Shown: in pieces, positions 1 to 30,779 of the stretch
How positions within the stretch are numbered: position 1 is the stretch's first letter
Layout: each line of letters begins with the position of its first letter
Source of the DNA: a virus
Length of the DNA stretch: 30,779 nucleotides
Direction: 5' to 3' (one strand)
IMG/VR virus record: IMGVR_UViG_3300009026_000039
Location: 1 to 30,779 of that record
The notes under the pieces: model-generated
Seen by the model: the letters and a program-made list of their open reading frames with translations, nothing else
Told to the model about the DNA's origin: nothing
Database searches by the model: none
Position numbers and translations under genes: made by a program

Positions 1-308
1 GATTTAAATCTGGGGAATCCTTTATTAAATCTAAAAAAATTTTTATAAGCTGTTTCTAGGTTTTTTAATGAATCTTGTAGAGACTGAGAATTAATCTCTT
101 TTAACCATGAATAGTTATCATCTTTTTTTAATTCAGTTAATGATTTAGCGTTATCATAATAGTTAATTGAGTTTTTATTTGTCTCATATTCTGTTTTTCT
201 TTCATTTAAGAAGTGATTATAAACAAAACGAATTGACCCAAAATGTTTATTTAACAAAACAATTTGTTCATCATTGGGTTTAAGTTTATATTTATAAGTT
301 ATTAACAT
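1..308 (-). CDS. tnpB: TnpB, RNA-guided nuclease of IS200/IS605-type element (N-terminal part, runs off the window)
   Basis: Reading the minus strand from the ATG at 308 gives 102 uninterrupted codons that leave the window at position 1. The start reads MLITYKYKLKPNDEQIVLL, followed by FGSIRFVYNHFLNE and later SQSLQDSLKNLETAYKNFF and KGFPRFKS. These are the usual N-terminal landmarks of TnpB/OrfB proteins, which use an RNA made at the element's right end to cut DNA and so favour retention of the element. The RuvC-type catalytic residues and the guide RNA would lie beyond the left edge and cannot be checked. No tnpA is visible on the 5' side before HEG1. The element may be tnpB-only, or tnpA may be elsewhere. 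The family call is firm from the N-terminus; activity is unknown. Confidence 0.88.
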   Translation of the reverse strand, partial: MLITYKYKLKPNDEQIVLLNKHFGSIRFVYNHFLNERKTEYETNKNSINYYDNAKSLTELKKDDNYSWLKEINSQSLQDSLKNLETAYKNFFRFNKGFPRFK

Positions 309-384
309 TAATTTATCAGATTACTCTTATATTAGATAAATATATAAAAATTTTAAAAAAGATTATTTTTATAAAAAAATGTAG

Positions 385-393
385 TATATTTGC
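385..393 (+). promoter_or_regulatory. Possible host-type -7 promoter element upstream of HEG1
   Basis: TATATTTGC fits the Bacteroidetes -7 consensus TAnnTTTG. No TTTG is found 19-20 bases upstream, so this is weaker than the matching sites in front of HEG2-5. It lies 85 bases before the HEG1 start. The gene-free stretch 309-477 otherwise holds the 5' side of the tnpB element and a short hairpin. Confidence 0.35.
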
Positions 394-416
394 AAAATAA
401 AAATAAGACATATCAT

Positions 417-439
417 CCAAGCCACTAAAGATAACTTGG
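417..439. other. Short hairpin between tnpB and HEG1, possible end of the IS element
   Basis: CCAAG at 417-421 pairs with CTTGG at 435-439 around a 13-base loop. IS200/IS605 elements carry imperfect subterminal hairpins just outside their genes, and the left end of this element should lie 5' of tnpB, in this interval. The exact boundary and target motif cannot be assigned without an empty site for comparison. Confidence 0.25.
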
Positions 440-477
440 TTTTCTAGGTATTTGATAAATTATAATAAAATTTTAAA

Positions 478-2130
478 ATGGCAAAAAAAACAACAGCAGA
501 ATTCATAACTCAATGTTCATTGAAACATAATAACAAATATGATTATTCATTGGTTGAGTACGATGGTGTTGGTAATAAAGTTACTATTGTATGCCCAGAA
601 CATGGTGTTTTTGAAAAGATAGCTAGAGACCATAGCAATGGTCAAGGTTGTCCTTCATGTTCTAAGATAGAAAAATATTCATCATATAAATTACCTAAAG
701 AAGATGTGATTAATTCGTTTATAGCTAAGCATGGTAATAAGTACGATTATTCGTTGGTTGAGTATGTTAATTTACAAACCAATATTAAAATAATATGTCC
801 AATTCATGGTGAGTTTGAACAAAGACCATGTGTTCATTTAAGGGGTGAAGGTTGTAAAAAATGTTATTTTAAATATAAAGTAGATAATTTAAATTTGGGT
901 GATGTATTCATTTCTAACGCAAATATTAAATTTGACGATTATTATGATTATTCACTAGTTAACTACCAAAAACATAATATTGTTGTTGATATTATTTGTC
1001 CTAAACATGGTGTTTTTAGTCAAAGACCAGATGTTCACCTAAGAGGTGTTGGTTGTATTAAATGTTATAAAGAAAATAAATTAATTAATGATAAATTAAA
1101 ATTTATTAAAGACTCAAAAAAAACACATAAAGATAATTATGATTATTCGCTAGTTGATTATGTTTCTGCAACAGAAAAAGTTAAAATTATTTGTACAGAA
1201 CATGGCGAATTTGAACAGACACCCAATAATCATTTAAGTAAAAAAAATAAATGCCCTAAATGTGCTTTAAAATATAATTTAAGTCAAGATTCTGTTAATA
1301 ATTATTTAAAATCATTAAATATAGATACAGAATTAAATAATAGATTAATATTAAATGGTAAGGAATTAGATATATACATACCCTCACGTAACCTAGCAAT
1401 AGAATATAATGGTTTATATTGGCATTCTGAAGAATATATCTCTTCAAACTATCATCTAAATAAAACAATTGAATGTGAAAAACAAGGTATTCAATTAATT
1501 CATGTATTTGAAGATGAATGGTTATATAAACAAGATATAGTTAAGTCTAGACTATCAAATATACTAGGATTGACACCCAGTAAGATATATGGTAGAAAAA
1601 CAGAGATACGAGAAGTAACACCAAAAGATTCTAAAGTATTTTTAGATACCAATCATATTCAAGGCAACGTCAACTCAAGTATCAAACTAGGGTTATATTA
1701 TAATGATGAGCTAGTGTCATTGATGACGTTTGGAACACTTAGAAAATCAATGGGTGGGATTTCTAAAGAAGGTTCATATGAGTTATTTAGATTCTGTAAT
1801 AAATTAAATACAACGGTTATTGGTGGTGCTGATAAGTTGCTTAAGTATTTTGTAAAGACGTATAAACCCATAGAAATTATTAGCTATGCTGACCGAAGAT
1901 GGAGTCAAGGTGGGTTGTATGAGAAATTAGGGTTTACACATATACATGATTCTAAACCAAACTATTGGTATATAATAGGTACCAACAGAGAGTATAGGTT
2001 TAAACATAGAAAAGATGTTCTAGTTAAAGAAGGATTTGACCCATCTAAAACAGAACATCAGATTATGTTAGAGAGAGGTATAAATAGAATATACGACTGT
2101 GGTAATAAGAAATATGTATTAAGTATTTAA
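478..2130 (+). CDS. HEG1: modular VSR/EDxHD-like putative homing endonuclease with four zinc-ribbon repeats
   Basis: This is a 550-aa free-standing nuclease. Residues 7-265 hold four tandem units of about 60 aa, each with KYDYSLVEY-like, CPxHG, xxH and GCxxC elements; the Cys/His spacing suggests a zinc ribbon per unit (C39, H42, C58, C61 in the first). Residues 282-348 look like a very-short-patch-repair/EDxHD nuclease core: KELDIYIP (D298), LAIEYNGLYWH (E309, H316), YHLNK (H326), then IQLIHVFEDEW. Residues 379-500 form a second domain with VIGGADKLLKYF and GGLYEKLGF, resembling GNAT motifs A and B. It converges on the glutaredoxin gene and shares TTAA with its end. Family knowledge suggests DNA cleavage that spreads the gene between phages; the target is unknown. 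Nothing looks truncated. Confidence 0.8.
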   Translation: MAKKTTAEFITQCSLKHNNKYDYSLVEYDGVGNKVTIVCPEHGVFEKIARDHSNGQGCPSCSKIEKYSSYKLPKEDVINSFIAKHGNKYDYSLVEYVNLQTNIKIICPIHGEFEQRPCVHLRGEGCKKCYFKYKVDNLNLGDVFISNANIKFDDYYDYSLVNYQKHNIVVDIICPKHGVFSQRPDVHLRGVGCIKCYKENKLINDKLKFIKDSKKTHKDNYDYSLVDYVSATEKVKIICTEHGEFEQTPNNHLSKKNKCPKCALKYNLSQDSVNNYLKSLNIDTELNNRLILNGKELDIYIPSRNLAIEYNGLYWHSEEYISSNYHLNKTIECEKQGIQLIHVFEDEWLYKQDIVKSRLSNILGLTPSKIYGRKTEIREVTPKDSKVFLDTNHIQGNVNSSIKLGLYYNDELVSLMTFGTLRKSMGGISKEGSYELFRFCNKLNTTVIGGADKLLKYFVKTYKPIEIISYADRRWSQGGLYEKLGFTHIHDSKPNYWYIIGTNREYRFKHRKDVLVKEGFDPSKTEHQIMLERGINRIYDCGNKKYVLSI

Positions 2131-2381
2131 CCTAAAAATTGTTTGGTTAAATCTGCCGCCTCACGAATTGTTGCAAAACTAATATTTGGTATAAGTAATT
2201 GTTTACCAACTTTAACAATTGGAACTTGGTCGGATTTTGTTATTTCATGTATTTGATTATACTCAGCTTCATTTTCTTCTAAGTTAACATCAACATCAAT
2301 AAATTCTATACCTTCTTCAGTAAGGATATTTTTTAATTCCGTGCAATACGGACAATCTTCTATGGAGTAAATTTTAATCAT
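2127..2381 (-). CDS. Glutaredoxin-like thiol-disulfide oxidoreductase
   Basis: This 84-aa protein has the redox motif CPYC at residues 10-13 directly after the first beta strand, and QVPIV with the cis-proline (P54) that contacts bound thiol. Length and layout match single-domain glutaredoxins. T4-type phages carry such proteins to reduce ribonucleotide reductase; that role is inferred here because no reductase gene lies in the window. The ATG at 2381 overlaps the end of the helicase gene by 8 bases, so the two are probably co-transcribed and translationally coupled. The stop overlaps the convergent HEG1 stop by four bases (TTAA), so HEG1 sits with no spacer against this gene. Confidence 0.85.
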   Translation of the reverse strand: MIKIYSIEDCPYCTELKNILTEEGIEFIDVDVNLEENEAEYNQIHEITKSDQVPIVKVGKQLLIPNISFATIREAADLTKQFLG

Positions 2382-5376
2382 TTAATTCATTCATTATTTC
2401 ATCCATCAAATTGATGGTTATTTCTTCGTCACTTAATTTATTATCACCCATTATGGTATCTATAATATCTTTTTTATTTTTAAGTGTTTCCCACATTCTT
2501 ACAGATATTGTATCCATAAATAGTTGATAATACACATTTACATCATTTTTCTGCCCAATTCGATAGCTGCGGTCTTCTGCTTGTTCATTATTTCCAGTAA
2601 CCCAATCAAACGAATTAAAGATAACAACGGTTGCTTCAGTAAGTGTAATACCAACACCAGCACTTTTAATATTTCCAACGAATACTTTAACCTTTGGATT
2701 GTTTTGAAAGTCATCTACTGATTTTTGTTTGGCTTTGGTTGTCATTGGTCCGTTGTGTTTAACAGATACTTTACCAAAGTGGTTAGCTAATACTTCTAGT
2801 TCTTCAGTAAACGATGTAAATACTATCACTTTTCTACCCATTTCTATTGCATTTTCAACCATTTCTATTGTTGAAGGAATAGCTTGCATAGCGATGAATT
2901 TTCTTAATAATATAAGTTCAACTAGGTCTTTTTGTGATTCAATTGATTTTTTACCTTCAGCTTTTCTTTTAGCCATATACTCATCCCACAATAAATCATA
3001 CATCTTCCATCCATTAAGGTCTAATTTATGATACATTGGTGTAACTACTTTATCTGGCATATCCAATGTATCAGTTTTTAAACGTCTAAGAATTATGTTT
3101 TTGGTTTTTGCGGCTAGTTCTTCTAGATTACTAGCACCATCAGTTAACCATATTTGCTTTCTTTGCCCATTTTTAAGCGTTCTCATGAACTGTCTACCAT
3201 CACAATACCTAACAGCAAAGTGTTTCCAATTTTCCGCAATAGGAGACTTAATTATCTTTAATAAATTAAAGAAATCCATTGGTCTATTTGCAACTGGTGT
3301 ACCAGTCAGTAGCCATACTTTATTTATATTATAGTTTACGGATAAATCCACCATAATCTTACCACGAATACTTTCATGGTTTTTTAGGTAATGAGCTTCA
3401 TCAATAATAGCTAAATCAAACTTTTGGTTAGCTAAATCTCTAATCAACACTTTTTCTGGTTCACCTTCTTTTTTCTTTTTTCCATCAGTTAATGTATGGA
3501 AATTTTTAAGAATATCAAAGTTAATTATTGTAAACTTAGCACTGTTGAATTTCTTCCCATCGATTATTGCTGTATCATCACAAAAAACATTGATTTCACG
3601 TTCCCAATTTATTTTTGTTGATGATGGTGCTACTATAAGAATCCTTTCAGCACCACTTTCTAAAGCGGCAACAATTGATTGGGTCGTATTGTGCGTTACA
3701 ATTGCGTGTTCAGTTGTGTATAGTTTATCATCCGCATCAACAGAAATACAAACAGTCTCAGCTTGACCACATGGTTCAATGTTTTTTATATATCTACCAA
3801 TTTTATATTTTTTAGGTGGGTTGTATTCAACAGCTTTTCGTTTTAATCTAAACGGATTAAATTGTTCTGGCATTTTAATATTTAATCTGTAAGCTTTTCT
3901 ACATTCAACAACAGTACCATCTGGTTTTTTATATTTACCAATTTTACTTTTCTTTCTTACAATACCACCCAATGAATGAACAATTTCAGCGACATCATCA
4001 GCTAATCTTTCAGATACAGTACAATATTCAGTACCACTAAAATTATCGTTTTTTGATTTCATACAATGACCATCAGTATCCATAAGACCTTGTAATATTG
4101 CAAGTCTATTTTCTATACTAGAATATTTGTATATATCTGGAATAAATTTTGTATGTGAACGTGTGTGTTCTAATTTTAAATCATATAATGATAAACCAAT
4201 ATTAATAGAACAAGTTCTACAATTAGGACTATTTTTTGTTTCTTTAAAATTAAAACCACCTAACATTTCATCAAAATCATCTTTATGTAATGTAAATCTA
4301 ATAAATTTATTTTTAAAATGACCATCACCTAAACCTAAACCTAATAAATATGGTTCAATTGGTAATATATCGTTATTTTCAAATTCAATTGGTTTAACAA
4401 TTGGAATTTGCCATTTAGAATTACCGTTTTTTTGTTTATAGTATGTTTTAAACTTGTAAGGTTTTTTTCCATTCCTACCAGTTCCTTTTAGTTCTAAAGT
4501 TAAATTTTCATCCAACATTTGTTCAGTACTAAGTGTTCTATATTTGTTTTCCCTAGTTTTAGAATTTTCACCAGAATTACATGAAGATACAGCCCATAAA
4601 TGTGAGCCATCTGTTGTAATAGAATAACCATCATTAAATGTTATCTTATATATATCTTTTAATCCTTGTGGGTAAATACCAATAATATTACATGGTTTAC
4701 CATTTGAACCAATTATTCTATCACCAATCTTTAAATCACCAAATTTCTTTTTCCCAGTAGGTGTTATAGCTAAAGTACTGGTAATCAAGCCTTTTCCCAT
4801 CCCCATCCCGTCTCCTAATATACATCCATTTCGTGAAAGAAGGAATTTAACACCTTCTTCTTGGTGTTGGTAAAGCTTTTTACCTTGTTTAGCTAATATG
4901 TCGTTATATTGGCTAAAATCAACATCTACGTTGATTGATTCGAAGTATGGGTCATCGGTTACTTGTGTTTTGGGTAGCCAATACATTTTAGATGATTGTT
5001 GGTTTCTATTTAGTTTTCCGTATACATGGAATGTCTTTTCAGTTTCGGCTAATATAAATTCGATAAGAATTCTTTGAGGAACGAATGATAAAGCGTCTTG
5101 TTTTTGTAATTCTAACCCTAGGTATTCTGTGATATTTATAACACGATTAATCATTTGTGGTTCTCTATCGTGATTTCGAACTATATACTTTGATTGGTTG
5201 TCAGTAAGTAATAATTTTTTGTTTTTTTTGTATTCGTGTTTGAGTTTAAGTATATATGGGTTAATACCTTCATAGTTTTCTAACAATGAAAGTGCACTAT
5301 GGCCTCGTAAGTCATCTAGGTTAATCAAAATGTTGTAATTTTTATTAAATATACTAATTATTTTAAATAAAATCAA
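2374..5376 (-). CDS. SNF2-family DNA helicase/ATPase, interrupted by an intein
   Basis: The 1000-aa precursor splices in theory to 632 aa. Helicase motifs are clear: Q-motif region YQHQEEGVKFLL (about 169-180), Walker A GMGMGK (190-195) completed by T564 after the intein, DEAH (659-662), TGTP (691-694), the SAGVGITLT region (905-913) and EQAEDRSYRIGQ (931-942). The last resembles SMARCAL1/HepA-like SNF2 enzymes, which remodel or anneal branched DNA. In a phage this points to replication or recombination. The first 160 residues match nothing I recognise. The reading frame opens with TTG at 5376; the first in-frame ATG is at codon 76, so a TTG start is assumed and the exact start is uncertain. 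It leads the operon with glutaredoxin, and a minus-strand TATTTATA motif lies 25 bases upstream. Confidence 0.88.
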   Translation of the reverse strand: MILFKIISIFNKNYNILINLDDLRGHSALSLLENYEGINPYILKLKHEYKKNKKLLLTDNQSKYIVRNHDREPQMINRVINITEYLGLELQKQDALSFVPQRILIEFILAETEKTFHVYGKLNRNQQSSKMYWLPKTQVTDDPYFESINVDVDFSQYNDILAKQGKKLYQHQEEGVKFLLSRNGCILGDGMGMGKGLITSTLAITPTGKKKFGDLKIGDRIIGSNGKPCNIIGIYPQGLKDIYKITFNDGYSITTDGSHLWAVSSCNSGENSKTRENKYRTLSTEQMLDENLTLELKGTGRNGKKPYKFKTYYKQKNGNSKWQIPIVKPIEFENNDILPIEPYLLGLGLGDGHFKNKFIRFTLHKDDFDEMLGGFNFKETKNSPNCRTCSINIGLSLYDLKLEHTRSHTKFIPDIYKYSSIENRLAILQGLMDTDGHCMKSKNDNFSGTEYCTVSERLADDVAEIVHSLGGIVRKKSKIGKYKKPDGTVVECRKAYRLNIKMPEQFNPFRLKRKAVEYNPPKKYKIGRYIKNIEPCGQAETVCISVDADDKLYTTEHAIVTHNTTQSIVAALESGAERILIVAPSSTKINWEREINVFCDDTAIIDGKKFNSAKFTIINFDILKNFHTLTDGKKKKEGEPEKVLIRDLANQKFDLAIIDEAHYLKNHESIRGKIMVDLSVNYNINKVWLLTGTPVANRPMDFFNLLKIIKSPIAENWKHFAVRYCDGRQFMRTLKNGQRKQIWLTDGASNLEELAAKTKNIILRRLKTDTLDMPDKVVTPMYHKLDLNGWKMYDLLWDEYMAKRKAEGKKSIESQKDLVELILLRKFIAMQAIPSTIEMVENAIEMGRKVIVFTSFTEELEVLANHFGKVSVKHNGPMTTKAKQKSVDDFQNNPKVKVFVGNIKSAGVGITLTEATVVIFNSFDWVTGNNEQAEDRSYRIGQKNDVNVYYQLFMDTISVRMWETLKNKKDIIDTIMGDNKLSDEEITINLMDEIMNELND
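3688..4791 (-). mobile_element. Class 3-type intein with LAGLIDADG homing endonuclease, inserted in the helicase Walker A motif
   Basis: The 368-aa insert covers residues 196-563 of the helicase precursor. It begins with Gly right after the Walker A lysine (K195) and ends IVTHN before Thr564; removing it restores GMGMGKTTQS. It lacks the Cys/Ser first residue of class 1 inteins. Instead it shows the class 3 triad: W261 two residues after the block B His (H259), C543 at block F (TVCISVDADD), and T561 at block G next to H562 and N563. The middle holds two LAGLIDADG helices, LLGLGLGDG (344-352) and LQGLMDTDG (428-436), with candidate catalytic D351 and D435. Splicing chemistry for this class begins at the block F Cys. 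All key residues are present, so the intein is probably active. Confidence 0.9.
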
Positions 5377-5400
5377 TAGTTTATTGGTTATTAATAAATT

Positions 5401-5414
5401 TATAAATATTTATC
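5401..5414. promoter_or_regulatory. Divergent pair of late-type TATTTATA motifs between helicase and neck genes
   Basis: On the plus strand TATTTATC lies at 5407-5414, 10 bases before the 5425 start. On the minus strand TATTTATA lies at 5408-5401, 25 bases before the helicase start. The two overlap almost as mirror images, so one short AT-rich block could serve both directions. The motif recurs at most transcription units of this window. Confidence 0.5.
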
Positions 5415-5424
5415 TATAAAAGCC

Positions 5425-5946
5425 ATGAAAAATAATAAAATTATACCTATCACGAGAATAAACAAGTTTTTTTCAGAGGATGATTACAATTTAGAAATAT
5501 CTATGAGTCGCGAATCTGTTGAGGGTGATGGTAATTTCGTTGTTATTCTTTATACTGTTGATAGAGAGATGAGTGAGAGTGATATGTTATATGGTGAAGC
5601 ATCGAAAGATGGAATTAGATTTTTCCCACCTATTGAATTAAAGGTTGTTCCTTTGATTGAAGAGGCTGAAAATAAAGCATATAATAACAATGGTGGTTTG
5701 AGATACATTCAAGATGGTCATTTAACCTTTGGTGTGTATGATGCTCAATTAAAAGAACTTAACGCTAGTTTATCATATGGTGATTATATTGGTTATCCGA
5801 TAAATGAAACTGAGATAAGATATTTTAGTGTGGTTAATGATGGGGTTAAGAATTTTGATAATAAACATACGATAATGGGTTACAAGGCTGCATATCGTAC
5901 TGTTAAGTGTTCACCAGTGGATAGTTCAGAATTCAGAGGCTTGTAA
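5425..5946 (+). CDS. Putative neck / head-tail connector protein (gp14-like by position)
   Basis: A 173-aa soluble protein without signal peptide or membrane segment. The second half includes LSYGDYIGYPINETEIRYF and ends with an aromatic, Cys-containing YRTVKCSPVDSSEF stretch. This is loosely like the C-terminal part of T4-type neck proteins, where a GDxIxYP segment is followed by FxxxxVxxxxPF and a Cys-containing tail. It is the first gene of the plus-strand structural run and precedes a gp15-like gene, which is the order expected for gp14-gp15. I do not see a diagnostic motif, so the role is mainly from context; a minor virion or baseplate protein is the alternative. Confidence 0.4.
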   Translation: MKNNKIIPITRINKFFSEDDYNLEISMSRESVEGDGNFVVILYTVDREMSESDMLYGEASKDGIRFFPPIELKVVPLIEEAENKAYNNNGGLRYIQDGHLTFGVYDAQLKELNASLSYGDYIGYPINETEIRYFSVVNDGVKNFDNKHTIMGYKAAYRTVKCSPVDSSEFRGL

Positions 5947-5977
5947 TAATATTAAAACAAATTAAATAATATAAAAC

Positions 5978-7039
5978 ATGGGGATGCCTAAAGGTTGGAG
6001 AAGCGACATAAACATCAATAGACAAAGAGTCGGACCAGAAAGAAGAGAAGATATTCTAGATGGAATTGCCGATAAAGGTACTTTTTTACCTAAAGGGGTA
6101 TTGGAGGAGGATATGGACCAATCTGTTGTTGAGTTTGCTGGGTCTGATAAGGGTTTTGGTTTTAGTATTAATGGTGATAAGGTTCCAGTAATTTTCTTAA
6201 CAATACAAAGATGGACTGAGTTTAGTAAAACATGGCAATTCTCTGATAAATATAAAAATATTGAATTACCATTTATTACAATCATAAGAAAACCAGATAT
6301 TCAACAAGGTCAAAACCAAGCTGGATTATGGAATATCCCAGGTAATCGTACATATACCTACATGAAAGTTCCAACATGGGATGGTATCAGACAAGGTGTT
6401 GATTTATATAAAGTTCCTCAACCAACACCAGTTGATATGACTTATGAGATAAGATTGTTTACAAATAGAATGAAAGATTTGAACAAATTCAATAGAATCA
6501 TTCAAAGAGCATTTCAATCAAGACAATGTTATATCAATGTTAATGGTCACCCAATGCCTTTGCATTTGGAGGCTATAGGTGATGAGAGTAATGTTGATGA
6601 TTTTGAAAACAGAAGATTTTACGTTCAATTATTTGAAGTAAAATTATTGGGGTATATTTTGGATGAAGAAGATTTTGAAGTTGTTCCAACAATTAATAGA
6701 ATGATGGTTACAACTGAAATTGAGGAATCGGTTATTAACCTTGGTGATATAATATTGACACCAAAAATAAATGTAAATGATGTTAATTTCACTTTTGATT
6801 TTAAACCTAAGAGTGAAACACAATTTTCGTTTACAAATCAATATAAAGTGATGTTTACGCAATTAACTAATATTAGTGGTATTAGTAGGATAGTTATTTT
6901 AGTGAATAATATAGGAGTTTTTGATGGGTCGGTTATGACATCACCTTTGACATTTAATGCAAATGATGTGGTAACAATTAAAATAACAAAAAACTTTAAC
7001 GATGAAGGGGTTTTTACTTTATTAGGAAATACAATTTAA
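5978..7039 (+). CDS. Putative tail completion / sheath-stabilising protein (gp15/gp3-like)
   Basis: A 353-aa protein. Residues about 60-235 carry PVIFLTIQRWTEFSKTW, a short strand IELPFITIIRKP, then YKVPQPTPVDMTYEIRLFTN, FNRIIQRAF, NGHPMPLHL and a final strand FYVQLFEVKLLGYIL. The run of P(Q)PxPxDxTYxxxxxT followed by a helix and NGxPMPLxL is what I associate with the T4 tail-cap family (gp15 tail terminator and gp3), which closes the upper end of sheath and tube. The last 120 residues are a separate beta-rich region, possibly a small Ig-like domain, absent from T4 gp15. It starts 31 bases after the previous gene and one base before the next, so it is in the same operon. Confidence 0.5.
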   Translation: MGMPKGWRSDININRQRVGPERREDILDGIADKGTFLPKGVLEEDMDQSVVEFAGSDKGFGFSINGDKVPVIFLTIQRWTEFSKTWQFSDKYKNIELPFITIIRKPDIQQGQNQAGLWNIPGNRTYTYMKVPTWDGIRQGVDLYKVPQPTPVDMTYEIRLFTNRMKDLNKFNRIIQRAFQSRQCYINVNGHPMPLHLEAIGDESNVDDFENRRFYVQLFEVKLLGYILDEEDFEVVPTINRMMVTTEIEESVINLGDIILTPKINVNDVNFTFDFKPKSETQFSFTNQYKVMFTQLTNISGISRIVILVNNIGVFDGSVMTSPLTFNANDVVTIKITKNFNDEGVFTLLGNTI

Positions 7040-7040
7040 T

Positions 7041-7439
7041 ATGAGCTGTTCAAATAATTCTTCAAGTATAAATCAAATGTTCATTATTGAACCATTGCTA
7101 ATAACTGGGGACACACCAGTTATTTCTGCATGTACTGCCGTTTATACTGATACTATAATATCTTGTAGTGGTGATGCTGAAATCATATTAGGTACTGGAC
7201 AGACAATTTTCAATACTAGTATAATACCTTTACTTGATGCTACTATCGATTTAGGTATTCCTTTGCAACGATTTAGAGATATAAACACAGTGAGTGGTAC
7301 TTCCAGTGTTTGGACATCCACAATAAGTGTAACAACACCTTTATTGGATTTAGGTTACGATTCAATGAGTAATCTAAGACAAATAACAGCAGATAATTCA
7401 ATAATTCAAGACGATTTTTTACATGGTGGTGTATATTAA
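7041..7439 (+). CDS. Small fibre/appendage-type virion protein
   Basis: A 132-aa protein that starts one base after the preceding stop. It is rich in Thr, Ser and Ile. It contains PLLDATIDLGIPLQRFRDI, a form of the xxDLGxxxxRWRDI motif common in phage tail fibres just before receptor-binding or chaperone domains. It ends in HGGVY, echoing the DGGFY end of the next protein. It may be a short fibre subunit or a split-off fibre tip. Role in adsorption is inferred from motif and neighbours. Confidence 0.5.
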   Translation: MSCSNNSSSINQMFIIEPLLITGDTPVISACTAVYTDTIISCSGDAEIILGTGQTIFNTSIIPLLDATIDLGIPLQRFRDINTVSGTSSVWTSTISVTTPLLDLGYDSMSNLRQITADNSIIQDDFLHGGVY

Positions 7440-7450
7440 CAAAACTAACA

Positions 7451-7458
7451 TATTTATA
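7451..7458 (+). promoter_or_regulatory. Late-type TATTTATA motif before the 450-aa fibre gene
   Basis: TATTTATA ends 19 bases before the ATG at 7478, within the 38-base gap after the previous stop. It is one of about a dozen copies upstream of genes in this window. Confidence 0.5.
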
Positions 7459-7477
7459 TAAAAACAAAAATTAAGAC

Positions 7478-8830
7478 ATGGCAATTAGACAAACTACACA
7501 CATTTTAAAGAATAGTAATATCGTCAATAGACCTTTACCTTCTTCATTATTACAAGGTGAACCTATTGTAAACACAGCTGATGGTATTGTATACTTTTCT
7601 GGTGTTACATCATCAACTAACAATTGGACACCAGCTGGTACTGGTACAACAGCTAACTTCTTTGAAGCTGGTTCTAACTTATATGATTTAAAGCTTAGAA
7701 ATCAAATTACTGCGTATAGTGGTATTACAAATTTAAGTGGTAAGTTCTTATCTGGTACAACTTCTGGATTCGTATTGGCTGATGTATCATCAATTGCTGG
7801 TATTGATACTTATGTAACTGGTTTTACATATAGTAACAACTTATTTACAATTAAACAAAACAATGGTCAATCTGATTTAACAGCATCAATTAATACGATG
7901 ACTGGTTTGACTATTAGTGGTACATTCTCAGCAACAACTCTTCAAGGTAATGGTGCTGCTATTACTGGGTTACCATATGTAACTGGCGGTACAATGGTTT
8001 ATGTTGGTTCTACTGGCACAACTACTTTCACAAATAGTACTGGTGGTACATTTAATGTTACTGGATTCAAAGATGTATTTACAACTGGTGGTACATATGC
8101 AGCTGGTACAACTACATTTACCAACAATGATGGTACTACTTACCAAGTAACTGGTTTAAGTTCAACAGATACATATGTAACTGGTTTAACTTATAATCCA
8201 ACTAGTAACTTGATTACTTTAGCACAAAACCAAGGACAAGTAGATAAAACAATAAACATTACATCAATGTCTGGTATAACACTATCTAACTTGACAGCTG
8301 GTAGAGTTGTTTATGTTGGTACTGGTGGTTTATTAACTGATGAAGCTGGATTTACTTATGATGCTGGAACAAATACATTTAGTGTTCCATCAGATGGTAC
8401 TGTAAATGTTGGTACTGGTGGTTTAAATGTTGCTGGTGATGCTGTAATACAAGGTTCTTTAACAGTATTTGGTCCATCAATTTCCGCATTTACTAATCAA
8501 TTATATGTAGAAGACCCTAACATATCACTTAACTATAACCCAACTGGAAATACAACGGTAACGTCTATTGGTGCTGGTTGGACTGTTCAAGATGGTAATG
8601 GTGTAAATGGTGGTAATGTTAACTTAAACATAAACAGACTAGATACATTAACTGGTTTAACAGCAACTCAGATACCTAGTATCACAGAGTATACTGCATC
8701 AACTGGATACGCTAACAGAGGTTGGATTACGGAATTAAACGATATCGTAATTAGAAGTACGAATGTTAATACACCAAATGGTGTAAGAGTAATTACGGAA
8801 TTTGACGTACTCGATGGGGGTTTTTACTAG
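7478..8830 (+). CDS. Tail fibre / virion appendage protein
   Basis: A 450-aa Gly/Thr-rich beta-repeat protein. Residues 1-42 form a typical fibre N-terminus: LKNSNIVNRPLPSSLLQGE, then PIVNTADGIVYFSG, the signature of proteins that attach fibres to the particle. The middle holds repeated units of the form YVTGxTY...TFTNxxGGTFxVTG, also present in the next gene. It is followed by a trimeric-fibre-like segment (GLNVAGDAVIQGSLTVFG) and ends with DGGFY. No enzymatic motif or S74 chaperone is seen. It probably forms part of the host-contact apparatus. A terminator hairpin follows directly. Confidence 0.7.
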   Translation: MAIRQTTHILKNSNIVNRPLPSSLLQGEPIVNTADGIVYFSGVTSSTNNWTPAGTGTTANFFEAGSNLYDLKLRNQITAYSGITNLSGKFLSGTTSGFVLADVSSIAGIDTYVTGFTYSNNLFTIKQNNGQSDLTASINTMTGLTISGTFSATTLQGNGAAITGLPYVTGGTMVYVGSTGTTTFTNSTGGTFNVTGFKDVFTTGGTYAAGTTTFTNNDGTTYQVTGLSSTDTYVTGLTYNPTSNLITLAQNQGQVDKTINITSMSGITLSNLTAGRVVYVGTGGLLTDEAGFTYDAGTNTFSVPSDGTVNVGTGGLNVAGDAVIQGSLTVFGPSISAFTNQLYVEDPNISLNYNPTGNTTVTSIGAGWTVQDGNGVNGGNVNLNINRLDTLTGLTATQIPSITEYTASTGYANRGWITELNDIVIRSTNVNTPNGVRVITEFDVLDGGFY

Positions 8831-8831
8831 T

Positions 8832-8864
8832 AACTAATTAGTAATCAATTAGTTAATTTTTTAT
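8832..8864 (+). terminator. Rho-independent terminator after the 450-aa fibre gene
   Basis: AACTAATT (8832-8839) pairs perfectly with AATTAGTT (8847-8854) around a 7-base loop and is followed by AATTTTTTAT. The stem is AT-only, so it is moderate in strength, but position and U-tract fit. Confidence 0.6.
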
Positions 8865-8993
8865 AGATTTACTTTTAAAATATAATAATTATAATATGCA
8901 CAATCTTTGGGTTGTGTATATTTATTTTATAGAGGTTACATAACCCAAAATTATAACTCTTTATAGAGATTTTTAAGACATACCATTATATAC
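8865..8993 (+). promoter_or_regulatory. Structured leader of the 968-aa fibre gene
   Basis: This unusually long intergenic leader holds a hairpin ATGCACAA (8896-8903) with TTGTGTAT (8912-8919, one G-U pair). The late-type motif TATTTATT follows at 8919-8926. Then come a GGTTA-CA-TAACC palindrome (about 8934-8945) and a small CTCT-TTAT-AGAG hairpin. The gene starts 67 bases after the motif. The structures could tune expression of the largest fibre. No small gene is seen here. Confidence 0.4.
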
Positions 8994-11900
8994 ATGGCAA
9001 ATAGAAAAAATACGTTTTTAATAAAACGTTCAAATGTTGCTGGCAAAGTTCCAACAGCTGGTGATTTACAATTAGGTGAATTAGCAATAAATACTAGTGA
9101 CGTAATCCTTTACGCATCTGGAACCACGGCTAATTCAATACTTCCAATTGGTTGGGATAGAGTTGCTAGAACTGGTGATACAATGACTGGTAATTTATAC
9201 GCACCTTATATTTCTGCCACAACAATATCTGCTACAACATATCTTAATTTGCCATCAATGACTGGTTCTTATCTACCTTTGAGTGGTGGAACTGTTTTTG
9301 GTCCAACAATTTATACTGGTGGTTTAACAGCCAACACACTAAATGTGACTGGTTTAACTCAAACTAGTGGTATCACATCTACTGGTGGTATTACATTCAA
9401 ACAAGTAACTATAAACAGTTCATATACTGCCACTACTAGTGATTATATGATAGATGTAACTGGTGGTACATTTACTGTTACTTTACCTTCAGCTGTTGGT
9501 ATTCAAGGTAGATTATTGGTTATTAAAAATAATGGTGGGGGTGCTGTTACAGTTGACCCTTACGGTAGTGAAACAATAGACGGAAAACTTTTTGTTATTT
9601 TGGGTGAAACAAACTCAATACAAATAGCTAGTAACGGAACAGAATGGGTAGCGTTGGGTTATAATATATCAACAGTTAACTCATCTACTGGTGTGTTTGA
9701 ATTTACTGGGTTAACAAAATTGACTAGTAGTACATTTAGGGTAGGGCCAATCAAGGGTTGGATAGTTGATGATACGACAAACCCTTTAAGCCCTCAATTA
9801 TATTATGTAACTTATAGTGGTGGTACTCATACTGCAACTTATCTTAATACCTCAACTGAAACTTGGGTTTATTTAACTAGTGGTGGTACAATATCACAAT
9901 CAAACATTAATTTGACTGAGAAACAAAGAAGACAAAATATATTCTTAGGTAAATTAGGTCACGCTGATAAAACAAATATTATTAATGCGTTTAGTCAACC
10001 AGATTTTGTATTATCACCATTATCACAATTACGTGATATGTTTGACCCTATTGGTTTTGTTAATGAGGGAATTACAGCGTCAGCGAATGGTGCTAATCTA
10101 AGTTTTAATACTAGTGCTGGGTATTTACATGGTTTAGGTATCAATTTTGCGAATGACACATTAAACCCTAACGCAATTTATGTTTCTGGGACTTCACCTT
10201 GTACTTTTCAATATAGAACTCAAACTGGTGGTACAGCATCTAATGTTACTGTAATTGACCCAACAAAATATGATGTTGGTGGTGTAATAACTTCATTATC
10301 TGGTACCAAAGCAACTAACCAAAGAATTTATTTAGTTCAAAATGGGGTGTTTAGAGTTCAATACGGACAAACAGAATATTCAACGTTAGCTCAAGCTATT
10401 GCTGCTATTGCATCAGAACCTTTTATTGAGTTTACTAATTTTCAAAATAACGGTATTTTGATTGGTATACTTTCAGTATTAAGTTCTGCAACTGATTTAA
10501 CCGATGATAGTAAAGCTATATTTTTTAATGTATCAAAATTTGGTGATTCAGCTGGAGCAGCTGGTGGAGCAGCAACAACTACATTACAACAAGCATACAA
10601 CAACTCTGTAAATCCAGAAATAACTACAAATTCAACGTTAGATGCTTTATCAATCAAAAATGGTACTGGAAATGCTGATAATACAACTAATTTAATAGAA
10701 GGATTAAATACTGCTGGTAATACTACATCATTAATAAGAGCTGACGGTTATATTTCTGGTACAACATTCCAATCAAATGGTTTTAGAGCAAACAATAATG
10801 GAATTACAGCAACTACAATATCAGCTACTACATATTCTAACTTACCTATCGATGTAAGAGTAACTGGTGGTACTTATAGTTCTGGAACTGCTACATTTAC
10901 CAATAACACTGGGGGTACGTTCACAGTAACTGGTTTCAGTGATGGTGGTGGTAGTACATTTAGTGGTGGGACTGTTACTGGTCCAACAACATTTACGAAT
11001 GGTTTAACTGCAACAACTATTTCTGCTACTACATATTTTAATTTACCAGTAAATACTGATGTATTTGTAACTGGTGCGACTTATTCTAATAATACATTTA
11101 CATATACCAATAATACTGGTGGTACATTTAATGTATTATTTAATACTGTTACTGGTCTTACAGTTAATGGTAATTTAACAGTAACTGGGGGTACTCAATC
11201 ATTATTCTCTGGGTTTAGTTCAGTTGAAATGGTTAAGATTATTCAGTCTGGTTCTGGTGATGCATTTGTTGTTCAAGACCAAGCTAACGGTGATACATCT
11301 CATTTTGTTATCAACGCAAGTGGTAATACTGCTATTGGTTTAACAGCACCTATAGGTAATGATAAATTAACAGTATCTGGAAATACAACAATATATGGTA
11401 CTTTGAGTGCAACTACATATGCTGGTTTACCAAATGCTGGTGTGTTAGTTGTCCCAATAGCAACGTCTAGTGTTGCAATAGGTACTGGTTCAAATGATTA
11501 CTATCTAAATTTTAAAATACCTTATAATTTAACTATAAGTAAAGTTGATTTTTCAGTTTCAACCGCTGGTTCTGATAGTGTTAGGATAGGTATTTATAGA
11601 GGTCAAGATTTAACAGCTGTTTTGGTTGGTCAGAGTACTGGTGGTACAGTTTCAACATTAAATTCTGTTCCAATAGTTGCTGAATCTGGACAAAATTTAA
11701 CCTTTAGTGGTGGTAGTTGGATTGTTATTGGTGTGGCTGTTGGTGGGACAACGACTAACTTATATGGTTCTGCTTGTCCATCTAATAATTTAATAGCTTG
11801 GACGAATACAACAGATAGTGCTGGCGGTTTCCCAGCCAATCCTAGGAGTAAAGGTGGTACTAGAACTAGTTTTCCTTCAATTGAATTAACACTTGCTTAA
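8994..11900 (+). CDS. Large tail fibre / receptor-binding appendage protein
   Basis: A 968-aa fibre. The N-terminus, LIKRSNVAGKVPTAGDLQLG then ELAINTSDVILYASG, is the common particle-attachment module. Around residues 145-225 lies a beta module with TVTLPSAVGIQGRLLVIKN and TVDPYGSETIDGK, frequent in phage fibres. A central globular part (about 245-520) is not repetitive. Residues 530-830 return to Gly/Thr-rich repeats, including four TTISATTYxNLP-type units and VTGGTYSSGTATFTNNTGGT. The C-terminal 150 residues (from about 820) form a distinct beta-rich tip, probably the receptor-binding end. It shares modules with the preceding fibre, which fits duplication and exchange. Sequence gives no receptor specificity. 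Confidence 0.75.
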   Translation: MANRKNTFLIKRSNVAGKVPTAGDLQLGELAINTSDVILYASGTTANSILPIGWDRVARTGDTMTGNLYAPYISATTISATTYLNLPSMTGSYLPLSGGTVFGPTIYTGGLTANTLNVTGLTQTSGITSTGGITFKQVTINSSYTATTSDYMIDVTGGTFTVTLPSAVGIQGRLLVIKNNGGGAVTVDPYGSETIDGKLFVILGETNSIQIASNGTEWVALGYNISTVNSSTGVFEFTGLTKLTSSTFRVGPIKGWIVDDTTNPLSPQLYYVTYSGGTHTATYLNTSTETWVYLTSGGTISQSNINLTEKQRRQNIFLGKLGHADKTNIINAFSQPDFVLSPLSQLRDMFDPIGFVNEGITASANGANLSFNTSAGYLHGLGINFANDTLNPNAIYVSGTSPCTFQYRTQTGGTASNVTVIDPTKYDVGGVITSLSGTKATNQRIYLVQNGVFRVQYGQTEYSTLAQAIAAIASEPFIEFTNFQNNGILIGILSVLSSATDLTDDSKAIFFNVSKFGDSAGAAGGAATTTLQQAYNNSVNPEITTNSTLDALSIKNGTGNADNTTNLIEGLNTAGNTTSLIRADGYISGTTFQSNGFRANNNGITATTISATTYSNLPIDVRVTGGTYSSGTATFTNNTGGTFTVTGFSDGGGSTFSGGTVTGPTTFTNGLTATTISATTYFNLPVNTDVFVTGATYSNNTFTYTNNTGGTFNVLFNTVTGLTVNGNLTVTGGTQSLFSGFSSVEMVKIIQSGSGDAFVVQDQANGDTSHFVINASGNTAIGLTAPIGNDKLTVSGNTTIYGTLSATTYAGLPNAGVLVVPIATSSVAIGTGSNDYYLNFKIPYNLTISKVDFSVSTAGSDSVRIGIYRGQDLTAVLVGQSTGGTVSTLNSVPIVAESGQNLTFSGGSWIVIGVAVGGTTTNLYGSACPSNNLIAWTNTTDSAGGFPANPRSKGGTRTSFPSIELTLA
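9211..11432 (+). repeat. Dispersed coding repeats (TTISATTYxNLP units) within the large fibre gene
   Basis: Near-identical short units occur at about 9211-9256, 10805-10848, 11005-11048 and, in shortened form, 11405-11432. They encode ATTISATTYLNLP, ATTISATTYSNLP, ATTISATTYFNLP and LSATTYAGLP. They mark boundaries between fibre modules and would favour recombination within the gene. Confidence 0.7.
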
Positions 11901-11910
11901 AATTAATAAT

Positions 11911-12456
11911 ATGGATAATATAAAGATAGAATTTTTAGGTTATGGTGCTGAAGTTACCATCGGACAATTAAATGATTTACAATCAAATTATATCTTGGCA
12001 CATCAAATTGAATGTAATACTAATGTACCTATTTTAGACCAAAACAATCAACTAACCTACGAGAATTGGAGTAGTGTTAATAGTCATGCTTCATTTTACG
12101 GTGCTTCATATAGTAGTTGTCAAATTAATATATTGGTTAATGATGAGCCGTATACTTTATCAAATAGGGTAGAGGTAAACGACTATGTTGTAAAGGAAAA
12201 TAATAGTAATTATTTAATTTCAATACAACATTTAAATGGTACTATTTTTAATTATGAATTTGAAGTTGATAATTTTGATGAAACTAAATTAGTTTTTTTA
12301 ATTAAAAATATTGATAGTTTATTTTGGGGTGAATTAATTTATGGTTTAGAATACGATAATAATATATTAACTAGTATTGGTGAAATAAATGTTAATTATC
12401 ATTTTGAAAACATACTAATAAAAAATAATATGGTATCACCTATACAAAAAATATAA
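11911..12456 (+). CDS. Unknown protein downstream of the fibre gene
   Basis: A 181-aa acidic, Asn-rich protein starting MDNIKIEFLGYGAEVTIGQL. A longer form could start at a TTG at 11893, inside the end of the fibre gene; the ATG at 11911, 10 bases after the fibre stop, is preferred. No signal peptide, membrane segment or motif is recognised. It closes the plus-strand fibre operon, so a fibre-assembly chaperone or accessory virion protein is possible, but this is only positional. It converges with HEG2, with 58 bases between the two stops and no clear terminator. Confidence 0.6.
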   Translation: MDNIKIEFLGYGAEVTIGQLNDLQSNYILAHQIECNTNVPILDQNNQLTYENWSSVNSHASFYGASYSSCQINILVNDEPYTLSNRVEVNDYVVKENNSNYLISIQHLNGTIFNYEFEVDNFDETKLVFLIKNIDSLFWGELIYGLEYDNNILTSIGEINVNYHFENILIKNNMVSPIQKI

Positions 12457-12495
12457 TAAAAAGCACATCTGGATACAGTTAATTATTTCCATCTT

Positions 12496-12565
12496 TTATT
12501 CAACAACAATAGGTTTAGTGTTGTGTGCTGGTGGAGCTGGAGGTTTGGTTATTATAACATGTTGG
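12496..12565 (-). pseudogene. Possible gene tail overlapping the end of HEG2 in another frame
   Basis: A minus-strand frame different from HEG2 reads HVIITKPPAPPAHNTKPIVV followed by Glu and TAA at 12496-12498. It looks like a proline-rich C-terminus rather than random sequence, but has no visible start of its own. It may be the stranded 3' end of a gene interrupted when HEG2 arrived. Chance remains possible for so short a stretch. Confidence 0.3.
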
Positions 12566-14371
12566 TATTATCTTTAAAATATATTTTTTATTACCACAAT
12601 CATAGATTCTATTAAAACCCCTTTCTTCCATTATTTCACGTTCCGTTTTGTTTTTATCAAAACCTTCTTTAACTAGAACGTCTTTTCTGTATTTAAATCT
12701 ATATTCTCGTTTACAATTATTAATATAGAAATAATTTGGTTTTGAATTATGTATAAATTCAAATCCCAATTTTTTATACAATTGACCTTGACTCCATCTT
12801 CTATCAGCATAACTAATAATCTCATTGGGTTTATATGTCTTTATAAAGTATTTTAATAATTTATCAGCTCCACCTATAACCGTTGTATCTAGTTTATTAC
12901 AGAATCTAAATAATTCATATGCGTCTTCAATTGAATTATTACCCATTGATTTTCTTAAACAACCAAATGTCATAAGACTAACCAACTCATCATCATAATA
13001 TAACCCTATATTATATTTAGAGTTAATACCACCTTGAATATGGTTATTGTTAAGAAATTCTTTAGCTTCTTTTGAAGATATCTCTTTAATAATACATTTT
13101 CTACCGTATATTTTGATAGGTGTTAACCCTAAGATATTCATTAATCTAGATTTAACAATATCTTGTTTATATAACCATTCATCTTCAAATATGTGAATTA
13201 ATTGAATACCTTGTTTTTCACATTCAATTGTTTTATTTAGATGGTAATTATTTATTTTAAATTTCTCAGAATGCCAATATAAACCATCAAATTCGATTGC
13301 TATATTATGTGATGGTATGTATATATCTAATTCTAATGGTTGTATTATTTTTCTAGTGTTTTCTTCAAATAATAATTTTAATGAAGAAATAAATTCTTTA
13401 ACTTCACCTTCTGATTTATCATACCTAAGACTACATTTAGGGCAATCTTGTTTTTTTGAAACGTGATTATTAGGTGATTGTTTAAAAATCCCATGTTCTT
13501 TACATATTATATCAATATATGTTTTATTATTGGTATAAGTAACCAAAGAATAATCGTATTTATCACCATGAACTGAATTAGCACAATAGATAAAGTTTTT
13601 ATTAGTTTTTTTTTGGTTATTAACACATTTAGGACAACCACTACCACTCAAATGATTATTTGGTTTTGTTAAAAAACTACCATGTTCTTTACATATAATC
13701 TCTACTTTAGTTTTATTATCAATATAATTAACCAAAGAATAATCGTATTTATCGCCATGGACTTGTTTAGCCTTTTTAATAAAACCATTAGTATTTTCTT
13801 TTTTTAATAAATTACCACAAATAGGACAACCTTGTTTATTTGAAATATGATTTGTTGGTGCTTGATTAAATGTTCCGTGTTCTGGACATATTATTTTTAC
13901 TTTTGTTGTTGAATCTATATAGTCAACTAGAGAGTAATCGTATTTATCACCATGAATAATTTTAGCCTCACCTATAAATTGGCTTGTTGTTTTATTTATC
14001 CCAACACATTTTGGACAACCATTACCAGATAAATGACTATGTGGTATTTGATTAAAAATACCATGTTCTTTACATATTATATCAATCTTAGTTACTGAGT
14101 CAATATAATTAACCAACGAATAATCGTATTTATCACCATGAATTAACTTAACTTTATTGATATATTCATTATTCGTTATTTTATTCATACCACATTTTGG
14201 ACAACCTTGACCAATCAAATGTTTTTTTGGTGTTTGTTCAAAAATACCATGTTTAAAACATTTTATTTCAACTTTAGTTGTATTATTAGTATAATTAACC
14301 AACGAATAATCGTATTTATCACCATGAATTAACTTAACTTTATCAATAAAGTTAATAGTTTTATTCACCAT
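12515..14371 (-). CDS. HEG2: modular VSR/EDxHD-like putative homing endonuclease with five zinc-ribbon repeats
   Basis: A 618-aa paralogue of HEG1. Five very similar repeats (about residues 7-61, 69-124, 130-187, 196-250, 259-315) carry HGDKYDYSLVNY, CxxHG, H and CPxC. The nuclease core is PLELDIYIPSHNIAIEFDG then LYWH, giving candidate D349, E360, H367 and H377, and ends IHIFEDEW. The GNAT-like domain follows, with VIGGADKLLKYF and GQLYKKLGF. The C-terminus extends beyond the family's usual DCGNKKYxLxI end by about 16 residues rich in Ser and Thr, apparently read through foreign sequence. The ATG at 14371 overlaps the end of a broken small ORF. A strong host-type promoter lies at 14552-14583. 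The order suggests a unit inserted just before the sheath gene, pointing away from it. Confidence 0.8.
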   Translation of the reverse strand: MVNKTINFIDKVKLIHGDKYDYSLVNYTNNTTKVEIKCFKHGIFEQTPKKHLIGQGCPKCGMNKITNNEYINKVKLIHGDKYDYSLVNYIDSVTKIDIICKEHGIFNQIPHSHLSGNGCPKCVGINKTTSQFIGEAKIIHGDKYDYSLVDYIDSTTKVKIICPEHGTFNQAPTNHISNKQGCPICGNLLKKENTNGFIKKAKQVHGDKYDYSLVNYIDNKTKVEIICKEHGSFLTKPNNHLSGSGCPKCVNNQKKTNKNFIYCANSVHGDKYDYSLVTYTNNKTYIDIICKEHGIFKQSPNNHVSKKQDCPKCSLRYDKSEGEVKEFISSLKLLFEENTRKIIQPLELDIYIPSHNIAIEFDGLYWHSEKFKINNYHLNKTIECEKQGIQLIHIFEDEWLYKQDIVKSRLMNILGLTPIKIYGRKCIIKEISSKEAKEFLNNNHIQGGINSKYNIGLYYDDELVSLMTFGCLRKSMGNNSIEDAYELFRFCNKLDTTVIGGADKLLKYFIKTYKPNEIISYADRRWSQGQLYKKLGFEFIHNSKPNYFYINNCKREYRFKYRKDVLVKEGFDKNKTEREIMEERGFNRIYDCGNKKYILKIIPTCYNNQTSSSTSTQH

Positions 14372-14528
14372 ACATATCTTCTTTATCTTTATTTTGAGGT
14401 TTTAAGATACAATTACGTTTAATTCATAATTCTGTATATGCAAACATTTTAAGACCATTATCTTCACAATACTTTTTAAGTATTTGGTGGGTATTTGTTG
14501 TTATTTTTAAGTTTTTATCTCTTTTCAT
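14361..14528 (-). pseudogene. Small gene with an in-frame TGA, upstream of HEG2
   Basis: From the ATG at 14528 the frame reads MKRDKNLKITTNTHQILKKY, then CEDNGLKMFAYTEL, a TGA at 14424-14426, and continues in the same frame IKRNCILKPQNKDKEDMYGE to TAA at 14361. Both halves look like one 55-residue, Lys-rich helical protein of the small phage type (xTHxxLKxYCxxNGLKM...). TGA is a normal stop elsewhere in the window, so a nonsense mutation is more likely than recoding. Its end overlaps the HEG2 ATG by 11 bases, so it is the first cistron of the HEG2 transcript. A 34-residue product may still be made. Confidence 0.5.
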
Positions 14529-14551
14529 TGTGTTTTTAATAGTATATATGA

Positions 14552-14583
14552 CAAAAGTATGAAAAAAATCATAATAAAACAAA
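14552..14583 (-). promoter_or_regulatory. Host-type promoter for the HEG2 operon
   Basis: On the minus strand TTTG (14583-14580) and TACTTTTG (14559-14552) are separated by exactly 20 bases. This is a full match to the Bacteroidetes TTTG-N19/20-TAnnTTTG promoter. Transcription would start about 20 bases before the small ORF. Confidence 0.65.
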
Positions 14584-14593
14584 TTATTAATTT

Positions 14594-14631
14594 TTTTTTT
14601 CAATTCTTTTGAAAAAAACTTAATATTTATA
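14594..14631 (+). promoter_or_regulatory. Late-type TATTTATA motif and AT hairpin upstream of the sheath gene
   Basis: TATTTATA lies at 14624-14631, 48 bases before the sheath ATG. Just upstream, TTTTTTTCAA (14594-14603) pairs with TTGAAAAAAA (14609-14618). The hairpin is only A/T rich and may be incidental. The 300-base gap 14372-14679 otherwise holds the small broken ORF and the HEG2 promoter. Confidence 0.5.
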
Positions 14632-14679
14632 ATAAAGAACTGAATAAAGTAAATAATAACAAAAACAAAAAAAGAAACT

Positions 14680-17544
14680 ATGCCAAATCAAGTATTTGTT
14701 TCCCCAGGCGTATACACGTCTGAAAGAGACTTAACATTTATAACACGTAACGTTGGTGTTACAACTTTAGGTATGGTTGGTGAGACTAAAATCGGTCCAG
14801 CATTCCAACCTATTTTTATTACCAATTATGATGAATTCAATTCATTCTTTGGTGGTTTAGATGCTACTGTAATTAAAGACAATGGTGCACCAAAATATGA
14901 ATTACCTTATATTGCAAAATCATACTTATCACAATCAAACCAATTATTCGTAACAAGAGTATTAGGGTTATCTGGTTATTATGCTGGTTTATCTTGGGGT
15001 ATTGCATTGGATGCTGCATTGGATGAATCAACAGTTGTTGAAACAGCAACTAACGTATCATACGCACCATTAATTAGTTATACAGCTACTTCTGCTGGTA
15101 CAATCGTAACATTAGTATCTACTGAACCTACAATTCAAACCCTTATTGATAACGGACAATTAAGTTCACAATTAGCATTTTTAGGTAATGCAAGTATTGG
15201 TACAGTAACAGTTCCTCCCATTCCAGTAGAATACTATAAAAGTGGTTCATCATTCTACGGTGCTAGTTTTAGTTTGTCAGTTAATGCTAATAACTTATTG
15301 ACACATGGAACTGGTATTATAACTGGTACTACATCTGGTGATGTTACTAATTATAGTGGTTCTTCTTACACTGATGTTGAAAACCAAATAGTTGCTTTGT
15401 TACGTTCTAGAGGTTCTGTTGATACTAGTAGTCAATTACCATTATTCGAAATAACTGGTTCAACTAACATTGGATTTGATTCAACAGTAACTAGTTCTGT
15501 TAATGACCCACTTGGTGTATTTTCAATTAGTGGTACATCAACTAGACAAGGTGCTTTTGATTATACGTTGTCATTTGATTCAACTAAAACTAGTAAAATT
15601 AATAAAGTATTAGGGAGAAATAATGATGATGGTAACACAGCATTATTTGTTGAGGAATATTTTGAAAATTTATTTAACACAAATAATAAATTAAAAAAGA
15701 TTAGAGGAATTAAACAAGCGTTGGTACCATATGTTAATGAATTTAGTGATTATCTACAAGAATTTCAACCAGCTATTACTCCATGGGTAGTTTCTGAGTT
15801 ACGTGGTAATAAAGTATTGAAATTATTTAGATTTACAACAATTACTGATGGTAATGCAGCTAATGAACAATTTAAAATTTCTATCGTTAACATCAGACCA
15901 GACACAAAACAATTTGATGTTCGTATTAGAGCTTTTAATGATTCAGATACATTACCTAACCCATTAGAATCTTTCTCTAACTGTGTTATGGACCCAGCGT
16001 CTAATAATTATATTGGTAGAATGATTGGTACGTTGGATGGTGTTTATAAATCTAAATCTGCATACGTTTTATTAGAAATTGATGATACAACTAATAATAG
16101 TGATGCATTCCCAGCTGGTTTCGTTGGATACCCAATCCGTGATTACCAATCTAACTCAAATACTACAGTGGTTGACCCAGCTATGTTATATAAAACTGCT
16201 TATACAGCGTCCGAAGTCAAAAATAAAGCGTATTTAGGTATTTCAAATACTGTAGGTATTGATGCGGATTTCTTTGATTATAAAGGTATACCTCAAACAA
16301 TAAACCCTAACATTTGGACTGGTTTAACTAATGGTTTCCATATGGATATTTCAGCTTCTGCTGTAACAATCGATAACGTTAAAATTTTAGTTTCTGGTAC
16401 TCCAGCTAATGGTGTATATTATTCACCAATCTTTAAATTTGACACTGGTGATTCGCAATTTAGAACTGAAGCTGGTTTAATTGGTGGTCCTTATGAAAAA
16501 TTAAACGCTCGTAAATTTACTTTTGTACCTTACGGTGGTTTTGATGGATGGGATGATTATAGAACAAGAAGAACAAACACTGATAAATACACAATAAATG
16601 GTACTTATGGTGCTTCTGGTTTACTTAGTGGAACATTTAAAAATAGAACATTAACAAGTGGTGATTTAGGTATTAATTCTGATTACTATGCTTACTTAGA
16701 AGGAATTTGGACATTCAAAAATCCAGAAGCTGTTAATATCAACATTTTTGCAACACCAGGTATTGATAACTGGGATAATACTAACTTAGTTGAAGCTGCA
16801 ATTGAAATGACTGAAATCGATAGAGCCGATTCATTATACATCATGACAACACCAGATACTTCTGCTGATGGTCAAATATTAGATGTAAATGAGGTTGTTG
16901 ATAGATTAGATGGTAACTATGATAGTAACTACTCTTGTACTTATTGGCCATGGATTCAAATTGATGATAAAGAAAATAATGTACTTATCTATACTCCACC
17001 AACACGTGATGTAGTTAGAAATATTGCTTTGACTGATAATATCTCTTACCCATGGTTCGCAGTTGCTGGGGTTAATAGAGGTGATGTTGACGCTATTCAA
17101 GCAAGAGCTAAATTAACACTTGCTGGTAGAGATATCCTTTATGATAATAGAATTAACCCAATCGCTACTTTCGCATCTGACGGTATCAAAATATGGGGTA
17201 ATAAAACACTTCAAGTTAAAGAAACAGCTCTTAACAGAATCAACGTTAGACGTTTATTGTTACAAGCTAGAAAACTTGTTTCTGCTGTTGGTATCAGATT
17301 GTTATTCGAACAAAACGATACTATCGTAAGAAACCAATTCTTAAGCCAAGTTAACCCAATCTTAGATAACATTAGAGCTCAAAGAGGTTTAACAGACTTT
17401 AGAGTCGTTCTTTCAAATGACCCAGAAGATTTCGATAAAAACCAATTAACTGGTCAAATCTTCTTGAAACCAACGCGAGCTTTAGAGTTTATTCAGGTGG
17501 AATTTGTAATAATGAACACTGGGGCTTCATTTAATAATATTTAA
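14680..17544 (+). CDS. Tail sheath protein (gp18-like)
   Basis: A 954-aa contractile sheath subunit. The N-terminus, QVFVSPGVYTSERDLTFITR and then GVTTLGMVGETKIGPAF with a YDEFNSFFGG segment, is the standard sheath opening. The C-terminal 165 residues (DNRINPIATFASDGIKIWGN, then NRINVRRLLLQARKL and the TRALEFIQVEF strand) form the conserved sheath domain that interlocks neighbours and binds the tube. T4 gp18 is 659 aa, so about 300 residues are extra, in beta-rich Ser/Thr/Gly insertions between about residues 150 and 650 that probably face outwards. Codon use is typical of the window and the gene is intact. It is flanked by HEG2 and HEG3, both on the opposite strand. Confidence 0.95.
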   Translation: MPNQVFVSPGVYTSERDLTFITRNVGVTTLGMVGETKIGPAFQPIFITNYDEFNSFFGGLDATVIKDNGAPKYELPYIAKSYLSQSNQLFVTRVLGLSGYYAGLSWGIALDAALDESTVVETATNVSYAPLISYTATSAGTIVTLVSTEPTIQTLIDNGQLSSQLAFLGNASIGTVTVPPIPVEYYKSGSSFYGASFSLSVNANNLLTHGTGIITGTTSGDVTNYSGSSYTDVENQIVALLRSRGSVDTSSQLPLFEITGSTNIGFDSTVTSSVNDPLGVFSISGTSTRQGAFDYTLSFDSTKTSKINKVLGRNNDDGNTALFVEEYFENLFNTNNKLKKIRGIKQALVPYVNEFSDYLQEFQPAITPWVVSELRGNKVLKLFRFTTITDGNAANEQFKISIVNIRPDTKQFDVRIRAFNDSDTLPNPLESFSNCVMDPASNNYIGRMIGTLDGVYKSKSAYVLLEIDDTTNNSDAFPAGFVGYPIRDYQSNSNTTVVDPAMLYKTAYTASEVKNKAYLGISNTVGIDADFFDYKGIPQTINPNIWTGLTNGFHMDISASAVTIDNVKILVSGTPANGVYYSPIFKFDTGDSQFRTEAGLIGGPYEKLNARKFTFVPYGGFDGWDDYRTRRTNTDKYTINGTYGASGLLSGTFKNRTLTSGDLGINSDYYAYLEGIWTFKNPEAVNINIFATPGIDNWDNTNLVEAAIEMTEIDRADSLYIMTTPDTSADGQILDVNEVVDRLDGNYDSNYSCTYWPWIQIDDKENNVLIYTPPTRDVVRNIALTDNISYPWFAVAGVNRGDVDAIQARAKLTLAGRDILYDNRINPIATFASDGIKIWGNKTLQVKETALNRINVRRLLLQARKLVSAVGIRLLFEQNDTIVRNQFLSQVNPILDNIRAQRGLTDFRVVLSNDPEDFDKNQLTGQIFLKPTRALEFIQVEFVIMNTGASFNNI

Positions 17545-17563
17545 AATAACCCAAATAAAAATA

Positions 17564-17594
17564 AAAAACCCTAACTTAATAAGTTGGGGTTTTT
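17564..17594. terminator. Strong bidirectional terminator between sheath and HEG3
   Basis: AAAAACCCTAACTT (17564-17577) pairs with AAGTTGGGGTTTTT (17581-17594) over 14 pairs with one G-U, around a 3-base loop, with A-runs on one side and T-runs on the other. It can end both the sheath transcript and the convergent HEG3 transcript. The HEG3 stop codon (17576-17578) lies inside it. Confidence 0.85.
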
Positions 17595-19387
17595 TTATAT
17601 ACCATAGTTCCGCAATCATATATTCTATATATTTTCCTTTCTAGCATTATTTGATGCTCTGTAAGGTCTTTATTGTACCCTTGATTAACTAGTATTGATT
17701 TTCTAAAACCAAATCTATGTTTTCTTTTATTATTTATTATATAGTGATAATTAGGATTACTATTATGGGTGTTTATAAATTTTAATTTATTATATAACCC
17801 ACCTTGGCTCCATCTTCTATCAGCGTAGCTAATAATTTCTTTTGGTTTATATGTTTTTATGAAATATTTTAATAACTTATCAGCTCCACCAATAACTGTT
17901 GTATCTAGTTTGTTGCAGAATCTAAGTAATTCGTATTGATTTGAGTCACCACCCATAGCTATCCTACCCTTACCAAATGTCATCAAAGATACTAACTCAT
18001 CATTATAATACAACCCTAGTTTGATGCTTGAGTTGACGTTGCCTTGAATATGATTGGTATCTAAAAACTCTTTAGAATATTTAGGTGACACTTCTTTTAC
18101 AACTGTTTTCCTAGCGTATATTTTATTGGGTGTTAATCCTAAGATATTTGATAGTCTAGATTTAACTATATCTTGTTTATCTCTCCACTCGTCTTCAAAT
18201 ATGTGAATTAATTGTATACCTTGTTTCTCACATAATTCGGTTTTATTTAGATGATAGTTTGATGGTTTATGTATTTCAGAATGCCAATATAAACCATCAA
18301 ATTCGATTGCTAGATTATGTGATGGTATATATATATCTAATTCTAATGGTGATATTATTTTTTTAGTATTTTCAACATATAACACCCCAATTGATTTGAT
18401 AAACTCTTTCACCTCACCTTCAGATTTATCATAATTTAAACCACATTTAGGGCAACCACAACCTCTTAAATGTGAATCAGCTAATTGTGAAAATTCACCA
18501 TGTTCTGAACATATAATATTTACATAATCTTTACAATTAAGGTAGTTAGATAATGAATAATCATATCTATTGTTATGTGTTAAATTAGCTTCTATTATAA
18601 ACTCTTCAGTTGTTTTTGTTTTCTTTTCAGTTATTGATAACCCTTTGCATTTTGGACATCCATTACCGCCTAAATGATTATTTGGTGCTTGCTCAAATTC
18701 ACCATGAATTGGACATATAATTTTAATTTTATTTTTGCTATTTGTATAATCAACAAGTGAATAATCATATTTATCACTATGTGTTTTTTTAGCTTTTTCT
18801 ATAAATAAAGTTGCATCCATAAAATATCCACTACATTTTGGACAACCATGACCTTTTTTATGTGTATTGAATGTTTGTTCAAATATACCATGTTCTGAGC
18901 ATTTAATCTTAATGGGTGTTTTTTCAGATACGTATTCAACCATTGAATAATCGTATTTATCACCATGGACTTGTTTTAATGCATTAATAACATCATTATT
19001 GTCTTTATCTCTACCAAAACATTTTGGACAGTTGCTACCACTCATATGAAGTTTAGCATATTGTTTAAACTCACCATGTTCACCGCAAATAATGGTAACA
19101 TTACTATTAGCATTTTTATACTCACATAAAGAGTAATCATATTTATCACCGTGTATTTTTTTTGACTTTTCAATAAATTCTTCTGGTGATATTTTATAAT
19201 TAACACTGCATTTAGGACAACCTTGCTTTCTACTTATATGTTTTTCTGGTGTTTGTTCGAAAACACCATGCTCTGGACAAATTATTTTAACTTTCTTTTT
19301 AGTACTAACATATTCAACCAATGAATAATCATACTTATTAGAATGTATTAAAATAGAACTCTCTTTAAACTTATTTAATTTTTCCAT
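17576..19387 (-). CDS. HEG3: modular VSR/EDxHD-like putative homing endonuclease with five zinc-ribbon repeats
   Basis: A 603-aa paralogue. Five repeats fill residues 6-320; each has a YDYSL(V/C/S) core, C-x2-HG, a His and a final CPKC. The core is PLELDIYIPSHNLAIEFDG plus LYWH, with candidate D351, E362, H369 and H379. The segment GNVNSSIKLGLYYNDELVSL is identical in protein to HEG1 and nearly so in DNA, showing recent shared ancestry or gene conversion. The GNAT-like half ends in DCGTMVYKKTPTY, whose last residues are encoded by the sheath terminator. A full host-type promoter sits so close to the ATG that the mRNA may be leaderless. The gene looks intact. Its target is unknown; the conserved sheath and tube region is a plausible site. 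Confidence 0.8.
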   Translation of the reverse strand: MEKLNKFKESSILIHSNKYDYSLVEYVSTKKKVKIICPEHGVFEQTPEKHISRKQGCPKCSVNYKISPEEFIEKSKKIHGDKYDYSLCEYKNANSNVTIICGEHGEFKQYAKLHMSGSNCPKCFGRDKDNNDVINALKQVHGDKYDYSMVEYVSEKTPIKIKCSEHGIFEQTFNTHKKGHGCPKCSGYFMDATLFIEKAKKTHSDKYDYSLVDYTNSKNKIKIICPIHGEFEQAPNNHLGGNGCPKCKGLSITEKKTKTTEEFIIEANLTHNNRYDYSLSNYLNCKDYVNIICSEHGEFSQLADSHLRGCGCPKCGLNYDKSEGEVKEFIKSIGVLYVENTKKIISPLELDIYIPSHNLAIEFDGLYWHSEIHKPSNYHLNKTELCEKQGIQLIHIFEDEWRDKQDIVKSRLSNILGLTPNKIYARKTVVKEVSPKYSKEFLDTNHIQGNVNSSIKLGLYYNDELVSLMTFGKGRIAMGGDSNQYELLRFCNKLDTTVIGGADKLLKYFIKTYKPKEIISYADRRWSQGGLYNKLKFINTHNSNPNYHYIINNKRKHRFGFRKSILVNQGYNKDLTEHQIMLERKIYRIYDCGTMVYKKTPTY

Positions 19388-19391
19388 ATTA

Positions 19392-19423
19392 CAAATATAC
19401 TAATAAATATCTAATAAGTCAAA
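19392..19423 (-). promoter_or_regulatory. Host-type promoter of HEG3, almost touching the start codon
   Basis: TTTG (19423-19420) and TATATTTG (19399-19392) on the minus strand are 20 bases apart, a full match to the Bacteroidetes consensus. Only four bases separate the -7 element from the ATG at 19387, so transcription would begin at or next to the start codon. Confidence 0.65.
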
Positions 19424-19482
19424 CAATTAATTAATATTTTGTTATTATTAATAATGGTGATGTTTTTTTTTGTTTATGTAGA

Positions 19483-19490
19483 TATTTATA
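19483..19490 (+). promoter_or_regulatory. Late-type TATTTATA motif before the 134-aa gene
   Basis: TATTTATA within GATATTTATATC, ending 14 bases before the ATG at 19505. The same spacing recurs at 24358 and 26455. Confidence 0.5.
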
Positions 19491-19504
19491 TCTAAACACA
19501 TAAG

Positions 19505-19909
19505 ATGAAATTAAGGATAACTACAGAGCAATATAATGCTATTTTGATTAGAGAACAAAAAGAACGTTCTAATAAAATGCAATTAACTGAAAATGTTCTT
19601 ATGGGTTTTTCTAAGATGATTGGTGTTCCTTTGACTGGTAGAAACAAAATTGATGCTGAGAAAGCATTGGATGATAAAGATATAATCTTAAAGATTAAAA
19701 ACACGCTTGAAGATAAGGGTAAATTAAAATCATTGGTTGATTCATTGGAGGAAAAGGGTATGAAAGAACCTAATTCTAGGATTGCTAAAGACGCTCAGAA
19801 AATTATTGATGATTATAATGCTTTGGCTACTAAAAATGGCTTAAAAGACATGTTAGGGTTAGATGCGTTAACAAATCTTAATGATTTAGATAAATCAACT
19901 AAGAATTAA
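19505..19909 (+). CDS. Unknown small virion-region protein with MKLRIT...QY N-terminus
   Basis: A 134-aa charged, mostly helical protein beginning MKLRITTEQYNAILIREQKE. The same opening pattern (MKxRxTxxQYxA) starts the 492-aa protein at 26475, suggesting a shared signal such as an assembly or prohead-protease tag; this is inference. The rest (LEDKGKLKSLVDSLEEKGMK, DAQKIIDDYNAL) is coiled-coil-like. It stands alone between HEG3 and a minus-strand gene, with its own late-type promoter, so it is probably expressed with the structural genes. Its stop shares TTAA with the convergent gene at 19906. Confidence 0.65.
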   Translation: MKLRITTEQYNAILIREQKERSNKMQLTENVLMGFSKMIGVPLTGRNKIDAEKALDDKDIILKIKNTLEDKGKLKSLVDSLEEKGMKEPNSRIAKDAQKIIDDYNALATKNGLKDMLGLDALTNLNDLDKSTKN

Positions 19910-20205
19910 TCATTATTTTCTTCTAATATACCATAGATAAATTCAATTATTTCTGGAATACCGTATTTTTCTTGCCATTCACCTTCTTTTAGGTTTAATG
20001 TATCATATTTTTTATCGTACAATACAAAGAGTTCTTCACTAGAAAGTTTATGTTCTATGTTATTTTTAATTAGGATTGATTTAACCAACCCACATATCAT
20101 TTCACCAGTGATATAGGTTATCCAATCACATTCATCTAATAGTTTATCTAAAGAATCGTTGTATTGTGATAAAAGTTCTTGTTGTGTTATATCTAATTTT
20201 TTCAT
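19906..20205 (-). CDS. Unknown 99-aa protein coupled to HEG4
   Basis: A 99-aa acidic helical protein (MKKLDITQQELLSQYNDSLD at the start, IIEFIYGILEENND at the end) with one CDW segment and no recognised domain. Its ATG overlaps the HEG4 stop as ATGA, so it is translated by coupling from the HEG4 message and shares its host-type promoter. It may have moved with HEG4 as cargo, or it may be an older phage gene that HEG4 was placed in front of. The opposite-strand 134-aa gene overlaps its last four bases. Confidence 0.6.
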   Translation of the reverse strand: MKKLDITQQELLSQYNDSLDKLLDECDWITYITGEMICGLVKSILIKNNIEHKLSSEELFVLYDKKYDTLNLKEGEWQEKYGIPEIIEFIYGILEENND

Positions 20206-21755
20206 ATTTTAATTTTTTTGGTATAAACCTTATTACCACAATCATATATTCTATATATACCTCTTTCTAACATGATTTCACGTTCTGTTTTGATTGGGTC
20301 AAATCCTTCTTTGATTAATATGTCTTTTCTATATTTAAACCTATATTCTCTTTGTGTGCCTAATATATACCAATAGTTAGGTTTAGAATTATGAACAAAC
20401 TCAAACCCTAATTTTTCATATAAATTGCCTTGACTCCATCTTCTATCAGCGTAGCTAATGATTTCTTTTGGGTTATGTGTCTTTATAAAGTATTTTAATA
20501 GTTTATCAGCACCTCCAATAATTGTTGTGTTTAACTTATTACAAAACCTAAATAACTCATATGTACCATCGATGTTAGTAGCACCCATTGATTTTCTTAA
20601 TAATCCAAATGTCATAAGACTAACTAATTCATCATTGTGATATAAACCTAATTTAATTTTAGCATTCACATTACCTTGTATGTGGTTATTATCTAAAAAT
20701 ACTTTAGAATCTTTAGGTGAGACTTCTTTTATAATACAATTTCTACCATATATTTTATTGGGTGTTAATCCTAAGATATTTGATAGTCTAGATTTAACTA
20801 TATCTTGTTTATTCAACCATTCATCTTCAAATACATGTATTAATTTAATATCTAAAGATTCACACAGTTCAGTTTTATTTAAATGATAATCATTATGTTT
20901 ATATAACTCAGAATGCCAATATAAACCATTGTATTCAATAGCTAAGTTATGAGATGGGATGTATATATCTAGTTCTTTACCATTTAGTATTGTTCTATTG
21001 TTATTGGTAGGGGTTACATTTAATGTTTCTAAGAAATTAAAAAGTTCAGTTTCTGGATAACTTAAATTACTTTTTAAATTAACACATGTTTTACAAATTG
21101 GTATTTTATTTCTAAGTCTATAATTTATTTCATTGTTGTTGAATTCACTTATATTTTCACAAGTTTCACATTTAATTTCATAAAGACCACAATCATTATT
21201 TATTATATTTATATTTGAGAATTTATCTTTATTTTCAATTCTAATTTTAATTTTTTTAGATTGTGCTGGGTATTCAGTACCATATTTTTTAATAGAGCCT
21301 TCTTTAAATATTTGTTTAACTCTATCTAATTTCATTACGTTATCAACACCGTATCTTTCTATATTTGTTTTTATTGTTTTTAATTTAATATCGTCAGATG
21401 AAAAAGGTGTTGAACCACCATATTTAACATTATTTGTTTTTTTTACGTTTTCTTTATGTTCATTGTTTTTATTTGTACATTTTAATGAGCAATATTTACC
21501 ATAACCATTATTTAGTGATTTACCAAATTTTAATTGTTTATTACATTCTAAACATTCTGGGTGTGAGGTCTCATTATTGATGAAAAACCAAATTTTTTCT
21601 TTAAATGTATAAGTGTTAAAATTATGTTTATTGGAGTAGTCATTAATCATACTATATAAATCATTAAATTTATTTTTTAACTTGTTTTCACACGTTTTCC
21701 AACCAGATTTATTATCTGTTAAAAAAAAATTAGAATAATCAAGTTTATTTTCCAT
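20202..21755 (-). CDS. HEG4: VSR/EDxHD-like putative homing endonuclease with Cys4-finger/KYG N-terminal domain
   Basis: A 517-aa paralogue without the YDYSLV repeats. Residues 5-93 start YSNFFLTDNKSGWKTCENKL and form a Cys4 finger (C68, C71, C89, C93). Residues 110-160 hold three KYG-type units (VKYGGSTPF, ERYGVDNVMK, KKYGTEYPAQ), probably DNA-contacting minor modules. A second CxxC...CxxC pair lies at C196, C199, C221 and C224. The shared nuclease core follows: KELDIYIPSHNLAIEYNG, LYWH (D263, E274, H281, H291), and IHVFEDEW. The GNAT-like C-terminal domain is complete and ends DCGNKVYTKKIKI, TGA. It is cotranscribed with the 99-aa gene and oriented away from the tail tube gene. Confidence 0.8.
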   Translation of the reverse strand: MENKLDYSNFFLTDNKSGWKTCENKLKNKFNDLYSMINDYSNKHNFNTYTFKEKIWFFINNETSHPECLECNKQLKFGKSLNNGYGKYCSLKCTNKNNEHKENVKKTNNVKYGGSTPFSSDDIKLKTIKTNIERYGVDNVMKLDRVKQIFKEGSIKKYGTEYPAQSKKIKIRIENKDKFSNINIINNDCGLYEIKCETCENISEFNNNEINYRLRNKIPICKTCVNLKSNLSYPETELFNFLETLNVTPTNNNRTILNGKELDIYIPSHNLAIEYNGLYWHSELYKHNDYHLNKTELCESLDIKLIHVFEDEWLNKQDIVKSRLSNILGLTPNKIYGRNCIIKEVSPKDSKVFLDNNHIQGNVNAKIKLGLYHNDELVSLMTFGLLRKSMGATNIDGTYELFRFCNKLNTTIIGGADKLLKYFIKTHNPKEIISYADRRWSQGNLYEKLGFEFVHNSKPNYWYILGTQREYRFKYRKDILIKEGFDPIKTEREIMLERGIYRIYDCGNKVYTKKIKI

Positions 21756-21762
21756 TTATAGA

Positions 21763-21803
21763 TATTTATTAACAAAGATACTAATAATTATCTTTTAAAC
21801 AAA
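21763..21803. promoter_or_regulatory. Back-to-back promoters: late-type for the tube gene (+), host-type for HEG4 (-)
   Basis: On the minus strand TTTG (21803-21800) and TATCTTTG (21780-21773) are 19 bases apart, giving a full host-type promoter 17 bases before the HEG4 ATG. On the plus strand TATTTATT (21763-21770) is a late-type motif 65 bases before the tube gene. The two lie next to each other, so the two transcription programmes may interfere. Confidence 0.6.
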
Positions 21804-21835
21804 TAAAATAATACAAAAAATTAAAATTTTATACC

Positions 21836-22324
21836 ATGGGTGACTTATTAATGAAAATGCCATTACCATATGAACCAAAAAAGAAAAATCGTTGGTTGCT
21901 TACATTCCCTTCAGATTTAGGGATTCAACAATGGTGGTTATCATCAGCATCAAGACCTTCAATCACACAAAATGAAGTAGAAATACCTTTCCTTAACACA
22001 TCTACATGGGTTATTGGTCGTTTTACTTGGGAATCAATAGATGTAACTTTCCGTGACCCGATTGGTCCATCTGCTGCACAAGCAATTATGGAATGGGTAC
22101 GTTTACATTCTGAATCAATCACTGGTCGTCAAGGTTACGCGGCTGGATACAAGAGACCAGTTGAACTTGAGATGCTTGACCCAACGGGTGTTGTTATTGA
22201 GAAATGGTTATTGGATGGTACCATGTTAACGAACGTTGGATTCGGTGATTTATCGATGGATGATGATGGAATTGCTGAGATTACAACTACATTGCGTTTT
22301 GATAGAGCAATCTTACTATTTTGA
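21836..22324 (+). CDS. Tail tube protein (gp19-like)
   Basis: A 162-aa protein of normal gp19 length. It opens MPLPYEPKKKNRWLLTFPSD after a short MGDLLMK leader. It contains the tube hallmarks: RFTWESIDVTFRDPIGPSAA, a helix with MEWVRLHSES, then LEMLDPTGVVIEKWLLDGTM and FGDLSMDDDGIAEITTTLRF. This protein polymerises into the inner tube inside the sheath. The first ATG is at 21836; a second in-frame ATG seven codons later (21854) could be the true start. The gene ends with TGA and is followed by a strong hairpin terminator. HEG4 and HEG5 flank it on both sides, oriented outwards. Confidence 0.95.
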   Translation: MGDLLMKMPLPYEPKKKNRWLLTFPSDLGIQQWWLSSASRPSITQNEVEIPFLNTSTWVIGRFTWESIDVTFRDPIGPSAAQAIMEWVRLHSESITGRQGYAAGYKRPVELEMLDPTGVVIEKWLLDGTMLTNVGFGDLSMDDDGIAEITTTLRFDRAILLF

Positions 22325-22352
22325 TATTTATCTGATTATCAATTACTTACAA

Positions 22353-22392
22353 AAATACTATATCATTTTATTATGATATAGTATTTTTTTTT
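22353..22392 (+). terminator. Strong terminator after the tail tube gene
   Basis: AAATACTATATCAT (22353-22366) pairs perfectly with ATGATATAGTATTT (22373-22386) around a 6-base loop, followed by an unbroken T-run. It isolates the tube transcript from HEG5. Confidence 0.85.
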
Positions 22393-22412
22393 ATATTAAA
22401 TTTTCATTTATC

Positions 22413-22444
22413 CTTGTATACCTATATATTTATCGGTATATTTG
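22413..22444 (+). promoter_or_regulatory. Overlapping host-type and late-type promoters before HEG5
   Basis: CTTG (22413-22416) and TATATTTG (22437-22444) are 20 bases apart, a near-consensus Bacteroidetes promoter ending 17 bases before the HEG5 ATG. TATTTATC, the late-type motif, lies within the spacer at 22427-22434, so HEG5 could be expressed early and late. Confidence 0.6.
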
Positions 22445-22461
22445 TATAAAAATAAAATAGT

Positions 22462-24330
22462 ATGGATTATAAAAATTTCTTCACCACTGATAATAAATCT
22501 GGGTGGAAAACTAGAGAGTCGTTATTAAAAAAAAATGAACCAAAAATATATGATGAATTAAAAATTTTCATAGTTAAAAATAATTTAAACGAATTACCAT
22601 TTAAACAACAAGTTTGGCATTTTATTAATAATGACACTGAGATTAAAAAATGTTTAGGTTGTGGTGTTAATGTAGAATTTAGAGATACTCTACTTAAAGG
22701 TTATCGTAATTTTTGTTCTTTACCATGTGCAAATAGTAGTGGTTTATTAGAGAAAAGAGCATCAGAAGCAATTAAAATTAAGTATGGTGTTGATAGTTTT
22801 CCTCAACATGAGTCGTTTGTTGGGAAGGTAAAACAAACTAAATTAGATAAATATGGTGATGAGAATTATAATAATATCCCAAAAACATTAAAGACACAAG
22901 GAAATAAAATACATAATAACAAATATGACTATTCATTGGTTGACTATGTTAATTCCAAAACTAAAGTTAAAATCATTTGTCCAATACATGGTGTCTTTGA
23001 ACAAAGATTTAGTGACCATTTAAGAGGTCAAGGTTGTTCAAAGTGTGGTGATTTAAATTCTTCTAATTCTAGAAAAATGGGGTTGGATGAGTTTGTTAAA
23101 AGGTCTAATATTAAACATAATAACAAATATGACTATTCATTGGTTGAATATGTTAACTCAAAAACTAAAGTTAAAATCATTTGCCCAATACATGGTGTAC
23201 ATGAGCAAAGACCAGAATCTCATTTAATAAATGGTGGTTGTAAATTATGTGGTATTTTATCAAATTCAAAAAGTAGAACAAAATCAATTAGTGAATTTAT
23301 AGATAATGGTAATCAAATCCATAATAATAAATATAGTTATGAAAAAGTTAATTATATTAATGCTACAATTAAAGTAACAATTAATTGTCCCATACATGGT
23401 GATTTTGAACAAATCCCAGATAATCATTTAACAAAAAAATATGGTTGTAGTAAATGTAGTAATTTAGGCACATCTAGGCCAGAATCTAATTTAAAAGATT
23501 TTATTAATTCATTGGGTATTCAAATCGAAGAAAATAATAGGGTGATATTAAATGGGAAAGAATTAGATATCTATATTCCATCTAAAAATATAGCTATTGA
23601 ATATGATGGGTTGTATTGGCACGATGATAATCACGTAAATAATAATTATCACTTAAATAAAACAATTGAATGTGAGGATAATTCAATTCAACTTATACAT
23701 GTATTTGAAGATGAATGGAGAGATAAACAAGAGATAGTTAAGTCTAGATTGATGAATATCTTAGGGTTAACATCTAATAAAATATATGGTAGGAAAACAC
23801 AGATAAGAGAAGTAACACCAAAAGATTCTAAAACATTTTTAAATACCAATCATATTCAAGGCAACGTTAATTCTAAAATTAAATTAGGATTATATTACGA
23901 TGATGAATTGGTATCTTTGATGACGTTTGGTTTATTACGAAAATCATTGGGGTCTATATCTAAAGAAGGTTCATATGAATTACTTAGGTTCTGTAATAAA
24001 CTAGACACAACAGTTATTGGTGGTGCGGATAAGTTACTTAAATACTTTATAAATACATACACACCCATAGAAATAATCAGCTATGCAGATAGAAGATGGA
24101 GTCAAGGTAATCTATATAAAAAGTTGGGTTTTGATTTTGTTCATGATTCATCACCTAATTATTTCTATGTGATTAACAATAAACGCGAATATAGATTTAA
24201 ATACAGAAAAGATGTTCTAGTTAAAGAAGGGTTTGACCCGTCTAAATCAGAACGTCAAATAATGAAAGAAAGTGGTTTTAATAGAATCTATGATTGTGGT
24301 AATAAGAAATGGTTATTAAAAATTAAATAA
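22462..24330 (+). CDS. HEG5: hybrid-architecture VSR/EDxHD-like putative homing endonuclease
   Basis: A 622-aa paralogue that joins both N-terminal types. Residues 3-93 match the HEG4 start (YKNFFTTDNKSGWKTRESLL) and hold a Cys4 finger (C64, C67, C85, C89). Two KYG units follow (IKYGVDSFPQ, DKYGDENYNN). Three YDYSLV-type zinc-ribbon repeats come next (about 143-195, 210-265, 278-335); the third is degenerate (YSYEKVNY). The nuclease core KELDIYIPSKNIAIEYDG, LYWH gives candidate D369, E380, H387 and H397. The GNAT-like domain is complete. It is the only HEG here with both architectures, so it looks like a recombinant or the ancestral form. It lies downstream of the tube terminator with its own promoters. 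Confidence 0.8.
   Translation: MDYKNFFTTDNKSGWKTRESLLKKNEPKIYDELKIFIVKNNLNELPFKQQVWHFINNDTEIKKCLGCGVNVEFRDTLLKGYRNFCSLPCANSSGLLEKRASEAIKIKYGVDSFPQHESFVGKVKQTKLDKYGDENYNNIPKTLKTQGNKIHNNKYDYSLVDYVNSKTKVKIICPIHGVFEQRFSDHLRGQGCSKCGDLNSSNSRKMGLDEFVKRSNIKHNNKYDYSLVEYVNSKTKVKIICPIHGVHEQRPESHLINGGCKLCGILSNSKSRTKSISEFIDNGNQIHNNKYSYEKVNYINATIKVTINCPIHGDFEQIPDNHLTKKYGCSKCSNLGTSRPESNLKDFINSLGIQIEENNRVILNGKELDIYIPSKNIAIEYDGLYWHDDNHVNNNYHLNKTIECEDNSIQLIHVFEDEWRDKQEIVKSRLMNILGLTSNKIYGRKTQIREVTPKDSKTFLNTNHIQGNVNSKIKLGLYYDDELVSLMTFGLLRKSLGSISKEGSYELLRFCNKLDTTVIGGADKLLKYFINTYTPIEIISYADRRWSQGNLYKKLGFDFVHDSSPNYFYVINNKREYRFKYRKDVLVKEGFDPSKSERQIMKESGFNRIYDCGNKKWLLKIK
22912..23198 (+). repeat. Near-identical direct repeats inside HEG5
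   Basis: About 83 bases starting at 22912 (from CATAATAAC to CATGGTGT) recur 204 bases later at 23116-23198 with few differences, nearly all silent. The two encode HNNKYDYSLV(D/E)YVNSKT and the following strand to CPIHGV. The high DNA identity, unlike the third repeat, points to recent duplication or conversion of the zinc-ribbon unit. Confidence 0.75.
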
Positions 24331-24357
24331 CAATAGTGTTTTTTTAGTTTTAAGTAG

Positions 24358-24365
24358 TATTTATA
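24358..24365 (+). promoter_or_regulatory. Late-type TATTTATA motif before the 104-aa gene
   Basis: TATTTATA (24358-24365) ends 12 bases before the ATG at 24378, preceded by a T-run after HEG5. No hairpin is seen, so HEG5 transcripts may read into this gene. Confidence 0.5.
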
Positions 24366-24377
24366 TATTAAAAGACT

Positions 24378-24692
24378 ATGAGAAAATCAGATAAAATTAA
24401 AAATTTCAAAAAGGTTAATTTATTAACTGAACAACGTTATTTTGAATCAAAAGGTATTAGTGGTCCAGAGATTGATATTGATGGAATTACTGATTCTTTG
24501 GTTGCAACTACAATGCATGGTGGTGATGATAACACAGTTTATTTGAGAGCTAAAGATTCATTGGCTGATTCTAATGACCAAGTAAAAGGTGAATTTTATA
24601 CTATGTTAGCTAACAAAATGGATGCTAATAACTTAACTAGTCAAGCACAACAATATAGAAGTATCACACAACAATTCAGAAGCGAATTTTAA
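24378..24692 (+). CDS. Unknown 104-aa structural-region protein
   Basis: A 104-aa soluble protein with a basic start (MRKSDKIKNFKKVNLLTEQR), an acidic middle (PEIDIDGITDSLV) and a Gln-rich helical end (SQAQQYRSITQQFRSEF). The LLTEQ segment resembles the LTExQ element near the N-termini of the 134-aa and 492-aa proteins. It lies between its own late-type motif and a strong terminator, so it is a single-gene unit. A small virion or assembly protein is likely, but no family is recognised. Confidence 0.6.
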   Translation: MRKSDKIKNFKKVNLLTEQRYFESKGISGPEIDIDGITDSLVATTMHGGDDNTVYLRAKDSLADSNDQVKGEFYTMLANKMDANNLTSQAQQYRSITQQFRSEF

Positions 24693-24712
24693 AAATAAAT
24701 AAATAAAATAAG

Positions 24713-24738
24713 AAACCACTTTAACGAGTGGTTTTTTT
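24713..24738 (+). terminator. Rho-independent terminator after the 104-aa gene
   Basis: AAACCACT (24713-24720) pairs with AGTGGTTT (24727-24734) around TTAACG and is followed by a T-run. Confidence 0.85.
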
Positions 24739-24779
24739 ATTTTATATGGTTTCTATTTACAAAAAACGTTTAATATCTA

Positions 24780-24787
24780 TATTTATC
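24780..24787 (+). promoter_or_regulatory. Late-type motif before the gp26-like gene
   Basis: TATTTATC lies 35 bases before the ATG at 24823, directly after the preceding terminator. Confidence 0.45.
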
Positions 24788-24822
24788 ATTAAAGTTATAA
24801 CAAATTTAATAATAAGTTTTAT

Positions 24823-26151
24823 ATGGACATTAAACCCAACGTTTTTCCTAGTCAACAACAAATGGAAGCGATTCAATCGGAAGAAGCTAAGAAAGCTGCT
24901 TTTGAAGCTGAGAAAGCACAAGCAACTAACGAAATCTATTCAAATGCTGCTTTACCATCAGATACACCAGAAGGTCATCAAAATGCGGTAGAAGCTATGA
25001 GAATGCGTACACAGAAACAACTTGAAGCTAAGAATACATCTGGTAAAGTACAACACCCAGAATTATCTGAAAGAGTTATTCAACGTGTTGAACAACCAAC
25101 TCAAGTTCAAGAAGACCCAAATGCTGAATTGTTAAGAAAAAGAGATGAACAATTAAGAATAAACCAAGAGAACATTTTAAGATATCAACAACAAGCTAAT
25201 CAAGCATCAGCTAGAGGAAATGATAATGTTGAAACTAACTCTGGGTTATATGAATTAAATAACGAAACAAATATGAATCAAAATCAACAAGGTACACCAA
25301 ATAATTTCAATAATAATTATGTACCACCAACACCTCCATCGGTTCCACCTACTAATAATTTTACTAGTTATGGTCAGAACCCATCTAATATAGACCCGTA
25401 TATCTATGAGATTAGTCAACCTAATTACAACGCTCCATTTGATGTGATTCCTTTACCTTCTCAAGGTAAAATGTATCCAAGTAAAAAACCAAATGTAAAA
25501 GTTGCGTATATGACTACAGCTGATGAGAATATTCTTACTAGTCCAAACTTATTGGCTAGTGGTGAGTTCTTGGAGATTCTTATCAATAGAAAACTTTTAG
25601 AACCTAGTATTAGATATAGAGATTTAACAGTTGGTGATAGAAATGCTATTATGCTTTGGTTAAGAGCAACTGGTTATGGTGAAATGTATCCAGTTACTAT
25701 TTATGACGAGAATAACAAACCATTTGAAACTGATATCAATCTACAAGAGTTAAACACAAAAAACTTAGGTGCTGAACCAGATTCTGAAGGGTTGTTTGAT
25801 TTTATTCTACCATTATCTAAAAATCAAATTAAATTTAAGTTTTTAACATGTGGTGATGTTGATGATATTGAAAGAATCATAGAAGAAGAAAGAGAGAAGA
25901 AATTACCAATCGATAACACAACAACGTATACTATTGAAAGAATCATTGTTGATGTAAATGGAACGAGAGATAAAAATTATATTAAAGATTTTGTATCAAC
26001 ACTTAGAATTGGTGATGGTAAAGCTTTGATGGATTATATTGCAAGTATTGAAAGTGGCATTGACCTAAATATCAATGTGACGACCCCAGGGGGAGGGTCG
26101 GTCGCTACCTTTCTTCCGCTTAACATGCGATTTTTTTGGCCTAACAGCTAA
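24823..26151 (+). CDS. gp26-like baseplate hub assembly / tail chaperone protein with long disordered N-terminus
   Basis: A 442-aa protein. Residues 1-200 are low-complexity and rich in Gln, Asn and Pro, with coiled-coil-like segments (EEAKKAAFEAEKAQA). Residues 205-440 match the T4 baseplate gp26 family: VIPLPSQGKMYPSKKPNVKV, MTTADENILTSPNLL, YRDLTVGDRNAIMLWLRATG and the final TFLPLNMRFFWPNS. T4 gp26 is about half this length, so the N-terminal half is an addition. In T4 gp26 works with gp51 to assemble the hub; here the next frame encodes a gp51-like partner without a good start codon. The last 25 codons use GC-rich codons (GGG, TCG, CCG, GTC) unlike the rest of the gene. See the recoding entry. 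Confidence 0.75.
   Translation: MDIKPNVFPSQQQMEAIQSEEAKKAAFEAEKAQATNEIYSNAALPSDTPEGHQNAVEAMRMRTQKQLEAKNTSGKVQHPELSERVIQRVEQPTQVQEDPNAELLRKRDEQLRINQENILRYQQQANQASARGNDNVETNSGLYELNNETNMNQNQQGTPNNFNNNYVPPTPPSVPPTNNFTSYGQNPSNIDPYIYEISQPNYNAPFDVIPLPSQGKMYPSKKPNVKVAYMTTADENILTSPNLLASGEFLEILINRKLLEPSIRYRDLTVGDRNAIMLWLRATGYGEMYPVTIYDENNKPFETDINLQELNTKNLGAEPDSEGLFDFILPLSKNQIKFKFLTCGDVDDIERIIEEEREKKLPIDNTTTYTIERIIVDVNGTRDKNYIKDFVSTLRIGDGKALMDYIASIESGIDLNINVTTPGGGSVATFLPLNMRFFWPNS
26079..26140 (+). promoter_or_regulatory. Candidate recoding (frameshift) element at the gp26-like/gp51-like junction
   Basis: In a strongly AT-rich window this block is GC-rich. CGACCC (26081-26086) can pair with GGGTCG (26095-26100) around a purine loop containing five G in a row. 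A pyrimidine tract (ACCTTTCTTCC, 26107-26117) could pair with those purines through many G-U pairs. It ends with seven T (26131-26137) read as TTT TTT TGG in the upstream frame. A +1 (or -2) shift on that run joins the upstream frame to the downstream one, which is open from 26081 onwards. Tail assembly chaperone pairs upstream of tape-measure genes use such shifts in many phages. No experiment supports this one. Confidence 0.5.
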
Positions 26152-26167
26152 CTATAAGATACCTTTA

Positions 26168-26416
26168 TTGGAAGAGGTTTGGATTTGTACTCAACATATG
26201 AAAAACATGACGTATTCAGATGTTATGGCAATGCCAACCTATGAAAGAAGATATTACTTAGGTATGCTAACCAAGGATTTCGAAAGAAGACAAGAGCAAA
26301 TAGAAGAACAGAAAGAACAACAAACCACTAGTGGTGGTAAAGGGTCTAGAACGTCAAAAGTATCTGGACAGCAATTGAAAAATAGCATTAATAATGGAAA
26401 TATACCATTACAATAA
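26168..26416 (+). CDS. gp51-like / tail-chaperone C-terminal partner, probably reached by frameshift
   Basis: The 82 residues from a TTG at 26168 read (M)EEVWICTQHMKNMTYSDV, then MAMPTYERRYYLGMLTKDF, and a charged Gln/Ser-rich tail. The pattern of EEVW, a SYxDVMxMP segment and ERRYYL resembles small T4-type hub assembly proteins and the T parts of tail chaperones. The frame is open upstream to 26081 and reads GLTANYKIPLLEEVW across the junction, better than the TTG start would give. There is no ATG before 26198 and no ribosome site. I infer it is made as an extension of the gp26-like protein; independent initiation at TTG is the alternative. A terminator follows. Confidence 0.6.
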   Translation: MEEVWICTQHMKNMTYSDVMAMPTYERRYYLGMLTKDFERRQEQIEEQKEQQTTSGGKGSRTSKVSGQQLKNSINNGNIPLQ

Positions 26417-26418
26417 TA

Positions 26419-26450
26419 AAATCCCCAATAGTTGGGGATTTTTGTTTTAA
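26419..26450 (+). terminator. Strong terminator after the gp51-like frame
   Basis: AAATCCCCAA (26419-26428) pairs with TTGGGGATTT (26432-26441) around TAG, followed by T-rich sequence. Ten pairs, four of them G-C. Confidence 0.9.
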
Positions 26451-26454
26451 TAGA

Positions 26455-26462
26455 TATTTATA
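26455..26462 (+). promoter_or_regulatory. Late-type TATTTATA motif before the 492-aa gene
   Basis: TATTTATA within AGATATTTATAAATA, ending 12 bases before the ATG at 26475 and right after the terminator. Confidence 0.5.
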
Positions 26463-26474
26463 AATAAAATCAAT

Positions 26475-27953
26475 ATGAAAGTCAGATTAACAGAAGCCCA
26501 ATATAAAGCATTAGAGAAGTTTATTGAGGAAGCTAGAGCTGCTGAAGCACCAGTTTCATTAAAAAACCTATTCAATGATAACCCAGAAGCTAAATACTTT
26601 ACTGTTGTTCAAAGACTTAAAGGTGGTAGTGATGATGAGTATCATTTTCAATTTGTTGACCAAGATGGTCATAAAGGTATCAAAGATGTTAATAAAATAG
26701 GTAAAACCAAAGGTTGTGAGATTGATTTAAAACCAGATACAATGATTTATGGTAATACATTCTCAGTGTCTTTTGGTAGTTGTGGTACTAGAACAATAAA
26801 CAATGTTATTGCTGTTAAGCTTTATGCTGATGAAAACTCTCTTAAGAGTGGTCATGAGATTGATAGTATGGAAATTGAGCATGAATTGGATGAGACACCA
26901 GAAGGATTGGCTAATAAGTATTATGAGATGTTAAAGAATATAAATATAGACCAAGAAATTTATATTGATAGTAAAAACAAATGGGATGGTGTTGTAATAG
27001 CTAAAAGAAATGATAGTATTGAGATAAAGATATATAAACATGGTATTCCTATAAATGAAGCGGATGATGATTCTGATATGGAATGGAATACACAACCTAA
27101 GACACAAGAACCACAACAGCAAAAGGCTAAACCAACTAGAAAAGATATTATATTAACTTTAGATATGACAACAAACCCTTTCTATGTTGAAAATGGTAAA
27201 TTAATGTTAAAAGGTATGTCATACGATAATACAATAGAAAAGAAATCAGAATTTATTGTTCCAATTAAAAAATTCACAACAAATGCTGGTGATTCAAAAA
27301 TACCAAAATCAGAAAAATCAGATACAAAGCCAGAGACACAACCAGAGGTTGATAACCCAGAAGATGTTGAGTCTGAAGAAGAATTAAGGAAACAAGCAAT
27401 AGAAGCTTATAAAATGATTTTAGGTGATAAAACTTTACAAAAAGTTTTTTATAAACACCCAACAACATTAGAGTATCTTGTTGCCGCTATTAAAAATAAA
27501 AAAGCACTAGGTAAAAACATAGTACCAACATTACAGTTATTAAACAGTTATGGTTCTGAAAATTTAAACAAAGAATTAGGTGCCGAATTTATACAAGGAA
27601 AATCAGTTAATTTTGAACCGTATAATACACCATATTCAATTGAGGTTGATGGTGGTAAATTCCAATTAAATACTGGAGTTCCAAGACGTGGAGTTGTTAG
27701 AAAATTTAAATTTGAAAAGAAACATTATATCATTGATAGTAAAGAAACTAATGGTAGTGGTGTTAAAATAATAGTTAAGTCAGCCACTGAAGCTGAGAAT
27801 GTATTTAAATGTGAATTGATTAGATATGTTAGAGATAATCAAAACCAAATAAAAGAATATAAATATAATGGTGATGCTTATTTTAAATTTGACGCAAGCA
27901 GTGGTGATGGTTATAAACCAATACCTAAAAATGAACGAAAACCAGTAGAATAA
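26475..27953 (+). CDS. Unknown 492-aa virion-region protein
   Basis: It opens MKVRLTEAQYKALEKFIEEA, sharing its pattern with the 134-aa protein at 19505. Residues 30-205 are a mixed alpha/beta region (FTVVQRLKGGSDDEYHFQF, YGNTFSVSFGSCGTRTINN). A Pro/Gln/Lys-rich linker with QPKTQEPQQQKAKPTRK follows, then a second strand-rich part. An acidic linker is found near 285-305, then a helical segment and a C-terminal beta domain. No enzyme motif is seen. It sits between the gp26/gp51-like genes and the tape measure, the position of hub proteins (gp27/gp28 area in T4), so a hub or tail-tip component is possible. Its stop is 19 bases before the tape-measure gene. Confidence 0.5.
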   Translation: MKVRLTEAQYKALEKFIEEARAAEAPVSLKNLFNDNPEAKYFTVVQRLKGGSDDEYHFQFVDQDGHKGIKDVNKIGKTKGCEIDLKPDTMIYGNTFSVSFGSCGTRTINNVIAVKLYADENSLKSGHEIDSMEIEHELDETPEGLANKYYEMLKNINIDQEIYIDSKNKWDGVVIAKRNDSIEIKIYKHGIPINEADDDSDMEWNTQPKTQEPQQQKAKPTRKDIILTLDMTTNPFYVENGKLMLKGMSYDNTIEKKSEFIVPIKKFTTNAGDSKIPKSEKSDTKPETQPEVDNPEDVESEEELRKQAIEAYKMILGDKTLQKVFYKHPTTLEYLVAAIKNKKALGKNIVPTLQLLNSYGSENLNKELGAEFIQGKSVNFEPYNTPYSIEVDGGKFQLNTGVPRRGVVRKFKFEKKHYIIDSKETNGSGVKIIVKSATEAENVFKCELIRYVRDNQNQIKEYKYNGDAYFKFDASSGDGYKPIPKNERKPVE

Positions 27954-27972
27954 AACATTTAAAAATTAACAA

Positions 27973-30462
27973 ATGGCAAATTTAACAAGAGCTCAAATAG
28001 CTGATATTAATAGATTATTAAAAGAACAAGCTCAACTACAACAAGAAATTAATAGTGGTTTAGATGGCTATTTAAATGCTTTGAAACAAGTTAAGGCTAT
28101 TGATGAATCAAAAAAGGCTATTGATGAAAAGATAGTTGCTTTACAAGACCAATTAACTCAAGGTACTCAAGATGAAAAGAATATTGCTGCTGCTAAGTTA
28201 AAAATACTTAAGGATGAACTTGAATACCTCACGAAAAGAGGTGATATGATTAAAGAGCAGCTTAAGGATGCTAACAAAATGAAGATGACATTTGCTGCAA
28301 TTGCAGCAAGTACTCTTAAAGGTTTTAATAACTTACCTAATTTAATTCAAAACTCTTTTGGTAAACTTAAATCTTTTGGTTTATTTGAAATGGATAAGGC
28401 GATTAGAATGTCTGCCACTGAAATGGGTAAGTTTGGTAAAAACGCTGACGCATTAAGGACTTCAATAGAAAATACTGCTGCAACAACTAATAGTTGGGGT
28501 ATGGGTGTTAAAGAGTTATCAAAGCTACAATCATCATTTAGTGAAGAGTTAGGTAGAACAGCCATGATGGGTAACGAAGGATTGGAGGCTGTATCCGCTT
28601 TGGCTGCTGCAACTAGTTTAGGTGTTGAAGGTGCTGGTAAGTTAACAGCTGAAATGGACAATCAAGGGTTGTCAGCTAAGCGTACAGCTGATTTCATGGA
28701 GCAAACTATGAATGATAGTGCTAAGATGGGTATAAACGCTTCTAAGGTCGTTAAAAACATCCAGAACAATATGAAGATGCTTAATAAGTATAACTTCAAA
28801 GGTGGCGTTAAAGGATTGGCTAAAATGGCTCAAACCACATCTAAGTTGGGTGTTGATATGAACTTTGTATCTGGAATGGCTGATAAACTATTTGATATTG
28901 AAGGTGCTGTTGATATGTCAGCACAATTACAAGTTATGGGTGGTGCATGGTCTGAATTGGCTGACCCATTCAAATTAATGTATATGGCACGTAATGACAT
29001 GGAAGGGTTGACTGAAGCTATAGGTCAAGCTGCTGCTTCTTCTGCTCACTTCAATAAAGAAACTGGTGAGTTTGAGATATCGAGTCTTGAGATGCATAGA
29101 TTACGTAAGATTGCTGAACAAACTGGTGTATCTTATGAAGAATTAGCAACAGCTGGTAAAAACGCAGCTAAATTTAGTAGAATCAAAACTCAAATGAGTT
29201 TTAGTGTTGGTGGTGGTGCAGAAGGTAAGAAAATGCAAGAATTCCTTGAGAATACCGCTCAGTTAGATGAAAGTGGTAAAGCTTTCATTATTGATATGAA
29301 AGGTGATAAGAAATATCTAAATGCATTGGGTAGTAGTGGTAAAAAACTAATTGAAGCTGAAATGGCTAACCAAGCTACACTAAAAGAAAGAGCTGAAGCT
29401 GCACAATCATTTGATGAGAAGATAACCAATTTAATAAATATGGTTAAAACATACATGATGCCAATTGTTGAAGGTATTGATGATGTTTTAAGGCCAGTTA
29501 TTGATGATTTATTTAAAGAAGGTAGTACATTTAGGAAAGATTTAAAAGATTTAGGTACTGAATTAGGCGGTTTTGTTAAGGGTGCTTTAGAAATGCTTAA
29601 ACCTTTAGGTCAAATGGCTTTAGCTTTAGGACCAAAGGGGTTATTTGCAGCATTTGTTGGGGGTAAATTACTTAGTGGGATAGTTAGTCTTGCTACTTGG
29701 TTTGCAAATGGTGCGTCTTTAGCTAAAGGGTTTCTTATGGGTACTAAAGGTATGGGTGATACTGAAGGTAATAGTGGTCAATATGGTAAAAAAGATGGTA
29801 AGATAGGTCCAGCTTTACCAGGTAAAAGTGGGTTTGGTATGAAAGCTGTTGGTGCTGGTGGTGGTTTACTTACTGGTGGTATTGATGCTATGTCCGCAGA
29901 TTCTATGGGTGAAGGTATTGGAAATGTGGCTGGTGGGGTTATTGGTGGTATATTAGGTACTTTTTTAGACCCATTTATAGGTCCTTTAGGTACTATGTTA
30001 GGTGCTCAATTAGGTAGTATGGCTGGTGGTGCTATTGGTGGTTATTTTTCTGATGAACAACATGATGCATTGTTTAATTCACCAATTCACGATGGTGTGT
30101 CTCACGGTAAATCATTAGGTTCTGATTTTTCCAAAAAAAGAGGAATAGTGCAAGGTGGTAAAATAACACCGATTGATAATAAAGATGATTTATTAGCTAT
30201 GAAACCAGGTGGTGGAATAATGGATGGTCTTCTTTCTTTATTACCAGGTTTTGGTGGTTCTGGAAAAAAACAACAGTCTATGCATGTTACATTTGGCGAT
30301 ATTAATTTTAAATTTGAAGACCTAATAGTCAAATCAAGTGGTGGCGATACTAAAACTATAGGTAAAGACTTATTAAATACACCTGGGTTTACTAGGGATA
30401 TTACTAGAATGATTCACCTTGAAACTCAAAAAGCTATCCATGGTGGTTGGTCAAGGGGTTAA
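27973..30462 (+). CDS. Tail tape-measure protein
   Basis: An 829-aa protein. Residues 1-105 are coiled coil (LLKEQAQLQQEINSGLDGYL, then LKDELEYLTKRGDMIKEQL). Residues 110-520 are Ala/Lys/Met-rich helices with repeated MGxxG turns, typical of tape measures. A hydrophobic stretch (about 540-575, LFAAFVGGKLLSGIVSLATW) and a second Gly-rich one (about 650-690, GNVAGGVIGGILGTFLDPF) could cross the host membrane during DNA entry. The C-terminal 90 residues form a small charged domain with HVTFGDINFKFEDLIV. T4 gp29 is 590 aa; since this protein sets tail length, a longer tail is expected. Position after the chaperone pair supports the call. No lysozyme or peptidase motif is recognised. Confidence 0.82.
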   Translation: MANLTRAQIADINRLLKEQAQLQQEINSGLDGYLNALKQVKAIDESKKAIDEKIVALQDQLTQGTQDEKNIAAAKLKILKDELEYLTKRGDMIKEQLKDANKMKMTFAAIAASTLKGFNNLPNLIQNSFGKLKSFGLFEMDKAIRMSATEMGKFGKNADALRTSIENTAATTNSWGMGVKELSKLQSSFSEELGRTAMMGNEGLEAVSALAAATSLGVEGAGKLTAEMDNQGLSAKRTADFMEQTMNDSAKMGINASKVVKNIQNNMKMLNKYNFKGGVKGLAKMAQTTSKLGVDMNFVSGMADKLFDIEGAVDMSAQLQVMGGAWSELADPFKLMYMARNDMEGLTEAIGQAAASSAHFNKETGEFEISSLEMHRLRKIAEQTGVSYEELATAGKNAAKFSRIKTQMSFSVGGGAEGKKMQEFLENTAQLDESGKAFIIDMKGDKKYLNALGSSGKKLIEAEMANQATLKERAEAAQSFDEKITNLINMVKTYMMPIVEGIDDVLRPVIDDLFKEGSTFRKDLKDLGTELGGFVKGALEMLKPLGQMALALGPKGLFAAFVGGKLLSGIVSLATWFANGASLAKGFLMGTKGMGDTEGNSGQYGKKDGKIGPALPGKSGFGMKAVGAGGGLLTGGIDAMSADSMGEGIGNVAGGVIGGILGTFLDPFIGPLGTMLGAQLGSMAGGAIGGYFSDEQHDALFNSPIHDGVSHGKSLGSDFSKKRGIVQGGKITPIDNKDDLLAMKPGGGIMDGLLSLLPGFGGSGKKQQSMHVTFGDINFKFEDLIVKSSGGDTKTIGKDLLNTPGFTRDITRMIHLETQKAIHGGWSRG

Positions 30463-30507
30463 TATTCAATAAATTAAAAAATATATTAAAAATAATTATT
30501 GTTTTTC

Positions 30508-30538
30508 TTGACAAGCAACTAAAATTGTAGTATTTTTG
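30508..30538 (+). promoter_or_regulatory. Host-type promoter after the tape-measure gene, with no gene behind it
   Basis: CTTG (TTG at 30508-30510) and TATTTTTG (30531-30538) are 20 bases apart, matching the Bacteroidetes consensus and the promoters of HEG2-5. No reading frame follows before the terminator at 30612. Confidence 0.55.
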
Positions 30539-30540
30539 TA

Positions 30541-30640
30541 TTATATATAATATATATGATATTATTAATAATATATAAATAATATATAAATATTAATAAT
30601 ATATTATATATAGGGGATTTTATATCCTCTTTTTTGTTTT
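30541..30640 (+). ncRNA. Possible small transcript: AT-rich inverted repeat ending in a terminator
   Basis: From the likely start just after the 30531 promoter element to the T-run at about 30635 the sequence is an imperfect inverted repeat built of TATTAATAATAT-type blocks. A terminator follows. A product of about 90-100 bases would have no coding capacity. It could be a small RNA, or merely the leader and scar of a lost gene. The gap 30463-30699 holds nothing else coding. Confidence 0.3.
30612..30640 (+). terminator. Rho-independent terminator after the tape-measure region
   Basis: AGGGGAT (30612-30618) pairs with ATCCTCT (30624-30630, one G-U) around a 5-base loop, followed by TTTTTGTTTT. 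Confidence 0.8.
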
Positions 30641-30674
30641 GGTATTTATTTTGATAAAAAGTTAACTAGTTTAG

Positions 30675-30682
30675 TATTTATA
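30675..30682 (+). promoter_or_regulatory. Late-type TATTTATA motif before the last gene
   Basis: TATTTATA (30675-30682) lies 17 bases before the ATG at 30700, downstream of a terminator, as at 26455. Confidence 0.5.
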
Positions 30683-30699
30683 TATAAATAAAAATAGTT

Positions 30700-30779
30700 A
30701 TGCCATATTTTGATTATTCTCAATATAATTATACAGCAATACCATCTGGTGGTAATCAGAATAGTATAACGCGTACAGC
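30700..30779 (+). CDS. Start of a further gene, truncated by the window edge
   Basis: An ATG at 30700 opens 26 codons reading MPYFDYSQYNYTAIPSGGNQ and on to the edge without a stop. The A-rich leader and the late-type motif just upstream match other true starts here. Too little is present to assign a function; a hub or baseplate protein would be expected after the tape measure. Confidence 0.6.
   Translation, partial: MPYFDYSQYNYTAIPSGGNQNSITRT

Follow-up and report, generated by a model that had tools for sequence, protein, structure and literature searches.

In phage lambda, as in HK97, P2, Mu and HSTV-2, genes situated between those of the tail tube and the tape measure yield a short product, gpG, and a frameshift extension of it, gpGT. 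The direction of the shift in tail chaperones varies among phages (-1, -2 and +1), and a 2016 review named the T4-type contractile tails as an exception to the frameshifted scheme (PMC5009743). PMC3004832 lists T4 gp26 and gp51 among the chaperones of hub assembly and describes gp51 as an essential protein of unknown function that is missing from the particle. The cyanophage gene order is gp26, a short gp51 and a large tape-measure-like open reading frame. According to Sullivan et al. (PMC3037559), cyanophage gp51 reaches only some 20% of its usual length and matches the C-terminus alone. The KVP40 record likewise has a short gp51 that matches only the C-terminus. Two systems outside phage tails are also relevant: the influenza A PA-X site UUU_CGU, a +1 site whose authors predicted a class in which UUU_C is combined with an A-site CGN (PMC3498833), and the release factor 2 gene prfB, with its +1 site CUU_UGA.

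How does the present locus compare? It lies in a 30.8-kb IMG/VR virus contig, the whole of which (30,779 nucleotides) is termed the window here. By position and design, i.e. by analogy, it is the lambda G/GT tail-assembly chaperone system within the T4 superfamily; neither the chaperone role nor the frameshift has been tested experimentally. The proteins differ from those of lambda, as they belong to PF12322 and show no significant sequence or structural match to the lambda-type family; the tails are of the T4 contractile type, and the site is a +1 site, UUU_Y, accompanied by upstream signals. The reading put forward, with a probability of roughly 0.83, is that of a conserved programmed +1 ribosomal frameshift by which one gene makes two tail-assembly chaperones. 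The shifting and the chaperone role are both inferred, without protein or reporter data. No description of a gp26-gp51 frameshift was found in the open literature, but subscription papers and preprints were not covered and a prior description is possible.

The two-frame gene and its surroundings

The features of the locus are collected in Table 1. The frame-0 product consists of a Q/N-rich N-terminal extension followed by a PF12322 'T4_baseplate' domain, with a match of 26.3 bits that passes the curated cut-off of 24.5; PF12322 is matched at E<0.01 by 66 of 69 relatives. An AF2 model of the C-terminal 253 amino acids has a pLDDT of 90, and its structural neighbours are gp26-type baseplate hub proteins. 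The N-terminal extension (24823-25389) is long, and is missing from T4 gp26 and from most distant relatives. The reading frame ends with CTT-AAC-ATG-CGA-TTT-TTT-TGG-CCT-AAC-AGC-TAA.

Table 1. Coordinates of features in and around the proposed frameshift gene of the window
Feature	Position	Strand	Basis
Tail tube protein, gp19-like, same module	21836..22324	+	phrog_4542 tail tube, E 2.8e-26
gp26-like frame-0 ORF, 442 aa, 'G'-like short product	24823..26151	+	PF12322, E 7e-6; phrog_150 baseplate hub, E 2e-8
PF12322 domain in the frame-0 ORF, residues 219-425	25477..26097	+	Pfam match
Conserved RNA hairpin, arms 26081-26086/26095-26100, loop CAGGGGGA (relatives CTGGAGGT)	26081..26100	+	Covariation
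Nucleotide-constrained block TTT CTT CCN CTT AAC NNC NNN TTT TTT TGG CCT	26110..26142	+	Synonymous conservation
Putative shift site TTT_TTT_TGG	26131..26139	+	136 distinct homologous sites
+1-frame 'T' domain, 92 aa, GLTANYKIPLLEEVW...	26138..26416	+	Homologous to short cyanophage gp51 and T4 gp51 C-terminus
Frame-0 stop TAA, four codons past TGG	26149..26151	+	Sequence and relatives
Intrinsic-terminator-like hairpin AATCCCCAA/TTGGGGATT, then T-rich stretch	26420..26448	+	By eye from sequence, no tool scan
492-aa ORF, function unknown, between frameshift pair and tape measure	26475..27953	+	PF19070 DUF5766, below cut-off
Probable tape measure protein, 829 aa, glycine-zipper region	27973..30462	+	Position and composition; no above-cut-off family match

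A first-pass annotation of the window had described the downstream frame (26168-26416) as open from 26081, offset by +1 or -2 and devoid of ATG. The extent and offset are as described. In-frame ATGs do exist, the first at 26198, together with a TTG at 26168, and what stands is that no start lies 5' of the conserved GLTANYKIPLLEEVW. The encoded domain is conserved, is about 90 residues long and is all-helical in an AF2 model (pLDDT 84). Because a tblastn search of the phage collection with the window's T-domain sequence gave no match, profiles were used. Against T4-type gp51 the T-domain profile gives a match over the C-terminal ~40 residues with E 7e-5 and a score of 32.2 (mean 11.4 and maximum 20.8 in 100 column shuffles), and against short cyanophage gp51 one with an hhalign E of 1.1e-8 and a score of 43 (shuffled maximum 13.8); the same profile shows no match to gp26 (scores 10.8 and 10.5). 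Seven of 59 T-domain members hit phrog_634, 'baseplate hub assembly catalyst', the best at 3.5e-7. A weak similarity to PF20546 (DUF6760) is present in 25 of the 59 (A7 set; best E 4e-5). The comparison supports the earlier idea of a gp26-gp51 pair joined by a frameshift, the upstream part being PF12322/phrog_150 and the downstream part resembling gp51.

The pair is flanked by the tail tube and probable tape measure genes. It was previously placed upstream of the tape measure, which is correct, but not immediately so, as the 492-aa reading frame intervenes. This extra frame before the tape measure is absent from immuto, LIS04 and SP-15, where nothing is annotated at its place. Also of note in the window are two large HNH homing-endonuclease-like frames at 478-2130 and 22462-24330 (phrog_559, E<1e-130), both containing a region that matches Mom-like DNA modification proteins; the second separates the tail tube gene from the gp26-like gene.

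How would two products arise and what might they do? Most ribosomes would stop at 26151 and produce the short, G-like protein. A minority, with tRNA-Phe on the P-site UUU and a UGG (Trp) codon, presumably slow, waiting in the A site, would slip one base forward, from UUU 26134-26136 to UUU 26135-26137, and would then read GGC CUA ACA to give a fusion protein carrying the gp51-like T domain, with a predicted junction peptide of ...MRFFGLTANYK. That ribosomes shift at this site, and how often, is inferred. If lambda gpG/gpGT is a guide, the tape measure would be coated by the short form and connected by the fusion to the assembly of the tail tube or hub, and virions would contain neither protein. 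The position between tube and tape measure genes, the short and long products and the small helical add-on fit the G/GT pattern, the chaperone function itself being an inference from this likeness. Known G proteins show no sequence match to the PF12322 protein, and the AF2 model of PF12322 matches the HK97 chaperone 2ob9 only weakly (probability 0.41, TM 0.51 of the target, E 2.1); thus membership in the G-protein family is not claimed, only a similar way of working.

Conservation of the site and direction of the putative shift

Searching viral contigs with the C-terminal domain of gp26 as query yielded 79 relatives. In all 73 readable close relatives the T run plus GGCCT, an early frame-0 stop and an open +1 frame of similar length and sequence are present. 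A second scan with a diverse alignment added 80 loci, mostly distant, and the wider set comprises 159 loci with 136 distinct downstream domains, isolate and bacterial-genome records included. On sequence evidence alone, the dual frame is far beyond chance. Two conserved overlapping frames, joined in homologs at a conserved slippery site, are what is required of a programmed +1 frameshift, and the locus passes in this respect.

The T run and the synonymous sites had been singled out in the first-pass annotation as places where alignment should be informative; the run is kept and the synonymous sites are constrained. Across 57 non-redundant members of the window's clade, aligned by codon, 6-codon windows over the last 11 codons show synonymous conservation of +0.23 to +0.33, compared with a mean of 0.008 (sd 0.065) for the gene as a whole; the constraint is confined to these last 11 gp26-like codons. 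Constraint on GGCCT can be attributed to coding in two frames; the rest of the block, which lies 5' of the shift, is not so explained. The codon at 26125-26127, two before TTT TTT, is ATG in the window, and in relatives it is nearly always NTC although the residue varies.

The 136 distinct domains have UUU_UUU_UGG (93), UUU_UUU_CGN (36), UUU_CUU_UGG (2) and UUC_UUU_CGN (2), the rest being singletons. The CUU and UUC variants fit a +1 slip of the P-site tRNA from UUU or CUU onto an overlapping UUY, and re-pairing one base downstream, on UUU_Y or CUU_U, is possible at every site except that of phage LIS04, the only one in which the base after the P-site codon is not a pyrimidine. In this Listeria phage (L083, 4700-4760) the dual-frame layout is kept with a site UUU_AGU, not open to simple re-pairing. 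LR756508 (L084) also keeps the layout and needs UUU_CUA, not a simple UUU_Y.

The A-site codon is UGG or CGN across the set. Arginine in the A site is CGN in 37 of 37 domains of the CGN clade, whereas CGN makes up only 9% of Arg codons elsewhere; that the A-site codon is slow is inferred from codon rarity. A T before UUU_UUU, which would create a -1 heptamer, occurs once against 46.2 expected from codon use, a deficit that may be read as selection for +1 and against -1. The earlier annotation left the choice between +1 and -2 open. Comparison of homologous sites favours the former, and it shows +1 to be the general direction of the putative shift.

CUU_U is the form of the prfB site, and it is found in two members here; the A-site codon is a sense codon, unlike that of prfB, and the system is not autoregulatory. 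The likeness to PA-X is closest in the CGN clade, where 37 domains have the same tetranucleotide, UUU in the P site, CGN in the A site and tRNA-Phe re-pairing. The differences from PA-X are that bacterial ribosomes are involved, that the E-site codon is UUU instead of UCC, and that the window's clade has UGG in the A site (UUU_UGG). The set adds many natural, putative +1 sites of the UUU_Y type from bacterial viruses, including the UUU_CGN form predicted from PA-X.

Could the frames be joined in another way? With a -2 shift, the kind reported for phage Mu gpGT, tRNA-Phe would step two bases backwards along the T run, and the junction would read FFFGLT (...MRFFFGLTANYK) and not FFGLT. The seven T of the window permit either direction, and the first TTT is indeed TTT in 131 of 132 domains of three clades, where the usual TTT use is 76-86%. 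UUC_UUU_CGG in L128, UUC_UUU_CGU in SagM-GXN1 and UUU_CUU_UGG in L119 and immuto, however, bar re-pairing by -2 and permit it by +1, and these CUU and UUC variants exclude -2 as a general mechanism; for the window itself it is improbable.

Less probable still is a separate second gene, translated from the TTG at 26168 or from a non-canonical start and coupled to the upstream stop. Such a TTG is available, LR756511 has an ATG of its own for the T domain, and P-SSM2-like phages have an ATG three codons past the shift. Yet conservation of the +1 frame begins at the T run, 5' of the TTG, in all relatives, the TTG lacks an SD sequence, and separate initiation gives no reason for the constraint on the last 11 codons or for avoidance of the -1 heptamer.

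RNA polymerase slippage on the seven T, with mRNAs losing one base or gaining two, has the homopolymer run of the window in its favour, but the dual frame is kept at sites with no more than three consecutive T (TTT CTT TGG; TTC TTT CGN). Transcriptional slippage is excluded by these variants as a general mechanism, and little room is left for it in the window. Homopolymer runs are error-prone, but a read or assembly error, the way out that the first-pass annotation had allowed for, or a decayed gene can hardly be entertained when the site recurs in 159 loci, with complete genomes of several isolates among them, and the number of independent contigs rules out an error in the T run.

Signals around the proposed shift site

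For the +1 ribosomal shift, what might promote it? The window has 55% GC at 26060-26139 and about 20-35% in the surroundings, so that the GC-rich block reported earlier is real, and the hairpin and the seven T (26131-26137) are found where they had been placed. The hairpin lies about 33 nt 5' of the P-site codon. In the window's clade there are 17 double-change cells, and none of 500 shuffles reaches the observed covariation score or percent paired; some 10 sequences that are unpaired in this register pair one base over, as GGAACC/GGTTCC. Relative to synonymous shuffles the mean z for stability is -1.9 over 48 relatives. The window's own hairpin is unremarkable against dinucleotide shuffles (z -0.39), and its support is comparative; RNAalifold on the full alignment gave merely a 3-bp alternative.

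In the window's clade the shift is probably tuned by two elements, the upstream hairpin and a UUUCUUCCNCUUAAC spacer that does not vary; the action of the hairpin is an inference. A structure that acts 5' of a +1 site would be unusual, and this counts against the explanation offered here. CUUCC at 26113-26117 is a candidate pseudoknot partner of the loop GGAGG; it is nearly invariant, hence no covariation signal is possible. Pairing of a stem UUUCUUCC with downstream GAAGAA (LEE codons) was rejected, as the downstream codons vary (GAG GAG, CAA GAG) without compensation.

Roughly half of the CGN clade has an SD-like GGGGTGGAG immediately 5' of TTTTTT (mean anti-SD energy -7, z -1.4); the spacing is that of prfB, with the SD-like sequence three bases 5' of the P codon. 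A prfB-type stimulation is plausible for this clade only; in the window's clade the SD-like loop is about 40 nt away, which is too long a distance.

The gp26-gp51 pair in T4 and other relatives

T4 was said to have gp26 and gp51 as separate proteins. There are two genes, divergently transcribed and with no frameshift, but gp51 is a PF12322 paralog of gp26, and only its C-terminus is gp51-specific; this extra domain, the counterpart of the +1-frame domain of the window, is in frame within gp51 and absent from gp26. What escaped the first-pass annotation is a putative -1 site that joins the same pair in other T4 relatives. The gp26 gene ends with xxT TTT TTC shortly before the stop in Syn9, S-RIM2, P-SSM2, S-CRM01, AS-zj, Yut3 and KVP40, and the -1 frame continues into gp51; in phiM12 the site is T TTT TTT. 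Cyanophages thus share homologous domains and gene order with the window and differ in having the second frame at -1, with U_UUU_UUC at the gp26 end, and in being annotated with two separate genes. Among 65 distinct junctions from cyanophage-like contigs and isolates, many of them from close relatives, U_UUU_UUC is present in 64. All 65 have a preceding T, for which 45.5 would be expected, and 64 use TTC as their second Phe codon, a codon with a share of 19% elsewhere. As a search query, KVP40 gp26 matched almost only itself.

The ATG past the shift is found in most P-SSM2-like junctions, and Syn9 has none nearby. One cannot exclude coupled initiation in the P-SSM2-like phages. Some -1 relatives carry an ATG a few codons past the stop, which, with the separate ATG of LR756511, implies coupled initiation in certain lineages and speaks against the frameshift reading there. 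The data indicate that T4's relatives use a frameshifted two-product scheme, in two directions, as far as comparison of the genes can tell, and suggest that T4 has replaced the frameshift by two paralogs.

Was the scheme present in a common ancestor? A joint reading, which is tentative and has perhaps one chance in three, would be that the making of a short and a long chaperone from one PF12322 gene goes back to the ancestor of the entire T4 superfamily. The longer product would come from a +1 shift, a -1 shift, a separate start or, in T4, duplication and in-frame fusion, so that T4 gp26/gp51 would correspond to G/GT. The shift in the window's clade would then be driven by the upstream hairpin, perhaps as a pseudoknot of loop GGAGG with CUUCC; by folding again behind the ribosome, at its trailing edge, this structure would give it a forward push.

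The gp26/gp51 annotation in many phage genomes, cyanophages included, overlooks the predicted fusion protein. In the current records of Microcystis phage Mel-JY01 (L082, 4740-4976) and Flavobacterium phage immuto (L081, 4833-4943) the T domain is entered as a short hypothetical protein of its own, given an arbitrary start, and the predicted fusion is thereby missed. Other arrangements are found further afield. The extra domain is in the +1 frame in RM378; in Rhizobium phage LG08 (L175) and the PA5oct-like Pseudomonas phage Paride (L176) it comes after a PF12322 gene and lies in the -1 frame, the site being T_TTT_TTC, as in cyanophages.
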